Positions 1 through 64,000 of a DNA stretch of 64,000 nt are shown piece after piece (within the stretch, counting starts at the first letter, position 1; every line of letters begins with the position of its first letter). The stretch spans positions 620,001 to 684,000 of the forward strand of contig NZ_JAIUZR010000004.1 of NCBI RefSeq assembly GCF_020171465.1, in the 5' to 3' direction. This DNA comes from Lutimonas saemankumensis. GTDB taxonomy: Bacteria; Bacteroidota; Bacteroidia; Flavobacteriales; Flavobacteriaceae. The notes under the pieces were generated by a model. That model worked only from the letters and a program-made list of their open reading frames with translations, was not told where the DNA came from and made no database searches. The translations under genes were made by a program, and so were the position numbers.

Positions 1-274
1 CATGTACGTGCTTTGCACCAGCAACAGCACCTGCAATAGCAGCTTTCTGACCTTCATTGCTCAAACCTTTTCCAGCGTTGAAATGAGCTCCTCCATTTGA
101 AAACTGAATAATAACCGGTGCATTCAATTCCTTGGCCGCTTCTAAAACAGCATTTATGGTACTTGAACTAATAACATTAGCCGCCGGTAATGCGAAACTC
201 TTTTCTTTGGCAAGTTTGAAGATCTCCTGAACCGCATCTCCGGTAGCTACTCCTGATTTGATTTTTTGTGACAT
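1..274 (-). CDS. fbaA: Class II fructose-bisphosphate aldolase, N-terminal part (cut by window edge)
   Basis: The minus-strand frame starts with ATG at 274 and runs open to the left edge, giving the first 91 residues. They read like the N-terminus of E. coli-type class II aldolase: a GDAVQ segment near residue 12, FALPAANV near 27, an INAVLEAA helix, then APVIIQFSNGGAHF and an AGKG stretch, ending in AGAKHVH just before the zinc-binding region, which lies outside. The enzyme cleaves fructose 1,6-bisphosphate into two triose phosphates in glycolysis and gluconeogenesis and needs Zn2+. A TAnnTTTG-type -7 element (reverse complement at 308-315) lies upstream. The identity is firm for a partial gene; completeness cannot be judged. 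Confidence 0.9.
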   Translation of the reverse strand, partial: MSQKIKSGVATGDAVQEIFKLAKEKSFALPAANVISSSTINAVLEAAKELNAPVIIQFSNGGAHFNAGKGLSNEGQKAAIAGAVAGAKHVH

Positions 275-329
275 TTTTATTTGATTTTATTTAAAATAAC
301 TAATGCTCAAAAGTACGAAAATATTAGCA

Positions 330-2852
330 TTAGAATGGATAATTTATACCAATATTATAGACCGCGTTACCAAAATTATAATTGACAAACCATCTGCTAC
401 CGGCCGGAAGGTAAGGCTCATAAGTTTTAAACCCGATATCAAAACGGAATACAAGAAATCCAAAATCATACCGCAATCCAAAACCTGATCCTACAGCGGT
501 GTACTGTAAAGAACTCAAACTTGTCAGTTTTCCTTCCTCACTAACAAGATTTGAATTTGTGATATCCCAAATATTACCGGCGTCAATGAACAATGCACTG
601 TTAAATTTGTTGGTCAGTTTGAATCGGTATTCAAGGTTTCCTACTAATTTAAACGTCCCTACCTTGTATTCCAAATTATTGAGCTCCCCTCCGGGCCCTA
701 GGTCAAAAGTTCTCCAGGCTCTTATCTCATTACTACCACCGGCGCTGTAACTTCTACTAAAAGGTATATCAGAGGAATTACCATAGGGAAAGGCCGCCCC
801 GATAAAACTTCTGAATACCAGTATATTCTCATCTCTGAGTTCCCAGTACTTTTTATATTCAAATTCCGTCTTGATGTACTGGGCAATAGGAACATCTCTT
901 AAAGTTCTTCTCCCAAATTCATCTTTATTTGGAAATATCAACTCGGAAAAGGTTCCTGCCGAAACCAACCGTGCGGTGAAATAAGAAAAATCATTGTCAT
1001 TAATATTTTCCCGGGTATTATAAACAAAGGAGTAGGAAATGGCAGGTACAAAGGAATCCTCAATCAAGATATCATGCCTTTCATCAACATCTGAAACAGT
1101 ATCATATTCATCCGGATATAGTTCTGAATTATCCGGATCCGCAAGAAAATCATTCATAATACCTAAAATTTCCAAATAATTTTCCTGTTTATTTTCAGGA
1201 AGAGGATCAGCACCAATTGATTCCTGAACATCAACCAGTTTGTTGTACTCCGATTTATAGATCACAAAATAGTTATCAACATTCTGGTTTTTTATATATT
1301 GTAAATTGAACAGATCGACTCTGTGTGCCACTTTCTTGGAACTTTTCCAGCCATAAGCCATCCCTGCTGTTGTGGTTTGTCTGTCAAGCCCTACATTTTT
1401 TTGAAAGCTTAAACTTGCGTCAAAATTAGTAGTGGGAGCCATATATTTTGGAATTATCTTGTCAGTATTGACAGGGAATAATATTCTTGGAAACCTCAGT
1501 GAGGCACTCGATAATATTTCCCAACCATTAAAGAACCCCCTGCTGTCCGAGGGGTCCTCTGCCAGATTGAATATGGATCCCTGAAAAGACAGTTCCATAA
1601 TTTCTGATCCCCTGAACATATTTCTTCCCAGAAAAGAGAATTTTCCCAAAATACCAAAGGGCTTTATATTAGAGGTAGTTGCATCCAGATCTACGGTTAT
1701 GGCATATTTCTTCAAGGGTGTAAGATATACGTCCGCAGTCAAAGACTCGTCCTCATTTTCCGTGTACGCAATGTCTACTGAGGAAGAAAAGGTTTGTAAA
1801 TTTCTGATATAACTCTGAGTTTGTGCCTTTTCCGAGTCCTTATAAAGTCCGTTGGGAGTTATAAACAGGGAGTTGACCAAATACTTTGGTTTAAACTTTA
1901 ATTTATCATAACTGTAGAACCTGTATCCTTTATAGGTGGCAGAATCCTTAACTTTTTTAGTTCTGTTCGCCGGTGTGGCATCCGTGTAAACATTAACCTC
2001 TTTAACAATTTGTGCTTTGTAAGGTTCTTTGATCAACGTGTCATTTCTGGTGATCAAACGATCCGGTATTTTCAGGAGTACATCTTTCATGTAAGATTCT
2101 TTTATGGAATCTGTCCAGAATCCCATACTGAAGTTCTTGAAATGATAAACGCCAGAATTTCTGAATAACCTTACCAGTCTGGCTTCTTCCCTTTCAAAAT
2201 CTTCAAAAATAAACGGGTATCCGGTCTTGAGAAACGTCTTGTCTAAGTTTGCTTTGTAAATGGAATCAAGCACAGGAGATTCAATATCCGCAGTTACGGA
2301 ATCAATTCTATACTGGGTTTTTGTAGTGACATTATAATTGACCGAAACTTCTTTTTCTCCCAGGCTCAGGGTGTCGTATTTTACATCAGCTTCAAAAAAC
2401 CCTTTTGATATATAATAGTCCTTCAATGTACTTGCCGATTTCCTCGCTTTGCTTTCGTCAAAAATTACCGGAGCTTCTCCTTTATTTAAAAACCAGTTAT
2501 TGACAGCTTTCTTGTTGCTGTAAATAATGTAAGTTTGTTTCTTAGAGAAAAATCTTTCATAGCGGTCGTACTTTTTTTGATGATTCTGGATCCATTCATC
2601 AAAAGTCATCTCAAAATCGGGGTTGCCAAAATTATAAAAATAAAGAGACAGCGGCATCCCGAGGGATCTTCGATTCGGTTTTTGAGCAAGATATTTGTTG
2701 ATTTCCTGGTCTTTGTTTTTTTCTCCATTAACAAGTACCTTATTTTCTTTCAGCAATTTTTCATTTTCTTGCACATATTTAATACTATTGCAGGACACCA
2801 ATTGTATTAGTATCAATACAAATAGCAGTATTTTGGTGGTAGAAGATGGCAA
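330..2852 (-). CDS. tamL: TamL: TamA/BamA-family outer-membrane barrel lipoprotein
   Basis: An 840-residue protein with a lipoprotein signal (LVSC, acceptor Cys21), POTRA-like N-terminal region, and a C-terminal Omp85/BamA-type beta-barrel ending in an aromatic residue (final Phe). Near residue 730 is SAGGSNEIRAW, matching the conserved loop-6 segment of the superfamily. In Bacteroidota the lipidated TamA relative is called TamL and is thought to help TamB insert outer-membrane proteins; that role is family knowledge. No ATG is available: the frame has a TAA at 2868-2870 and the first plausible start is TTG at 2852, 15-20 nt below a good promoter at 2873-2903. Divergent from the methyltransferase at 2892. 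Confidence 0.88.
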   Translation of the reverse strand: MPSSTTKILLFVLILIQLVSCNSIKYVQENEKLLKENKVLVNGEKNKDQEINKYLAQKPNRRSLGMPLSLYFYNFGNPDFEMTFDEWIQNHQKKYDRYERFFSKKQTYIIYSNKKAVNNWFLNKGEAPVIFDESKARKSASTLKDYYISKGFFEADVKYDTLSLGEKEVSVNYNVTTKTQYRIDSVTADIESPVLDSIYKANLDKTFLKTGYPFIFEDFEREEARLVRLFRNSGVYHFKNFSMGFWTDSIKESYMKDVLLKIPDRLITRNDTLIKEPYKAQIVKEVNVYTDATPANRTKKVKDSATYKGYRFYSYDKLKFKPKYLVNSLFITPNGLYKDSEKAQTQSYIRNLQTFSSSVDIAYTENEDESLTADVYLTPLKKYAITVDLDATTSNIKPFGILGKFSFLGRNMFRGSEIMELSFQGSIFNLAEDPSDSRGFFNGWEILSSASLRFPRILFPVNTDKIIPKYMAPTTNFDASLSFQKNVGLDRQTTTAGMAYGWKSSKKVAHRVDLFNLQYIKNQNVDNYFVIYKSEYNKLVDVQESIGADPLPENKQENYLEILGIMNDFLADPDNSELYPDEYDTVSDVDERHDILIEDSFVPAISYSFVYNTRENINDNDFSYFTARLVSAGTFSELIFPNKDEFGRRTLRDVPIAQYIKTEFEYKKYWELRDENILVFRSFIGAAFPYGNSSDIPFSRSYSAGGSNEIRAWRTFDLGPGGELNNLEYKVGTFKLVGNLEYRFKLTNKFNSALFIDAGNIWDITNSNLVSEEGKLTSLSSLQYTAVGSGFGLRYDFGFLVFRFDIGFKTYEPYLPAGSRWFVNYNFGNAVYNIGINYPF

Positions 2853-2872
2853 TCGCAGTATTTTAAGTTATT

Positions 2873-2903
2873 CAAAAGTAACACTATTTAAATGTTAAGC
2901 AAA
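2873..2903 (-). promoter_or_regulatory. Bacteroidota-type promoter for tamL
   Basis: Read on the minus strand this gives TTTG (2900-2903), a 19-bp spacer, and TACTTTTG (2873-2880), fitting the -33 TTTG / -7 TAnnTTTG pattern. The predicted transcript starts about 15 nt before the TTG start of tamL, which supports that start codon. The -33 element overlaps the first codons of the divergent methyltransferase gene. Confidence 0.6.
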
Positions 2904-3614
2904 AATCAAATTAAGTTTATCAGAAGTTTGAAGAAAAAAAAATTTCGTCAGGCTGAAAAGCTGTTTTTGGCGGAAGGCATCAAAGTAGTTGAAGAGTTGT
3001 TGGCTTCTGCTTTTGAGCTTCATAGACTTTATGCAACTTCCTCATATAAAAACCCCTTTAAAATAAAGGACCTCACTATTATTGAGGAAAAAGAGCTTGC
3101 AATGATCAGCGATTTTACAAATCCCAACCAGGTTTTTGGAATATTCAAAATTCCTTCTGAAAAAGATCTTACAAGAGAGGGTCTGACCTTGGTGCTTGAC
3201 GGGGTAAATGACCCGGGAAACCTGGGAACAATTATCAGGTTATGCGACTGGTTTGGGGTCAGGCAGATTGTTTGCTCTGAAAATACGGTGGATTGTTACA
3301 ATCAAAAGGTTGTCCAGGCCAGTATGGGATCTTTGACAAGAGTATCCGTCAGTTACCTGGATCTGGCTGAATACCTCAGATTGGAAACACGCATGATCTA
3401 TGGCACTTTACTTGACGGAGAAAATATTTACCAGCTAACTCCGGAAGAAAATGCCGTTCTTATTTTAGGCAACGAGGCAAATGGGATCTCAGAAGAGGTA
3501 AAAAGAATGATCCGGCAAAAACTAACTATCCCGCAGTTTGGTGAAACTCAAAAAACAGAAAGCCTCAACGTAGCCATGGCTGCAGCCATATTCCTAAGCG
3601 AATTCAGAAGATGA
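2892..3614 (+). CDS. TrmH/SpoU-family RNA 2'-O-ribose methyltransferase
   Basis: A 240-residue SPOUT enzyme with the three SpoU motifs: motif 1 at 101-120 (VLDGVNDPGNLGTIIR), motif 2 at 190-200 (LILGNEANGIS) and motif 3 at 220-238 (ESLNVAMAAAIFLSE). A short N-terminal substrate-binding domain (about 1-95) precedes them, as in RlmB/TsnR-like enzymes. The family uses SAM, bound in a trefoil knot, to methylate ribose in rRNA or tRNA. Which nucleotide is modified cannot be read from sequence. The gene ends one base before the convergent kdsA stop. Confidence 0.88.
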   Translation: MLSKNQIKFIRSLKKKKFRQAEKLFLAEGIKVVEELLASAFELHRLYATSSYKNPFKIKDLTIIEEKELAMISDFTNPNQVFGIFKIPSEKDLTREGLTLVLDGVNDPGNLGTIIRLCDWFGVRQIVCSENTVDCYNQKVVQASMGSLTRVSVSYLDLAEYLRLETRMIYGTLLDGENIYQLTPEENAVLILGNEANGISEEVKRMIRQKLTIPQFGETQKTESLNVAMAAAIFLSEFRR

Positions 3615-4433
3615 TTAGAATTGATTAATTGTCCTTCTGATGGAAACCAGCTTGCTTAACAAATCTTCCAAATAATCTAATTTCAGCATATTTGCACCAT
3701 CTGATTTGGCAATACCAGGGTCATGATGAGTTTCTAGAAATATTCCATCAACACCCACGGCAATACCAGCTCGAGATATGGTTTCAATCAATTCTGGTTT
3801 ACCACCGGTGACCCCGCTGCTTTGATTAGGTTGTTGAAGAGAGTGGGTGACGTCCAAAATAGTTGGTGCAAATTCCTGCATTACAGGAATACCCCTAAAA
3901 TCGACAATCATATCCTGATAACCAAACATCGTTCCGCGGTCCGTAATCCATGCTTTTTCATTCCCTGAATCTTTAACCTTTTTTACAGCATGCTTCATGG
4001 CTTCCGCGCTCATAAACTGCCCTTTTTTCAAATTGACAACCTTATGCGTCTTTGCTGCAGCAACTACAAGATCTGTTTGTCTCACTAAAAAAGCCGGAAT
4101 CTGAAGAACATCAACATACTCAGCAGCTTTTTGTGCATCGGAAACCTCGTGGATGTCTGTTACCACCGGAATCTCGAATTCCTGACCAACTTTTGACAGT
4201 ATCTTCAATGCCTTTTCATCACCTATACCTGTAAAACTGTCTATGCGGGACCTGTTTGCTTTTTTAAAACTGCCTTTAAACACATATGGAATCTCTAGCT
4301 TATCTGTAATTTTCACAACTTTTTCCGCAATCCGAAGGGCCATCTCTTCACCCTCAATGGCGCAGGGACCTGCCAATAGAAAAAAGTTTCCGCTGTTTAC
4401 ATGTTTTAATTTAGGTACAGAAGACAATTTCAT
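3615..4433 (-). CDS. kdsA: 3-deoxy-8-phosphooctulonate (KDO-8-P) synthase
   Basis: A 272-residue TIM barrel that condenses phosphoenolpyruvate with arabinose 5-phosphate to give KDO-8-phosphate for the lipopolysaccharide core. Recognisable segments are LLAGPCAIEGEE (19-30), FKGSFKKANRSR (53-64), TDRGTMFGYQ and ETHHDPGIAKSDGANML near the C-terminus. The Cys in GPCAIE matches the metal-binding Cys of the metal-dependent KdsA class, unlike E. coli KdsA, which has Asn there; metal dependence is therefore inferred. A -7 element (reverse complement CAAATATA, 4451-4458) sits just upstream, so the gene can be transcribed separately from the porin gene at 4478. Confidence 0.95.
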   Translation of the reverse strand: MKLSSVPKLKHVNSGNFFLLAGPCAIEGEEMALRIAEKVVKITDKLEIPYVFKGSFKKANRSRIDSFTGIGDEKALKILSKVGQEFEIPVVTDIHEVSDAQKAAEYVDVLQIPAFLVRQTDLVVAAAKTHKVVNLKKGQFMSAEAMKHAVKKVKDSGNEKAWITDRGTMFGYQDMIVDFRGIPVMQEFAPTILDVTHSLQQPNQSSGVTGGKPELIETISRAGIAVGVDGIFLETHHDPGIAKSDGANMLKLDYLEDLLSKLVSIRRTINQF

Positions 4434-4477
4434 GGGTTGTATATTTTTTGCAAATATAAACTATACGAGGCACATCA

Positions 4478-5665
4478 CTAGAAAATTGATACATCCCATT
4501 GAAGTCTTACCATGTGGTCTACATTATCCTCAATGTCAAATTGATTGAATTTGAGATATGAATAATCAATGGTCAATTTATTTTTGTGGCCCTTGAAAAA
4601 CCAGTTTAACCCAAACGTATATTCATAATTCAAATCACTCGAAATATCTGCATTGGGATCAAAGAATGCCTGACGGGCAAACACCTCCAGGGGTTTAGGG
4701 AATTTATCAAAAAGATAATGAAAGAAATATCCTACCTGAAAATAATTACCAATCAAAAGGGTTTCCTCCAGGTTTACTTTATCATCAATGTTTTTGAAAT
4801 GTAATTCCTGATCGAAACTTAAGCCTCTGTATTTAAATGCAGTTTCAAACAGGAACTGATCAACTTTGTATTGCCCGTCCACACCTGGTTCATATCCGTA
4901 CAACTGCCCACCTCCACTAGTGGAGAATCTGGTATATTTAGAAGTATTGGTTACCCCGGCAATAGCAACTGAACCCACAAATTTTTCATGGAATTTTAAA
5001 TCCGAACCTGAGAAGCCCAATTCTTTCCCATTCGGGTTCCATTGGAGCCTCATCATATACATCAGGTTTTCATCATCCCCCACGGCACCTCCGCGTCCAC
5101 TACCGGTAAGAATCTCTGCCCAATAGTTGAAATTAGCCGCTCCCCCACCATCAAGATTTCCGTATAGGGAAACTCCTTGCTGACGATCAATTGTAAATAT
5201 TCTGTTGATCAAGGAACGTTCCAAACCGGTTTGTTTCCCTGAGGAAATAACCCTTTCTCTTGAATACCTTGCCTTCCATTGTCCAACTCTGAATTTTAAG
5301 TAAGGTAATTTTTCAATTTGAGCTCTGAAATCCAGAAGGTTACCACCACGAATATCCTGTTCCAGATAAAAGTTATAACCAGGTTCTCCTACATAGCCTC
5401 CAAATTTGATCCTGGCCCTGCTAATACCCATATTAATATCATCATCGCTAAAATCATCCTCGTTGGTTGGAAAGTTCTGGTGCGGATAAGAAGCTCTGAA
5501 CTGACCGCGGAAATCAATGTAGAACATGTATTTATCCTGATCAAAATGAAATTCAAAACCTTTTCCCTTCTTTAAATAAAAATCTTTGGTGTCGGTGGCT
5601 TCTTTTTCTTGAGAATAGGCAATTGCCACAATCAAAAAAAGAGCTGTAAAAAAATATTTTTTCAT
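4478..5665 (-). CDS. Phosphate-selective porin O/P-type outer-membrane porin
   Basis: A 395-residue exported protein: cleavable signal peptide (about residues 1-19, ending AYSQ), then a beta-barrel rich in alternating aromatic residues and ending in Phe. The FYIDFRGQFRASYPHQNF start, ISRARIKFGGYVGEPGYNFYLEQDIRGG-type segment, WKARYSRERVISSG region and final strand fit the OprO/OprP (PF07396) family. Members let anions such as phosphate or polyphosphate cross the outer membrane, but many flavobacterial homologues have unknown selectivity. It lies 25 bp downstream of gldA on the same strand and may be co-transcribed. I see no 11-bp repeat array like that at 44028 in front of it. Confidence 0.8.
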   Translation of the reverse strand: MKKYFFTALFLIVAIAYSQEKEATDTKDFYLKKGKGFEFHFDQDKYMFYIDFRGQFRASYPHQNFPTNEDDFSDDDINMGISRARIKFGGYVGEPGYNFYLEQDIRGGNLLDFRAQIEKLPYLKFRVGQWKARYSRERVISSGKQTGLERSLINRIFTIDRQQGVSLYGNLDGGGAANFNYWAEILTGSGRGGAVGDDENLMYMMRLQWNPNGKELGFSGSDLKFHEKFVGSVAIAGVTNTSKYTRFSTSGGGQLYGYEPGVDGQYKVDQFLFETAFKYRGLSFDQELHFKNIDDKVNLEETLLIGNYFQVGYFFHYLFDKFPKPLEVFARQAFFDPNADISSDLNYEYTFGLNWFFKGHKNKLTIDYSYLKFNQFDIEDNVDHMVRLQWDVSIF

Positions 5666-5690
5666 TATTTCTACCTCTTTCTAAATGGTT

Positions 5691-6584
5691 CTAATTGGTT
5701 AAACTTTGGAATAGTGATTCTAAATTTGTTGATTTCTGATTTAGCTCCAAGGTTCGTAATCTGTTCTCAACTGCAAAATCAAATACATTTGCCCTCATAT
5801 CTTCATCTGTTTCAAAACTCAGGTTCCAAATATTTCCTTCGGGATTTGAACATTCTATTAAATGAGCAAGTTTTCTGATCTTAGCTTCCTCAACTTTCTT
5901 GTCAAACTCAACCAGTATGGTCTGGCATTGCCCGCTTAACAGGTTTTCAAGCTCTTCGTCCGCTACAATATCTCCTTTGTTTATAATAATCACTCGATCG
6001 CACATGGCTTCTACTTCCTGCATGATATGAGTTGACAACAGGATGGTTTTTGACTTTCCAATTTCTTTGATCAGATTTCTTATGTCTCTTAATTGATTTG
6101 GGTCTAGTCCGGTTGTGGGTTCGTCAAGAATTAAAACTTCAGGATCATGGAGTAAAGCAGCTGCCAATCCCACTCGTTGTCTATATCCTTTTGATAACTG
6201 TCCGATTTTTTTTTCTCCTATATCAACCAAACCTACCTTATCAATGACTTCTTCTATTCTTTTATTTCCTATACGGTGTATCTCAGCATGAAATTTAAGG
6301 TATTCTTTTACATAAAAATCAAGATACAAAGGGTTGTGTTCAGGAAGATAGCCCACTGATTTCTTAACTTCAAGGCTTTGATCTTTAGTCCTGAACCCAT
6401 TGACCAGAACAGTTCCCTTATTTGGCTCAACATAGGTTGTGATAATTTTCATCATAGTTGATTTTCCCGCCCCGTTTGGCCCCAGGAAACCAACTATTTC
6501 TCCTGTACTAATTTGAAAACTTACAGAATTCAGAGCCGTTTGGGATCCATACTGTTTTACTACGGAATCAACTTCGATTGACAT
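5691..6584 (-). CDS. gldA: Gliding-associated ABC transporter ATPase GldA
   Basis: A 297-residue ABC ATPase with Walker A GPNGAGKS (35-42), signature LSKGYRQR (130-137), Walker B LILDEP (151-156) and H-loop STH (184-186). Sequence such as LPEHNPLYLDFYVKEYL after the Q-loop and the roughly 90-residue C-terminal extension match GldA of gliding Bacteroidota. GldA works with membrane proteins GldF and GldG, which are not in this window; gldA is also found apart from gldFG in other flavobacteria. Its exact role in gliding is unsettled, since some gliding species lack it. Divergent from the aromatic operon, with a 320-bp gap. Confidence 0.88.
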   Translation of the reverse strand: MSIEVDSVVKQYGSQTALNSVSFQISTGEIVGFLGPNGAGKSTMMKIITTYVEPNKGTVLVNGFRTKDQSLEVKKSVGYLPEHNPLYLDFYVKEYLKFHAEIHRIGNKRIEEVIDKVGLVDIGEKKIGQLSKGYRQRVGLAAALLHDPEVLILDEPTTGLDPNQLRDIRNLIKEIGKSKTILLSTHIMQEVEAMCDRVIIINKGDIVADEELENLLSGQCQTILVEFDKKVEEAKIRKLAHLIECSNPEGNIWNLSFETDEDMRANVFDFAVENRLRTLELNQKSTNLESLFQSLTN

Positions 6585-6710
6585 TTAAAATTACTTAAAT
6601 AACGGGGCAAAGTAAATAAAATTTATCTTAATTATTCATGATAAGGATCATTTCTTAACCCAAATCCCACCAATATATTTGAATTATCGTTAATCTTTTT
6701 TAAAAAACTC

Positions 6711-6740
6711 TTGTAATTGACAAATTAATTCATAGATTTG
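6711..6740 (+). promoter_or_regulatory. Probable promoter of the pheA operon
   Basis: TTG at 6711-6713, 19-bp spacer, TAGATTTG at 6733-6740, fitting the Bacteroidota -33/-7 pattern. A second -7 match, TAATTTTG, lies at 6746-6753 with poorer upstream spacing. Transcription from either would produce a leader of about 150 nt carrying the hairpins at 6822-6887. The rest of the 6585-6904 gap shows only AT-rich sequence. Confidence 0.55.
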
Positions 6741-6821
6741 CTGACTAATTTTGATTTTAATGACAATATCTGTACAAATATTAAACTGGTTTTACTTTTA
6801 TTTTTTTACAAAATAAAGGCT

Positions 6822-6887
6822 GAGACTTTTGATGTATAGATCGTTTATAATAACATATTAAGTCTCGTTTTCGAGGCTTTTTTTTTT
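6822..6887 (+). promoter_or_regulatory. Transcription attenuator in the leader of the aromatic amino acid operon
   Basis: An intrinsic terminator hairpin, AGTCTCG (6861-6867), loop TTTT, CGAGGCT (6872-6878, one G-U pair), followed by ten T residues (6878-6887), lies upstream of pheA and downstream of its promoter. No plus-strand gene ends nearby (gldA is divergent), so it can only act on the operon itself. An upstream segment GAGACTT (6822-6828) is exactly complementary to AAGTCTC (6860-6866), the 5' arm of the terminator, giving a mutually exclusive hairpin, with a further 4-bp pairing ATGT/ACAT inside it. This is the architecture of an attenuator. The sensor (ribosome, protein or other) is not shown by the sequence. 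Confidence 0.7.
6832..6861 (+). CDS. Candidate leader peptide with Tyr and Phe codons
   Basis: A nine-codon ORF, ATG at 6832 to TAA at 6859-6861, would encode MYRSFIITY, three aromatic residues in nine. Its stop codon overlaps the 5' arm of the terminator hairpin, so a ribosome paused at the last Tyr codon (6856-6858) or at the stop would cover that arm and favour read-through, while release would let the terminator fold. No Shine-Dalgarno sequence precedes it, which is usual for Bacteroidota. TAT and TTT codons are common in AT-rich sequence, so chance is a real alternative. Confidence 0.35.
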   Translation: MYRSFIITY

Positions 6888-6895
6888 ATGATCAG

Positions 6896-6900
6896 GGAGG
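6896..6900 (+). promoter_or_regulatory. Strong Shine-Dalgarno sequence before pheA
   Basis: GGAGG (within AGGGAGG) stands 4 nt before the pheA ATG. Bacteroidota genes mostly lack such sites, and few genes in this window have one, so it is notable. A six-codon ORF from ATG 6888 ends at TGA 6906-6908, overlapping the pheA start as ATGA; whether it is translated is unknown. Confidence 0.5.
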
Positions 6901-6904
6901 AACA

Positions 6905-7744
6905 ATGAAAATAGCAATTCAAGGAATAAAGGGTTCATTTCATCATATCGTTGCCAATAAGTATTTTGGTAATGATATCGACCTCGTGGAATGCATGTCT
7001 TTTACTGAGATCCCTCCATTGCTTGAAAATGATGAGGTGGATAGTGCTGTTATGGCCATAGAAAACTCAATCGCCGGGGCAATTCTTCCAAATTACGCCT
7101 TGATTGATGAATACAATTTAAGCATCGAGGGAGAATATTTTACCAATATTCATCATCATTTAATGGCATTGGATGGCCAGGAACTGGAAGATATCAAAGA
7201 GGTTTGGTCTCATCCTATGGCCTTGTTGCAATGCAGAAAGTTTTTTCGTGAACGTCCTGAAATAAAATTGATCGAGGAAAAGGATACAGCAGAAGTTGCA
7301 AGAAGGATCCAGAAAGAAAACATTAAAGGTGTTGGGGCCATTGCCAGTAAATTGGCAGCTGACATGTACGGACTTAAGATTGTGGCTGATGACATTCAGA
7401 CAATAAAGAATAATTCAACACGGTTTTTCATCTTGAAAAAGAACAATGACAGTCCGTATCATCCCAGTAAACTGGGTGAAGTAAAAGATAAAGCCTCCCT
7501 AAAATTCGTAACAAAACACGATGCCGGAAGCCTGGCTGAAATTTTGGATATTTTTGGGAAGCACGATTTGAACCTTACAAAGATTCAATCATTACCAATC
7601 ATTGAGAAACCTTGGAATTATGCCTTTTTTATCGATCTTGTTATTGATGATTTCGTGCTTTATAAAAACGCACTTCATCTTATTTCAAAAAAAGTTACCC
7701 ATTTAAAAATTCTTGGGGAATACCATCAAAATAATGCCGTATGA
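6905..7744 (+). CDS. pheA: Prephenate dehydratase
   Basis: A 279-residue monofunctional enzyme converting prephenate to phenylpyruvate, the committed step to phenylalanine. The catalytic domain (about 1-180) carries AIENSIAGAI (51-60) and the NNSTRFFIL segment (169-177) with the catalytic Thr-Arg-Phe. A C-terminal ACT domain (about 196-272) is the usual site of feedback by phenylalanine. The family ESRP motif reads IQSLP here (227-231), so ligand binding may differ. It is the first gene of the aromatic operon, behind the attenuator, and its TGA overlaps the next ATG (ATGA), suggesting coupled translation. Confidence 0.95.
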   Translation: MKIAIQGIKGSFHHIVANKYFGNDIDLVECMSFTEIPPLLENDEVDSAVMAIENSIAGAILPNYALIDEYNLSIEGEYFTNIHHHLMALDGQELEDIKEVWSHPMALLQCRKFFRERPEIKLIEEKDTAEVARRIQKENIKGVGAIASKLAADMYGLKIVADDIQTIKNNSTRFFILKKNNDSPYHPSKLGEVKDKASLKFVTKHDAGSLAEILDIFGKHDLNLTKIQSLPIIEKPWNYAFFIDLVIDDFVLYKNALHLISKKVTHLKILGEYHQNNAV

Positions 7745-8889
7745 TACCTGTTGCAAATAGACTTAATGACGTAAAAGAGTATTACTTCTCCATCAAATTG
7801 AAAGAAGTCAGGTCACTTATCGAACAAGGCAAACCTATTATTAATTTAGGAATAGGAAGTCCTGATCTTTCCCCTCCGGAGTCAGTAACCAGGGCTCTTT
7901 ATGAAGCCGACATTCATGGTTACCAGAGCTATCAGGGCCTTCCAGAACTCAGAAAAGCTATGTCTGATTTTTATAGGAAATATTATGATGTTGATTTAAA
8001 ATTTGATGCTGAAGTTTTACCCTTGATGGGATCAAAAGAGGGCATCATGCACATTTCTATGGCTTTTCTCAATAAAGGTGATCACGTTCTTATTCCTGAT
8101 CCTGGCTATCCTACATATGCTTCGGTAAGCAAATTGATTGAGACTGTGCCCGTAAAGTACAAACTGGCAGAAAAGAATAACTGGTGGCCTGATTTAGAAG
8201 CTCTCGAAGAACTCGACTTAAGCAAGGTAAAGATCATGTGGGTTAATTATCCTCATATGCCAACCGGGAGTAATGGAAACAAAGACTTGTTTGAAGCTTT
8301 GATTGAGTTTGGAAAAAAACACAGTATTTTAATCGTCAACGATAACCCTTATAGTTTTATCTTAAATGATGACCCAAGAAGTATCCTTTCGGTTAAAGGT
8401 GCAAAAGATGTTGCCATTGAACTGAATTCGTTAAGTAAAACATTCAACATGGCTGGCTGGAGAGTTGGAATGGTAGTGGGCCAGAAAACTTTTTTGGATT
8501 CTATTTTAAAAGTAAAAAGCAACATGGACTCTGGCATGTATTTCGGGATTCAAAAAGGGGCTATTGCCGCGCTCAATATTTCTCGAGACTGGTTTTCAGA
8601 AATGAATGAAGTCTATAAGAAAAGAAGACAGGTTATCTGGGAAATCTGCGATCTTTTAGGTTGTACCTATGACAAAGATAGCTCCGGTCTTTTTGTTTGG
8701 GCCAGAATTCCTGAAAATAGAACCTCAGAAGAATTAACCGATCAAATCTTATACAAGCATGACGTTTTTGTTACTCCGGGAACTGTTTTTGGAGAACAGG
8801 GCCAAGGCTACATTCGATTTTCTCTATGCCTTTCTGAAGACAAGATCAGAGAAGTCTTATCTCGTTTAACCAAATTTGAAAAGCTATGA
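7741..8889 (+). CDS. PLP-dependent class I/II aminotransferase of the aromatic operon
   Basis: A 382-residue fold-type I aminotransferase. The PLP lysine is K233 in NSLSKTFNMAGWR; the Asp pairing with the pyridine nitrogen is in VNDNPYS (D201); the cofactor/substrate loop reads YPHMPTG (170-176) where most relatives have NPTG preceded by Asn. A GYIRFSL segment near the end supplies the carboxylate-binding Arg. Between pheA and tyrA, the natural job is transamination of phenylpyruvate and 4-hydroxyphenylpyruvate (or of prephenate to arogenate). Substrate choice is inferred from position alone. Overlaps both neighbours by 4 bp. Confidence 0.87.
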   Translation: MIPVANRLNDVKEYYFSIKLKEVRSLIEQGKPIINLGIGSPDLSPPESVTRALYEADIHGYQSYQGLPELRKAMSDFYRKYYDVDLKFDAEVLPLMGSKEGIMHISMAFLNKGDHVLIPDPGYPTYASVSKLIETVPVKYKLAEKNNWWPDLEALEELDLSKVKIMWVNYPHMPTGSNGNKDLFEALIEFGKKHSILIVNDNPYSFILNDDPRSILSVKGAKDVAIELNSLSKTFNMAGWRVGMVVGQKTFLDSILKVKSNMDSGMYFGIQKGAIAALNISRDWFSEMNEVYKKRRQVIWEICDLLGCTYDKDSSGLFVWARIPENRTSEELTDQILYKHDVFVTPGTVFGEQGQGYIRFSLCLSEDKIREVLSRLTKFEKL

Positions 8890-9743
8890 AAAAAGTCGCT
8901 GTCATTGGTTTAGGTCTTATTGGCGGTTCGCTTGCCCTCGAATTGAAGAAAACAACCTGGGCCACAATCTATGGTATTGATAAGAATAAGGATCATATCA
9001 GGAAGGCTCTTGAATTAGGCATAATATTTGAAGAAATTGCTTTTGACAAGATTCATGAAATGGATGTTGTCATTATAGCGGTACCCGTAAATGTTATTCC
9101 CGAAATAGCCGTAAAAGTTCTTGATCTTATTAATGAAAATGCCCTTGTTTTTGATGTTGGTTCCACAAAAGCCAAGGTATGCGAATCAGTTAGAATGCAT
9201 CCCAACAGGAAGAACTTTGTTGCACTGCATCCGATAGCCGGTACAGAGTTTTCAGGTCCTCAGGCGGCCATTTATGACCTATTTACCGACAAAGTCAATA
9301 TTATATGTGAAAAGGAATTAAGCAGTCGGGAAAAGATAGAACAAACACGGGACCTTTTCGAAAAACTCAAAATGAAAAATGTCTTTATGGAATCTGCCGT
9401 TCAGCACGATATTCATATCGCATATGTTTCACACCTATCTCACATCAGCTCTTTTATGCTGGGAAAAACAGTACTTGAAATTGAAAAAGACGAAAAAAAC
9501 ATTTTTAACATGGCCGGAAGTGGTTTTGCTTCAACGGTAAGACTGGCCAAAAGTAACCCTGAAACATGGACCCCCATATTTATGCAAAACAGGGATAACT
9601 TGCTTAAATCACTTGAAGAATACATAAAGAACTTAAATAAATTTAAAGATATTTTAACTAGAAAATCAGCCGAAGACGTTTTAAAAATCATGGAAGATAC
9701 GAATAGAATCAAAGACGTATTGGCGGGAATTAAACAACAATGA
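8886..9743 (+). CDS. tyrA: Prephenate dehydrogenase
   Basis: A 285-residue NAD(P)-dependent enzyme that oxidatively decarboxylates prephenate to 4-hydroxyphenylpyruvate for tyrosine. It shows the N-terminal Rossmann motif VIGLGLIGGSLA (6-17), VVIIAVP (61-67), DVGSTKA (90-96), HPIAGTEFSGP (115-125) and an HDIHIAYVSHLSH helix (174-186). There is no C-terminal ACT domain, and the length fits the short monofunctional class. The start overlaps the aminotransferase stop as ATGA and the stop overlaps the next start, so the whole pathway branch is tightly coupled. Confidence 0.93.
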   Translation: MKKVAVIGLGLIGGSLALELKKTTWATIYGIDKNKDHIRKALELGIIFEEIAFDKIHEMDVVIIAVPVNVIPEIAVKVLDLINENALVFDVGSTKAKVCESVRMHPNRKNFVALHPIAGTEFSGPQAAIYDLFTDKVNIICEKELSSREKIEQTRDLFEKLKMKNVFMESAVQHDIHIAYVSHLSHISSFMLGKTVLEIEKDEKNIFNMAGSGFASTVRLAKSNPETWTPIFMQNRDNLLKSLEEYIKNLNKFKDILTRKSAEDVLKIMEDTNRIKDVLAGIKQQ

Positions 9744-10825
9744 CAATGGAAAATAAAAATTTTAGAACATGGTTGGATGAAATGGAATTGTCTCATCCGC
9801 TGGTAATTGCCGGTCCATGTAGTGCCGAAAGTGAAGAACAAGTGCTTGAAATTGCACACGAGTTAAAAGATACCGATGCCACCGTATTCAGAGCTGGTGT
9901 TTGGAAACCAAGAACCCGGCCTGGATCATTTGAAGGTAACGGTGCTGTTGCTCTTCCATGGCTAAAAAAGGTAAAAGAACAAACTGGATTGATGACTGCG
10001 GTAGAAATTGCAAACGCACAACATGCAAAACTTGCTTTGGAATTTGATATTGATGTATTATGGATCGGTGCCCGTACAACGGTTAATCCGTTTGCAGTTC
10101 AGGAGATTGCAGATGCAATCGCCAACACAGATAAAATAGTGCTTGTTAAGAATCCTATAAACCCCGATCTTGCCTTATGGATAGGCGCCATCGAAAGATT
10201 GCATAAAAAAGGAGTTAAAAACCTTGGGGCGATTCACAGAGGATTTTCCTCATTTAGAAAATCGAATTACAGAAATATCCCAAGCTGGCAAATTCCGATT
10301 GACCTTAAAAGCAAGTATCCAACCTTACCGATAATCAATGATCCGTCTCATATCTGTGGCAACAGAGAAGGTATTTTCGATGTGTCCCAAACAGCTCTCG
10401 ACCTAAAAATGGATGGACTGATCATTGAGACACATTGCCATCCTGATGACGCATGGAGTGACGCTATGCAACAGATTACGCCTTCTCGACTGGTAGAAAT
10501 TATGGAGGATCTCAAGGTAAGAAAACCCAGGTTTGAGAGAGAAGAGTCGCTTTCAAAATTAAACGCCCTGAGAAGTGAAATAAATGCAAAAGATGAACAG
10601 TTGCTGGAAACCCTATCGGAAAGAATGCAAATTGTTGAGAATATTGGAAAGGCCAAAAAAGAAAGCAATGTTGCGGTACTTCAAAACACCAGATGGAATG
10701 AAATTCTGGAAAAGGTAGTGGACCAGGGGAAAAACCAAGGCCTTTCTAAAATATTTATCGAGAGAATTTTCAAAGCTATCCATCAGGAATCCATTGCCCA
10801 TCAGGAAAAAATTATTAACGGCTAA
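9740..10825 (+). CDS. Bifunctional DAHP synthase / chorismate mutase (type II, C-terminal)
   Basis: A 361-residue fusion. Residues about 15-260 are the beta-type DAHP synthase related to KdsA: GPCSAESEEQ (25-34), FRAGVWKPRTRPGSFEG, RTTVNPFAVQEIAD, NDPSHICGNR and IETHCHPDDAWSDA. Residues about 268-355 are an AroQ chorismate mutase helix bundle (LNALRSEINAKDEQLLETLSERM). It thus catalyses the first shikimate step (PEP + erythrose 4-phosphate) and the chorismate to prephenate step feeding pheA and tyrA. The mutase is C-terminal, the reverse of the Bacillus AroQ-AroA order; this order is usual in Bacteroidota. A second ATG at 9746 is a possible alternative start. Confidence 0.93.
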   Translation: MTMENKNFRTWLDEMELSHPLVIAGPCSAESEEQVLEIAHELKDTDATVFRAGVWKPRTRPGSFEGNGAVALPWLKKVKEQTGLMTAVEIANAQHAKLALEFDIDVLWIGARTTVNPFAVQEIADAIANTDKIVLVKNPINPDLALWIGAIERLHKKGVKNLGAIHRGFSSFRKSNYRNIPSWQIPIDLKSKYPTLPIINDPSHICGNREGIFDVSQTALDLKMDGLIIETHCHPDDAWSDAMQQITPSRLVEIMEDLKVRKPRFEREESLSKLNALRSEINAKDEQLLETLSERMQIVENIGKAKKESNVAVLQNTRWNEILEKVVDQGKNQGLSKIFIERIFKAIHQESIAHQEKIING

Positions 10826-10848
10826 TAAATTCTTAAATCCAAAAAATT

Positions 10849-10895
10849 ATTCTTTGGGATTCTTATCTTTACTCGAGAATCTCAAAGAATTTTTT
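10849..10895 (+). terminator. Intrinsic terminator of the aromatic operon
   Basis: A 15-bp stem with one G-U pair (10849-10863 with 10876-10890) and a 12-nt loop is followed by a T run (10890-10895). It directly follows the last gene of the operon and separates it from upp. Confidence 0.85.
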
Positions 10896-10966
10896 ATTTC
10901 CGGCATTATTGTAGGTGCTCGAATCAAAAAATTCGAAAGAACTGAAAACAATCGAACCTTTCAAAA

Positions 10967-11617
10967 ATGACCATACATAATTTAGACATTGATAATTCCG
11001 TACTGAATCATTTCATAAGTGAAATAAGAGACGTAAAGATTCAACAGGACTCAATGCGGTTTAGAAGAAATATTGAGAGAATTGGAGAAATTCTTTCCTA
11101 CGAATTAAGTAAATCCTTGTCATACGAAAACAAAGAGGTCATCACCCCTCTGGGAAGCAAGAACATATCTGTTCTGGCGGACAATCTTGTTCTTTGTTCG
11201 GTTCTCAGGGCAGGATTACCACTTCATCAGGGAATACTAAATTACTTCGATCATGTTGAGAATGCCTTTATTTCAGCATTCAGAAAACATAGTAGTCCTG
11301 AGAAATTTGAAATAAAAGTCGAATATCTGGCTTCGCCTTCTCTCGATGGAAAAACCTTGATCCTGGCGGATCCCATGCTTGCAACCGGAAGCTCTTTGGT
11401 GGCTGTCTTTGAGGCCTTAAAAAGTCTTGGCAAGTTGAAACAGATCCATTTGGTTTCAGTAATTGCGGCCAAAGAAGGAATCGAATTTGTTCAAAATCAT
11501 TTTCCGCAAGACACTCATCTTTGGGTTGCAACAGTCGATGAAAAACTCAATTCAAAAGGCTATATTGTTCCTGGTCTTGGAGATGCTGGTGATTTAGCCT
11601 TCGGAAACAAACTCTGA
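10967..11617 (+). CDS. upp: Uracil phosphoribosyltransferase
   Basis: A 216-residue type I phosphoribosyltransferase that salvages uracil to UMP with PRPP. The PRPP loop is LILADPMLATGSSL (131-144); the RAG segment lies at 81-83; the uracil-binding C-terminus reads GYIVPGLGDAGD (198-209). After it the sequence is LAFGNKL where most family members have R-x-FGT, a divergence shared, as far as I recall, with other flavobacterial Upp proteins. The neighbouring DUF6427 and DUF6341 genes are a familiar flavobacterial context. Confidence 0.9.
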   Translation: MTIHNLDIDNSVLNHFISEIRDVKIQQDSMRFRRNIERIGEILSYELSKSLSYENKEVITPLGSKNISVLADNLVLCSVLRAGLPLHQGILNYFDHVENAFISAFRKHSSPEKFEIKVEYLASPSLDGKTLILADPMLATGSSLVAVFEALKSLGKLKQIHLVSVIAAKEGIEFVQNHFPQDTHLWVATVDEKLNSKGYIVPGLGDAGDLAFGNKL

Positions 11618-11619
11618 TT

Positions 11620-12540
11620 TTAAAAAAAGTTGCTAAATACGGTCATAATGAAAATATAGATGATCGATTCCTTTATCCAATACCTCTCAATCAGCTGCAG
11701 ATAATTCGTGAACAAAATACTTAAGGGAAAGAATAAAAAAAGAAACTCGGATCCGTCCTTTAAAGGAGAAATGATGACTACCAGAAGAGCTACCAAAATA
11801 TGGGTTAACAGTAAGGACCAGGTTGATTTGAAATCGATCTTTGCCAGTAAAGATCTTTTCGTTGTTGGATAAATTGCGGCAAGGGTTAAAAATCCTATCA
11901 AGGCTAAGGGCACCATCATTTTTTCCTCAACGTAAATTGAAACATCGAGATTAAACTCAAAATCCCACAGTTTATAAAAACGTTCGAGGTCATCAAACGC
12001 TAGAAGGTATGTGTAAGAAAGGAAAACCGGTGTTATAAATCCGATCAATGGGATTATGAAATTGCGCCAGTCCGTTTTCCTGAATATTACGATTCCGGCA
12101 TAAACGATAAGAATGAAAAGAACACTCCACGCATAAAAAAGACTGGCTATCCCTATCCAGAATGAACTGTCGAAGATTTTTTCTTTGGTTTCTATTGAGG
12201 ACCTAAGACTGTAAATACGCCTAAAACCGAATAGCAATATGAAATTTGATAGAAATAAACCATCGTTCATAAAGATATCCGGAAAATAGCTGATCATTAA
12301 GATATAGAAAAGTATTGCCAGTGAATTATCTTCTGTCAATCCGTTTTTTCGAATAATAAAATTAAAAATAAACAGGGTAAGGATGGAAAAGAAAAGGAAA
12401 AGTCCGTTTTTAGCGAAAAGATAAAAGCTTAGTGGCTCAGAATTCAAATTAATAACAGCAACGATAAAAATCAGGGCGACCAATATTGAAAGCAACAAAA
12501 AGTTAATTGGCTTCGTTTTGCTAAAAAAATTGGCAATCAT
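11620..12540 (-). CDS. DUF6427-type polytopic membrane protein
   Basis: A 306-residue, strongly hydrophobic protein with about eight to nine predicted membrane helices, starting MIANFFSKTKPINFLLLSILVA-like and alternating hydrophobic runs of 18-22 residues with short polar loops. It has no enzymatic motif I can see. Gene position, convergent with upp and divergent from the DUF6341 gene, together with the flavobacterial sequence style suggests the DUF6427 family. Function is unknown. A T-rich stretch follows the stop, and the upp stop is only 3 bp away. Confidence 0.6.
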   Translation of the reverse strand: MIANFFSKTKPINFLLLSILVALIFIVAVINLNSEPLSFYLFAKNGLFLFFSILTLFIFNFIIRKNGLTEDNSLAILFYILMISYFPDIFMNDGLFLSNFILLFGFRRIYSLRSSIETKEKIFDSSFWIGIASLFYAWSVLFILIVYAGIVIFRKTDWRNFIIPLIGFITPVFLSYTYLLAFDDLERFYKLWDFEFNLDVSIYVEEKMMVPLALIGFLTLAAIYPTTKRSLLAKIDFKSTWSLLLTHILVALLVVIISPLKDGSEFLFLFFPLSILFTNYLQLIERYWIKESIIYIFIMTVFSNFF

Positions 12541-12560
12541 GATGATATTTTTTAATTTTG
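12530..12560 (+). promoter_or_regulatory. Bacteroidota-type promoter for the DUF6341-trmB genes
   Basis: TTG at 12530-12532, 20-bp spacer, TAATTTTG at 12553-12560. It overlaps the start of the divergent DUF6427 gene and would give a leader of about 95 nt before the small ORF at 12662. Confidence 0.5.
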
Positions 12561-12661
12561 CCGCTCAGATAATGGTTTTTATCCATTATTTAAGAATAAG
12601 CTAATGTAAAAACTTTTACAACATAAGCCTTAAGGTTAAAGTTGATTTTAAAAAATTTAAT

Positions 12662-12859
12662 ATGATTTCAAATAATTTTTTCAGAGCCCTTGGAAATTTC
12701 TTTACAGAGGTATTATTCTACCCGTATGAGGCAATCAGGTCAATAGATGGATGGTGGATGTCAAATTTGTTCAACATGGTTCTTTTTGTAATAACTTCAG
12801 GTTTGTTCATTTACTGGCTGGGCCAGCTTCGAAAATACAGAAAGGCTAACGCCGACTAA
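12662..12859 (+). CDS. DUF6341-type small membrane protein
   Basis: A 65-residue protein with an amphipathic N-terminus (NNFFRALGNFFTEVLFYPYEAIR) and one membrane helix at about 33-56 (WWMSNLFNMVLFVITSGLFIYWL). It is a well-conserved small flavobacterial protein that older annotations often label as uracil phosphoribosyltransferase because it sits near upp; it has no phosphoribosyltransferase motif. Function unknown. It is followed after 23 bp by trmB on the same strand. Confidence 0.7.
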   Translation: MISNNFFRALGNFFTEVLFYPYEAIRSIDGWWMSNLFNMVLFVITSGLFIYWLGQLRKYRKANAD

Positions 12860-12882
12860 TCCGAATTCAAAACCATACCCAA

Positions 12883-13554
12883 TTGGGAAGCAAAAACAAA
12901 TTAAAACGATTCAAAGAAAACGAATCTTTTAAAAATGTCATTCAGCCAAGTCGTGAAGAAGTTCTTGATGGACTGTCAATCAGGGGAGAATGGCATTCTT
13001 TTTTTGGTAATAATAATCCAATTATTCTTGAATTAGGTTGTGGAAAAGGAGAATATTCGGTTTCTCTTGCGGAAAAATATCCGGAAAAAAATTTCATTGG
13101 TGTTGATATAAAAGGAGCCCGTTTTTGGAGAGGTGCGAAAACAGCAATTGAGAATAATCTTGAAAATGTGGCTTTTTTAAGAACTCAAATTGAATTGATA
13201 GATTCCTGTTTTGGAGAAAACGAAATCTCAGAAATTTGGATTACTTTTCCAGATCCGCAGATCAAATACAAGAGAACCAAACACCGTCTGATCACAAGGC
13301 CCTTTCTCGAAAAATACCAGCATATTTTGGCCAATGAAGGCGTTATTCACCTGAAAACAGATAGTGAATTTCTTCATGGCTATCTGTTGGGGCTTTTGCA
13401 CGAAGGAAATCATGAAGTCCTTTATGCCCATCATGATATTTACAACAGTTCGAGTCCTCCGGAGGAAGCAACGGCCATTCAAACTTTTTATGAAAATCAA
13501 TATCTTGAAATTGGCAAATCAATTACCTATACTAAATTCCGAATTAAGTATTAA
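12883..13554 (+). CDS. trmB: tRNA (guanine-N7)-methyltransferase
   Basis: A 223-residue class I SAM methyltransferase making m7G46 in tRNA. SAM motif I is IILELGCGKGEYS (46-58), followed by GVDIKGARFWRGA (74-86), and the TrmB signature ITFPDPQIKYKRTKHRL is at about 121-137. The start is TTG at 12883 (then GSKNKLKRF), which matches the usual N-terminus MGSKNKLKRF of flavobacterial TrmB; no in-frame ATG is available close by. Likely co-transcribed with the small DUF6341 gene. Confidence 0.92.
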   Translation: MGSKNKLKRFKENESFKNVIQPSREEVLDGLSIRGEWHSFFGNNNPIILELGCGKGEYSVSLAEKYPEKNFIGVDIKGARFWRGAKTAIENNLENVAFLRTQIELIDSCFGENEISEIWITFPDPQIKYKRTKHRLITRPFLEKYQHILANEGVIHLKTDSEFLHGYLLGLLHEGNHEVLYAHHDIYNSSSPPEEATAIQTFYENQYLEIGKSITYTKFRIKY

Positions 13555-13583
13555 CTTACGGTTTATGGATTAAATAATTTAGG

Positions 13584-13937
13584 ATGTCCGGCACTATCTC
13601 TTCAGAACAGAATAATTTTTTTAATCGAGTATATCAGGTGACCCGATTGATTCCGTTTGGCCGTGTTACCAGTTACGGATCAATTGCCAAATACCTGGGA
13701 GCACCTAGATCTGCAAGAATGGTTGGCTGGGCTTTAAACTCTTCACATACAGATGATTCCATTCCCGCCCACAGGGTTGTTAATCGTAATGGTATTTTGA
13801 CCGGAAAACATCATTTTGAAGGAACAAATCTAATGCAGCAACTGTTGGAAAATGAAAATATTAGGGTCGAAAAAAATCAGATTGTCAAGTTCAAAGAATT
13901 ATTCTGGGACCCAAATATTGAGCTTCGTGAACAATAA
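13584..13937 (+). CDS. Alkyltransferase-like (ATL) DNA-binding protein
   Basis: A 117-residue protein made of the C-terminal DNA-binding domain of O6-alkylguanine-DNA alkyltransferase: IPFGRVTSYGSIAKYLGAP (23-41), Arg-finger segment SARMVGWAL (43-51) and the active-site region IPAHRVVNRNG (60-70). The acceptor Cys of the PCHR motif is replaced by Ala (Ala62), so it cannot accept an alkyl group. ATL proteins bind and flip O6-alkylguanine and hand the lesion to nucleotide excision repair; that is family knowledge. Length is close to that of other ATLs. It follows trmB after 29 bp. Confidence 0.88.
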   Translation: MSGTISSEQNNFFNRVYQVTRLIPFGRVTSYGSIAKYLGAPRSARMVGWALNSSHTDDSIPAHRVVNRNGILTGKHHFEGTNLMQQLLENENIRVEKNQIVKFKELFWDPNIELREQ

Positions 13938-14032
13938 TTCTCTGTTTTTTTTGTTTTTTGTTTATAAAAAAAAGAATTAAGCATTTTCTTTTTTATATTT
14001 GTGCTACATTGTATATAAATTTTAACTGAACC

Positions 14033-14824
14033 ATGAAGAAACATTTACCTAAACTTTATGTAATATTACTGTTCTTCTTTTTTACGAATTCTCGTGCGCA
14101 GACTAGTTTTAGTCATGAAGTTGGAGTGTTTTTTGGACCGGCATCTTTTCAGACTGATATGGGTTTGAGCACTGAATTTGCTGCTGCAAACCAGGCTACA
14201 CTTGCGTTTGGGGTTTCTTATTATTTGAAATTTTTTGGCAGTCAGTACAACTGGAGAAGTGGATCTTCATTTTTTAGTGAACACTTTAAACTGAAAACGG
14301 AACTGTCATATATCAATAATACAAATGTAAGTTTTGAAGGTGACGTAGGTTCGGGAGAGTCGGCTGAAAAGCTGGACGCCATGAAGGCTCAGATAAAACT
14401 CTTTAGTGCGGGTCTTAACCTGGAGTACTACTTTTTTGAACTTGAAGATTATACCAGTTTTTACAGAAGCTCTGGAACCGTTAATCCTTTTGTTAGCCTT
14501 GGGGTTCACTACAGTTACTCTCAGCCAGACATTTTGGTCGACAATGTGTCTCTTAAAGGTCAATTTGAACCTTATACGCAACTCATAGATAAATGGCAGG
14601 AAGGTGCCGTGTTTTTGGATTCAGAAAATATTTTTTCAGCCTCTGCCGGATTAGGTGTAAGGTTTGGTTTGGAACGGCTTGATTTTTCCCTTGAAGGAAG
14701 ATATCAGCATTTTTTCTCTGACGTTGTTGAAGGTCTTAACGCACCGGATGACCCTGCTAATAAAAGCAATGACACGATGGTTTTTGTCAATGCCGGGGTA
14801 ATTTATGTTTTCGGAAAATACTAA
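14033..14824 (+). CDS. Exported outer-membrane-type beta-barrel protein (THC0290_0291-like)
   Basis: A 263-residue protein with a signal peptide (about residues 1-22, FTNSRAQ) and alternating hydrophobic/polar strands typical of a small outer-membrane barrel, ending in an aromatic-rich strand (VNAGVIYVFGKY). The HEVGVFFGPASFQTDMG start resembles the flavobacterial THC0290_0291 family; that assignment is from memory and tentative. Function unknown. A TATATTTG -7 box lies at 13994-14001. Its stop overlaps the stop of the convergent metB-like gene by 4 bp. Confidence 0.6.
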   Translation: MKKHLPKLYVILLFFFFTNSRAQTSFSHEVGVFFGPASFQTDMGLSTEFAAANQATLAFGVSYYLKFFGSQYNWRSGSSFFSEHFKLKTELSYINNTNVSFEGDVGSGESAEKLDAMKAQIKLFSAGLNLEYYFFELEDYTSFYRSSGTVNPFVSLGVHYSYSQPDILVDNVSLKGQFEPYTQLIDKWQEGAVFLDSENIFSASAGLGVRFGLERLDFSLEGRYQHFFSDVVEGLNAPDDPANKSNDTMVFVNAGVIYVFGKY

Positions 14825-15966
14825 AGCAGTTTTAACGCCTTTTCAAGATCCGATAAAAGGTCTTTTTCATCCTCAATTCCAACACTTAATCTGATCAAGG
14901 AATCAATGACTCCAGACTTTTGGCGTTCTTCCTTGGGAATAGAAGCATGGGTCATACTTGCCGGATGTCCGCTTAAGGATTCTACCCCTCCCAAAGATTC
15001 TGCAAGCGTAAATATCTTAAGGTTTTCAAGAACCTTTATGGCATCTTTTTGATCATCACCTTTAATCGAAAATGAAACCATTCCACCAAAATCATTCATT
15101 TGATTCGTAGCAATATCGTGATTGGGATGGTCCTTAAATCCAGGCCAGTAAACCTTTCCTATTTTTTCATGGCTTCTTAAATACTCCGCCACGACTCGCC
15201 CGTTTTCACAATGCCTCTGCATACGAACATGAAGTGTCTTGATTCCTCTCAAAACCAAAAAGCTATCCATAGGGCCGCATACAGCCCCACTGGCATTCTG
15301 AATAAAATAGAGTCTTTCGGCCAACTCCTTGTTATTCACCACTAATGCCCCCAGTATAACATCCGAATGGCCTCCAAGGTATTTCGTTGCCGAATGCATA
15401 ACAATATCAGCACCCAAATCAAGTGGTCTTTGTAAATAAGGAGTAGCAAAAGTATTGTCAACTACCAATAATAAATCATGCTTTTTAGAAATCTCAGAAC
15501 ACGCTTTAATATCAATAATATTCAGCATCGGATTGGTAGGTGTCTCAACCCAGATCATCTTGGTATTTGGGTTTATTTTTTTTTCAATTTCTCCTTTCTG
15601 GTCCATTCCAACAAAATGAAAATTAATTCCATAGGTTTTAAATACCTTTGTAAATAATCTAAAAGTACCTCCGTACAGATCGTTTGTTGAGATCACCTCA
15701 TCTCCGGGATTCAACAATTTAATGATGGCATCTATAGCCGAAAGTCCCGATGCAAAACCCAAACCGTATTTTCCATTTTCAATGCTTGCCAGCGCATTTT
15801 CAAGTGCCGCTCTGGTTGGATTTCCGGTTCTTGAATATTCATAACCTTTATGTCCTCCTGGTGTGCTTTGAGCATAAGTCGAGGTTTGATATATAGGTGT
15901 CATAATGGCCCCTGTAACAGGATCATGCTCCTGATTTCCATGAATCACTTTTGTATTAAACTCCAT
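14821..15966 (-). CDS. Cystathionine gamma-synthase / gamma-lyase family enzyme
   Basis: A 381-residue PLP enzyme of the Cys/Met-metabolism family. The PLP lysine is K195 in HSATKYLGGHSD; YEYSRTGNPTR (42-52) and the DNTFATPYLQRPL segment (170-182) line the active site. Such enzymes join O-succinyl- or O-acetylhomoserine with cysteine to cystathionine (MetB), or cleave cystathionine. The sequence alone does not decide between synthase and lyase. It follows the DinB-like gene after 8 bp on the same strand and probably shares its promoter. Confidence 0.87.
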   Translation of the reverse strand: MEFNTKVIHGNQEHDPVTGAIMTPIYQTSTYAQSTPGGHKGYEYSRTGNPTRAALENALASIENGKYGLGFASGLSAIDAIIKLLNPGDEVISTNDLYGGTFRLFTKVFKTYGINFHFVGMDQKGEIEKKINPNTKMIWVETPTNPMLNIIDIKACSEISKKHDLLLVVDNTFATPYLQRPLDLGADIVMHSATKYLGGHSDVILGALVVNNKELAERLYFIQNASGAVCGPMDSFLVLRGIKTLHVRMQRHCENGRVVAEYLRSHEKIGKVYWPGFKDHPNHDIATNQMNDFGGMVSFSIKGDDQKDAIKVLENLKIFTLAESLGGVESLSGHPASMTHASIPKEERQKSGVIDSLIRLSVGIEDEKDLLSDLEKALKLL

Positions 15967-15974
15967 AAGCCGTG

Positions 15975-16430
15975 CTATATAACTTTTAATATTGCGAGTA
16001 CGATTCCAAGATGAATTCCATCGTGAAAAGTACTGAAACTAATCACATCCTCAATATTTCTTAATTCAATTCCCGTACTGGTTTTATAAGTTTCAACTTG
16101 ATCGAATACTCCCTTAAAGTAGTCTTCCCTGGTTTTTTCCATGGCTGATACCAGGAGGTTCATCACATAATCAATGTCATCTTTACTTACCTTTTCAGTT
16201 GCTACACTACCCTTCCCGTATTTCACCACCATTTCAGGTTCTATTCCTAAACTTTTACCAGAAAGCCTATAGAAAAGCAACTGTTGGGTAACTAAGAGGT
16301 GCGCAATATTCCAAAAAAGGGAGTTATTAAATCCCTGTGGAATTTTGACAAGTTCCTCATAGGATTTACTCTTGAGAATCTGTAACATCGATTGTCTTGT
16401 GAAAACAGCAGTTTCAAATAATTTTTCCAT
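15975..16430 (-). CDS. DinB-family protein
   Basis: A 151-residue four-helix-bundle protein of the DinB/YfiT superfamily: N-terminal helix FTRQSMLQILKS, IPQGFNNSLFWNIAHLLVTQQLL with the conserved His in the second helix (His43), and a C-terminal HDGIHLGIVLAI with two further His residues, which usually complete a metal site. Family members include bacillithiol or mycothiol transferases and many of unknown role. Here no thiol partner gene is near, so the activity is open. Confidence 0.78.
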   Translation of the reverse strand: MEKLFETAVFTRQSMLQILKSKSYEELVKIPQGFNNSLFWNIAHLLVTQQLLFYRLSGKSLGIEPEMVVKYGKGSVATEKVSKDDIDYVMNLLVSAMEKTREDYFKGVFDQVETYKTSTGIELRNIEDVISFSTFHDGIHLGIVLAILKVI

Positions 16431-16446
16431 AAACTTTAAAATTGTT

Positions 16447-16474
16447 CAAAAATAAGTAACTTTATTCTTAACAA
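16447..16474 (-). promoter_or_regulatory. Bacteroidota-type promoter for the dinB-metB pair
   Basis: On the minus strand: TTG (16472-16474), 17-bp spacer, TATTTTTG (16447-16454), about 20 nt before the ATG of the DinB gene. It lies in the 64-bp divergent gap shared with the ArsC-like gene. Confidence 0.5.
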
Positions 16475-16494
16475 TTGCCTAAGTCACAATATAA

Positions 16495-16851
16495 ATGAAA
16501 AAAATTTACTTCCTTAAAACCTGTGACACCTGTAAAAGAATCATAAAGTCAATTTCCACTGAAGGATTTTCTTTTCAGGAAATTAAAAGTGAAGCCTTAA
16601 CCAACGATCAGCTGGATGAACTAAAGCATCTTTCGGGAAGTTACGAGTCTTTGTTTAGTCGAAGGGCAAAAAAATATAAAGCAATGGGACTTAAAGATCA
16701 GCTTCTTAGCGAATTGGATTATAAGCAGCTGATCCTTAGTGATTACACTTTTTTAAAAAGACCAGTAATCGTTGATGGTGACCAAATATTCATTGGCAGC
16801 GATAAAAAAAATCTCAGTGCTTTAAAAGAACATTTTGAGACTAAGCCTTAA
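16495..16851 (+). CDS. ArsC/Spx-family thioredoxin-fold protein
   Basis: A 118-residue protein with the N-terminal beta strand and KTCDTCKR motif (8-15; Cys10 and Cys13) of the arsenate-reductase family. The centre reads LFSRRAKKYKA (53-63) and the end KRPVIVDGDQIFIGSDKK (90-107), matching the R-P-V substrate segment of ArsC/YffB/Spx. The lack of arsenic genes around makes a general thiol redox or regulatory role more likely than arsenate reduction. Divergent from the DinB gene. Confidence 0.78.
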   Translation: MKKIYFLKTCDTCKRIIKSISTEGFSFQEIKSEALTNDQLDELKHLSGSYESLFSRRAKKYKAMGLKDQLLSELDYKQLILSDYTFLKRPVIVDGDQIFIGSDKKNLSALKEHFETKP

Positions 16852-16890
16852 AACAATCAATTCTCAATGTGATTTTTCCATTTTCCAAAG

Positions 16891-18591
16891 ATGAAACTAA
16901 AAAGAAAACACAAAGTCGGTTTAGGAATAATTATCTCCTTAGCACTGTTACTGCTTCTGGGAAGTTTCGTCATTTCCAAAGTTTTGTCGAAAAAAGTAAC
17001 GGACCTTCTTGAAAAACAGAACATTGAGCACTTCTATTTCTCAATTAACAGAACAAAATTCAGTTTATTTGACCGATCCGTCGTATTCACCGGAATCGAA
17101 CTCAGGCCCGAAGATTCAGCTCTTACAATGCTGAAAAACAAAAATCTCAAAAGAAACAGTCTATACAATATTACAATTTCCAGGCTTAAATTTCGTGGAT
17201 TGCAACTAACTCCATTATTATTTTCCAAGGAAATCAAGGTAAATAAACTAATCATTGATGATCCAATGATTCAGGTTTATTCAAATAATTCAGAATCAAA
17301 TAAAAAATTGGATGAATCCTCTTTTGAGCTTGATTCCATAGAGTTGAAACAGATCCAGGGATTGCAAATCGATCTAATCAAGTTTTCCAATCTAAAGGTT
17401 CAGTTGATCGATATTCAAAGTGATAAGGTCTCGTTTGCAAACAAGCCACTCGACTTCGAAGTTTCGGGATTTAAACTTGAAGAAGTATCTCCCGATTATT
17501 TCAAAATTAAACCCGTTAATGAACTTCTGGAAATAAGCAGGATTCATGTTGATTTTCCAAATACAAAATACACTTTCTCGGCCGGAAGCTTAAAATATCA
17601 TTTTGGTGAAGATCACCTTCAGATCAATGGCCTGAAGTTTAAACCAATGGTCAATAAATTGACTCTGGCGAATTCGTACACCTTCAATGACGAAATTTAT
17701 GATCTAAGTATAAAAGAGGTCAAAGTTTTTAATGTGAACGCTTTAAAACTAATCCAGAATGAAGGGGTGTTTATTGATAGTATTCAGATTTATAATGCTG
17801 ATATTGAAATATATAAGGATAAGAGAAAGCCTTTCGACCTAAAGAAAAGACCACAGTTACCCCATCAGTTTCTGAAAAATATGAAGCGTCCATTTCTAAT
17901 TGAGAAAATCTCAATATTTGAGAGTAAATTAGGATATGAGGAAAAATTGAATCACGGATTTCTGATGAGGGTCACACTTGACGATTTGAAATCGAACCTC
18001 TTTAATATTACATCGATCCAGTCTTTGCGAAAGGTCCCGCTCAAAATCGATTTGTCCGCAAAACTCATGAATAAAGCCAGGCTGAATATCGATATGATAT
18101 TGCCACTAAAAGATGGAAACAATACCTTTTTCTTCAGCGGATATATGGGGCCTTCAAAACTTAGTTATTATGACTCTGCATTAATCCCGGCTTTAGGCTT
18201 AAAGGTCCTTGATGGAAATATTGAAAGTTTATATTTTCAGGCTTCAGCCAACAATTATAGTTCCAAGGGCACTTTAAAGATGACATATAAAGATCTGGAA
18301 GCAAAAGTTTATAAAGCAGACCATTCAGAAAAGAATAAATTTCTGAGCTGGTCGGTAAACAACCTTCTATTTAAATCCAATCCGGGTAAAAATGGTGAAT
18401 TCAGAGAAGCCACAATGAAATTCGAAAGGGTTATTTACAAGGGATTTGGAAACTACCTTTGGAAAACAATTCAAAACGGAATTGTTAATACCATAGCTCC
18501 TTTCGGTATGACAATCGAAAAAGAAGAGGCGAAGAAAAAAAGAAAGCTCAAAAGACAGGAAAAAAGGCAAAGAAAGAAGCAAGGATCATAG
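16891..18591 (+). CDS. AsmA-like / DUF748-like envelope protein
   Basis: A 566-residue protein with one N-terminal membrane helix (about 9-31) after a basic start, followed by a long beta-rich region with the pattern of AsmA/TamB-type proteins (repeats such as LSIKEVKVFNVNAL and FSNLKVQLIDIQSD). The C-terminus is a dense basic tail (about 545-566, mostly Lys and Arg). AsmA-like proteins are thought to form hydrophobic grooves carrying lipids between membranes; the link is by fold pattern only. The last 6 bp overlap the 3' end of the convergent gene at 18586. Confidence 0.5.
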   Translation: MKLKRKHKVGLGIIISLALLLLLGSFVISKVLSKKVTDLLEKQNIEHFYFSINRTKFSLFDRSVVFTGIELRPEDSALTMLKNKNLKRNSLYNITISRLKFRGLQLTPLLFSKEIKVNKLIIDDPMIQVYSNNSESNKKLDESSFELDSIELKQIQGLQIDLIKFSNLKVQLIDIQSDKVSFANKPLDFEVSGFKLEEVSPDYFKIKPVNELLEISRIHVDFPNTKYTFSAGSLKYHFGEDHLQINGLKFKPMVNKLTLANSYTFNDEIYDLSIKEVKVFNVNALKLIQNEGVFIDSIQIYNADIEIYKDKRKPFDLKKRPQLPHQFLKNMKRPFLIEKISIFESKLGYEEKLNHGFLMRVTLDDLKSNLFNITSIQSLRKVPLKIDLSAKLMNKARLNIDMILPLKDGNNTFFFSGYMGPSKLSYYDSALIPALGLKVLDGNIESLYFQASANNYSSKGTLKMTYKDLEAKVYKADHSEKNKFLSWSVNNLLFKSNPGKNGEFREATMKFERVIYKGFGNYLWKTIQNGIVNTIAPFGMTIEKEEAKKKRKLKRQEKRQRKKQGS

Positions 18592-19302
18592 AAATTTTCT
18601 TTCTATTAAACCCTTGAACCGGTCTTCCAGTTCCTCTTTCCCTTTCCAGTTATAGTTTGGTTTTACCTGATATTGAAAGTAATTGAAGGCCTCCTCTTTT
18701 GAATCACAATCATTTAGACGAGCTAAAACTTTGTTGAAATCAGACTGGCTAAAATTAAATAATTTGTTCACAAAGGCAATTCTGTCGTTAAGGCCTACCT
18801 GAATACTATTACCCAAGAGTTTGTCATTTAAAGAGAGCTGTTTCGAAGCCTCCTTTTTCACCTGAAACATATTTTCAGTTTCATCCAAAGAAATGGTGTC
18901 TTTAAATTCTGATTTCTGACTAAAATCATCTTTGATCTCTTCAAAGGTAGGAACAAACAAATCGCTCAAGGTAAGGGGTTCCTCCTCTTCCGTTTTATCA
19001 TTTTCAACCTGGTTCAATTCCTCTTCCAAAACCGGTGGGTCTGCTTCAATACTCTCTTGAGTAGCCAATTTGCTTTCCTCTGTCAAAACCAAGGCTTCAT
19101 CTTCAGCAGATTTCTCTACCTCACCCTGACCGGATTGAAATGAATCTTCTGCCGCGTTGTTCAAATGCAGATGATTTAATATCAAAAATTTTTCATGTAG
19201 GGCCCTTGATAGCTCAAGACTTGATTCCAGATCGTTAAGTGCCTCTTCATTCAATATTTTTTCAGCAAGAGACTTGAGCTCTTCGATCAAATTATCTTTC
19301 AT
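18586..19302 (-). CDS. Conserved hypothetical protein, acidic middle region
   Basis: A 238-residue cytoplasmic protein without signal or membrane segment. It has a helical N-terminal part (1-45), a low-complexity acidic middle rich in Glu (about 50-130) and a conserved C-terminal part (about 155-238) containing LSLNDKLLGNSIQVGLNDRIAFVNKLFN and a final domain around YNWKGKEELEDRF. I recognise this as a protein found next to tdk in flavobacteria, but no function is known to me. Divergent from tdk with a 144-bp gap. Confidence 0.6.
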   Translation of the reverse strand: MKDNLIEELKSLAEKILNEEALNDLESSLELSRALHEKFLILNHLHLNNAAEDSFQSGQGEVEKSAEDEALVLTEESKLATQESIEADPPVLEEELNQVENDKTEEEEPLTLSDLFVPTFEEIKDDFSQKSEFKDTISLDETENMFQVKKEASKQLSLNDKLLGNSIQVGLNDRIAFVNKLFNFSQSDFNKVLARLNDCDSKEEAFNYFQYQVKPNYNWKGKEELEDRFKGLIERKFL

Positions 19303-19446
19303 AGTTGCAAATTTTTGCAGGTAAGGTTGGCTGAGCGAGAAAGATACGAAATTAACTTTTTCAAATGAAAATACTACTAAAGAATTTCATTACTTTTGTT
19401 ACAGATTTAAGGATGAATTTCTCATTATACTCGGAAAGAATCTCAT

Positions 19447-20067
19447 ATGTTTTTAGAAAATACGGTTAATCATACAGAAAAATTTGGATGGATTGAAGTG
19501 ATCTGTGGTTCTATGTTTTCCGGTAAGACTGAAGAGCTTATCAGACGACTAAAAAGGGCTCAATTTGCCAAGCAAAGTGTTGAGATTTTTAAGCCGGCAG
19601 TTGATACACGATACTCCGATGAATTGGTAGTGTCTCATGACGAAAATGAAATTCGCTGTACTCCGGTTCCCTCTTCTGCAAATATAAGGATCCTGGCTAC
19701 CAACATTGATGTGGTGGGTATTGACGAAGCACAGTTTTTCGATGATGAAATAGTTAATGTTTGCAATGATTTAGCCAACAGAGGGGTTCGAGTTATTGTA
19801 GCCGGACTTGATATGGACTTCAAAGGAAACCCCTTTGGACCTATGCCAGCTTTAATGGCAACTGCAGAATATGTTACTAAAGTACACGCGGTTTGCACAA
19901 AAACCGGAAACCTGGCTCATTTCAGTCATAGGACGATTCCCGATGACAGGTTGGTTGTATTAGGAGAGGTTCATGAATATGAACCCCTTAGCAGAGCTGC
20001 GTTTTTTAAAGAAAGACAAAAGGAAAAAGAAGCTGAAAAGCCAATTTCAAAAGAACCTAATGAATAA
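19447..20067 (+). CDS. tdk: Thymidine kinase (type II)
   Basis: A 206-residue salvage enzyme phosphorylating thymidine. Walker A is GSMFSGKT (21-28), Walker B-like DEAQFF (93-98), and the lasso/lid region follows [17 protein letters not shown] (147-163). In most type II kinases the lid has CxxC plus two more Cys binding zinc; here only Cys150 of the first pair remains and position 153 is Gly after Thr152, so zinc binding is probably lost. A TACTTTTG -7 box stands at 19391-19398. The gene overlaps the start of alr by 8 bp. Confidence 0.92.
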
Positions 20068-21160
20068 CAGCCCAACGGTCCTGGAGATCGATCTTTCCTC
20101 TATCGAACACAACCTGAATTTTTTTCGTTCTCAATTGAATCCGAAAACTAAAATCCTGGCTGTTGTAAAAGCCTCCGGTTATGGCTCCGACTCCGTTATT
20201 ATGGCGGAGACGCTTGAAAAATTAGAAGTTGATTATTTTGCTGTTGCCTATGCAGACGAAGGAATAGCATTGAGATCTTCCGGAATTTCCACCCCTATAC
20301 TTGTTCTTCATCCTCAGCTTCAAAATCTAGAGATCATATGTCAAAATAATCTTGAGCCAAATTTATACAGCAGACGAATGCTGAGCGAATTTCTTAAACT
20401 CGCTAAAAGCCTGCGGCTGAATAACTATCCGGTTCATATAAAATTTAATACAGGATTGAACCGTTTGGGCTTTGACGCCGCAGATATTGATTTTGTCTGC
20501 GATAATCTTAAGGAACAAAGCCTTGTTCGGGTCAAAAGTATTTTCTCACACCTTGTTGCCTCAGAGGATGAAGGGGAAAAGGAGTTCTCATTGGATCAGA
20601 TCGAAAAATTCAAGTCAATTTGTTCTTCTTTTAATTCGAGATTGGGTTATACTCCCATAAGGCACATGAGCAATACCTCAGGGATCCTCAATTATCCTGA
20701 AACGCATTTTGACATGATCAGAGTAGGATTAGGGCTTTATGGTTTTACCAATCTGACTGAAAAAGATTCGAATCTAAAAAACGTGTTGACTCTTAAAACG
20801 GTAATTTCTCAGATTCACAGTATTAAAACGGGAGAAAGTGTTGGGTATAACAGGGGGTTTCATGCTAAAAGTAATATGAAAACGGCTACGCTCCCAATCG
20901 GTCATGCTGATGGGTTTTTCAGAAGCCTGGGCAATGGTAAAACTTATGTTTCGGTAAAAGGCAAAAAATCACAGGTTATAGGAAATGTCTGTATGGATAT
21001 GATCATGATCGATGTGACAGATATCCCGTGCAAGGAAGGGGATGAAGTGATCATTTTCAACAGCAGGGAGGAAATACTTCTAATGGCAGATCATTCCAAT
21101 TCAATTAGCTATGAAATTCTGACTGCCTGGGGCAACAGGATAAGGAGGGTCTTAAAATAG
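20060..21160 (+). CDS. alr: Alanine racemase
   Basis: A 366-residue PLP enzyme producing D-alanine for peptidoglycan. The PLP lysine is K37 in [11 protein letters not shown], where most members read KANAYGHG. The C-terminal beta domain holds SVGYNRGF with the second catalytic Tyr, and VCMDMIMID. The longer open frame from 19973 was rejected because its extra 29 residues are basic, low in hydrophobics, overlap tdk and precede the conserved [12 protein letters not shown] start; ATG 20060 gives the family N-terminus. Translation is probably coupled to tdk, since the start overlaps its last codons. Confidence 0.92.
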
Positions 21161-21204
21161 ATTTTTTAGTATCTTCGTTACAAACAAACACAAATCTTAA
21201 AGTC

Positions 21205-21612
21205 ATGCTAAAAGAATTCAAAGAATTTGCCTTAAAAGGCAACCTGGTAGACATTGCAGTTGGTTTTGTAATGGGTGCCGCGTTCAAAAGCGTTGTTACT
21301 TCCTTTACAGGAGGAATTGTCTCACCATTAATTGGACTGGTATTCAAATCGGACCTCAAAGAATTAAAATGGATCATAAAGGAAGGTGTTGAAAATGCAG
21401 AGGGTGTCATAGAAGGTACAGTTGCTGTATTGTACGGTGATTTTATTACCAATGTTATTGATTTCATTATTGTAGCATTTGTCATGTTCTTAATTGTCAA
21501 GGCAATCAATAAATTGAATAAACAGAAAGAAGAAGAAGCTCCACCGGCACCTGCAGGGCCTAGTCAGGAAGAATTGCTTGCTGAGATTAGGGATCTGCTG
21601 GCAAAAAAATAG
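21205..21612 (+). CDS. mscL: Large-conductance mechanosensitive channel
   Basis: A 135-residue channel protein: amphipathic N-terminal helix (LKEFKEFALKGN), first membrane helix with LVDIAVGFVMGAAFKSVVTS (about 15-40) including the pore-lining small residues, periplasmic loop (about 45-75) and second helix (VIDFIIVAFVMFLIVKAI, 88-105), then a charged C-terminal bundle (SQEELLAEIRDLL). It opens under membrane tension to release solutes in hypo-osmotic shock. It follows alr after 44 bp and is closed by a terminator. Confidence 0.95.
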   Translation: MLKEFKEFALKGNLVDIAVGFVMGAAFKSVVTSFTGGIVSPLIGLVFKSDLKELKWIIKEGVENAEGVIEGTVAVLYGDFITNVIDFIIVAFVMFLIVKAINKLNKQKEEEAPPAPAGPSQEELLAEIRDLLAKK

Positions 21613-21655
21613 GAGGTGATAGGGCTTGTATTTACTTCCTGTTTGCATAACAATA

Positions 21656-21691
21656 AAAGGTCTGATTTCAACTGAATTCAGGCCTTTTTTT
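21656..21691 (+). terminator. Intrinsic terminator after mscL
   Basis: A 10-bp stem AAAGGTCTGA / TCAGGCCTTT (one G-U pair; 21656-21665 with 21678-21687) followed by T residues to 21691. It lies between mscL and the convergent GH3-type gene. Confidence 0.8.
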
Positions 21692-21708
21692 AAGACAATG
21701 AGCTCTTT

Positions 21709-23217
21709 TTAGTCAATCAGTGTAGTAAGTTGATCTGCTATCTTTCTATCATTCGAAAGCCTTGGAATCTTATTCTGGCCTCCCAGCTTACCTATGGACC
21801 TCATATATTGGTCAAATCCGTTTTTTTTAACGCGCCTTATGATCAGTCGTTGAAGAATATTTCCTTGCAGAAGATCAAAATAATAAGAATTTTGATGTTG
21901 CATTTCCTTGTCAAGTTCGTTTGCAAAACTCTCCAAATCGGCAGGTTCCTTTTCAAACTCAATGAACCATTCGTGATAAGGCAGTACCCCATCTTTGGGA
22001 TTTACCTGTGGAGCCACTGTGAATTCCTTTATCAGAGCGCCAGAAATTTTAGAAGCGTGCTGTATGGATTCCTCAACCTCTTTTCCTATAACATGTTCTC
22101 CAAAGGCCGAAATAAAATGCTTAATCCTTCCGGTAACAATTACCCGATACGGAGAAAGAGATGTAAAGGCTACGGTGTCTCCAATGTTGTAACTCCATAA
22201 ACCGGCATTCGTGGAAATTATAAGAACATAATTCACTCCCAACTTGACATCTTTGATTGAAATTCTTTCAGGATTATCGTTGAAGAAATCATCTGCAGCA
22301 ATGAACTCATAAAAAATACCACTGTTTAATAAGAGTAACATGCCCTTATCGGAATCGGAATCCTTCTGCTGCCGGTCCTGATATGCGAAAAAACCTTCTG
22401 AAGCAGGAAATAATTCTATAGAATCGACTTTAGTTCCGATAAGATCTTCCATATTCTGCCTGTAGGGTTCGTAGTTGACTCCTCCATAAACAAACAGTTT
22501 AAAATTTGGGAATATCTCAGAGACCTTCTTTCCTTTATGCCGGATCAGTTTTTCAAAATACATTTGAACCCAGGAGGGTATTCCGCTGATAAGTCTCATA
22601 TCTTCAACTACGGTTTCTTTTACGATGGCGTCAACTTTTTCCTCCCAGTCTTCTATACAATTTGTTTCCCAGGAAGGTAACCTGTTCTTTTGAAGATATT
22701 TAGGCACATAATGGGCCACTATTCCTGAAAGCCTTCCTGTTTTAATTCTTTCATTGTCCTCGATTTCCGGCGAACCCTGCAGAAAAATCATTTTCCCATC
22801 AACAAAATCTGCGTTTCCGGTTTCAGCAATATACAAAAGGAGGGCTTCTTTTGCTGCTGCAATCTGGTAGGGCATAGATTCTTTTGAAATAGGAATGTAT
22901 TTTGCTCCTGAAGTAGTTCCCGAAGTTTTTGCAAAATAAATTGGCTTCCCTTTCCAAAGCACATTTTTTTCTCCGGATCTAATGCGCTCTATATAATCTT
23001 TTAAACCTTCATAATCTCTGACCGGAACCTTCTTTTTATATGATTCATAATCCATTATTTCAGAAAAGTTATGATCAGAACCAAAAGCCGTATTTCGTGC
23101 CGATTTTAAAAGGTTGTGGAATACCTTTTCCTGAGTGTTTACAGGATCGTCAGCCCATTTGTAAACTTGTCTGGCCACAATTCCCGCGTATATTTTTGCA
23201 AAAAAAGATTTAATCAC
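21709..23217 (-). CDS. GH3-family acyl-adenylate-forming enzyme
   Basis: A 502-residue homologue of plant GH3 auxin-conjugating enzymes. Motifs: FAKTSGTTSGAKYIPIS (about 93-109, phosphate-binding), ELFPASEGFFAYQ (middle) and NIGDTVAF (C-terminal part, ribose-binding Asp). Bacterial members are of mostly unknown substrate; adenylation of a carboxylic acid followed by amide formation is the family chemistry. The start is GTG at 23217; no ATG lies upstream in frame nearby. A -7 match (reverse complement CAAATATA, 23223-23230) ends so close to the GTG that the mRNA could be leaderless. Confidence 0.85.
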   Translation of the reverse strand: MIKSFFAKIYAGIVARQVYKWADDPVNTQEKVFHNLLKSARNTAFGSDHNFSEIMDYESYKKKVPVRDYEGLKDYIERIRSGEKNVLWKGKPIYFAKTSGTTSGAKYIPISKESMPYQIAAAKEALLLYIAETGNADFVDGKMIFLQGSPEIEDNERIKTGRLSGIVAHYVPKYLQKNRLPSWETNCIEDWEEKVDAIVKETVVEDMRLISGIPSWVQMYFEKLIRHKGKKVSEIFPNFKLFVYGGVNYEPYRQNMEDLIGTKVDSIELFPASEGFFAYQDRQQKDSDSDKGMLLLLNSGIFYEFIAADDFFNDNPERISIKDVKLGVNYVLIISTNAGLWSYNIGDTVAFTSLSPYRVIVTGRIKHFISAFGEHVIGKEVEESIQHASKISGALIKEFTVAPQVNPKDGVLPYHEWFIEFEKEPADLESFANELDKEMQHQNSYYFDLLQGNILQRLIIRRVKKNGFDQYMRSIGKLGGQNKIPRLSNDRKIADQLTTLID

Positions 23218-23255
23218 TCTATCAAATATAAATATGGGAAAGAAAATCCCTGAGG

Positions 23256-24113
23256 TTATTCAAAACTTATATAATTACTTGGATTGACAGGATATCCATC
23301 ATTCCATAATTCAAAATGCAGATGAGCCCCGGTAGAAAATGTTCCTGTAGAACCTGCGCTAGCAATCACTTCACCACTTTTAACCAGTTCTCCCTGTTCT
23401 TTAAAAATGGATGCATTGTGCTTATAAACAGAAGTAAATCCCTGACCGTGTTCGAGAATGATCACGTATCCGGTATCAGCAGTGAAGCCCCTAAAAATAA
23501 CCGTCCCATCCGCAACGGCCTTAACCGGAGTATCTTCATCTACCGCAATGTCTACCGCCAAATGTTTTTCCTGATCGTCATACAACTGGGTTACATCACC
23601 TTTTATTGGAGAAGTAAAAACGATATCCGTATTTCGTTCGGCCTGCTGAAACACGCTGAATCTGTCTTTTTGTTCAACCTCTTCCCTAAAGATTGAGTCG
23701 ACAGCTGAAGGTGCAAAATCTATTTCTTCAATTTGAAATTGCTTTAAAACTGAATCCTTATCAAAAGTGACCCTTTTAATCTCACCTTTTAGTACCTGTT
23801 GAATATTTTCAATGTAAAGGTCATTTACGGTAAGGGCCTTATTCAGAGAATCTACTTTATACACAAGGTTGGTGGCTTCCTTCTGTAATTCAGAGGAAGA
23901 GTATCCCTGAATATACTCCTTTAAAGGTGTGAGGGTAATAAAGACTATGGTCAGGCTGATTAACAAAATTGAAAAAACCGCCCCAAGAACAAAAGCATTT
24001 AAACGATTTAGTTTGAAGGAAAACCGCTCTTCAAAAGTATCCTCATTAAGAACCACAAATCGGTACTTAAAGGTTAACTTGTCCTTGATCTTATCTTTCT
24101 TACTTTTTGCCAT
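23256..24113 (-). CDS. M23/LytM-family peptidoglycan peptidase, membrane-anchored
   Basis: A 285-residue protein: cytoplasmic basic N-terminus, one membrane helix (about 40-62), a coiled-coil-like stalk (about 73-160), and a C-terminal LytM domain (165-285). The zinc ligands H184 and D188 (HLAVD), H266 (HLH) and catalytic H232 and H264 are all present, so it should be an active endopeptidase rather than a degenerate activator. It probably cuts peptide cross-links in the periplasm. A -7 match stands at 24128-24135. It follows the nadD gene (86 bp away) on the same strand. Confidence 0.88.
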   Translation of the reverse strand: MAKSKKDKIKDKLTFKYRFVVLNEDTFEERFSFKLNRLNAFVLGAVFSILLISLTIVFITLTPLKEYIQGYSSSELQKEATNLVYKVDSLNKALTVNDLYIENIQQVLKGEIKRVTFDKDSVLKQFQIEEIDFAPSAVDSIFREEVEQKDRFSVFQQAERNTDIVFTSPIKGDVTQLYDDQEKHLAVDIAVDEDTPVKAVADGTVIFRGFTADTGYVIILEHGQGFTSVYKHNASIFKEQGELVKSGEVIASAGSTGTFSTGAHLHFELWNDGYPVNPSNYISFE

Positions 24114-24198
24114 TCCTTTGAATTGAACAAATATACAATGTTTTTATGTTCTGACTTGAGTCAGGAAATCTACAGTTAACAGGAATTTCCTTCAAAAA

Positions 24199-24777
24199 TT
24201 ACTTGTAAAAATTCATTTCATCAAGGTAGGACCAGGCTTTGTAAGGCATTAAAGGTCTGACATTCTTACCCTCCTTTATTGCTTTTCTGATCGATGTGGA
24301 AGAAATTTCAACGATTGGAGCATCGATAAGGTGCACTCTCTCATGGTCAATTAATTCGGGTATTGTGGATGAGGCTGTAACCCTTGGATAAACGTATAGA
24401 TCATGAAATTCCAAAATTTTATCATGATTTTTCCATTTTTTAAATGAATTTAAATTATCCCTGCCCATAATCAGATTAAAATGATGTTCAGGGTATTTTT
24501 CTTCAAGATAAATTAAAGTATTAATCGTGTAGTTTGGTTGAGGCAGCCCGAATTCAATGTTACTTGGCTTTATTTTCGGATAATCTTCAGTGGCCTCAAG
24601 GACAAGCTGATACCTGTGGTAATCATCTAAAAGGCTATGCTTTTTTTTAAGAGGATTGTGAGGAGTAACCACCATCCAGACTTCATCCAGGTCTGAGTTC
24701 TCCACGATATGATTTGCGATGATCAGATGCCCCACATGAACCGGGTTAAAACTTCCAAAAAACAAACCTATTTTCAT
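24199..24777 (-). CDS. nadD: Nicotinate-nucleotide adenylyltransferase
   Basis: A 192-residue nucleotidyltransferase making deamido-NAD from nicotinate mononucleotide and ATP. The N-terminal GLFFGSFNPVHVGHL (4-18) holds the HxGH motif (VGHL preceded by H14), and the C-terminal ISSTSIRKAI segment is the ISSTxxR motif. It is the last gene of the yicC-gmk-nadD row with 17 bp to gmk, an arrangement usual in Bacteroidota. Confidence 0.94.
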   Translation of the reverse strand: MKIGLFFGSFNPVHVGHLIIANHIVENSDLDEVWMVVTPHNPLKKKHSLLDDYHRYQLVLEATEDYPKIKPSNIEFGLPQPNYTINTLIYLEEKYPEHHFNLIMGRDNLNSFKKWKNHDKILEFHDLYVYPRVTASSTIPELIDHERVHLIDAPIVEISSTSIRKAIKEGKNVRPLMPYKAWSYLDEMNFYK

Positions 24778-24794
24778 TTTCTTCTCAAAAATGA

Positions 24795-25370
24795 TTACGC
24801 AATGAAACGATCAATTACCTCTTCAGCCTCTTTCTGAGCCTCCGCAAGATTATCATTAACCAGTATATAATCAAACTTTCCGGCAAAAGACAGTTCCTTT
24901 TCTGCTTTTGCAAGGCGAATCTGTATTTTCTCTTCAGACTCAGTCTTTCTTCCCCTGAGTCTTTTCTCCATGATCTCCAATGATGGTGCTTTTACAAAAA
25001 CAGCCAAAGTTCTTTCAGGAAATTTCTCTTTGATTTTTAATCCACCTACAACGTCAATGTCAAAAATGGCGTGCTTTCCTTCAGACCAGATCCGTTCAAC
25101 TTCAGATTTCAATGTTCCGTAGAAGTTATCTTTGTATACCTCCTCCCATTCCACAAAATCATCATCCTCAATATGTTTTTTAAAATCTTCAGGACTCAGG
25201 AAATGATAGTCCTTTCCATCTATTTCCTCACCTCTTCGTTGCCTTGATGTTGCCGAAACAGAAAAGTCAAGATCTTCTTTTTTTGCTTCTAACAAATGAT
25301 GAACAATGGTTGTTTTACCCGATCCCGAAGGTGCAGAAAAAACAATGAGTTTTCCATTTTTATTTTTCAT
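24795..25370 (-). CDS. gmk: Guanylate kinase
   Basis: A 191-residue kinase converting GMP to GDP. P-loop SAPSGSGKTTI (12-22), the GMP-binding segment with SATSRQRRGEEIDGKDYHFL (39-58), and the lid GRKTESEEKIQIRLAKAEKEL are visible. Only 2 bp separate it from yicC, so the genes are co-transcribed and probably coupled in translation. Confidence 0.95.
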   Translation of the reverse strand: MKNKNGKLIVFSAPSGSGKTTIVHHLLEAKKEDLDFSVSATSRQRRGEEIDGKDYHFLSPEDFKKHIEDDDFVEWEEVYKDNFYGTLKSEVERIWSEGKHAIFDIDVVGGLKIKEKFPERTLAVFVKAPSLEIMEKRLRGRKTESEEKIQIRLAKAEKELSFAGKFDYILVNDNLAEAQKEAEEVIDRFIA

Positions 25371-25372
25371 AC

Positions 25373-26224
25373 CTAAAGAACATTTAGCAATTGTTCCTTG
25401 ATCTTTTCCAGCTCATCCTTCATCTCAACCACTACCTTTTGCATAGGAGCAAAATTAGCTTTGGAACCTATGGTATTGATCTCGCGCCCTATTTCCTGGG
25501 AAATAAATCCGAGTTTTTTTCCGTTTGAAACCTTAACTTCAAGTTCCTTTAAAAAATAATCAAGATGATTGGTCAATCGAACCTTTTCCTCAGTGATATC
25601 AAGTTTTTCAAGATAATAGATCAATTCCTGTTCAAAACGGTTCTCGTCTACATTTTGTTCGAGTTCTTTTATTGATTTGTTCAACCTCAATCTGACCTGA
25701 TCCAGACGGTCTCCATCCAGATCAATTACTTCTTTCAGTTTAGTTTTCAGTACATTTATTCTGGACTCAAAATCATTCTTTAATTCATTCCCTTCTGAAA
25801 CCCGGTATTCCTGTAAAGCATTCACGGCCTCCTCAATACCTTTCTCTATTTCCATCCATTCCTGCGGGTCAAGTTCTTCTCGTTCTGTTTTTAAAACATC
25901 TGGCAGACGCATAGCAATTGCCAGGATATCAGCTTCCTTGTGAATCTCCTCAAGTTGTTCGATATAGCCGCTTACGATTCCCTTGTTGATCTTTGTCGAT
26001 GTCTCTTCGGCTGTAGTTTCAATGTAAAAAGACATATCGATTTTTCCACGAACCAAACGGTTGGCGAGCAGCTTCCTTACCTCTATTTCCTTTTCTTTGT
26101 AAATCCCGGGAAATCTTGCGTTAATATCCAGATTTTTACTGTTTAAAGATTTTAATTCAAGACTGATCTTTTTAGAATCCAGTTGAATGATGGACTTCCC
26201 ATATCCGGTCATCGATTGTATCAT
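25373..26224 (-). CDS. yicC: YicC/YloC-family endoribonuclease
   Basis: A 283-residue protein with the typical N-terminus IQSMTGYGKS, the ELKSLNSKNLDINARFP segment and the C-terminal KKLGFISQEIGREINTIGSKA motif of the YicC family (the DUF1732 region). Members are endoribonucleases that act on RNA, including sRNA in E. coli. A -7 match (reverse complement CAAAGTTA, 26243-26250) lies upstream and probably drives the yicC-gmk-nadD operon. Confidence 0.92.
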   Translation of the reverse strand: MIQSMTGYGKSIIQLDSKKISLELKSLNSKNLDINARFPGIYKEKEIEVRKLLANRLVRGKIDMSFYIETTAEETSTKINKGIVSGYIEQLEEIHKEADILAIAMRLPDVLKTEREELDPQEWMEIEKGIEEAVNALQEYRVSEGNELKNDFESRINVLKTKLKEVIDLDGDRLDQVRLRLNKSIKELEQNVDENRFEQELIYYLEKLDITEEKVRLTNHLDYFLKELEVKVSNGKKLGFISQEIGREINTIGSKANFAPMQKVVVEMKDELEKIKEQLLNVL

Positions 26225-26293
26225 CGTATTCTTTTAGTTTGACAAAGTTAAAATAAAAATATGGTCTCATATGTGATATTGTCAGATAATAAA

Positions 26294-27187
26294 TTAATCG
26301 AAACGTTCTTTTGGTCGGAGAGTCACAAGATATACTCCGCTAAAAATCAACAGGCTTGCGAGAATTTTAATAAAACTCAGCTCATCACTTCCTACAATTA
26401 AGGCATAAATACTTGCTATAACGGGCTGTAAGTAAATAAAAATACTTAGAGTGGTGGGTTTCAACTGTTTTATAGCGAACAGATTAAACATATAGGTCAT
26501 AAAACTTGTAAACAGAATTACAAACCCGATTCTGTAATAAATTGAAGCAGGAATAGTAATCCATTGAACACTGTTAAGTTCGGACAGTCCAAAAGGAAGC
26601 ACCATAATCAAGCCAAACAAATAAAGCCATTTAGCAAGCGTAATGGCATGATAGCGCTTAGTCAGGTTTTTGATCAGGATCAGATACAAAGAATATGAGG
26701 TTGCATTCAGGAAAACCAGAGCGTTTCCCAGGGTGGCATTCGAAGCAACGCTATTGTCTTTTCCAAATACAATCAAAACTACTGCTCCGGTGAGTCCTAT
26801 AAAGATTCCCAGGATCTTTTTCTTAGTAGCTCTTTCTTTTATAATTATTGAGGAAAATATCAATACCAGAATTGGGGAGGACACCATGATCACCGAGGCG
26901 TTAATCGGGGTGGTCATGCTTAACCCTTTAAAAAAGCTGAGCTGATTTAAGGCAATTCCAAAAACGGCCCCCATCAATAGTCTGGGGTAATCCTTGAGTT
27001 CAATAGTTTCTTTGCCAATGAACAGGCCCACAATCCAAAATAAAATTGTTGCCCCGAGCACCCTTAGAAGAATGAACCCAAAAGGCTGGACGTATTCCGG
27101 CATTACCTCTTTGGCTACCGTAAAACTCACCCCATAAATCAGGGCTGCTAAAAAGGCCAGAAGGAAGGCAATTTTTCTGGAACTCAT
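26294..27187 (-). CDS. EamA/DMT-superfamily transporter
   Basis: A 297-residue membrane protein with ten predicted helices arranged as two EamA repeats (about 5-140 and 150-290). The first repeat has FILLRVLGATILFW and the second TSYSLYLILIKNLTKRYHAIT and FMTYMFNLFAIKQLKPT, typical of drug/metabolite exporters of the YedA/RhaT type. The substrate cannot be told. It is separated from sod by a hairpin terminator. Confidence 0.85.
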   Translation of the reverse strand: MSSRKIAFLLAFLAALIYGVSFTVAKEVMPEYVQPFGFILLRVLGATILFWIVGLFIGKETIELKDYPRLLMGAVFGIALNQLSFFKGLSMTTPINASVIMVSSPILVLIFSSIIIKERATKKKILGIFIGLTGAVVLIVFGKDNSVASNATLGNALVFLNATSYSLYLILIKNLTKRYHAITLAKWLYLFGLIMVLPFGLSELNSVQWITIPASIYYRIGFVILFTSFMTYMFNLFAIKQLKPTTLSIFIYLQPVIASIYALIVGSDELSFIKILASLLIFSGVYLVTLRPKERFD

Positions 27188-27226
27188 TTTTGGAATTCTT
27201 AGTATGTGGGATAATTGTATTTATCT

Positions 27227-27263
27227 GAAAAAAATTAACCACGGAATCAATCCGTGGTTAATT
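27227..27263 (-). terminator. Intrinsic terminator after sod
   Basis: A perfect 13-bp stem (27233-27245 with 27251-27263, loop ATCAA); reading the minus strand, the stem ends in a T run (27227-27234). It sits 22 bp below the sod stop and isolates sod from the transporter gene. Confidence 0.85.
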
Positions 27264-27284
27264 AAATTCAAAAAAGATCTTTTC

Positions 27285-27893
27285 TTATTTACCCGCGGCA
27301 TATCTTCTGTTCACCTCTTCCCAGTTAATCACATTGAAGAAGGCTTTGATATAATCAGGTCTCCTGTTCTGATAGTTCAGATAGTAAGCATGTTCCCAAA
27401 CATCAAGGGCCAGAATAGGAGTTCCCGAACAACCAATTTCAGGCATCATAGGATTATCCTGATTTGCTGTTGAACAAACTTCTACCTTCCCTCCTTCATG
27501 AACACATAGCCATGCCCATCCTGATCCAAAACGGGTTGCAGCAGCTTTTGAAAAAGCTTCAACAAAAGAATCAAACGATCCAAAAGCTTCATTAATCGCA
27601 TCAGCAACAGCTCCAGTGGCCGCTCCACCCCCGTTAGGAGACATTACTTTCCAAAACAGGTCGTGATTATAAAAACCTCCTCCGTTATTTCTAACTGCCG
27701 CGTTTGACATATCCAGATTCTCGAGAATATCCTCAATGGATTTTCCTTCCAGATCCGTTCCTTTAATTGCGTTGTTCAGGTTATTCGTATATCCATTATG
27801 ATGTTTAGAATGGTGGATCTCCATTGTCATGGCGTCAATATGAGGCTCTAAAGCGTCATATGCATATGGTAATGTTGGTAATTGAAATGACAT
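27285..27893 (-). CDS. Superoxide dismutase, Mn/Fe family (Mn-type signature)
   Basis: A 202-residue cytoplasmic enzyme (no signal peptide). Metal ligands are H27 (EIHHSKHH), H77 ([10 protein letters not shown]), D164 and H168 (DVWEHAYY). The Gly-rich GGGFYNH segment and the Gln in STANQD (Q145) correspond to the Mn-type second-sphere pattern; cambialistic behaviour is possible. It stands alone with its own promoter and terminator. Confidence 0.93.
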
Positions 27894-27926
27894 AATATTA
27901 TTTTTTGAGATTATTTAATTTTTATT

Positions 27927-27959
27927 CAAAGATACGCATTAGAAAGGGCTGTTGTCAAA
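27927..27959 (-). promoter_or_regulatory. Bacteroidota-type promoter for sod
   Basis: On the minus strand: TTTG (27956-27959), 21-bp spacer, TATCTTTG (27927-27934), the textbook pattern, about 30 nt above the ATG. One of the best promoters in the window. Confidence 0.65.
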
Positions 27960-28003
27960 CGATTCAAATAGAAATAATTTATTTTTTTATAACCAGCCCC
28001 TAT

Positions 28004-28029
28004 TTATTGTTCCGTTTTATTGTTCCGTT
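28004..28029. repeat. 13-bp perfect tandem duplication at the HMG-CoA reductase stop codon
   Basis: TTATTGTTCCGTT occurs twice in a row (28004-28016 and 28017-28029). The second copy (plus strand) contains the last codons and the TAA stop (28017-28019, minus strand) of the HMG-CoA reductase gene; the first copy is just beyond the stop. Confidence 0.9.
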
Positions 28030-29294
28030 CTCAGAGAGTGGAGGTATTCTGCAACGGCACTGTGAGAAACCGTTTTACCATTGAAGGCTTTTGTAATCAC
28101 TTCCTTTTCGTGTACATTGGCTTCAAGCTGATTTAAAATGTTAAGCAAGTGCATCTTCATATGACCCTGCTGAATACCTGTAGTTGTTAGCGCCCTAAGT
28201 GCGGCAAAGTTCTGAGCGAGCCCGGCAACGGCAACAATCTGCATGAGTTCCTGAGCGGTTGGGTTTTGCAAAATCTCCAAAGAAAGTTTCGCCAGTGGAT
28301 GTAATTTTGTGAGGCCCCCAACCGTTCCGAGTGATAACGGAAGTTCAATAGAAAAAATAAAGTTGTTTTTTTCTATCCTGGCATTTGTGAGGCTTCTGTA
28401 TTTACCGTCTCTGCAAGCATAGGCGTGTGCTCCTGCTGCCACGGCTCTGAAATCGTTCCCGGTTGCCAGTACCACTGCATCTATCCCATTCATAATTCCT
28501 TTATTATGAGTTACGGCCCGGTAGGGTTCTACCTTCGCAATATCTACAGCCTGAACAAATTTTTCAGCATAAAGCCTGGGGTTTTCCGGAAAGAAATCTT
28601 TCACTTTACAACTCACTTCTGCGCTTACCAAACATTCGGGCACATAATTTGACAAGATGCTCATCACAATTTGTATTCCTTCCTTCTCAAAAGATGAAGC
28701 AATGGCCTCAAGACAGGAGTTTATAAAATTAGCACCCATTGAATCTCCTGTTTCAAAAGTCACGTGAAGTTGATAATAATCGTCCAGGGAATCTCTTTTA
28801 TCTCTTAATTCAATTCCTACAATTCCACCACCTCTTTTCCTCATATTCTCAGTGATATGATCCGTGGCTTTAATCAGGTCATCCTTTACATTGTCAAAGT
28901 AAGTTTCCAGGGCTTCAGCACTTCCTTTATAAATAAAATGAACCTGACCTACCTTTCTTGTGGAGATCACATCTGCCTTAAAACCTCCGCGGTCACTCCA
29001 AAATTTAGCAGTCAGGGATGCTGCAGCAACCACTGAACTTTCCTCAATGGCCATTGGTATCGCATAGGACTTGCCATTTATTACAAAATTAGGGGCAATG
29101 GCATAGGGTACATAAAAGTTACTGATCGTATTTTCAATAAACTCATCATGAAGCTGTTGTAATTTATGGTCCTTATTTACATATTGCTCTAATGTTTTGA
29201 TTCCTGATGCTCTATCCAAGAAGAAATTTTCAGCAAGCCAGTTAATTTTATCTGCTTTGCTCAGTTTTGAAAACCCTTTGACCAATTTTGACAT
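28017..29294 (-). CDS. Hydroxymethylglutaryl-CoA reductase, class II (degradative type)
   Basis: A 425-residue class II HMG-CoA reductase, which interconverts HMG-CoA and mevalonate. Seen are ENMRKRGGGIVGIELRD (148-164), the ETGDSMGANFIN segment, KGIMNGIDAVVLATGNDFRAVAAGAHAYA-type active-site region, and an N-terminal FVNK/ENTISN part. Class II proteins in Bacteroidota serve isoprenoid synthesis through mevalonate despite the degradative name. The GHMP kinase often found beside it in flavobacteria is not between it and the S9 peptidase here. A -7 match is at 29316-29323 (reverse complement CAAATATA). Confidence 0.92.
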   Translation of the reverse strand: MSKLVKGFSKLSKADKINWLAENFFLDRASGIKTLEQYVNKDHKLQQLHDEFIENTISNFYVPYAIAPNFVINGKSYAIPMAIEESSVVAAASLTAKFWSDRGGFKADVISTRKVGQVHFIYKGSAEALETYFDNVKDDLIKATDHITENMRKRGGGIVGIELRDKRDSLDDYYQLHVTFETGDSMGANFINSCLEAIASSFEKEGIQIVMSILSNYVPECLVSAEVSCKVKDFFPENPRLYAEKFVQAVDIAKVEPYRAVTHNKGIMNGIDAVVLATGNDFRAVAAGAHAYACRDGKYRSLTNARIEKNNFIFSIELPLSLGTVGGLTKLHPLAKLSLEILQNPTAQELMQIVAVAGLAQNFAALRALTTTGIQQGHMKMHLLNILNQLEANVHEKEVITKAFNGKTVSHSAVAEYLHSLRTEQ

Positions 29295-29561
29295 AATTGT
29301 TTTGTTAAGACCCTACAAATATAAACAATAGGCAGAGGAAAAAAGGCGTGGATTTATTTTAAGGATTTTGCCAAGAAAATGTATGAAATTCAACAGATAA
29401 ATACTATTTTTTAAAACTTTCTTGCATATCAAAATTTGTTTTGAAAGACCCTCATGAAGCATTTACCCTAATTATTATTCACACTATTTAGATTATGCCA
29501 AAAATCAGAATTCAATTCATATATTTTTAGTAAACTTGGCAATTATTTCAAAAATGTTCAC

Positions 29562-31766
29562 ATGAGAATTCTTCTGATTTTCCTTCTGCTACTGATTCAA
29601 CCCTTACATGCACAAAATAAAGATATAACCCTGGAAGACATCTGGGTCAATAATACCTTTGGTACAGAGTCTCTGCAATCTTTTCATTCGATGAAAAATG
29701 GTGACTTTTACACCATTTTGAATCACAACTCATTCGGAACTTATTTGGATAAATATGATTACCGCACATTGGAAAAAGTTGAAACTCTGGTGTTAGGTAA
29801 GGACCTCGAAGGGCTAAAATATTTTGAAGACTACACCTTTAGTGATGATGAAACAAAGTTGATCATTGGAGTTAACCTTGAGTCTATTTACCGTCGGTCA
29901 AAAAAAGGAAAGTATTACGTTTATGATCTTCAGAGCAAATCACTTGAATTGATCTCAGATCAGAACATCCAGGAGCCTACCTTTTCACCAGATGGAAAAT
30001 TCGTAGCCTACGTATATCTGAATAATCTATACGTTAAGGACCTTTCTTCAAAGGAAGTCAAACAAGTCACTTCAGATGGTGAAATCAACAAGATCATCAA
30101 TGGTATTACCGACTGGGTTTATGAGGAAGAATTTTCAATAGTTAAGGCTTTTGAATGGAATTCTGATTCCAGTAAAATTGTGTTTATCAGATTTGATGAA
30201 ACTGAAGTTCCCGAATTTTCCATGGATGTTTATGGCAAGGGTCTTTATCCGTCACAGCAAGTCTTTAAGTACCCGAAAGCGGGAGAAATAAATTCTGAAC
30301 TAGAACTTCATTTATTCGATCTGGATTCAGGTACTTTGTCTGAAATCGACCTAAGTGGTTTTGAGAACTACTATATCCCTCGTATTCAATGGACACAAGA
30401 TCCTGACAAGCTTGTCATCACAACCCTTAATCGACATCAGAATAATCTGAATTTGATCTCCTTTGACGCTCAAAGTAAAAACCTCTCACTACTCATGAAT
30501 GAAAAAGATGAGGCCTATGTTGATGAAAATTACAAACTCACTTTTCTTGATGATAACAGTTTTATTTGGGAAAGTGAAAGAGACGGATTCAACCATCTTT
30601 ATCATTTTAACAGCGAAGGAGAGCTTAAGAATCAGATTACTTCAGGAAACTGGGAAGTAACCCAATATTATGGATTCGATAAAAAATCCAACAAGGTTTT
30701 TTATCAATCCACCGAGGAAGGATCCATAAACAGAAGTATATATTCCATCAACATAAACGGGAAGAAAAAGAAGAAATTAAGCAAGTATATCGGTATCAAT
30801 TCGGCAGCTTTCAGCAATAGCTTAAATTATTTTGTCAATACCTATTCAAGCGCTACCAACCCTACTTCGTATACACTCTTTGATGCCAAGACAGGAAACG
30901 AAATCAAAGAAATAAAAAATAACCTGAATCTTGCCGAAAGATTGACCGAATACAATTTACCGGTAAAGGAGTTCAGCACAATAAAAACAAAGAACGGCGA
31001 ATTCAATATGTGGATGATCAAACCCGTTGATTTCGATCCCAACAAAAAATATCCGCTGCTGATGTTTCAGTATTCAGGGCCCGGATCTCAAAGTGTGGCA
31101 AACCGTTGGAACAATGCCTGGAGGCACGATTACTGGCATATGATGCTCACACAAAAAGACTATATCGTTGCTTGCGTTGATGGCCGTGGAACAGGTTACA
31201 AAGGACGAGATTTCAAAAAAGTCACCTACAAAGAATTAGGAAAATATGAAATAGAGGATCAGATTGAATCCGCTAAAGAATTGGGTAAAAGAGCATATAT
31301 CGATGAAAACAGAATCGGAATCTGGGGCTGGAGCTATGGAGGTTTTATGAGTTCCCTTGCCATAACAAAAGGAGCTGATGTATTTAAAATGGCCATTGCC
31401 GTTGCTCCGGTGACTAACTGGAGATACTACGATACGGTATACACGGAAAGGTATATGCAGACCCCGCAGGAAAATGCCTCGGGATATGATGAGAACTCAC
31501 CTGTTAATTTTGCGGATATGCTCGAAGGAGATTACTTGTTGATCCATGGTACCGGTGATGACAACGTACATGTTCAAAATGCCATGCAGATGGTCAATGC
31601 CCTGGTAGAGGCAAATAAAGAATTCGATTATTTTATTTATCCTGACAGAGCACATGGAATTTATAAAGGCAAAAACACCCGACTTCATCTTTTCAAAAAA
31701 ATGACTACATTTATCGATCGTTCGCTGGGAGAGCCTTCTCAACAAAAGCAAAATATCATCGACTAA
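29562..31766 (+). CDS. Prolyl-oligopeptidase-family dipeptidyl peptidase IV (S9B)
   Basis: A 734-residue exported serine peptidase: signal peptide (1-17, ending LHAQ), an N-terminal eight-bladed propeller (DPPIV_N, about 60-440) with the EE-containing DWVYEEEFSI motif that binds the peptide N-terminus, and a C-terminal hydrolase domain (about 490-725). Catalytic triad: S591 in GWSYGG, D667 in GTGDDNVH and H698 in DRAHG. It removes X-Pro (or similar) dipeptides in the periplasm. The two POT dipeptide/tripeptide transporters follow directly, 15 bp downstream, so it likely feeds them. Confidence 0.93.
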   Translation: MRILLIFLLLLIQPLHAQNKDITLEDIWVNNTFGTESLQSFHSMKNGDFYTILNHNSFGTYLDKYDYRTLEKVETLVLGKDLEGLKYFEDYTFSDDETKLIIGVNLESIYRRSKKGKYYVYDLQSKSLELISDQNIQEPTFSPDGKFVAYVYLNNLYVKDLSSKEVKQVTSDGEINKIINGITDWVYEEEFSIVKAFEWNSDSSKIVFIRFDETEVPEFSMDVYGKGLYPSQQVFKYPKAGEINSELELHLFDLDSGTLSEIDLSGFENYYIPRIQWTQDPDKLVITTLNRHQNNLNLISFDAQSKNLSLLMNEKDEAYVDENYKLTFLDDNSFIWESERDGFNHLYHFNSEGELKNQITSGNWEVTQYYGFDKKSNKVFYQSTEEGSINRSIYSININGKKKKKLSKYIGINSAAFSNSLNYFVNTYSSATNPTSYTLFDAKTGNEIKEIKNNLNLAERLTEYNLPVKEFSTIKTKNGEFNMWMIKPVDFDPNKKYPLLMFQYSGPGSQSVANRWNNAWRHDYWHMMLTQKDYIVACVDGRGTGYKGRDFKKVTYKELGKYEIEDQIESAKELGKRAYIDENRIGIWGWSYGGFMSSLAITKGADVFKMAIAVAPVTNWRYYDTVYTERYMQTPQENASGYDENSPVNFADMLEGDYLLIHGTGDDNVHVQNAMQMVNALVEANKEFDYFIYPDRAHGIYKGKNTRLHLFKKMTTFIDRSLGEPSQQKQNIID

Positions 31767-31781
31767 TTTAAAATTCCTTTT

Positions 31782-33167
31782 ATGACATCCTTAGCAAAAT
31801 CGCCTGAACAAAAAGAACTATTTGGACATCCTGTAGGACTGTATATTTTGTTTTTTACTGAAATGTGGGAGCGTTTCTCATACTATGGAATGAGGGCAAT
31901 CCTTGTATTATACCTGGTTCAGGCCACAACAGATGCCAACCCAGGTTTGGGCTGGTCCAACGGTGAGGCTTTGGCTCTATACGGATGGTATACTATGCTG
32001 GTATATGTCGCTTCAATTCCCGGTGGTTGGATTGCTGATAAATTTATCGGCCAGAAAAAATCCGTTCTTTATGGCGGGATCCTGCTTGTTGCAGGGCACA
32101 GTATACTGGCCATTGAAGAATACTGGGCATTTTATACCGGATTGGCACTTATCGTTGCCGGTGTGGGTATGCTGAAACCAAATATTTCTACCATGGTCGG
32201 CGGGCTTTATAAACAAGGAGACATCAGACGTGACAAAGGATTTACTATTTTTTATATAGGAATCAACATCGGAGCTTTTTTATCGAGTTTGATCGTGGGT
32301 TATGTTGGAGAAGTGCACGGATGGCATTATGGTTTCGGGTTAGCAGGTATAGGTATGGCTATGGGATTGTTACAATATTTAATCGGTCAGAAATATTTGA
32401 AGAACGTTGGAAACTTCCTTGGAGTTTCTGAGAATAAAGCCGAAAAGGAAGCCATGAAAAAACCACTGACCAAAATTGAAAAAGACAGGATCGTGGTACT
32501 TATGATCTCTTTTTTACTTGTTATCATTTTCTGGGGTGCCTTTGAACAGGCAGGAGGACTGATGAATATCTATGCAAAAGAAAAAACAAACCGTATGTTG
32601 ATGGGCTGGGAAGTTCCTGCATCATGGTTTCAATCTTTGAATGCCATGTTTATCATTTTTCTAGGTACCACAGTGGCTGCATACTGGGCAAAGAAAAAAC
32701 TAAAGGGCAAGCTTTCAACTTCTCTGTTTAAAATGATCATCGGATTAATCATAATGGGAACCGGATTCTTTTTTATGTCTGCTGCTGCTTCGCAATATGA
32801 GACCGCAGGATCATCCGCGATGTACTGGCTTGTATTGGCCTATTTGTTCCATACGGTAGGTGAACTCTGTATCTCTCCGGTTGCTCTTTCATATATTACA
32901 AAGCTAGCTCCTCTGAAATACGGGTCCCTAATGATGGGAATCTATTTTGCAATGACAGGATTTGGAAACAAACTGGCAGGTTTGCTGGGAGAATCGGCAG
33001 AAGGACTGGGAGAATTTACTGTATTTACAGGTATTGCCTCGTTCTGTATTGTTTTTGGAGGCCTGGTACTGGTCTTTAGAAAAAAACTCGAGAAACTCAC
33101 ACATGGAGCTGAAGATGACGAACATGAAATTACAGAGGACGAAAAAGTAGCCACGGCAAATAATTGA
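31782..33167 (+). CDS. POT-family proton-dependent oligopeptide transporter (first copy)
   Basis: A 461-residue transporter of the PTR2/POT family with about 12-14 membrane helices. The proton-coupling motif is EMWERFSYYG (27-36), and the second signature FTIFYIGINIGAFLSSL lies near 155. Such proteins import di- and tripeptides, and the gene directly follows the DPP-IV-type peptidase. It ends with an acidic C-terminal tail (about 440-461). A terminator separates it from the second POT gene. Confidence 0.93.
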   Translation: MTSLAKSPEQKELFGHPVGLYILFFTEMWERFSYYGMRAILVLYLVQATTDANPGLGWSNGEALALYGWYTMLVYVASIPGGWIADKFIGQKKSVLYGGILLVAGHSILAIEEYWAFYTGLALIVAGVGMLKPNISTMVGGLYKQGDIRRDKGFTIFYIGINIGAFLSSLIVGYVGEVHGWHYGFGLAGIGMAMGLLQYLIGQKYLKNVGNFLGVSENKAEKEAMKKPLTKIEKDRIVVLMISFLLVIIFWGAFEQAGGLMNIYAKEKTNRMLMGWEVPASWFQSLNAMFIIFLGTTVAAYWAKKKLKGKLSTSLFKMIIGLIIMGTGFFFMSAAASQYETAGSSAMYWLVLAYLFHTVGELCISPVALSYITKLAPLKYGSLMMGIYFAMTGFGNKLAGLLGESAEGLGEFTVFTGIASFCIVFGGLVLVFRKKLEKLTHGAEDDEHEITEDEKVATANN

Positions 33168-33174
33168 TCATAAT

Positions 33175-33214
33175 ACCCCTTTTAAGAAAACAATTCTTTT
33201 AAGGGGTTTTTTTT
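33175..33214 (+). terminator. Intrinsic terminator between the two POT genes
   Basis: ACCCCTT (33175-33181) pairs with AAGGGGT (33201-33207), with a further AAGAA/TTCTT pairing inside a TT/TT mismatch, followed by eight T. The second transporter can therefore be controlled apart from the peptidase-transporter pair. Confidence 0.75.
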
Positions 33215-33234
33215 AATATTCAAACATTGTATCT

Positions 33235-35001
33235 ATGAATACCGATATAGAAAAGCTTTTTAAGCACAGGGTCCTAGGGCATCCGGCAGGACTTTTTATT
33301 TTATTTTTTACAGAGATGTGGGAGCGCTTCTCATTCTACGGAATGAGAATTCTTCTCGTACTATTTTTGACGGCTCCCCTGATCAGTGATAATCCGGGTT
33401 GGGAATGGCCAAGAGAAAATGCCCTTGCACTTATCGGGACTTATGCTTCATTACTATATCTGACACCGATTGTTGGTGGGTTCATAGCCGATAAATATAC
33501 GGGTTATAAATGGGCCGTTGTTATTGGTTGTTTTATCATGACCCTTGGCCATGCGTGTATGGCAATTGAAACTCCTTGGTCGCTCTATTTGGGACTTGGG
33601 TTATTAGTTATTGGAACTGGTTTTTTTAAGCCAAATATCACTTCTATTATTTCTTCAATGTACAAGGGGAAAGAATCAAAAAAAGACGGAGCCTATACAA
33701 TTTTTTACATGGGGGTAAACTCAGGAGCTTTTTTTGGAATGATGCTTTGTGGATATCTGGCAGAGAATTTTGGCTGGTCATGGGGCTTTGGACTCGCAGG
33801 TATTTTTATGTTTCTCGGTATGCTTCAGTTTTGGCTCGCAAAGGATCTTTTCGGTTCCATTGGAGAATCTCCGAGTAAGGTAAAGGAGATTGAAAGTAAA
33901 TCGGCTGATAGCGTTATAGAAAAAGACCCTGATGAAAAGTTAAACCCGTTTACAAAATTTGATCTTGTTTTGATCGTATTATCGTCCATTGGAGGTCTTC
34001 TTTATTTGTTCAATCACCCACTGGAACTCATTGAAGGCATCAATTTACTTCCCTTCGAACTTGGAGGATTAAGTGGTTCGAATGTTGTTGTGCTAGGAGC
34101 CCTGCTATTATTCCTGGTCCTGTTGGTAACGAGGGTTTCCAGATATTTGCCCATTGTTAGGGACCGTATTATAGCAGTAGCAATCTTTGGTTTGTTCACG
34201 GTATTCTTTTTCGCCGCATTTGAACAATCGCTGGGTTCCATGACCTTATTCGCCAGAGATTACACAAACAGGGACCTTGTAGGAACTTCAGCCATTATAT
34301 TCAAAATAGTCGATGGACTTCTAACCACGGTTCCATTGATTATAATTACCTGGGTATTGATTCTTTTGTTTAAAAAGACCTATGTCAAAATACCTTTTTC
34401 AAACATTATATTAGCTATTGCTTTTATCGGTGTATGGGGACTGGTTATTTATCGATTAATGGACAAATTTTCTCAGGAAGGCAATCAGATCGATGCGAGT
34501 TGGTTTGGAATTCTGAATTCCTTCTTTATCATTAGTCTCGCTCCCTTATTTTCGAGGTGGTGGGAAAGTAAATACAATCCGAGTGCAGCTGTTAAATACG
34601 GCCTGGGATTGATCCTTCTGGGTCTGGGATTTGCAATTCTAGCTTTTGGTACGGCGAATATTCCGCAAGGAGCCAAAACTGCTTCAGTAAGTATGATCTT
34701 TTTGGTACTTGCCTATTTACTGCATACTATGGGAGAATTATGCCTTTCTCCGGTTGGACTGTCTTATCTCAGCAAACTGGTTCCTCCAAGAATGATCGGT
34801 TTTATGTTTGGTATCTGGTATCTTGCCATTGCCATTGGACAAAAGGCAGCAGGAACCATGGGAGGAATGATCGATAAAATATCCGAACAATATTCCTTAA
34901 GTACGTTCTTCCTGATCTTTACATTAGTACCTATAGGGGTTGGGTTTATTTCAATTTTATTGAATCCGGTACTCAAAAAATTAATGCATGGTGTAAAATA
35001 A
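33235..35001 (+). CDS. POT-family oligopeptide transporter (second copy, longer)
   Basis: A 588-residue paralogue of the preceding gene, with EMWERFSFYG at 27-36 and the second signature YTIFYMGVNSGAFFGMM. It is about 127 residues longer, mostly from a central insertion (about 215-300) with an added pair of hydrophobic segments, ELGGLSGSNVVVLGALLLFLVLLV being one. The paralogues share clear sequence through both halves, so a local duplication followed by divergence is likely. Substrate range is unknown; di- or tripeptides are the family rule. Confidence 0.92.
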   Translation: MNTDIEKLFKHRVLGHPAGLFILFFTEMWERFSFYGMRILLVLFLTAPLISDNPGWEWPRENALALIGTYASLLYLTPIVGGFIADKYTGYKWAVVIGCFIMTLGHACMAIETPWSLYLGLGLLVIGTGFFKPNITSIISSMYKGKESKKDGAYTIFYMGVNSGAFFGMMLCGYLAENFGWSWGFGLAGIFMFLGMLQFWLAKDLFGSIGESPSKVKEIESKSADSVIEKDPDEKLNPFTKFDLVLIVLSSIGGLLYLFNHPLELIEGINLLPFELGGLSGSNVVVLGALLLFLVLLVTRVSRYLPIVRDRIIAVAIFGLFTVFFFAAFEQSLGSMTLFARDYTNRDLVGTSAIIFKIVDGLLTTVPLIIITWVLILLFKKTYVKIPFSNIILAIAFIGVWGLVIYRLMDKFSQEGNQIDASWFGILNSFFIISLAPLFSRWWESKYNPSAAVKYGLGLILLGLGFAILAFGTANIPQGAKTASVSMIFLVLAYLLHTMGELCLSPVGLSYLSKLVPPRMIGFMFGIWYLAIAIGQKAAGTMGGMIDKISEQYSLSTFFLIFTLVPIGVGFISILLNPVLKKLMHGVK

Positions 35002-35015
35002 TTCGAACTCAAAGT

Positions 35016-35048
35016 AGTTTGTTTAATACACGTTTTAACAAACTTTTT
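35016..35048 (+). terminator. Probable terminator after the second POT gene
   Basis: AGTTTGTT (35016-35023) pairs with AACAAACT (35037-35044), followed by TTTT to 35048. AT-rich and weaker than the other terminators here. A TAATTTTG -7 match for the thioredoxin gene follows at 35062-35069. Confidence 0.55.
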
Positions 35049-35109
35049 AGTTTTGATTATGTAATTTTGCAATGATCATAGCTACTAAAGCCATGAAAAT
35101 TTGAACAAA

Positions 35110-35658
35110 ATGAAGAAGATAGTTTTTGTAATAGCTGTGTTTATTTTGAGTATTTCCTTACAGGCTCAAAAAGCAAAAATCAACTGGATGAGTCTTGAAG
35201 AAGCTGTAGAAGCCCAGGCTGTCAATCCAAAAAAGATCATGATGGATGTCTACACAACCTGGTGTGGCCCTTGTAAAATGCTCGATAAAAATACATTCCA
35301 AAACCCTGATGTGGTTAAGTATGTCAATCAGAATTTCTATGCCGTCAAATTCAATGCAGAAGGAAACAAAAAGATTAATTTTCAGGGATACACTTTTGAG
35401 AACCCTGATTTTGACCCTTCCAGAAGGGGGAGAAATGCTCAGCATCAGTTGGCCAGTGCCCTGAAAATAACAGCCTATCCCACGATCGTATTTTTTAATG
35501 AAAAAGGAGAAACTCTTTTACCCGTTCCCGGTTATAAGACACCTGGCCAGCTGGAATTATACCTTAAACTGTTTTTCAATAACGATCATGAGACGATAAG
35601 TACCCAGGAACAGTGGAATCAATATCAAAAAGATTTTGTTTCCCAATTCAAGGGATAG
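35110..35658 (+). CDS. Exported thioredoxin-fold protein
   Basis: A 182-residue periplasmic protein with signal peptide (1-19, SISLQAQ) and a thioredoxin domain: YTTWCGPCKMLD (49-60; Cys52 and Cys55) and the cis-Pro loop AYPTIVFF. An insertion of about 25 residues between strand 2 and the cis-Pro (FQGYTFENPDFDPSRRGRN) is of the type seen in DUF255-like thioredoxins. The ATG at 35110 is preferred over an upstream in-frame TTG (35101) because it gives a standard signal peptide. Its partner protein is unknown. Confidence 0.88.
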   Translation: MKKIVFVIAVFILSISLQAQKAKINWMSLEEAVEAQAVNPKKIMMDVYTTWCGPCKMLDKNTFQNPDVVKYVNQNFYAVKFNAEGNKKINFQGYTFENPDFDPSRRGRNAQHQLASALKITAYPTIVFFNEKGETLLPVPGYKTPGQLELYLKLFFNNDHETISTQEQWNQYQKDFVSQFKG

Positions 35659-35726
35659 TAATTTCAGTTTAACCTGGATTTATGAACTTGACAAGATTAT
35701 ACCTAAAACAGCAAAACATAAAATAA

Positions 35727-37586
35727 GTGAATTACCTCTCCGTCGAGCAAATTTCCAAATCCTTTGGTGATCGTATTCTGTTTGAGAATCTTTCATTTGG
35801 AATTAACAAGGATCAGAAAATAGGATTTGTTGCGAAAAACGGTACAGGTAAAACCACCCTTCTTAAAATAATCGCCGGAGAAGATTCTGCTGACACCGGA
35901 CAAATAATTCTTCGCAATAACCTAAGGGTAGGTTACCTTTCACAAAAAGAAGATCTGAATGAACAGCTTTCCATTGAAGAGTCCATATTCAATTCTGACA
36001 ATACAGTTCTTAAAATAATCCAGCAGTACGAAAAAGCCTTAAAAAATCCTGAGAATGAAGAAGCTTATCAAAAAGCTTTTGACCTTATGGAGCAGAATCA
36101 TGCCTGGGATTTTGAAACTCAATATAAACAGATCCTTTTTAAACTTAAGCTGGAGGAACTGGATAAAAAAGTATCCTCCCTTTCCGGAGGGCAAAAAAAG
36201 CGTCTTGCACTGGCTATAATATTGCTCGACCAGCCAGAACTCCTGATTTTAGATGAGCCCACCAACCATCTTGACCTGGAAATGATCGAATGGCTGGAAC
36301 AGTATCTTAAAAAAACCAATACCACCTTATTCATGGTAACTCATGACCGATATTTTCTGGATCGGGTCTGCAACGAAATCCTCGAATTGGATCATGGATC
36401 TCTCTATCGTTACAAAGGCAATTATTCCTATTTTCTGGAGAAAAAGGAAGAACGTCTTACCGCTGAGCAAAGTACCATCAGCAAGGCAAAGAACCTTTTT
36501 AAAAAGGAGCTGGAATGGATGAGAAGACAGCCCAAGGCGAGGACCACTAAATCAAAATCAAGGATCGATGACTTCCATGAGATAAAAAAGATTGCGCATC
36601 AGAGAAGAAAGGATCACCAGGTTCAGCTGGAAATTCAGATGGAAAGACTGGGGAGCAAAGTGGTCGAATTACATCACATTTCCAAAAGTTTCGACGACAA
36701 ACTGCTCATCGACAAATTTGATTATGTTTTCAAACGCGGGGAGCGAATCGGAATTATAGGTAAAAACGGAACCGGTAAATCCACGTTTGTCAATATGATC
36801 ACCGGGGCCTTGAAACCGGATTCGGGTAAAATTGTTATTGGCGATACCATAAAATTTGGCTACTATTCTCAATCAGGTATACGAATCAATCCGGGTCAGA
36901 AGGTCATTGAAGTCATAAGAGAATTTGGTGATTATATACCCCTTGCCAAGGGCCGTACCATAAGTGCAGGCCAATTGCTGGAGCGCTTCCTGTTCGACAG
37001 GAAGAAGCAATATGATTATGTGGAGAAGCTGTCAGGTGGAGAGCTAAAACGCCTGTTTCTTTGCACCGTATTGATTCAAAACCCGAACTTTCTCATTTTA
37101 GATGAACCCACTAATGACCTGGACATTGTAACCTTACAGGTCCTTGAAAATTTTTTGCTCGACTTCCCTGGTAATTTGGTAGTCATATCTCACGATCGTT
37201 ATTTTATGGATCGAATCGTGGATCATTTATTTGTCTTTGAAGGAAACAGTAGAATTACTGATTTCCCCGGCAACTACTCAGATTACAGAATTTATGAAGA
37301 TTCAAAACCATCTGAAGGGGGTGAAAAAATTAAAAAACAGGATAGCAGAAAAGCTGAACCAAAGGCCGGTCAGTTATCCTACACAGAAAAAAAGGAGTTT
37401 AGCAGGCTGGAAAAGGATATCGCTAAGTTAGAACGAAAAAAGAGAGAAATCGAAGACATGTTTTCCAACAATGAGATCCAACCGGATCAAATTCAGGAAT
37501 CATCCGTGAAACTTCAGGAAATTATCCAGTCTCTGGAAGAAAAAGAAGAACGCTGGTTTGAGCTTTCCATGAAAATGGAAATATAG
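35727..37586 (+). CDS. ABC-F-family ATPase
   Basis: A 619-residue soluble protein with two ABC domains: first P-loop AKNGTGKTT (36-44) with signature LSGGQKKR and LDEPTNHLD; second P-loop GKNGTGKST with LSGGELKR and LDEPTNDLD. Between them lies the basic P-site-tRNA interaction motif region (about 240-300, KARTTKSKSRID). The C-terminus (about 545-619) is a coiled coil of the ABC_tran_CTD type. It fits the Uup-like subgroup, which acts on ribosomes. The start is GTG at 35727, giving the conserved NYLSVE N-terminus. Confidence 0.9.
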   Translation: MNYLSVEQISKSFGDRILFENLSFGINKDQKIGFVAKNGTGKTTLLKIIAGEDSADTGQIILRNNLRVGYLSQKEDLNEQLSIEESIFNSDNTVLKIIQQYEKALKNPENEEAYQKAFDLMEQNHAWDFETQYKQILFKLKLEELDKKVSSLSGGQKKRLALAIILLDQPELLILDEPTNHLDLEMIEWLEQYLKKTNTTLFMVTHDRYFLDRVCNEILELDHGSLYRYKGNYSYFLEKKEERLTAEQSTISKAKNLFKKELEWMRRQPKARTTKSKSRIDDFHEIKKIAHQRRKDHQVQLEIQMERLGSKVVELHHISKSFDDKLLIDKFDYVFKRGERIGIIGKNGTGKSTFVNMITGALKPDSGKIVIGDTIKFGYYSQSGIRINPGQKVIEVIREFGDYIPLAKGRTISAGQLLERFLFDRKKQYDYVEKLSGGELKRLFLCTVLIQNPNFLILDEPTNDLDIVTLQVLENFLLDFPGNLVVISHDRYFMDRIVDHLFVFEGNSRITDFPGNYSDYRIYEDSKPSEGGEKIKKQDSRKAEPKAGQLSYTEKKEFSRLEKDIAKLERKKREIEDMFSNNEIQPDQIQESSVKLQEIIQSLEEKEERWFELSMKMEI

Positions 37587-37622
37587 TTTGAGGCGGAATT
37601 ACATAGTATGAGAAAGAAAAAG

Positions 37623-37660
37623 CCCTTGTGATTCTGTTTTCGAATCACAAGGGTTTTGTT
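37623..37660. terminator. Bidirectional terminator between ABC-F and TonB receptor genes
   Basis: A perfect 12-bp stem CCCTTGTGATTC / GAATCACAAGGG (37623-37634 with 37642-37653), loop of 7, with T-rich on the plus side (37654-37660) and A-rich before it (37612-37621), so it can stop both converging transcripts. Confidence 0.85.
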
Positions 37661-37713
37661 TAAGGTAGTTTCTGGAAACTAATGCTTTTTTATTTCATGA
37701 TTCTTTAATTCTT

Positions 37714-40536
37714 CTAAAATCTGTAAGAATATCCCAATGAAATTCCCATACCGGGGCTAAAGCTTGAGAAGATCTGGTCCTCTGCCCCATAAGACTGATA
37801 TCGTACCTCTCGTTGACTGTCCAGTAAGTTTTTAACCGAAAAGCTAATGTTCGAACTAAAGTCTTCTCCAAAGCTCTTATTCAAGATAAAATCCAGGCTG
37901 TTGAATGGCATAGTATATGCGTCAGGAACGTCACCTGTACCCACTACCTGCAAAGTTTTACCTTGTACATTATAAAACAGGCTTGTTTGCCATCCATTCT
38001 CATCATTTGCATAGTTCAATCCAAAGTTGACCAGGTAAGGAGATTGCCCTTGCATCTCTCTTGTGTCACTAATGGTTTCTCCATCACGAGCGCTTAAAAG
38101 TCTTCTTTCATATTCAGCATCAGACATTTCAAGCTGGGACTCAATTAACGAGAAGTTCAGATTGAAGCTGAAATCCTCCCAGCTTTCGCCACCAATGAAT
38201 CCAAAGTTTTTTCGCATTTCAAATTCAGCCCCATATACTTGGGCCTTATCGGTATTTACCGGGATGAACTGGTCAGAAGCAGAAAGGAAGTACGACAATT
38301 CTATTGGATCTTTGAAATTCTTGTAAAACAAACTCACCGCAAACATCTGTGCTTGCTCTCCAAATCGTTCCCATCTTAAGTCAAGATTATCCACATAAGT
38401 AGGCTGAAGATCAATATTTCCATTAAAGGTAGTACTTGAGATCGGGTCAAAAATCTGTGTTATCGATGCTTCTTTGAAAGAAGGCCTCGCAGTGGTTCGG
38501 CCATAGGCCAGTCTCAAATTTGATTCGTCATTTAACGCATAAATGAAGTTTGCAGAAGGGAACAGGTCTGCCTTGTCAAGAATCTTTTCATTGTCTAGTA
38601 CAACATCTCCCTGGTTGTTGGTACCTGTATAGTACAAGTCAAATTTTTCAAATCTAAGACCGATAATGGACTTTAACTTGTCCGTGATCTGAAATTCTTC
38701 AGATACGTATGCCGCAGCAACATTCATATTTGCATCGAAGGTATTAGTAGGCTCGAAATTTCCTTCTGCGAAAGTTCCTCGTCTCGTGCTAACAGTCCAG
38801 ATATTCTTCGGGTTCAGAATCTCGTCCGCATCTCCCTCAAACTCAACACCAGTACCTCCCTGATACCTTATTTGGTATTGCTGAATGGTAAAATCACGCT
38901 GCTTGTAGGTATACTGACCTCCAAAAAGCAATCGGGCACTCCTTCCAAAAAGGTCATGTCGTTTGGTAAGGTCTAGTTTACCCACCAGATTTACCTCTTC
39001 AAGGTCTCTCCAGATACGCAATGGACTACCTGCCGAACTTGGACTTAAAAAATAATCTCCTGTATCGGAATCATATTCAAAAGGTGCAACACGGATGTCT
39101 TTGTCATTAATTTTTGAAAGGGTCGGAGAAAGCTTCCATTCAATGTTCCAGGTTCCGTCTTCATTTGAGTGCTTTCCATTTAACAAAAGGTTCGTTATCT
39201 GGCTCTGCGTATACTCCAGATTATCCTTGAAAATAGTAACGGCATCGGAAAATAAGATTTCCTGTCTTAGATACCCTGCCGTTGATACCCCATTCTGAAT
39301 ATGGAGACCTGAGAGTTTGTATTTACTTTTATCTGTCTTAAACGTAAGCCCGGCCAATACGTTCCAAAGAATATTGTTTTTGGCTAGGTCACCGTTTTGC
39401 AATTTATCCGGATCCATTTCATTGATCGATTTATCGGCAAACTTTCTCCAGTTCCCGTTTTTATAATCTTCATAATAGATATAATCGTTTCGATAGGAAC
39501 CGGCGAACTGATAACCCAATTTGTTACCCCCTTTTCCTACGTCATACAAGTTACCCGCGGTTAAACCCAGATTTGTATTCATAAAACTAGTCTCCCTCTT
39601 TGCCGCCATTTCTGGGTTAAACTGTGAAGTCCAGTATGAAGTAGCTGGGTTTTGGGCAGAAGGAGGTGGTATGTTCACGTCCGGAGGGATCGGGTTTGAA
39701 CGCAGGCCACCATCAAATCCCAGTAATTCGGAGTTACTTTTTGCTGAACCCAGATAATCTTTATTAAAGTGCATACTCGGATTATACTCAGCTCCTATTG
39801 AAACACTGTATTCTTCCTTATTTGGAAAGTCCTTGGTTATGATATTCACAGTTCCTCCTGTGAAATCTGCAGGATAATCAGCAGTAAAAGACTTTACCAC
39901 CTGGATATTGTCCAATATATTCGTAGGGAATATGTCCATTTGTATTGTATTACGATCCGGATCTAATCCTGGAATATCAACTCCGTTTAAAATGGATTTG
40001 GTGTAGCGGTCTCCAAGCCCCCTGACATATACATATTTACCTCCCTGAACAGAAACGCCGGGAACGCTTTTAACCGCTTTGGCTGAATTACTTGCCCCTA
40101 TTTTACTAAAAGTTTGGGCTGAAATTCCATCTAAAAGATTGATGGATTTCTTTTGAACGTTTAATAAAGAAGCTTCTGTGTTTTCTTGTGTGGTGGCTTT
40201 TACCACTACTTCCTCCAACTCATTGCTCAATGGCCCGATGCTCGCATTAACTTCGGTAATCTCATTTTCTTTGATCACAACTTCAGAAATTTCAGCTGTT
40301 TCATAACCGATAAAAGAAAATACCACAGTATAGACCCCTGGTTCCAGTTTTATGGAATAAGCTCCTTCAAAATCGGTCGTTGTTCCGGTTCCATTCTCTT
40401 TAACAATGACATTGGCAAAAGGCAGTACATCATTATACTCCTTATCGATCACTTTACCTGACAATTCACCTGTTTGGGCAAACATCCCTGATGACCAAAG
40501 TAACATTGCCGATAATATTAAAATTACTCTTTTCAT
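37714..40536 (-). CDS. TonB-dependent receptor with carboxypeptidase-like N-terminal domain
   Basis: A 940-residue outer-membrane receptor: signal peptide (1-20), CarboxypepD_reg-like domain (about 23-110, GKVIDKEYNDVLPFANVIV), plug (about 115-250, with YVYVRGLGDRYTKSILNGVDIPGLDPD) and a barrel to the final Phe. The plug wording VRGLGDRYT and PGLDPDRNTIQMDIFPTN is that of a subgroup met in many flavobacteria. It probably imports a ligand captured by the lipoprotein encoded just upstream. Co-located with PhoB/PhoR-like genes, so phosphate or a phosphate compound is one guess; no substrate evidence exists in the sequence. Confidence 0.9.
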   Translation of the reverse strand: MKRVILILSAMLLWSSGMFAQTGELSGKVIDKEYNDVLPFANVIVKENGTGTTTDFEGAYSIKLEPGVYTVVFSFIGYETAEISEVVIKENEITEVNASIGPLSNELEEVVVKATTQENTEASLLNVQKKSINLLDGISAQTFSKIGASNSAKAVKSVPGVSVQGGKYVYVRGLGDRYTKSILNGVDIPGLDPDRNTIQMDIFPTNILDNIQVVKSFTADYPADFTGGTVNIITKDFPNKEEYSVSIGAEYNPSMHFNKDYLGSAKSNSELLGFDGGLRSNPIPPDVNIPPPSAQNPATSYWTSQFNPEMAAKRETSFMNTNLGLTAGNLYDVGKGGNKLGYQFAGSYRNDYIYYEDYKNGNWRKFADKSINEMDPDKLQNGDLAKNNILWNVLAGLTFKTDKSKYKLSGLHIQNGVSTAGYLRQEILFSDAVTIFKDNLEYTQSQITNLLLNGKHSNEDGTWNIEWKLSPTLSKINDKDIRVAPFEYDSDTGDYFLSPSSAGSPLRIWRDLEEVNLVGKLDLTKRHDLFGRSARLLFGGQYTYKQRDFTIQQYQIRYQGGTGVEFEGDADEILNPKNIWTVSTRRGTFAEGNFEPTNTFDANMNVAAAYVSEEFQITDKLKSIIGLRFEKFDLYYTGTNNQGDVVLDNEKILDKADLFPSANFIYALNDESNLRLAYGRTTARPSFKEASITQIFDPISSTTFNGNIDLQPTYVDNLDLRWERFGEQAQMFAVSLFYKNFKDPIELSYFLSASDQFIPVNTDKAQVYGAEFEMRKNFGFIGGESWEDFSFNLNFSLIESQLEMSDAEYERRLLSARDGETISDTREMQGQSPYLVNFGLNYANDENGWQTSLFYNVQGKTLQVVGTGDVPDAYTMPFNSLDFILNKSFGEDFSSNISFSVKNLLDSQREVRYQSYGAEDQIFSSFSPGMGISLGYSYRF

Positions 40537-40579
40537 AATTGTTAGTACTCTTCGTTTGTTTTGTTTCCGTTTACAGACG

Positions 40580-40609
40580 AATTGCTCACCTTCATACAGG
40601 TGAGCAATT
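40580..40609 (-). other. Intercistronic stem-loop between lipoprotein and TonB receptor genes
   Basis: A perfect 12-bp inverted repeat AATTGCTCACCT / AGGTGAGCAATT with loop TCATAC. No T run follows on the minus strand, so it is not a normal terminator. It may stabilise or allow cleavage of the shared mRNA, setting unequal amounts of the two proteins (inference). Confidence 0.75.
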
Positions 40610-40639
40610 GCCCGTTAATTTTTTGTTTTATTATATGCT

Positions 40640-42028
40640 TTAGAAAGCACCCTTACCTTTTGCGTAAGTCCAATTGAAATCTCCAAGATCGGCTCCCACT
40701 GTATTTGCACCTAGCTCAACCTGAGTTGTCCATTCCGCTGCCCTTTCCGTAAAGTCAGGGTTTACAATGATTTTTTCTTCAATAGGTTCATCATTGTCGT
40801 CTTTGGCAACCTTTTCTACAAAGATCGAGTTGTCAAAACCAACGATCTCCCAATTGGAAAAGGTCAACTTTCCATCCAAAAATTTCTGAGAAACACCATT
40901 ATTGTCTAACTCCACATCCGCAGCATCTTTAAAACCATACGCGTAGATATTGTTTGAAGCACCCATTGCAAGGCTTCTGTAATCCGCATATTCTCCACCT
41001 GGGGTATCTGGATTTCCAATTAAAGTAATATTGTTCAATGTAAATTCTCCCGGGGAAGAACCTTCAGGCCCATCGATTTCCAAACCATGGTCCGAAGAGT
41101 TACCTAAAATCACCACCGAGTTACTAATTGTCCCTTGATATCCCTGATCGATGTCCAAACCGTCATCTCCCTGAGCCCATACCAGCATATTTTCAGTATT
41201 TACAGTTCCACCGAAGTACTCTATTCCGTCATCTACATTGGCTACAACTTCAACATTGTTGATTACCGTACCTGTTCCGACACCACCTAAGGTCAAACCA
41301 TTGATTTCATTTCCTTCTCCAATCAAGGCTCCACCATGACGAATAGAAACATACTGGAAAACCCCTGAATCGTCTTCCGGATCTTCTCCTCCGTACAATC
41401 CGTATGTATCACCGGCTGGAATACCTTCGATCTGAACCTCTTTAACGTCGCCTTTAAATGACCCAGGGGCGTACCCGAGGATCAATACTCCACCCCAAAG
41501 ACCCTGGTCGAGTTCACTTAAGTTGGTACCAGCCTTTTGGCCTATAGATATATTATCTTGAACTGAGGTAAAGACAATAGGGTTCTCTGCGGTTCCTATG
41601 GCCATAATTTTACCTCCTCTGGCAACGATCAAGGCAGAAGCCAAAGATCCTATTCCTTGCTGCCCTTTGATAATGGTTCCCGGTTCAATTTCCAGGGTAA
41701 CCCCGTCATCTACTACAACTTTTCCTGATAATTGATAAATATTGTTTGAAGTCCATTTTTCGTTTGCGGTTAACATTCCGGACTTTACAATCAAGCCCTC
41801 ACACGGAGCACAATCAGGTCCTCCACAGTCAATTCCCGTTTCTCCTCCGTTTTGAATACCATCGTCACATGTTGGACATGGGGCACAATCAGGCCCCCCG
41901 CAATCAACCCCTGTTTCGGTACCATCTTGAATACCATTAAAGCAAGTAGATGTAACTCTCGCTTCATCGCTGCAGCTGCTTATAAAGGCAAATGTTACAA
42001 ATAGTGTTGAAAGAATTAATTTTTTCAT
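40640..42028 (-). CDS. Cys-rich surface lipoprotein with beta-helix-like body
   Basis: A 462-residue lipoprotein (lipobox FISSC, acceptor Cys19). After it come two near-identical 23-25-residue Cys-rich repeats (about 29-53 and 54-76), each with the pattern C-x-DGIQ-x-G-x-ETG-x-DCGGP-DC-APC. The rest (about 80-460) has regular short strands and Gly/Asn turns (TISNSVVILGN, FTLNNITLIGN), suggesting a right-handed parallel beta-helix. It stands directly upstream of the TonB receptor and may be its outer ligand-binding partner. I know of no assigned function. Confidence 0.65.
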   Translation of the reverse strand: MKKLILSTLFVTFAFISSCSDEARVTSTCFNGIQDGTETGVDCGGPDCAPCPTCDDGIQNGGETGIDCGGPDCAPCEGLIVKSGMLTANEKWTSNNIYQLSGKVVVDDGVTLEIEPGTIIKGQQGIGSLASALIVARGGKIMAIGTAENPIVFTSVQDNISIGQKAGTNLSELDQGLWGGVLILGYAPGSFKGDVKEVQIEGIPAGDTYGLYGGEDPEDDSGVFQYVSIRHGGALIGEGNEINGLTLGGVGTGTVINNVEVVANVDDGIEYFGGTVNTENMLVWAQGDDGLDIDQGYQGTISNSVVILGNSSDHGLEIDGPEGSSPGEFTLNNITLIGNPDTPGGEYADYRSLAMGASNNIYAYGFKDAADVELDNNGVSQKFLDGKLTFSNWEIVGFDNSIFVEKVAKDDNDEPIEEKIIVNPDFTERAAEWTTQVELGANTVGADLGDFNWTYAKGKGAF

Positions 42029-42087
42029 TTTTTAGACTTTGTTAGAATAATTGATTTAAAATTTCTGTTGCAAATTTGAAGATCATA

Positions 42088-42105
42088 TGTTACAGAAATG
42101 TTAAG
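42088..42105 (+). repeat. Pho-box-like pair of 11-bp-spaced repeats
   Basis: TGTTACA (42088-42094), 4-bp spacer, TGTTAAG (42099-42105): two heptamers of the same type and spacing as the array at 44028. It lies between the divergent lipoprotein gene and the response-regulator gene. Confidence 0.5.
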
Positions 42106-42150
42106 TGCTTTTTAAAACTCAATCAATAAATCAAATACACAGTGTTACTA

Positions 42151-42201
42151 TATTAAGTTATTGTTAACTACATGGAAAAGGGTCAAATTTGCCTATTTTT
42201 G
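42151..42201 (+). promoter_or_regulatory. Promoter region of the response-regulator gene with Pho-box-like repeats
   Basis: TATTAAG (42151-42157), spacer TTAT, TGTTAAC (42162-42168), then a TATTTTTG -7 box at 42194-42201. The 18 bp from 42151 to 42168 differ at only two positions from 44028-44045. No good -33 element precedes the -7 box, as expected for an activator-dependent promoter, so autoregulation is plausible. Confidence 0.5.
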
Positions 42202-42229
42202 TATATGATTTTATCTAAAGAAAAGTTGT

Positions 42230-42916
42230 ATGGATAATGGATCGATTAAGATTTTGCTGGTTGACGATGAACCCGATATTTTGGAAATCGTGGGTTTTCA
42301 TCTTCAAAAAGAGGGCTATCAAGTTTTTAAATCCAGTAATGGAAGTGAAGCGGTTATCAATGCCAAGGTAATTAGACCTCATTTGATTCTATTGGACATA
42401 ATGATGCCCGAAATGGATGGTATTGAAGCCTGTGAAAAAATAAGAAATATTGAAGGTCTGGAAAATGTAATTATCGCTTTTTTTACTGCACGCGGCGAAG
42501 ACTACTCTCAGGTTGCAGGATTCGAAGCAGGGGCCGACGATTATATTACAAAACCCGTTAAACCAAAAGTTCTTGTGAGTAAGGTCAGGGGGCTGCTCAG
42601 GCGTTTGAGTTCAAAAGAAGAAAAACAAGAGAACATACTTCAATTTGATGGAATTACAATCAATAAGGATCAGTACTTTGTAGAAATAAACGGACAGGAA
42701 ATTACCCTTCCCAGAAAAGAGTTTGAATTACTCTGTTTGTTGGCCAGCGTTCCTAATAAAGTCTTTAACAGGGAAATTATTCTCAAAACCGTTTGGGGTC
42801 AGGATGTGATCGTAGGCGGGAGAACAATAGATGTTCATATCAGAAAACTTCGTGAAAAAATTGGTGACGACTTCATACGAACCATAAAAGGAGTTGGTTA
42901 TAAATTTGTAGTTTAA
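42230..42916 (+). CDS. PhoB-like OmpR-family response regulator
   Basis: A 228-residue regulator: receiver domain (about 5-125) with acidic pocket D12/D13, phosphoacceptor D56 (LLDIMMP), switch Thr86 and K108 (TKPVKP), then a winged-helix DNA-binding domain (about 130-228) ending RTIDVHIRKLREKIG and IKGVGYKFV. It is the OmpR/PhoB type, binding direct repeats as a dimer. The kinase gene follows directly, and repeats of the right geometry (11 bp) stand before this gene and before 44107. Phosphate regulation is an inference from kinase structure and repeats. Confidence 0.92.
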   Translation: MDNGSIKILLVDDEPDILEIVGFHLQKEGYQVFKSSNGSEAVINAKVIRPHLILLDIMMPEMDGIEACEKIRNIEGLENVIIAFFTARGEDYSQVAGFEAGADDYITKPVKPKVLVSKVRGLLRRLSSKEEKQENILQFDGITINKDQYFVEINGQEITLPRKEFELLCLLASVPNKVFNREIILKTVWGQDVIVGGRTIDVHIRKLREKIGDDFIRTIKGVGYKFVV

Positions 42917-42940
42917 GGCCTGGTTCCCGTATATTTGGGA

Positions 42941-43972
42941 ATGAAATTATCGCTTCTGCAAAAGCAAGCTCTGAAGACAGGGCTGATCGCCGTTTTTATC
43001 CTGGTAGTTACAGGAATTCTCCTTTGGTTTTTTTTTAATATGGGTATATTTCAGATCGTGCTTGCGGTGATTGTTTACTTCATATTGATTTATCTGCTCT
43101 TTATATCTCAGATGAAGAAATTTATCTATTTGCAATTGCAACGTGTCTACGAATCCAATCTATTTGAAAATGAACCGGTTCTAAAAAACCGAAGCAGCGA
43201 ATTGGATTTTGAACGCTTTATCCAAAAAATTATAAAATTCGCCGAAACCAAACATCAGGAAATCGAACAGTTACATGACAGAGATGACTTCAGAAAGGAT
43301 TTTTTAGGAGATGTTTCTCATGAATTGAAAACACCCTTATTTACGGCTCAGGGTTACCTGCTAACGGTCCTGGACAATTCCATTGAAGATCCTGACTTAA
43401 GGAGAAAGTATCTCGAAAGAACAAATAAAAGTATAGAAAGACTTGGTTATATTGTTAAGGACCTCGACATGATTGCTCGTTTGGAATCTGGAATGAAACT
43501 TGAACAAAGTGATTTCAACATTGTTAAGACCCTTGCAGATGTTTTTGAATTATTCGAACTAAAAGCCGGCAAAAAAAATATTCGAATTGATTTTAAGGAG
43601 CCCTATGAATTTCCTATTATGGTGAGAGCCGATAAAGAAAAAATAGAACAGGTGGCCATAAATTTAATTTCAAATTCTATTAAATACGGCAAACCAGGAG
43701 GAAGCACGCTGGTGAGCATAGAAGCTCATTCTGTTCATCAGATGATCATTAAATTCGAGGATGACGGTGTTGGAATCCAAAAAGAAAATCTCCCTAGATT
43801 ATTCGAAAGATTTTACCGAGTAGACAAAAGTCGATCAAGGGATCAGGGAGGGTCGGGCTTGGGGCTTGCCATTGTTAAGCACATTATAGAAGCTCATGAC
43901 CAGGAGGTATTGGTTGAGAGCGAACCTGGAACCGGTAGCATCTTTTCATTTACCTTAAATAAAGCCGTTTAG
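42941..43972 (+). CDS. PhoR-like membrane sensor histidine kinase
   Basis: A 343-residue kinase with two membrane helices (about 13-33 and 36-57) joined by only two or three residues, so there is no periplasmic sensor domain; this is a feature of PhoR, which is controlled from inside through the Pst system and PhoU. Then a short linker (58-115), the dimerisation domain with H127 (DVSHELKTP), N box NLISNSIKYG, G1 EDDGVGI and G2 GSGLGLAIV. No PAS domain is obvious. ATG 42941 is preferred to TTG 42935. Gap to the regulator gene 24 bp. Confidence 0.9.
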   Translation: MKLSLLQKQALKTGLIAVFILVVTGILLWFFFNMGIFQIVLAVIVYFILIYLLFISQMKKFIYLQLQRVYESNLFENEPVLKNRSSELDFERFIQKIIKFAETKHQEIEQLHDRDDFRKDFLGDVSHELKTPLFTAQGYLLTVLDNSIEDPDLRRKYLERTNKSIERLGYIVKDLDMIARLESGMKLEQSDFNIVKTLADVFELFELKAGKKNIRIDFKEPYEFPIMVRADKEKIEQVAINLISNSIKYGKPGGSTLVSIEAHSVHQMIIKFEDDGVGIQKENLPRLFERFYRVDKSRSRDQGGSGLGLAIVKHIIEAHDQEVLVESEPGTGSIFSFTLNKAV

Positions 43973-44027
43973 GTCAGTATTTTTATAAGATAATCACTTT
44001 ATCACACAATAACCAGTGGCTTTCCAA

Positions 44028-44071
44028 TGTTAAGTTATTGTAAACTTATTGTATATTTTATGTTAATTTTG
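44028..44071 (+). promoter_or_regulatory. Four-repeat Pho-box-like array overlapping a -7 box
   Basis: Heptamers TGTTAAG (44028), TGTAAAC (44039), TGTATAT (44050) and TGTTAAT (44061) begin exactly 11 bp apart, separated by TTAT, TTAT and TTTA. The last overlaps the -7 box TAATTTTG (44064-44071). The first three end 7 bp above the -7 box, the place where PhoB-type activators bind to replace the upstream promoter element. One helical turn spacing puts all repeats on the same DNA face. Confidence 0.7.
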
Positions 44072-44106
44072 TAAATTTACCCTATTAAAAGGAAATATTG
44101 AAAATT

Positions 44107-44457
44107 ATGAAAAAGTTTCTGGCAAGCCTCGTTATATGTGTTTTGATGACAATTACAGCCTCGGCACAAAGTATAGAACCTACCTTTGAAAAGCAGGATG
44201 ATCTGGTAAAAGCCACCTATTATCACGATAATGGAATGGTAAAAGAAGTTGGTTTTTTTAAGGATGATAAACTTCATGACAAGTGGATTCGATATAATGA
44301 AGAGGGTAAGGTGAAAGTTGTTGCTCTTTATAATAACGGAGTGAAAGAAGGTAAATGGTATATGGTAGGTGAAGAATCAGTAAAAGAAGTTACCTATAAA
44401 TCCAATAAAGTTGTGGAAGTCAAAGAAGTCGATGGCTCCGAACTGTCGTTTATTTAG
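44107..44457 (+). CDS. Exported YwqK/MORN-repeat-like small protein
   Basis: A 116-residue protein with signal peptide (1-20, ending ITASAQS). The mature part consists of short repeats of the YwqK/MORN type: KATYYHDNGMVKEVGFF, KLHDKWIRYNEEGKVKVVALY, NNGVKEGKWY, each with a G-x-W or Y-x-x-G core. Such repeats are annotated as YwqK-family antitoxin components in databases, which says little about a periplasmic protein. The Pho-box-like array directly upstream makes it a likely target of the neighbouring two-component system. ATG 44107 is preferred to TTG 44098. Confidence 0.75.
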   Translation: MKKFLASLVICVLMTITASAQSIEPTFEKQDDLVKATYYHDNGMVKEVGFFKDDKLHDKWIRYNEEGKVKVVALYNNGVKEGKWYMVGEESVKEVTYKSNKVVEVKEVDGSELSFI

Positions 44458-44471
44458 ATTTAAAAGATTAT

Positions 44472-45554
44472 TTAAAAAACATCAAACAAGGACTTGTCGA
44501 AGTCAGGGTTTGATGTTTTTTTATGCTTAAAGCCCTTGAACTTTTCCAGGTATTTAATCTTGTCCAAAGTGAATTCCGACTGCTTCGAAAAATTCGCAAC
44601 ACCCTTTTTTTTAAGGTTTTCTGCCAGATATTCCTGTTCGTACTGACCCGGTGTTGGAACGAAGAAAACCTGGCTTTCCATTGTAAAAAAATCCATAATA
44701 CTTGTGTAACCAGACCTTGATATAATGAGATGGCTTTCGGCAATCACCCGCTCGAGTTCAGACCTAAGCATAAAATTTACCGTAGTAAAATGCTTATCCT
44801 TTGAAAAAACCTGTTTCTTTTGGATAAGGCCTTGAACTATGAGGCATTTTCCGCTAAACCCTGAAAGTTCTTCTTTAACTTTCGATTCCAAAATGCTTCT
44901 CTGGGGTTCAGGGCCACTTAGAACCACCAAAACATCAATTTTTTTTTCTTTTTCCTGTTTTTTGAAACTACTCAAGGGGCCTATAAATCGTACCTTATTC
45001 ATTTTCTCCATTGGCCGCGATAATATCCCCGCTAATCCATTTTTTTTAAAATCCGGTACCCAGCACTCATCAAACCCAGAAATGATATTCTGGTGGAGTT
45101 TGGTTGTCAATCTACTTGAAGATCCACTGAGTACTCGTAACTGATGGGTAATATATATACTTGGAACCCCCTTCAGTCGTAATCCAAAACGATTGTCTGA
45201 AATTATCCCGCTCAGATGTTCAATGCTATGAATCTCTCTAACAGATTTTCTTTCTTTTAAAACTCTCTTAAACAGCAACGGTGCCTGTTGAAGCAATTTA
45301 AATTTCAAAAGGTTTCCCTTTGAAGTATAATTTACACTGGTCGAGGGAAGTTCATAACTTTTAAGATTCGGGAAAACTTGTTTTAAATAAGAAAGAGAAT
45401 CCCCGTCACCCGCAAGTATAGGAACAAAACCCTCGTTTTTCAATGCCCGGATAATCGGAATACATCGAACGGCATGTCCCAGGCCCCAGTTTAATGGAGC
45501 AACCAGAATTTTCTTATTTTCAATTGGATGATTCAATAATATACTTTGATCCAA
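44472..45554 (-). CDS. MurG-like (GT28-type) glycosyltransferase
   Basis: A 360-residue protein of the GT-B fold: N-terminal Gly-rich loop LVAPLNWGLGHAVRCIPI (about 17-34), a central linker, and a C-terminal nucleotide-sugar half with SGPEPQR (about 213-219), HLIISRSGYTSIMDFF (about 275-290) and FVPTPGQYEQEYLA, matching MurG and related GT28 enzymes. Substrates are unknown. The start is TTG at 45554: an in-frame TAA (45564-45566) precedes it and no ATG exists in the first 200 residues. Its last codons form one arm of the hairpin terminator of the convergent gene. Confidence 0.78.
   Translation of the reverse strand: MDQSILLNHPIENKKILVAPLNWGLGHAVRCIPIIRALKNEGFVPILAGDGDSLSYLKQVFPNLKSYELPSTSVNYTSKGNLLKFKLLQQAPLLFKRVLKERKSVREIHSIEHLSGIISDNRFGLRLKGVPSIYITHQLRVLSGSSSRLTTKLHQNIISGFDECWVPDFKKNGLAGILSRPMEKMNKVRFIGPLSSFKKQEKEKKIDVLVVLSGPEPQRSILESKVKEELSGFSGKCLIVQGLIQKKQVFSKDKHFTTVNFMLRSELERVIAESHLIISRSGYTSIMDFFTMESQVFFVPTPGQYEQEYLAENLKKKGVANFSKQSEFTLDKIKYLEKFKGFKHKKTSNPDFDKSLFDVF
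44474..44522. terminator. Terminator shared by the convergent YwqK-like and glycosyltransferase genes
   Basis: A 14-bp stem AAAAAACATCAAAC / GTTTGATGTTTTTT (44474-44487 with 44508-44521) with an inner GACTT/AAGTC pairing. The T run serves the plus transcript. The whole structure lies inside the last about 17 codons of the glycosyltransferase gene. Confidence 0.75.
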
Positions 45555-45590
45555 GATACAAGCTTAAAGATCAAGATCAAAACTTGATCA

Positions 45591-46862
45591 CTAAAGATCG
45601 AACCCTATATCCTTTCTAAAATTCATTTTATCAAAATGAATTTTATCAATATTGTCATAAGACTGTTTCAGTGCAGATCTAAAATCAGCTCCGTAAGAGG
45701 TAACTGCCAAAACACGTCCTCCATTCGTAACCACTTTATCTTCAAAAAGTTTTGTTCCGGCATGAAAAACTATTGAAGTATCAATTTCATCCAGACCTTT
45801 TATTTCCTTCCCTTTCTCATAGGCCTCCGGATAGCCACCGGAAACCAGCATAACCGTGGTCGCTGATCTGGCGTCAATATGGAGATCAAATTTATTCAGT
45901 CTTTTCTCGGTTGTTGCCTTGAACAGATCTACAAGATCAGACTGAATACGAGGAATAACAACCTCCGTTTCAGGATCACCCATTCTAACATTATATTCAA
46001 TAACATAAGGCTCATTATTGACTCGGATCAGCCCGATAAAAATGAATCCCACGTACGGGATATTGTCTTTTTTTAAACCCTCTATGGTAGGCTTGATCAC
46101 CCGGTTCTCCACTTTTGACAAAAACTCCTTATCAGCAAAAGGAACAGGAGAAACAGCTCCCATACCGCCGGTGTTCAAACCAACATCACCTTCTCCAATT
46201 CTTTTGTAATCTTTTGCATTGGGGAGAATGACATAGTTTTCACTGTCTGTGAGCACAAAAGAACTCATTTCAATACCGTCTAAAAATTCTTCAATTACAA
46301 CTTTTGAACTGGCTGCTCCAAACTTCTGATCCCCTAACATCGCCTCAAGCTCTGATTTAGCTTCATTCAAATCCTCGAGAATCAAAACACCTTTTCCCGC
46401 TGCCAGCCCATCAGCCTTCAGTACGTATGGAGGCTGTAAAGTTTCCAGAAATTCCTGGCCCTCTTTCAAAGTATCAACAGTAAAACTTCGATATTGAGCT
46501 GTAGGAATATCATGTCTGTACATGAATTCTTTGGCAAATTCTTTACTTCCTTCCAGTTGGGCAGCAAATTTCTGAGGGCCTATTACAGGTATAAGTTTCA
46601 AGTGATCATCATTGAGGAAAAAATCATGAATACCATTTACCAAAGGATCTTCTGGCCCTACAACCACCATTTGAACATTATTTTCAATCACCGCATTTTT
46701 CACGGCCTCGAAATCATTTGGGTCAAGGTCAATATTCGTAGCGTATTTGATGGTTCCCGCGTTTCCCGGGGCCACAAACAGATTCCCACATTGAGAACTT
46801 TGTGCTAGCTTCCATGCAATTGTACATTCTCTTCCGCCAGAGCCTAAAACAAGTATATTCAT
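45591..46862 (-). CDS. purD: Phosphoribosylamine-glycine ligase
   Basis: A 423-residue ATP-grasp enzyme making glycinamide ribonucleotide in purine synthesis. It shows the N-terminal LVLGSGGRECTIAWKLAQS (4-22), the KADGLAAGKGV loop (about 148-158), GDVGLNTGGMGAVSPVP and the GDPETEVVIPR motif of the C-terminal part. Length matches the monofunctional enzyme. A -7 match (46883-46890, reverse complement CAAAAGTA) stands upstream. Confidence 0.95.
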   Translation of the reverse strand: MNILVLGSGGRECTIAWKLAQSSQCGNLFVAPGNAGTIKYATNIDLDPNDFEAVKNAVIENNVQMVVVGPEDPLVNGIHDFFLNDDHLKLIPVIGPQKFAAQLEGSKEFAKEFMYRHDIPTAQYRSFTVDTLKEGQEFLETLQPPYVLKADGLAAGKGVLILEDLNEAKSELEAMLGDQKFGAASSKVVIEEFLDGIEMSSFVLTDSENYVILPNAKDYKRIGEGDVGLNTGGMGAVSPVPFADKEFLSKVENRVIKPTIEGLKKDNIPYVGFIFIGLIRVNNEPYVIEYNVRMGDPETEVVIPRIQSDLVDLFKATTEKRLNKFDLHIDARSATTVMLVSGGYPEAYEKGKEIKGLDEIDTSIVFHAGTKLFEDKVVTNGGRVLAVTSYGADFRSALKQSYDNIDKIHFDKMNFRKDIGFDL

Positions 46863-46950
46863 GTATCCATATTTTATGCCAGCAAAAGTACTTTAAAAAA
46901 TTTATTTAGCCCTCTGAACTAAGTACTCAAATTTGAAACAGGTAAAAATA

Positions 46951-48624
46951 TTAGAAGATCTGTTCCAGTATTTTTTGAGTAATAAGGTAAGTGGGCCTTA
47001 CACCCGAAGTTCCCAAACCTCCTGAAGCAAGTGTGCTTCCCGTTTCCAAGGGGTTGTCAGAGGCATAATAGGCATACCTTACTTTGATGTCTTGCTTTAC
47101 ATTTCCCCGGATCTTTGAGGCCGATTGAATTGCCTTTTGATAGTGTGCTCCTTCCATTTCAAGACCAATGACCCTCCAGGTGGAATTGTAGAAGAACTCA
47201 AGTATATCCCTGTTCTGAAGTGAAGTTCCAAGTACAGTGATCATGGCTCCTTCAAAAACATTAAGCTCCTCATCCTTCAGGTCCTCAGCGCTGAGTTCAT
47301 TTATAAAAGGATAATTATCTGCGGTCCCTTCAAAAATATGTGAACTTGGTATCATAATGTCCCCTTTAACTCCTTCCAGGATTCCCGCCTTTCCCATTAC
47401 AGAAACTGATTCTACATTTAAATGTCTTTTTTCTCCTGAAGATAGCGTGTAAGGTTTTAGAAGTTCGTCCAGCGTTTCATAGGCCTGCTCTCCAAAGGCA
47501 TAATCCATCACTATAATTACCGGTCTTTCCTCCTTGGAATTAATTAGCTTATAATTCGTTTTCGACAGGTCAATCTTTTCAGTATCTATGATTTGAACAT
47601 CAATGTTTGCCCCTGTATTGTCCTTGATGAAGGTCAGGCCTTTCTTGGCTGCCCCTTTTTTTATGATCTTCCTTAGGTTATTGTTTTTCTCGTTTCCTAT
47701 AAGTTCAAAAAGGGCTGTTCCGGAATGGGTCTTTGCTTCTTCGCTAAGAAAAATCGGAGCGTAAATAGAGTTCATTACACTGTGCATATTGGCACTGATG
47801 ATATGAATAGGCCTTTCAATCAAACCTCTTTTTTCAAGTTCATATTTAATATTGATGGCCCAGCTTTCTCCCGAAATGTGATGCCCGATTCGCTCCCTGA
47901 GAATAGGACTGAAGGTAATTTCATGCTTTTTATCTTCTATAATCTCATCCAGGGCTAGTTTTCCCATCCAGTAAATAACCTGGAAAAAGCGGTTTGGAGA
48001 ATGTTCATTTCCAAATTTTGAATCTGCCTTGTGTAATTCTTCATAACTTCGGCCTAAAAATGTTGACAAATGAGCCAGAAGCACTTCTCTCTGGTTATTA
48101 TCGATCTTTTTATTAGTCAAAACAACCTCCTCCAGGTGTTTCCATTCTCTAATGGTACGCCCATCATCATTGATCAATACTTTTTTTGCAATTTTATTGG
48201 CTTCAACAAACATGAAAGTCAGGTGGGTCAGGATGTCATAGATATCAGACCTGCCGCGCGTAATTTCAATATTCATCTGATCCCGGTCAATCCTGTAGCA
48301 ATTTCTTCTTCTTTTGGCAGGAACTATTTTCTTAAAATGAGACTGGCCCAATCCTTCATCTGCAGTGAGGCTTATAAACCTGCATTCGGCTATGCCTTCC
48401 GGAAGCCTGTCAATGATGTAAAGCAACCCATCCAGTTCCGTTGCCTCATTGGCAATAGATCCGTAAATTTCAGGTTGCAGAATTAAAAGTTCATTAATCA
48501 GGGTATTCCCCGACACCCCCATCGGTTTGTAAAAACCTCTTATAAACAAATGGCGCATGGTAATATAAATACGCTCAATTGCATTTGTTGAAATCTGGGC
48601 TCTTGTTCTTTTAATTTTTTCCAT
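46951..48624 (-). CDS. DUF6909-family protein with nucleoside-phosphorylase-like C-terminus
   Basis: A 557-residue cytoplasmic protein conserved in Bacteroidota. The N-terminal half is helical (LLYIIDRLPEGIAECR at about 67-82). The C-terminal half (about 370-557) has the order of features of purine/uridine phosphorylase-type enzymes: VMGKAGILEG, GDIMIPSSHIFEG, VLGTSLQNRD and VIGLEMEGAHYQKAI, the last recalling the EME/ES substrate-binding segment of nucleoside phosphorylases and AMP or MTA nucleosidases. Enzyme activity is not established. Overlaps the ctpA-type gene by 14 bp. Confidence 0.7.
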   Translation of the reverse strand: MEKIKRTRAQISTNAIERIYITMRHLFIRGFYKPMGVSGNTLINELLILQPEIYGSIANEATELDGLLYIIDRLPEGIAECRFISLTADEGLGQSHFKKIVPAKRRRNCYRIDRDQMNIEITRGRSDIYDILTHLTFMFVEANKIAKKVLINDDGRTIREWKHLEEVVLTNKKIDNNQREVLLAHLSTFLGRSYEELHKADSKFGNEHSPNRFFQVIYWMGKLALDEIIEDKKHEITFSPILRERIGHHISGESWAINIKYELEKRGLIERPIHIISANMHSVMNSIYAPIFLSEEAKTHSGTALFELIGNEKNNNLRKIIKKGAAKKGLTFIKDNTGANIDVQIIDTEKIDLSKTNYKLINSKEERPVIIVMDYAFGEQAYETLDELLKPYTLSSGEKRHLNVESVSVMGKAGILEGVKGDIMIPSSHIFEGTADNYPFINELSAEDLKDEELNVFEGAMITVLGTSLQNRDILEFFYNSTWRVIGLEMEGAHYQKAIQSASKIRGNVKQDIKVRYAYYASDNPLETGSTLASGGLGTSGVRPTYLITQKILEQIF

Positions 48625-50254
48625 TCAATAAAATACTTCTGTAACGATCCTGATTTTCCAAGACAGAAACGGCCTCTTTGATATAAGGGCTGAATTCTAT
48701 ATGGTTTTGATATTCACCCTTTTTAAAGTAATACCGGTTTATAATTTCGTCGCTCAGCATTCCCTTAATTCTTTCTTTATTCGTATTTATTTCCTGTATT
48801 TTCTGATCCTCAAGAGCTTTTGATAAGGCCTTGTAAGAACCTTCTATTCCTCGTGATAGATTTTCTTTTTCAGATAATTCAAAAGCCCTTTCGAATTTCT
48901 TTTCAGAATTGGTTTTAAAATTCGTTTCTCCTTCTTTTAAAAAGTCGATAAAAGCATCATATTCCGAATCCTTAAAAACATATGTATCAGGGCTGGCAAT
49001 GCTCTCATGATTATAATAATAAAAGGATGCATAATTGAATATAGCATCAGATCTCAATAAGGCCTTGGTCGAAGCTGTAAGATCTTCTTTTTTCACCCAT
49101 ACATCCGGTGATATCCCTCCTCCGTCATATACAGTTCTTCCGTTCCTGGTTTTGAATGCATTTCGCTTTTCTTCTGAAAATTTTGGAACATCCTCTCCGT
49201 CTCTATGCGTATAATCAAGTTCCTGAATGTTTCTGCCACTTGGGGTATAGTATTTTGAAATTGTCAATTTTAACTTAGTGCCATAGGTAAGGTTCCTGTA
49301 ACGCTGAACAAGGCCCTTTCCGAATGAGCGCTCACCTAATATGACAGCCCTGTCCAGGTCCTGTAAGGATCCTGCAACAATTTCCGAGGCAGATGCAGAC
49401 CTTTCATTAATGAGCACAACAATTGGAATTTCAAGGTCTATAGGTTCGTATTTTGTTTTATAAACTTCACTCCATTTTTTTAATTTCGCTTTTGTGCTTA
49501 CCACAACCTCATTTTTTGGAACAAAGAAGTTTGTTATTTCTATAGCCTCATTTAAGAGTCCTCCCGGATTGCCCCTTACATCAAGAATAAGTTTGGTCAT
49601 ACCTTGTTCTTTAAGGTCCACAAATGCAGATTTTACAGAAGAAGAAGCTTTGTTATTGAATCGGTCAAACGCTATGTATCCAACATCATCCGTGATCATT
49701 TGGAAATGCGGAACCGGGTCAACAATGATCTTCTCTCTTTTCACATTGAAGTTCAGTTTCTCATTATTTCTCTTAACAACCAGTTTCACCGTAGTTCCTG
49801 CGGTTCCTTTAAGAAGAGAAGTTATTTGATCGCTGTTATAGTCAGCAACATAAATGTCCTCAATTTTAATGATCTCATCACCTACTTTTATTCCTTCTAC
49901 TTCCGCAGAATAACCCTCATAAACTTCGGCAATAACAAGTCTATTGTCATAATATCTTGATTCAGCCCCTATGCCGCTGTATTCACCGGAAGAATTGATC
50001 TTAACCTCTTCAACCCCTTGTTCATCATAGTATTTGGTATAAGGATCGAGGTCTTCAAGCATTTCATTAATCGCTTTCTCAGTCAAAGCTGCCGGATTGA
50101 TCTCATCGATATAATAAAGGTTTAGTTCCTTAAACAGGGTTGTATAAATTTCCATTTGTTTGGCAACTTCAAAAAAATCAGATTTGAAGGCAAACAAAAA
50201 GGTACTCATTACTGCTAATCCTCCTATAACTACAACTTTTTTCAATCTTTTCAT
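48611..50254 (-). CDS. S41-family C-terminal processing protease
   Basis: A 547-residue exported protease: uncleaved or cleaved N-terminal hydrophobic segment (about 7-24), PDZ domain (about 85-165, YSGIGAESRYYDNRLVIAEVYEGYSAE) and S41 catalytic domain with the Ser in INERSASASEIVAGS and the Lys in SFGKGLVQ. It belongs to the CtpA/Prc type, cutting periplasmic proteins at non-polar C-termini. It overlaps the rnpA stop as ATGA, so translation is coupled to rnpA, as in many flavobacteria. Confidence 0.92.
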   Translation of the reverse strand: MKRLKKVVVIGGLAVMSTFLFAFKSDFFEVAKQMEIYTTLFKELNLYYIDEINPAALTEKAINEMLEDLDPYTKYYDEQGVEEVKINSSGEYSGIGAESRYYDNRLVIAEVYEGYSAEVEGIKVGDEIIKIEDIYVADYNSDQITSLLKGTAGTTVKLVVKRNNEKLNFNVKREKIIVDPVPHFQMITDDVGYIAFDRFNNKASSSVKSAFVDLKEQGMTKLILDVRGNPGGLLNEAIEITNFFVPKNEVVVSTKAKLKKWSEVYKTKYEPIDLEIPIVVLINERSASASEIVAGSLQDLDRAVILGERSFGKGLVQRYRNLTYGTKLKLTISKYYTPSGRNIQELDYTHRDGEDVPKFSEEKRNAFKTRNGRTVYDGGGISPDVWVKKEDLTASTKALLRSDAIFNYASFYYYNHESIASPDTYVFKDSEYDAFIDFLKEGETNFKTNSEKKFERAFELSEKENLSRGIEGSYKALSKALEDQKIQEINTNKERIKGMLSDEIINRYYFKKGEYQNHIEFSPYIKEAVSVLENQDRYRSILLNGKN

Positions 50255-50637
50255 ACACTGTGAGGTTTTTGTTTTGTCAAAAATTTGCGAATCAATTGAT
50301 TCATTTTTCTATCCATCAGTTCAAAGGATATTTCCTCCTTCGCCTGATATATAAACATGATTATGTGCTTTTTAGTATCAGCATCATTGTATATAAGTGA
50401 TTTATTCTTCCTGTATGCTTCCCGCATCAGTCGTTTAATGCGATTTCTTTCCACTGCATTTTTAAAGTTCCTCTTAGAAACTGATACTCCGGCCTGGATT
50501 TTGAAGGGTGATAAATGATCGTATTCAAGATAGATCATTTTTAACGGAAATACTGTGGCAGATCTACCCGAGGCAAATAATTCTGAAATGAGATTTTTCT
50601 TTTTTAGCCTTTCTTCCTTTCTAAAAGTTTCCTGCAT
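50251..50637 (-). CDS. rnpA: Ribonuclease P protein component
   Basis: A 128-residue basic protein assisting RNase P RNA in tRNA 5' maturation. It has the conserved FKIQAGVSVSKRNFKNAVERNRIKRLMREAYR block (about 45-77), with the RNR motif. The ATG at 50637 (MQETFRKEERL) is the start; the frame three codons further up begins with TTG. The gene is not beside rpmH, as is normal in Bacteroidota. Confidence 0.93.
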   Translation of the reverse strand: MQETFRKEERLKKKNLISELFASGRSATVFPLKMIYLEYDHLSPFKIQAGVSVSKRNFKNAVERNRIKRLMREAYRKNKSLIYNDADTKKHIIMFIYQAKEEISFELMDRKMNQLIRKFLTKQKPHSV

Positions 50638-50688
50638 GGAGCACAAATATAAATAATTATTTATTATGCATTTAAAAGTTTACTGTAC

Positions 50689-50720
50689 TTGTTTTTATCA
50701 ATCCAATAATTGTAACTTTG
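50689..50720 (+). promoter_or_regulatory. Bacteroidota-type promoter for the acyl-CoA dehydrogenase gene
   Basis: TTG (50689-50691), 21-bp spacer, TAACTTTG (50713-50720), about 25 nt above the ATG at 50746. Confidence 0.6.
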
Positions 50721-50745
50721 CTTTATTAACAAAAATTAAATTACT

Positions 50746-51924
50746 ATGGCTGTAGATCAATTTCAGGCTCCGGATTATTTCCTTTTAGACGACTTGCTTT
50801 CAGAGGAACATAAACTTGTAAGAGACGCTTGCAGAGACTGGGTAAAAAGAGAAGTTTCTCCGATCATTGAAGAAGCTGCGCAGCAAGCAAAATTTCCAAA
50901 TCAGTTATTAAGTGGATTGGCCGAAATCGGTGCTTTTGGCCCTTATATTCCCGAAGAATACGGAGGTGCAGGCCTGGATCAGATCTCTTATGGACTGATC
51001 ATGCAGGAAATAGAGCGTGGAGATTCAGGAATAAGGTCTACGGCATCCGTACAGTCCTCTTTGGTCATGTATCCAATATGGAAATATGGAAATGAGGCAC
51101 AAAGGTCCAAATATCTTCCAAAACTGGCTTCCGGTGAAATGATCGGATGTTTTGGATTGACAGAGCCCAATCACGGATCAAACCCCGGAGGAATGGAGAC
51201 AAAATTCAAGGATATGGGCGATCACTTCCTTTTGAATGGAGCAAAATTGTGGATTTCAAATTCTCCCTTTGCTGACATTGCTGTTGTTTGGGCAAAGAAT
51301 GAAGAAGGAAGGATCCACGGATTGATCGTAGAAAGGGGAATGGAAGGATTTTCGACACCGGAAACTCACAGTAAATGGTCTTTAAGGGCATCTGCCACAG
51401 GAGAGCTGATCTTTGAAAATGTGAAGGTTCCTAAAGAAAATCTCCTGCCAAACAAAAATGGGTTGGGAGCTCCTTTGGGTTGTCTTGATTCTGCCCGATA
51501 CGGAATTGCATGGGGGGTCATAGGATGTGCCATGGACTGCTATGATACAGCTCTTCGGTATGCAAAAGAGAGAGTTCAGTTTGGGAAACCAATTGCTGCC
51601 TTTCAGCTTCAGCAAAAAAAGCTTGCTGAGATGATCACAGAAATAACCAAGGCTCAATTACTGACCTGGAGGTTGGGGGTGTTGAGAAATGAAGGAAAAG
51701 CAACTTCTGCTCAGATTTCTATGGCGAAAAGAAATAATGTGGAAATGGCATTGAATATCGCCCGTGAAGCCCGACAGGTTTTGGGAGCCATGGGTATAAC
51801 AGGTGATTATTCGATCATGAGACATATGATGAACCTGGAATCTGTCATCACATATGAAGGAACTCATGACATTCATTTGCTTATTACAGGACTGGATATA
51901 ACCGGTATTGCAGCTTTTAAATAA
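50746..51924 (+). CDS. Acyl-CoA dehydrogenase family, glutaryl-CoA dehydrogenase-like
   Basis: A 392-residue flavoenzyme. It has the IGCFGLTEPNHGSNPGGMET segment (flavin contact, about 135-155), KLWISNSPFADIAVVWA, and the catalytic base E371 in TYEGTHDIH, the position used by glutaryl-CoA dehydrogenase and most short-chain members. Sequence wording (SVQSSLVMYPIWKYG) matches glutaryl-CoA dehydrogenase, which oxidises and decarboxylates glutaryl-CoA to crotonyl-CoA in lysine and tryptophan breakdown. No other gene of the pathway is near, so the exact substrate is inferred. Confidence 0.85.
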   Translation: MAVDQFQAPDYFLLDDLLSEEHKLVRDACRDWVKREVSPIIEEAAQQAKFPNQLLSGLAEIGAFGPYIPEEYGGAGLDQISYGLIMQEIERGDSGIRSTASVQSSLVMYPIWKYGNEAQRSKYLPKLASGEMIGCFGLTEPNHGSNPGGMETKFKDMGDHFLLNGAKLWISNSPFADIAVVWAKNEEGRIHGLIVERGMEGFSTPETHSKWSLRASATGELIFENVKVPKENLLPNKNGLGAPLGCLDSARYGIAWGVIGCAMDCYDTALRYAKERVQFGKPIAAFQLQQKKLAEMITEITKAQLLTWRLGVLRNEGKATSAQISMAKRNNVEMALNIAREARQVLGAMGITGDYSIMRHMMNLESVITYEGTHDIHLLITGLDITGIAAFK

Positions 51925-51982
51925 AATAGTGTAACGAATTATTCAGAGTGTACGTCCAATTACTTTGAATAAATCTTTTACT

Positions 51983-53491
51983 ATGACTACTAAAATTAAA
52001 TTTGCAAGGATAAATCCTTTCTTCATTGCTTTATTGTTTACTTTTATTTCGGTTTCCGGATTTGGCAACGGAGAATCCCATTCTGATAAATATCAAATTC
52101 ATATCGATGGCAACAACGTGAAAACAGCCATAATTGAGTGTGAGATGCTGCTTGAAGATGATCAGCTCTATATGAGTTCTATAGGTGCAAATCAGTTCTC
52201 TTCTCGATGGGCTCATTTTATCCAGGATCTGGAGGCCCGGTCATTGAAAGGAGATCCGATTCAAATTGATACCCTGGCAGGATCAAACTGGAAAATTCAT
52301 GCGAAACCAGGAAGTCGGATCAAGCTCAAATACATCGTAAAATTAGACCATGAAAATTTTAAATGGAGCGGTGGAGTTGACGGGGCTGCCTATTCCAGAG
52401 AATGGGGTGTATTCTATACGGGAAGAAGTATTTTTATAATGAACGGTCAACATAAAAAAGACATCATTGTAGCATTTAATATTCCCAAAAAGTGGAAGGT
52501 TTCGTCACCTTGGAAAAATTCATCATCTCAGCCCTATGTGTACTCCGTGAATAATTTGACGACACTGTCAGACAGTATGTTCTTTGCCGGGACACATGAA
52601 GAATATTTGATAAAAAGAGAAAACTTTGAATTGATATTCGCATTTGGAGGCAAAGAAATTATAGCCCAAAAAGAAAAATTTACCGCTATGGCGGAAGGTA
52701 TTATGGATTACTATATTAATCTTTTTGGAGGTGTTCCAAAGCCTTCGCCGGAAGACTCTTTTGACAAATCCATGGTCATCATGAGTTCCTCTTCCAATAC
52801 AGATGGAGAGGTAATTGGAAATCATATCAGCATTTTGCTGAAAGAAAACGGGGACATGATGTCTGAATTGATCGGAAGATTTATTTTTGCTCATGAATTT
52901 TTCCATTTATGGAACGGAAAATCATTTACCCCTTTGGGAAATGATTGCGAATGGTTTAAGGAAGGGGTCACTAATTATTATACCTTGAAAGCTTTATATC
53001 ATATAGGGTTTCTGGATCAAGATTCCTACCTGAAAACCTTAAATGACTTATTTTATCAGCGCTATGATAAAGATAAAGCCGTAGGAATTCATTCCTTGAC
53101 TCAAGGGGATTTAAAACACGATCACTGGGGCCTTATTTACAGCGGAGGGATGTTTACTGGAATAGCACAGGACATGATTATACGCTCATCAACATCAAAC
53201 GAAAACAGCCTCGACAATGTAATGCGTCAACTTTATAAAAAATATGGTGGAACCAATGAGGGTTATGATCTTGCAGCATTGGAGTCACTTATGTCTGAGG
53301 CCAGCGGATCTGATCAGGCCGGGTTCTTCAAGAATCATATTTTGGGGCCAAAAAGAATTCCAGTTTCCAAATACCTGAATATGGGAGGTTTTGAAGCCCA
53401 AGAAATTGACGGTAACCTCGTTGTTGGATTGAAAAAAGAAGTCAGTGGGCCTGAAAAGGAACTCAACGATGGGTTCTTTGGCATAAATTAA
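51983..53491 (+). CDS. M61-like exported metallopeptidase
   Basis: A 502-residue protein with N-terminal signal segment (about 9-27) and an M61/glycyl-aminopeptidase-like body: a beta-sandwich N-terminal region (about 30-200), then a thermolysin-like domain with HEFFHLWN (H304, E305, H308) and the third ligand E327 in KEGVTNYY, so the zinc site is complete. A C-terminal part with no PDZ motif follows. Substrate unknown. ATG 51983 is preferred over TTG 51965, which would add six residues before the signal. Confidence 0.82.
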   Translation: MTTKIKFARINPFFIALLFTFISVSGFGNGESHSDKYQIHIDGNNVKTAIIECEMLLEDDQLYMSSIGANQFSSRWAHFIQDLEARSLKGDPIQIDTLAGSNWKIHAKPGSRIKLKYIVKLDHENFKWSGGVDGAAYSREWGVFYTGRSIFIMNGQHKKDIIVAFNIPKKWKVSSPWKNSSSQPYVYSVNNLTTLSDSMFFAGTHEEYLIKRENFELIFAFGGKEIIAQKEKFTAMAEGIMDYYINLFGGVPKPSPEDSFDKSMVIMSSSSNTDGEVIGNHISILLKENGDMMSELIGRFIFAHEFFHLWNGKSFTPLGNDCEWFKEGVTNYYTLKALYHIGFLDQDSYLKTLNDLFYQRYDKDKAVGIHSLTQGDLKHDHWGLIYSGGMFTGIAQDMIIRSSTSNENSLDNVMRQLYKKYGGTNEGYDLAALESLMSEASGSDQAGFFKNHILGPKRIPVSKYLNMGGFEAQEIDGNLVVGLKKEVSGPEKELNDGFFGIN

Positions 53492-53549
53492 GGTTTGATT
53501 CTTTGATTCTCGATGTTCTTAAATTAAATTAGCACATCAAGATTAGCAA

Positions 53550-54755
53550 ATGTCAAAATCAAAATCTGCATACGTCTCTTTTGAATCAGCTTTTTCGGAT
53601 AAAAAATTAGGTAATTCAGCTTTGTGCCTGAAATCCCGTTTTATTAAAGCGGCCACTTATGAAGGAATGGCAGATAAAGGTATTCCCAACCAGAAACTTA
53701 TAGCGCATCACCTGTCTATGGTCAAAGGCGGGGTTGGAATGACAACAGTTGCCTACGGAGCAGTTTCTTCAGATGGAAGGACTTTCAAAGATCAATTGTA
53801 CATTAATGAAGAAAGTTTGGCAGTGTTAAAAGAACTGGCTGATAAGGTGCATGATGAAGGTGGTAAGGTGTGCATGCAATTGACTCATTGCGGTTATTTC
53901 TCAAAAGACAATAGTTCGAAAAACCTTCTGGCCCCCAGCAAAATTTTCAACGCCTATGGTTTCCTGTCCGGTTTATTTTATTCTAAGGTCATGGACGAAA
54001 ATGATCTTGAACGTGTGGCAAACAAATTTGCCTCTTCGGCGCGTAAGCTGCAAGAAATTGGATTTGATGCTGTGGAAATACATCTGGGCCATGGCTATTT
54101 GCTGAGTCAATTCTTAAGTCCGCTGACTAATAAAAGAAAGGATAAGTACGGTGGATCAATAAGTAACAGGAGTCGATATCCATTGTACGTTGTCGATAGG
54201 GTGATCAGATCTGTCGGACCTGATTTTCCGGTACTTGTAAAATTGAATCTTGACGATGGTATCAAAGGAGGTTTTTCTCTGGAGGACTGTATTTATGTTT
54301 CCAAGAAACTTGAAAAAATAGGCTGTTCTGCAATTGTATTAAGTGGAGGTTTTACGAGTAAATCTGCATTTTATTTATTGAGAGGCCGTGTACCCTTGAA
54401 AAAAATGATCAAAAATGCTTCCTCCATTGCTGAAAAGATAACCATGGCCCTTTTTGGACCTGTACTTGTAAAAAAATTTAAATTCAAAGAGAATTTCTTT
54501 TTGGAAAAAGCCATAAAAGTGAGAAAAGAAGTTAATATGGATCTGATCTATTTAGGAGGAGTCGATTCTAAAAAAGGCATAGAAAAGATCCTCTCAAATG
54601 GCTTCAATTTTATTGCGCTGGCCAGGCCATTGATCCACGATCCGCAGTTTCTTGTTAAAATGAAACAAGGCAGAATCTATAAAAGCGGATGTAATCGCTG
54701 CAATGAGTGCATCGTGGAAATAGACAGGGGTGGTGTAAGATGTGTACTAAATTAA
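53550..54755 (+). CDS. Old-yellow-enzyme family oxidoreductase with C-terminal 4Fe-4S motif
   Basis: A 401-residue TIM-barrel flavoprotein of the NADH:flavin oxidoreductase family: KSRFIKAATYEGMADKG start, MQLTHCGYFS (FMN/substrate His), GFDAVEIHLGHGYLLSQFLSP with the active-site His residues, and RSRYPLYVVDRVI. The end has four cysteines spaced C-x2-C-x2-C-x10-C (about 383-398), like the 4Fe-4S site of 2,4-dienoyl-CoA reductase, but the protein stops there and lacks the FAD/NAD(P) domain. It therefore needs an outside electron donor or reduces activated alkenes by itself with NADH. Confidence 0.85.
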   Translation: MSKSKSAYVSFESAFSDKKLGNSALCLKSRFIKAATYEGMADKGIPNQKLIAHHLSMVKGGVGMTTVAYGAVSSDGRTFKDQLYINEESLAVLKELADKVHDEGGKVCMQLTHCGYFSKDNSSKNLLAPSKIFNAYGFLSGLFYSKVMDENDLERVANKFASSARKLQEIGFDAVEIHLGHGYLLSQFLSPLTNKRKDKYGGSISNRSRYPLYVVDRVIRSVGPDFPVLVKLNLDDGIKGGFSLEDCIYVSKKLEKIGCSAIVLSGGFTSKSAFYLLRGRVPLKKMIKNASSIAEKITMALFGPVLVKKFKFKENFFLEKAIKVRKEVNMDLIYLGGVDSKKGIEKILSNGFNFIALARPLIHDPQFLVKMKQGRIYKSGCNRCNECIVEIDRGGVRCVLN

Positions 54756-54806
54756 TTTGGAGTTCGGGGAAACAGCATACAATGAGTTTTATATAATGTA
54801 GCGCGA

Positions 54807-55319
54807 ATGATGAAAATACATTTTCAAAAAGCCAATATGACGGATCTGAAACAAATCCTGTCATTTTTTAAAACCGCAAGTAAATCGCTTGAGAAAAAAA
54901 ATGTCAGTCAATGGAGCTACTGGCAGGATCCTCCAGACGACAAAATTGAATGGGTGACTGAAGGGCTTAACAAAAATGAATTTTACTTTGCATTAAACGA
55001 ATCTGGTCATAAAATTGGTATGTTCCGACTCCTTGAGAATGATATTCTTTACTGGGATGAAAAAGGTAAAGAAAAAGGTGTGAGATATATTCATTCTTTG
55101 GTGGTCAAACCCGAATTTTCAGGGCTTGGAATAGGAAAAATAGTAATACAGGAAGTTATTGAAAGGCTTAAGACCAAAGGAATAGGAAAACTGAGACTTG
55201 ACTGCGACGCTTCCAATGAACTTCTGTGCCAATATTATACAAACCTTGGTTTTTTAAAAGTAGGCAGGAAACAAACCTCTTATTCGCTCAATAACTTATA
55301 CGAAATGTATATTAACTAA
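54807..55319 (+). CDS. GNAT-family N-acetyltransferase
   Basis: A 170-residue acetyltransferase with the GNAT core: strand 4 YIHSLVVKPEFSGLGIGKIVIQEV (about 91-112) holds the acetyl-CoA-binding Q/R-x-x-G-x-G/A pattern as SGLGIGK, followed by KLRLDCDASNELLCQYYTNLGF (about 131-152). Substrate unknown. It starts ATGATG; the first is used. Confidence 0.87.
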   Translation: MMKIHFQKANMTDLKQILSFFKTASKSLEKKNVSQWSYWQDPPDDKIEWVTEGLNKNEFYFALNESGHKIGMFRLLENDILYWDEKGKEKGVRYIHSLVVKPEFSGLGIGKIVIQEVIERLKTKGIGKLRLDCDASNELLCQYYTNLGFLKVGRKQTSYSLNNLYEMYIN

Positions 55320-55352
55320 AAGCCTGTCACTAGAAATACGTATCTTTCAGTT

Positions 55353-56363
55353 ATGAATAAAACAAAAAAAAGTTATAGCGTTGAAGAGCTTTGTGAGTTG
55401 CTCAGTGGGACATTGATCGGACATACTACTGAAGAAATCTCTGAACCCGAACAAATTGAATCTGCTGATAAGAACTCCATTACTTTTATAGGGCATAAAA
55501 AATACATTTCCCTGTGGGAAAAATCAAAAGCTTCTTCAGCAATTGTGAACAAATCCCTGGGTCTTAATGAACCGGGGCATAACAGAGCTTTTATTGAGGT
55601 TGAAAATGCGGATCTGGCAATGGCTCAATTGCTCGATCTGTTTACACCTCCTCCGGTTGAATTAAACTCGGGTATTCATTCATCAGCTGTTGTTGAAAGT
55701 ACTGCCCAACTTGGAAAAGGAGTGGTTATAGGTGCAAATGCATATATAGGTCCTGGCGTTCAGATAGGCAATAATACTCAGATTTATCCTAATGTCACGA
55801 TTCTTGATGACGTCGAGATTGGAAGCCATACCATCGTTAAATCAGGGACGGTCATTGCTGAAAGGTGCGTGATCGGTCATTATACCATCCTACAGGCTAA
55901 TGTTAGTATTGGATCTGATGGTTTTGGTTACAGGCCAAGCCCCGATGGGAAGGGAATCGTGAAAATAACACACATAGGCAATGTTGTAATTGGAAACCAG
56001 GTGGAGATAGGGTCATCAACCTGTATTGACAGAGGAAAGTTCAGTTCAACCACTATTGGGGACGCAACCAAAATTGACAATCTGGTACAAATAGGCCATA
56101 ACTGCAAGATCGGTAGAGCCTGTCTGATAGCAGGAAGCTGTGGAATATCCGGATCCGTCACCCTGGGAGACGGGGTAGTGATGGCCGGTCAAGTCGCGGT
56201 CAAAGATCATGTCACCATAGGAAATGGAGTCACTATCGGAGGCAAATCAGGCATTATCAATGATATTCCTGATGGGCAAACCATTCTCGGCTTTCCTGCC
56301 GTTGAGGCAAAAGAAACCTTAAAACAATGGGCAATAATCAGGCGACTTGCTAAAAACCGATAA
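55353..56363 (+). CDS. lpxD: UDP-3-O-acylglucosamine N-acyltransferase
   Basis: A 336-residue left-handed beta-helix acyltransferase of lipid A synthesis. The N-terminal domain (about 1-100) has the SITFIGHKKYI segment; hexapeptide repeats run from about 110 to 300; the catalytic His is in KITHIGNVVIGN, followed by GSSTCIDRG, both typical of LpxD. It stands apart from lpxA, fabZ and lpxC. Many Bacteroidota have two LpxD copies, and this could be the second. The lipoprotein gene follows after 12 bp. Confidence 0.92.
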   Translation: MNKTKKSYSVEELCELLSGTLIGHTTEEISEPEQIESADKNSITFIGHKKYISLWEKSKASSAIVNKSLGLNEPGHNRAFIEVENADLAMAQLLDLFTPPPVELNSGIHSSAVVESTAQLGKGVVIGANAYIGPGVQIGNNTQIYPNVTILDDVEIGSHTIVKSGTVIAERCVIGHYTILQANVSIGSDGFGYRPSPDGKGIVKITHIGNVVIGNQVEIGSSTCIDRGKFSSTTIGDATKIDNLVQIGHNCKIGRACLIAGSCGISGSVTLGDGVVMAGQVAVKDHVTIGNGVTIGGKSGIINDIPDGQTILGFPAVEAKETLKQWAIIRRLAKNR

Positions 56364-56375
56364 CTAACCACAACT

Positions 56376-56981
56376 ATGAAAAATATCACTTTTTTTATTT
56401 TGATTCTCATGATTTTTTCTTGTAAAAATGAAGTGAAAAAAAAGGTTCAGACTTCTGGGGAATCAATGGACTCGACTGCATTATCTGATGAAAGGGTTCA
56501 AGAGAAATCAATGTATGTTTCACAATCAACAGATGAGCAAACTGCCAATAATCTGAAAAATTTTCTTTCACTCGAATACTTAAAAGATGATCTGGAATTT
56601 CTGCAACCCATTGACAGGAAATTTCAATTTTACAAAACAGATCTCAATGACGATGGCAATGAAGAAATTTTTGTAAGGTTCATGGGGCCTTATTTTTGCG
56701 GCTCCGGAGGGTGCACCTTTCTGCTTTTGGATAAGTACGGGGAAATCATAACAAAATTTACCGTAACCCGAGCCCCCATATTTGTTGAGCCCACTAAAAC
56801 AAATGGATGGTCCATACTTCTTGTTAGAGACAGCGGGGTATTCAAAGAATTATCTTTTAAAGATGGCTCTTATCCTAATAATCCTTCTATTCTCGATAAA
56901 GCCCCCTATGACGCTCCAAGCGGACATGCTCAGGTTATGTTCGATGATGAGGGTTTTCCTTGCCAAACCTTTGAATTCTGA
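56376..56981 (+). CDS. Small lipoprotein of unknown function
   Basis: A 201-residue lipoprotein: hydrophobic N-terminus ending MIFSC (acceptor Cys16), a Ser/Asp-rich linker, and a C-terminal domain with KTDLNDDGNEEIFVRFMGPYFCG, a calcium-loop-like DxNxDGxxE segment of the VCBS/EF-hand sort, and SGGCTFLLLDKYGEI. Two nearby Cys may form a disulfide. I do not recognise the family. Possibly co-transcribed with lpxD. Confidence 0.6.
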   Translation: MKNITFFILILMIFSCKNEVKKKVQTSGESMDSTALSDERVQEKSMYVSQSTDEQTANNLKNFLSLEYLKDDLEFLQPIDRKFQFYKTDLNDDGNEEIFVRFMGPYFCGSGGCTFLLLDKYGEIITKFTVTRAPIFVEPTKTNGWSILLVRDSGVFKELSFKDGSYPNNPSILDKAPYDAPSGHAQVMFDDEGFPCQTFEF

Positions 56982-57055
56982 ATTTTGGCCGGGACTTTGA
57001 CCTAACATCTAGAGGAACTACTGAAATATATTATTGGAGGCCCCAGTATTTTTAA

Positions 57056-58057
57056 ATGGAATCGAAATCAAACAAGAACATACTCGTTAAAAAAACCGTT
57101 GCTGTAACGGGTGCAACTGGTCATTTGGGAATAAATCTTATAAAACACCTCATTGGCCGGAATTTCAAGGTGAGAGCGCTTATTAGAAAAGATGATCCTC
57201 CCTGGTTTCATTCTGAACTGGACTGGATTGAGGGAAACTTATTGAATAAAGACAGTCTTTTGAATTTCATTAAAGACTCAAATTATTTAGTACATTGTGC
57301 AAGCGCCATATCTGTTGGAGAAGGAAATCAGGATTTGATCTACCGTGTAAATGTTGAAGGTACAAGAAATCTTTTAAGTTGTTGTTTGAACTTGAATCTA
57401 AGGTTCGCTTACATCAGTTCTTCTACCGCAACTGAGGATGTAATGGGAAATGATGTTTTCGATGAAAACCGGCCTTATAGAAAAAACAAGTCCTTTTATT
57501 ATGCCTGGACCAAGGCCAGGGCTGAAGAACTGGTGCTCGATTATGTGAATCAAAAGAACCTGGATGCTTTCATTCTCAGGCCCACTGCCATTCTTGGGCC
57601 TGAAGACCCCAAAATTTCAAGGTTTGGCCGAACAATACTCGATATGCATAAGGGTGAACTCCCTTTCATCACCGATGGTGGTTATAATATGGTTGATGTC
57701 CGGGATCTTTGCAAAACAATTGAGAACAGTTTGTCCAAAGCAGCAAAAGGCTCCGTTTATTTGACCGGCGGTCAATATGTAACTCTTAAGGAATTGGCGA
57801 AAATGGCCAATCCTTCGAAAACACCTACTGTTCTTTCCGTAAAACTTCTATTAGCATTATTGCCTTTTATCAATTTTTACAATAAATTGTTTCCTCTAAG
57901 ATGGCCCGTTAACAGGGAAAGTCTTATTACGCTTCAAACTGCTCCAAAGAATATGAACTGTAACAAAGCTAAAAGAGAATTAGGGCATTCGAACAGGCCG
58001 GTTAACGAAAGCGTTCGGGCCCTTATTGCCTGGTTTAATGAAAACAATATCAAATGA
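57056..58057 (+). CDS. 3-beta-HSD-like extended short-chain dehydrogenase
   Basis: A 333-residue extended SDR. Cofactor motif TGATGHLG (18-25), active-site Ser in YISSSTATED (about 122), catalytic Y149 and K153 in YYAWTK. It resembles the 3-beta-hydroxysteroid dehydrogenase / dihydroflavonol reductase group, including the FYNKLFPLRWPVNRESL hydrophobic segment near the end. Substrate is unknown. It overlaps the next gene by 4 bp (ATGA), a steroid-5-alpha-reductase-like protein, so the two work together and probably on one substrate. Confidence 0.8.
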   Translation: MESKSNKNILVKKTVAVTGATGHLGINLIKHLIGRNFKVRALIRKDDPPWFHSELDWIEGNLLNKDSLLNFIKDSNYLVHCASAISVGEGNQDLIYRVNVEGTRNLLSCCLNLNLRFAYISSSTATEDVMGNDVFDENRPYRKNKSFYYAWTKARAEELVLDYVNQKNLDAFILRPTAILGPEDPKISRFGRTILDMHKGELPFITDGGYNMVDVRDLCKTIENSLSKAAKGSVYLTGGQYVTLKELAKMANPSKTPTVLSVKLLLALLPFINFYNKLFPLRWPVNRESLITLQTAPKNMNCNKAKRELGHSNRPVNESVRALIAWFNENNIK

Positions 58058-58803
58058 CTCCTGCAACCCTTTATACGATTTGCTGGATTTGGATGGCTGT
58101 GGGAATCGCTACTTTCCTCCTTTTACAGTTCGTAACAGCTCCTTATGGCCGACATGCAAAATCGGGATGGGGGCCTCAAATTTCCAATAAGGCGGGATGG
58201 ATTATTATGGAAGCTCCTTCTTTCCTGGTCATTCTATACTTCTTTCTGACTTCAGATCAAAGTACTTTCGCCTCCATGCTCTCCATCCTTTGGTTACTGC
58301 ATTATTTTAACAGGACCTTTATCTTTCCCTTCAGAATCAGAACAAAGGGTAAACAGATGCCGGTTATAATTGTTGCCTCAGCTATTTTTTTTAACCTGAT
58401 CAATGCCGGGTTAAACGGCTATTTCCTTGCCCATTTTGAAAGCTATTCAAACAGTTCCTTCACAGAATGGACATTCTTTTTGGGGATCTTGCTTTTCCTG
58501 GGAGGATTTATAATCAATCAGATCAGTGATCATAAATTGATCCATCTGCGAAAGCCCAGTGAAACAGGCTATAAAATTCCTAAAGGATTTCTCTTTAAAT
58601 ATATTTCCTGCCCCAATCTTTTTGGTGAACTTATTCAATGGAGCGGGTTTGCAATGATGGCATGGAATCTTCCCGCCTTGACTTTTCTGGTCTGGACATG
58701 TGCCAACCTCATCCCCAGAGCCACTAAACATCACAGCTGGTATAAGTCTCATTTTTCTGAATACCCAACAAATAGAAAGGCTTTGATCCCCTGGTTATTT
58801 TAA
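58054..58803 (+). CDS. Steroid 5-alpha-reductase-like membrane protein
   Basis: A 249-residue protein with about six to seven membrane helices. The C-terminal half carries the SRD5A family signature: NLFGELIQWSGF (about 188-199, with the conserved Glu), and NLIPRATKHHSWY ... EYPTNRKALIPWLF at the end, matching the family's N-L-x-PRA-x-x-HH-x-WY and YP-x-x-RKALIP pattern. Relatives reduce the 4,5 double bond of 3-oxo-4-ene steroids with NADPH, or act on very long enoyl-CoA or isoprenoid chains. True substrate unknown. Confidence 0.85.
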   Translation: MTPATLYTICWIWMAVGIATFLLLQFVTAPYGRHAKSGWGPQISNKAGWIIMEAPSFLVILYFFLTSDQSTFASMLSILWLLHYFNRTFIFPFRIRTKGKQMPVIIVASAIFFNLINAGLNGYFLAHFESYSNSSFTEWTFFLGILLFLGGFIINQISDHKLIHLRKPSETGYKIPKGFLFKYISCPNLFGELIQWSGFAMMAWNLPALTFLVWTCANLIPRATKHHSWYKSHFSEYPTNRKALIPWLF

Positions 58804-58833
58804 CAATAAGTAGCATAAAATGAGTCCATTAAA

Positions 58834-58855
58834 CCATAATTTGAGCAAATTATGG
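58834..58855. repeat. 9-bp inverted repeat upstream of the flavin oxidase gene
   Basis: CCATAATTT (58834-58842), loop GAGC, AAATTATGG (58847-58855), perfect. It lies 31 bp after the 5-alpha-reductase-like stop and about 80 bp before the BBE-type gene. No T run follows, so it is either a weak terminator or a protein-binding site. Confidence 0.7.
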
Positions 58856-58934
58856 CATTATTATCTATTTATAAATAGTAACTTTATAAGATTATAACTA
58901 TCAAAACACCAAAACTAATTTAACTATCAAACCT

Positions 58935-60299
58935 ATGGAATCTAATTTTGAATTATTTAAGAGCAGTATTCGAGGAGAGGTAATTCTCCCTCAGGATAAC
59001 GGTTATGAAGAGTCTCGCAAAGTGTACAACGCGATGATTGACAAACGACCCGGAATGATCGTAAAATGTGTGGACGTTGCAGATGTCATTTCCTGTGTGA
59101 ACTATGGAAGAGAGAATAACCTGCTGATCGCTGTTCGAGGTGGTGGCCATAACGGCGGCGGACTCGGAATTTGTGATGACGGTATGGTGATCGACCTGTC
59201 AGGAATAAAGTTCGTTCGTGTCGACACGAAGAATAATACAGTTCGTGTAGGAGGAGGAAACGTTTGGGGAGAAGTAGATCATGCTACTCATCCTTTTGGA
59301 CTTGCGGTTCCGGCCGGAATAATCTCGACAACAGGTGTAGGAGGACTTACCCTTGGTGGAGGAGTAGGACATCTCTCAAGAAAATTTGGACTCACAATAG
59401 ACAACGTGCTGGAAGCTGATATGGTTCTTGCAGACGGAACTTTTGTCACGGTCAATGAATCTCAGCATTCTGATCTTTTCTGGGCAATCAGAGGTGGAGG
59501 CGGTAATTTTGGTATTGTTACCTCTTTTAAATTTCAGGCTCACCCGGTTAAAACTGTCATTGGAGGGCCAACCCTGTGGCCCATAGAACAGACTGAAGAA
59601 ATCATGGAGTGGTATCATGACTTTATTCATGATATTCCTGAAGAATTAAATGGTTTCATTGCAACAATGATAATACCAGGACCTCCGTTTCCTGAAGAAT
59701 TACACCTAAAACAATTCTGTGGAATCGTGTGGTGTTATGTTGGGGACCCCAATAAATTTGAGGAGCTCTTTCAACCTGTGGTAGACAAGAACCCGATATT
59801 CAACCATGTGGGTGAAATGCCATATCCATCTGTTCAAACCTTGTTTGATGGCCTAATGCCATCTGGAATGCAGTGGTATTGGAGAGCTGACTTCTTTAAT
59901 GACCTGAGGGCCGAAGCCCGGGCAGAGCACAAAAAGTTTGGTTCATGTATTCCTACCCCGTTGTCACAAATGCATTTGTATCCAATAAGTGGAGCTGCCA
60001 GCCGGCCTGGACCAACCGATACACCCTGGGCATACCGACATGCAAAATATGCGGGTGTTTTTGTAGGTGTTGACCCTGATCCTGCCAAAGCAGAGGAGCT
60101 GACAACTTGGGCAAAGAGTTACCAGGAAGCCTTACATCCCTATTCTTCGGGAGGGGCATATACAAACTTTATGATGGATGAAGGACATGATCGTGTTAAG
60201 GACAGTTATGGCCAAAACTATGATCGTTTGGTCGAGATCAAAGGTAAGTACGATCCCAACAACTTGTTTAGGGTAAATCAGAATATCAAACCGAAATAA
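58935..60299 (+). CDS. FAD-linked oxidase, berberine-bridge-enzyme type
   Basis: A 454-residue flavoenzyme: FAD-binding domain with AVRGGGHNGGG (66-76), where H72 is the family's 8-alpha covalent attachment site, and GVGGLTLGGGVGHLSRKFGLTID. The second attachment Cys found in bicovalent members is absent (the place reads IISTTG, about 129-134), so FAD is probably held by one bond. The C-terminal BBE motif YGQNYDRLVEIKGKYDPNNLFRVNQNI is intact. Members oxidise alcohols, sugars or alkaloid-like compounds with O2. No signal peptide is seen. Confidence 0.85.
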   Translation: MESNFELFKSSIRGEVILPQDNGYEESRKVYNAMIDKRPGMIVKCVDVADVISCVNYGRENNLLIAVRGGGHNGGGLGICDDGMVIDLSGIKFVRVDTKNNTVRVGGGNVWGEVDHATHPFGLAVPAGIISTTGVGGLTLGGGVGHLSRKFGLTIDNVLEADMVLADGTFVTVNESQHSDLFWAIRGGGGNFGIVTSFKFQAHPVKTVIGGPTLWPIEQTEEIMEWYHDFIHDIPEELNGFIATMIIPGPPFPEELHLKQFCGIVWCYVGDPNKFEELFQPVVDKNPIFNHVGEMPYPSVQTLFDGLMPSGMQWYWRADFFNDLRAEARAEHKKFGSCIPTPLSQMHLYPISGAASRPGPTDTPWAYRHAKYAGVFVGVDPDPAKAEELTTWAKSYQEALHPYSSGGAYTNFMMDEGHDRVKDSYGQNYDRLVEIKGKYDPNNLFRVNQNIKPK

Positions 60300-60400
60300 T
60301 AATCAAGTGTTTTGATTCGTAAGATTCATGCTATTTTGGTATTTTGAAAGATAGGATATAGCTCAAAAACCCATTACATTTGACATAGATTAATTCTTGT

Positions 60401-61813
60401 ATGATGAAACAAATTTTGACTCTGTTAATTGTAATGGGTTTTCTCTTACTCCATTCCTGTAATTTGGACCAAAAAAAGAATTCAAACCAAAAGGACGAGG
60501 TACTTCCTGGGGCTGATCAGATGTCTGAATCGAAATACCACCCAAAACCCGGTGACATTATTCTTTCAAGGGAAGACTATAAAAACCAGCTCTATGGTTT
60601 TTGGTTGGGCCAGTGCATTGCCAACTGGACAGGTTTGATCACTGAAATGGATAAGATCGGTAGTATAGGTGAATTAAAAACTGGAGATTTTTACACACGA
60701 GAAGATTGGGGACAACCGGACCAGCCAAGTATTTGGGGAGAAGGGGTTCCAAGTGCCCTATCGCCAACCATCGATTTTATTCTCATTGGCCAGGACAGTG
60801 TTTGGGGAGCGGATGATGATACAGATATTGAGTATATCTATCAGCACCTGATTTATACAAATAAAGCTCCCATTTTAAGTCCTGAACAAATAAGGGAAGG
60901 CTGGCTAAAGCACATAAAAGCTGAAGAAGAAAACTTTCTTTGGGTTTCGAATCAAACGGCTTTCGATCTGATGCGAGAAGGGGTTTTACCTCCTAAAACA
61001 AGTTCTCCCGAAAAAAATGAGAACTACATGATGATCGATGCCCAGTTGACTACTGAAATATTCGGGCTGTTTGCCCCTGCGCGTCCTGATGTTGCATTAA
61101 AAATGTCAGAGCTTCCGATAAGAGTAACAGCACGTGAAGATGCTGCCTGGATTTCCGAATTTTATGTGATTATGTACTCACTGGCTTCGGCAGTCAATAC
61201 AGAGGATCATATAAAGGATCAAATCCATTGGATGGCAGAAGAGGCGAGGAAAAGACTTCCGGAAAATTCTTATTCAGCAAAAATGTTTGATTTTGTGAAG
61301 GCAAAATATCAAGAGGGAGCCACATGGGAAGAGGCCAGGGACGCAGTATATCAAAGGTACCAGGTGGAAGGAAAAGACGGATATGACCTAACTTCAAAAA
61401 ATTTATATTGCAACGGATGTTTTGCAGCTGGAATTAACTTTGCGGCAAGTATTGTTAGTCTTCTTTACGGGGAAGGTGATCTTGTCGAAACGATTAAAAT
61501 AGGAGCATTATGCGGATGGGATTCGGATAACCCAACAGCCACCTGGGGTGGTCTCCTGGGCTTTATGATAGGAAAAGAGGGTGTTGAAAAGGCTTTTGGC
61601 CAAAAGTTTTCCAACAAGTTTAACATCCATAGAACGAGACAAAATTTCCCTGATAATGGCCTCGATACTTTTGAAAATATGTCTGAAAAAGGAGCAGCTA
61701 TAGCAGATGTGGTGGTAATTGAATTAATGCAGGGAGGCATCGATCTTGATAAAAACGTGTGGTACATCCCGATTACACCTGATGAACCGATCATAAAACC
61801 AGCGAACAACTAA
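60401..61813 (+). CDS. Lipoprotein ADP-ribosylglycohydrolase-family protein
   Basis: A 470-residue protein with a lipoprotein signal (LLLHSC, acceptor Cys20). The body is the ADP-ribosylglycohydrolase fold: FWLGQCIANWTG (about 67-78), acidic metal motif ADDDTDIEY (D138-D142) and the second acidic cluster CGWDSDNPTATWGG with D374 and D376. These two clusters hold the dinuclear Mg2+ of DraG/ARH enzymes. The lipid anchor puts it in the periplasm or on the surface, where ADP-ribosyl proteins are not expected, so the substrate may be another N- or O-glycoside. Confidence 0.85.
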   Translation: MMKQILTLLIVMGFLLLHSCNLDQKKNSNQKDEVLPGADQMSESKYHPKPGDIILSREDYKNQLYGFWLGQCIANWTGLITEMDKIGSIGELKTGDFYTREDWGQPDQPSIWGEGVPSALSPTIDFILIGQDSVWGADDDTDIEYIYQHLIYTNKAPILSPEQIREGWLKHIKAEEENFLWVSNQTAFDLMREGVLPPKTSSPEKNENYMMIDAQLTTEIFGLFAPARPDVALKMSELPIRVTAREDAAWISEFYVIMYSLASAVNTEDHIKDQIHWMAEEARKRLPENSYSAKMFDFVKAKYQEGATWEEARDAVYQRYQVEGKDGYDLTSKNLYCNGCFAAGINFAASIVSLLYGEGDLVETIKIGALCGWDSDNPTATWGGLLGFMIGKEGVEKAFGQKFSNKFNIHRTRQNFPDNGLDTFENMSEKGAAIADVVVIELMQGGIDLDKNVWYIPITPDEPIIKPANN

Positions 61814-61850
61814 GCTAACACTATCATTTTAACTTTCAAAAACATAAGGT

Positions 61851-62453
61851 ATGAAAATCCTGATTATCGGAGGAAGAGGAACCATCGGAAGGAGACTTGT
61901 TGAGCATTTCGAGGAAAAACATGAAGTGCTTGTAGCCGGAAGAAATAATGGTGATTTTTTAATTGATCTGACCGACTCAGAATCGATAAGAGAGGTTCTC
62001 GAATCCATTCCGTCTCTGGATTCCATAATTTGTGTTGCAGGAGAGGCAAAATGGGACGATTTCAAAGATCTGTCAGAAGAGGACTTCTATATTGGAATAA
62101 AAAGTAAATTGATGGGGCAGGTTAACCTGGTTCGAATTGCTCAGCACTATTTACGGTCAAAAGGTTCAATAACACTTACAACAGGGATTCTGGCCGATGA
62201 CCCGGTGATCAAAACCACAAGTGCTGCCATGGTAAATGGAGCCCTTCATAGTTTTGTAAAAGCTGTTGTTCTTGAAATCGAAAACGAACTCAGGATTAAT
62301 GTCGTTGCTTCTGGAGTGGTCCAGGATGCCTATGAAAAATATAAAGATTTCTTTCCGGGCCATAACCCGGTTCCTATGTATAAAGTTGTTAATGCTTATG
62401 TAAGGAGCCTTGAAGGGAAAGGGAATGGAGAAATTATTCGCGTTTATGAATAA
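61851..62453 (+). CDS. Atypical short-chain dehydrogenase lacking the YxxxK motif
   Basis: A 200-residue Rossmann protein: GGRGTIGRRL (7-16) binds the nucleotide, VAGRN (33-37) and ICVAGEA (60-66) follow the SDR order, and TTGILADDP is the Ser-loop equivalent. The usual YxxxK stretch is replaced (TSAAMVNGALHSFVKA, about 124-139), with no Tyr-x3-Lys. Such atypical SDRs are common and may be reductases with another mechanism or non-enzymatic NAD(P) sensors. Length is shorter than standard by about 50 residues. Confidence 0.75.
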   Translation: MKILIIGGRGTIGRRLVEHFEEKHEVLVAGRNNGDFLIDLTDSESIREVLESIPSLDSIICVAGEAKWDDFKDLSEEDFYIGIKSKLMGQVNLVRIAQHYLRSKGSITLTTGILADDPVIKTTSAAMVNGALHSFVKAVVLEIENELRINVVASGVVQDAYEKYKDFFPGHNPVPMYKVVNAYVRSLEGKGNGEIIRVYE

Positions 62454-62485
62454 TTTTTATTCCTAAATTTAAAGGTTGAGATGCC

Positions 62486-64000
62486 TTAAAAATTACCAAT
62501 TACCGTAAATGAAAAGTTTCGACCCGGAGCGCTGATCGCTGATGCGAATTCTTTATAGTGATGGTCCATGATATTGTCTACGTTAATCAATAGGTCCACA
62601 TATTTTGACGTCTTGATCCTCATGTAATAATTCAGCGTATACCAGGGTGGGGTTCCATAATACGCATCTTGATCGATCAAATAGGGGGTTTCCTCAATAT
62701 TGTCAATTCCCTCAGAAAGGTTGTAATCCTCTGCCTTCTTAATCCCGTTAAATACCATATTCATCCCCGTTTCGATTCGGTTTCTTACATAATTAAACTC
62801 GACCCTGCCAAATAATGGTGGGATTGAAGAAAGGGGTTCTTCTGTATCATAGGTATTACCTTCCGTATAAGTTATAGTTGCTCTGGTATTCCAGGTATTG
62901 GTCAATTGTCCCTTAAAGGTAAAGGTTCCTCCGATCAAATAAGCATTACCTTTATTTACGTTTGCAACCACATTTGAAAGTTCTCCATCGTAAATGATTT
63001 GCGAACTTCCGTTAAGTATATAAGGGGCTCTAACGATATAATTATTTAGCAAGGTATAATAACCTGTGAGCCCCACAAAAGATTTCTTTTCATCAAAAAA
63101 TTTAATCATTCCGGCCTCAAAGTTATAGGCAAATTCAGGTTGTAAGTCTGCATTGGGTACGGTTACGTCCCCTCTTTTTTCCCTCACCTTGCCAATGTCA
63201 TCAATGTTGGGTGATCTAAAGCCCGAAGAAAATACGCCGTTAATCTGCCAGTTGGTATTAGGTTTATAGGCGTAACCCGCTGTTAAAGTAATCGCCGTAT
63301 TCATTGATTGAATGTCACTGTCAGGCAATTTGATATAGGTAGTATCTATCCATTTGGCGTTTAAAATGGTATTTGTTACTCTTAGCCCTGTATTCAAGGT
63401 AGACTTCTTTCCCATATCCTGTCTGTAACTGGCGTAAATCGCCGAGCTCAGGTAACTGCTTCCTCCATCCGGATATCGGGTCTGAACCACATAATTCTCC
63501 TCAACTCCTATTATTTCATTACCCTGAACCTGAAGCACATCCCCTCTTGAAGTAGAATTAACATCATTGTAAGCCACTTCAAAACCATAACCAAAATCCC
63601 GATTTATTTTTGGATCAACCTTTTTTGTAAAATCACCATTTAGGCTAAATACCTGAACTCGCTCAAACTGAGAAGACCGATCAAAGGAATCAAATCTACG
63701 ACTGACCCTGGATTCTTTGATATTCTGATAGGCCACCGTAAATCCACCCTTATCCATCAGTTTTTTGTTAGGTTCAATATGATACTGGGTTGAAAATAAA
63801 AACCGTTCCTGTGGCCCGTAATACCATTCCGCAAACCTCAACATTCCGTCCTTCCTTTCTGTGAGTTTGTCAAACCTATTGATATCCGAAGAGGTACTGA
63901 ATTGCAAATTAAACAGCAGATCACTTCCGTTTTTAAAAGGAATAAATACCTTTTGGAGAATATCTGTCTGTTCAAACCCTACATTTCTCTGAACATCTGG
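62486..64000 (-). CDS. TonB-dependent receptor, C-terminal barrel part (cut by window edge)
   Basis: The minus-strand frame is open from the stop at 62486 to the right edge, giving at least 504 residues of barrel. Seen are the strand pattern NGVFSSGFRSPNIDDIGKVREKRGD, PNADLQPEFAYNFEAG and the final RNFSFTVIGNF ending in Phe, typical of TonB receptors. Wording near the cut (FNLQFSTSSDINRFDKLTE) is like haemin/haemoglobin or transferrin-type receptors, but the plug domain is missing, so the ligand is not known. Confidence 0.88.
   Translation of the reverse strand, partial: PDVQRNVGFEQTDILQKVFIPFKNGSDLLFNLQFSTSSDINRFDKLTERKDGMLRFAEWYYGPQERFLFSTQYHIEPNKKLMDKGGFTVAYQNIKESRVSRRFDSFDRSSQFERVQVFSLNGDFTKKVDPKINRDFGYGFEVAYNDVNSTSRGDVLQVQGNEIIGVEENYVVQTRYPDGGSSYLSSAIYASYRQDMGKKSTLNTGLRVTNTILNAKWIDTTYIKLPDSDIQSMNTAITLTAGYAYKPNTNWQINGVFSSGFRSPNIDDIGKVREKRGDVTVPNADLQPEFAYNFEAGMIKFFDEKKSFVGLTGYYTLLNNYIVRAPYILNGSSQIIYDGELSNVVANVNKGNAYLIGGTFTFKGQLTNTWNTRATITYTEGNTYDTEEPLSSIPPLFGRVEFNYVRNRIETGMNMVFNGIKKAEDYNLSEGIDNIEETPYLIDQDAYYGTPPWYTLNYYMRIKTSKYVDLLINVDNIMDHHYKEFASAISAPGRNFSFTVIGNF

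Follow-up and report, generated by a model that had tools for sequence, protein, structure and literature searches.

The stretch of Lutimonas saemankumensis DNA that we analyzed, 64,000 nucleotides long and hereafter called the window, carries on its plus strand an operon that begins with pheA, the gene of prephenate dehydratase (6905..7744; PF00800). It continues with a class I/II aminotransferase (7741..8889; PF00155), tyrA for prephenate dehydrogenase (8886..9743; NF006307, matched above its cut-off) and a fusion of DAHP synthase and chorismate mutase (9740..10825; PF00793 and PF01817). The four genes together represent the Phe/Tyr pathway and the common first step, and in all 20 regions fetched for this check a DAHP synthase homologue was found 3' of pheA and in the same orientation. 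Directly 5' of pheA, the plus strand contains no other gene. As the gene upstream of the pheA leader, gldA (5691-6584), lies on the minus strand, the terminator at 6860-6887 has no plus-strand gene just upstream to stop, and the original prediction was right on this point.

The region before pheA begins with an exact match to the Bacteroidota type of promoter, TTG-N19-TAGATTTG (TAnnTTTG; 6711..6740, plus strand), whose end is 19 nt from the ATG of a short open reading frame (ORF). Transcription would start a few nucleotides 3' of this match, shortly after 6740. The TAnnTTTG-type consensus comes from passages of PMC7366714, according to which the -33 part of the promoter was not found in F. johnsoniae RNA-seq. 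The short ORF, MTISVQILNWFYFYFFTK, has 18 codons and a TAA (6760..6816, plus strand) and is conserved across relatives as a Phe/Tyr-rich ORF. It contains the uninterrupted series TTT TAC TTT TAT TTT TTT (Phe Tyr Phe Tyr Phe Phe; 6790..6807), which we consider the control codons, with TGG (Trp) at 6787-6789 directly 5' of them. The stop codon at 6814-6816 is 4 nt 5' of the first of three plus-strand segments that can pair in alternative ways: segment 2, TGAGACTT (6821..6828), the 5' arm of an antiterminator; segment 3, AAGTCTCG (6860..6867), which is common to the antiterminator (with 6821-6828) and the terminator (with 6872-6879); and segment 4, CGAGGCTT (6872..6879), the 3' arm of the terminator. 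Segments 3 and 4 enclose a TTTT loop, and the intrinsic terminator ends in a run of ten T (6878..6887), two of them inside the 3' arm. We thus found the terminator hairpin and its ten T where they had been predicted, and GAGACTT at 6822-6828 is, as claimed, exactly complementary to AAGTCTC at 6860-6866. The free energies computed for the window are -10.8 kcal/mol for the 2:3 pairing vs -9.4 kcal/mol for 3:4, making the antiterminator slightly more stable. A further hairpin, 1:2 (MFE -10.9 kcal/mol), is predicted in the window fold between segment 1 (6788..6804, plus strand), which consists mainly of the control codons, and a 3' arm that comprises 6810-6819 and 6821-6827.

We compared this leader with the upstream regions of other pheA genes. 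The loci came from a contig search (130 confirmed, of which the best 80 were kept), from whole genomes and from a draw across the phylum with 172 matching genomes, of which 30 loci and 20 hand-picked regions were taken. Of the 157 loci, 156 were usable after exclusion of L027 (partial pheA), 141 were unique after removal of 15 duplicates, and 140 had enough upstream sequence (L004 being too short). Among the best 80 of 130 pheA relatives, the closest named species was Lutimonas halocynthiae, with 87% identity in the best segment. We required an ORF that starts with ATG, is 8-60 codons long and has five or more Phe or Tyr codons in a stretch of eight (six or more for a GTG start), and identified a leader ORF in 126 of the 140 usable unique regions, 121 with ATG and five (L011, L012, L014, L021 and L148) where the Phe/Tyr-rich ORF has GTG and no ATG start. 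An ATG leader ORF within the 160 nt before segment 3 was present in 121/126 leaders, compared with 1.7 expected from dinucleotide shuffles, and the stricter pattern of at least seven Phe/Tyr in eight codons in 80/126, compared with 0.03 expected from the same type of shuffles; the rows are related, and the locus counts are therefore not independent. The ORFs have a median length of 24 codons and a Phe plus Tyr content of 37% across the 126 leaders, and show A mostly at codon position 2 and C mostly at position 3, a pattern that is descriptive as the windows had been selected for Phe/Tyr. Judging by the family labels of the genomes, leaders of this form occur in at least 14 families. A TTG-N17-21-TAnnTTTG promoter match within 90 nt 5' of the leader ORF was found in 67/122 leaders, vs 0.54 expected from mononucleotide shuffles (four of the 126 were left out as having less than 60 nt upstream).

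By these criteria, 14 of the 140 loci had no leader ORF: L023, L028, L069, L083, L088, L095, L102, L125, L126, L128 and L154-L157. In some of them, pheA seems by eye to lie directly 3' of another gene. The L088 contig is titled as a Gammaproteobacteria metagenome-assembled genome, but its pheA, among the best 80 of 130, is 55% identical to the flavobacterial pheA of the window; the contig is possibly mis-binned.

The original prediction of mutually exclusive hairpins was borne out by an alignment of 52 of the 126 leaders, hand-chosen for spread, in which both the 2:3 and the 3:4 helix covary. The 2:3 pairing was kept in 88.5% and the 3:4 pairing in 99.8% of the alignment cells, double changes were seen at six of eight pairs in each helix, and the covariation scores of 0.338 (2:3) and 0.348 (3:4) were reached by none of 500 shuffles. 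When the columns were slid by one as a control, pairing fell to 42-61%. Out of five measures, the count of further pair types was matched by 105 and 63 of the 500 shuffles and therefore adds little. The segments 2, 3 and 4 change in concert, giving triples and covariation across three strands. Segment 2, which we defined by its complementarity to segment 3, taking the best match, is diverse and includes GAGACTT, CGGGACC, CAGGACT, GCCGGGGCT, GAGAACTTC and AGGCGGGA; in 86/126 leaders, no more than 2% of the mononucleotide shuffles equalled its pairing. A swap test gave a moderate signal, the leader's own pairing being matched by at most 10% of the regions from other loci in 61/126 cases (median 10.7%). 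Folded by itself as a single strand, 6790-6930 shows no exceptional stability (z -0.68). All 126 leaders have a terminator by a lenient, uncontrolled criterion, and a stricter terminator finder detected one in 83 of the first 94 unique loci. At one locus (L029:99-199, minus strand), the leader ORF is intact and the 5' arm of the terminator reads AATTTTCG, which by eye pairs imperfectly with segment 4, through G-U pairs and a mismatch, and matches segment 2 poorly; this attenuator is possibly decaying.

The weakest part of the predicted 1:2, 2:3 and 3:4 set is the 1:2 hairpin. Seven of the 126 leaders had an odd placement of segment 2, and in 99 of the remaining 119 a stretch of four or more nucleotides of segment 2 could pair upstream, compared with 70.9 expected. 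Column covariation is absent from the 1:1' inner stem; its fold energy was better than that of shuffles (p <=0.05) in 61/119 leaders.

The leader ORF, the codons it contains, its conservation and both of the covarying alternative helices can be read directly from the sequences and their comparison. On these grounds, we consider it highly probable that the pheA-aminotransferase-tyrA-aroF/CM operon is under a classic four-segment, leader-peptide (ribosome-mediated) transcription attenuator. A ribosome would translate the 18-codon leader (6760-6816) and, if the supply of charged Phe-tRNA or Tyr-tRNA is low, stall on FYFYFF (6790-6807). The stalled ribosome would break the 1:2 hairpin and keep segment 2 (6821-6828) free to pair with segment 3 (6860-6867), so that the terminator would be blocked and the operon transcribed. 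With charged tRNAs plentiful, the ribosome would reach the stop codon (6814-6816) and mask segment 2, leaving segment 3 to pair with segment 4 (6872-6879) and transcription to end in the T run. The start of transcription, the translation of the ORF, the stalling, the termination and the response to Phe and Tyr are what we infer from the sequence. The geometry is consistent with this scheme. If the footprint is taken to extend from 15 nt upstream to 11 nt downstream of the A-site codon, a ribosome stalled at the last Phe/Tyr codon would leave at least half of segment 2 free in 116/119 leaders (a fraction of 1.0 in the window), and one resting at the stop codon would mask at least half of it in 84/119 (0.875 in the window). 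In the other 35/119 leaders, less than half of segment 2 would lie under the stop-resting ribosome, and masking there would depend on a ribosome that translates through this segment or is released slowly. In short, a ribosome on a tiny Phe/Tyr-rich gene probably decides between stopping and continuing transcription. The original prediction of an attenuator of the aromatic operon, tied to Phe/Tyr and most likely ribosome-mediated, is thus supported by the leader ORF and the covarying helices.

The sensor had initially been placed elsewhere, in a nine-codon ORF (ATG..TAA, 6832-6861; MYRSFIITY) on which a ribosome stalled at the last Tyr codon would cover the terminator arm. This ORF is real, with codons for Tyr, Phe and Tyr and its end at the arm, and a Tyr-ended ORF at the same place was found in four leaders, those of the window (L001), L002, L003 and L005. 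In the orthologous leaders, the stems are conserved but this mini-ORF is not, its Tyr end being restricted to 4/126. ORFs of at least five codons that end at the arm edge numbered 22, in 21/126 leaders, and none of the other 18 has more than a single Phe or Tyr codon. The ATG of the mini-ORF is directly followed by TAA in L009 and L010. The leader ORF upstream, at 6760-6816, is conserved far better, and we regard sensing by the nine-codon ORF, a lineage-specific ORF in the loop of the 2:3 antiterminator, as very improbable. In the classic trp and phe leaders, the leader-peptide ORF shares sequence with segment 1, and its stop codon immediately precedes segment 2. The leader at 6760-6816 does the same, and with it the proposed non-classic geometry, in which the competing arm would precede the leader ORF unlike in the trp leader, and the model of blocking by covering both fall away. 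The strong Shine-Dalgarno sequence noted before pheA is present (GGGAGGAACA, 5' of the ATG at 6905) but not conserved: the window is the only one of 141 loci to have it, and it is absent even from the 96%-identical L002. We therefore rejected it as a feature of the attenuator. Passages of PMC7366714 describe Bacteroidota as lacking classical Shine-Dalgarno sequences.

Two other explanations dispense with the leader peptide altogether. The attenuator could respond to a tRNA, as in the T-box, to an RNA-binding protein or to a small molecule, and a recurrent ATGT...ACAT-like pairing, seen by eye in the 2:3 loop of many leaders, would suit such a sensor. However, Rfam gave no match to the phe leader, either in the window at gathering scores or in 6650-6950 at E up to 1, and a T-box or known riboswitch was therefore rejected; the start codon and the Phe/Tyr-rich frame are moreover retained in 126/140 loci. 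A sensor other than the ribosome thus appears highly unlikely. The Rfam searches also rejected membership in the families Phe_leader (RF01859; no match in 6650-6950 at E up to 1 nor in L001) and Bacteroid-trp (RF01692; no match in the window or 6650-6950). The terminator could also be constitutive and unregulated, or the region a plain T-rich tract with no switch at all. The leader is AT-rich and T-rich tracts readily yield Phe and Tyr codons: strings of six such codons had 20 hits in the genome, vs 35 for a control with the reversed pattern. The 20 hits represent 18 sites, however, and of the 17 other than the leader, 13 lack an in-frame ATG 5' of the run; four have one (L173, L178, L181 and L187), and wherever the following 70 nt were inspected by eye, they revealed no terminator. 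The Phe/Tyr ORF is also retained in L138, L144 and L153, relatives that are GC-richer by eye, which makes an origin as a by-product of AT-richness less likely. Together with the covariation across three strands, this leaves a region with no switch barely conceivable. By eye, none of the 17 other sites looks like a second phe leader, and no leader was seen before pheS.

Within the four-segment, ribosome-mediated attenuator, the Trp codon of the leader deserves separate consideration. A Trp codon within about eight codons of the start of the Phe/Tyr window was found in 49/126 leaders, compared with 4.2 expected from mononucleotide shuffles; the excess partly reflects inheritance, as the loci are related. 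One may tentatively read this as a pan-aromatic sensor, one widespread switch that gauges Phe, Tyr and Trp, a reading that we consider possible but doubtful. If true, three aromatic amino acids would be sensed for an operon that contains DAHP synthase, their shared first enzyme. In 20 regions hand-picked from the phylum draw, a DAHP synthase gene was downstream in 10/10 loci with the Trp codon and likewise in 10/10 without it. Being found in both groups, the enzyme does not explain the Trp codon, and a link between the two was rejected for lack of contrast.

The genome contains other candidates for leaders of the same kind, all of them read by eye. A his leader, MKRIALHHHHIHTCTQAR (L171:258-314; G000:C3:602957-603013), has HHHH codons and lies before hisG, with a hairpin and T run 3' of the ORF. 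A trp leader, MRNNTIHTWWWSLQNKNL, with WWW (L190, about 2870-3006, minus strand), is located 5' of a gene of the chorismate-binding family that we take to be trpE; it has a terminator and resembles Bacteroid-trp (RF01692), the score of 46 bits being just below the cut-off of 49. An ilv leader, MKQFNLHIVAVIIIGSPGV, with III (L192), lies at most 330 nt before an ORF of the ilvD family and is followed by a terminator. The stretch of the ilv leader also gave a weak match to Rfam Phe_leader (27.3 bits, cut-off 55, E 0.53), which is probably due to chance. A Thr-rich short ORF, MQKIVNLTSSLRCLTTTATFTMNTL, upstream of the aspartokinase-homoserine dehydrogenase-like thrA (L197), has only a short hairpin and is a possible thr leader. 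Counting the leaders of his, trp and ilv with their terminators, the genome seems to control the synthesis of Phe/Tyr, His, Trp and Ile/Val by leader peptides.

The window leader shares with the attenuators of E. coli pheA (pheL) and trp a short ORF with a run of cognate codons, a stop codon adjoining segment 2, the 2:3 and 3:4 pairings along with a predicted 1:2 hairpin, and an intrinsic terminator before the first structural gene. It differs from them in mixing Phe and Tyr codons, in its Bacteroidota promoter and in having no match to RF01859; the mixed codons fit an operon that makes both amino acids and starts the common pathway. RF01692 (Weinberg et al. 2010, PMC2864571), which Rfam describes as a peptide leader RNA for tryptophan in Bacteroidetes, differs in its Trp codons and trp genes, and its model does not match the phe leader. 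In 2010, the authors of PMC2965389 wrote in a passage on such systems that leader-peptide control had, to their knowledge, been shown in Proteobacteria and Actinobacteria only. For F. psychrophilum, passages of PMC9723704 (2021) report clues of leader-peptide attenuation before amino-acid operons as well as a structured 5' element of pheA, present in other Flavobacteriaceae genera and with no Rfam hit. This element is most likely the same as the leader of the window; section 19 of that paper mentions neither a leader peptide nor a switch for it. The earlier remark that ribosome-mediated attenuation is little described in Bacteroidota was thus fair, yet PMC9723704, in the passages cited, and Rfam RF01692 had already noted such leaders. 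The main-text passages of PMC9723704, PMC7366714, PMC2864571, PMC4833913 and PMC2965389 describe no phe leader peptide of Bacteroidota. Given those of PMC9723704 and PMC2965389, the kind of system is known and the element itself has probably been glimpsed; newly added here are the leader peptide with its codons, the covariation of the switch and how widely the switch occurs.

These additions turn a conserved 5' element of flavobacterial pheA, left unexplained in section 19 of PMC9723704, into a concrete and testable switch. As leader-peptide attenuators need tight coupling of ribosome and polymerase, they would be natural reporters of this coupling, and of initiation without a Shine-Dalgarno sequence, in Bacteroidota.
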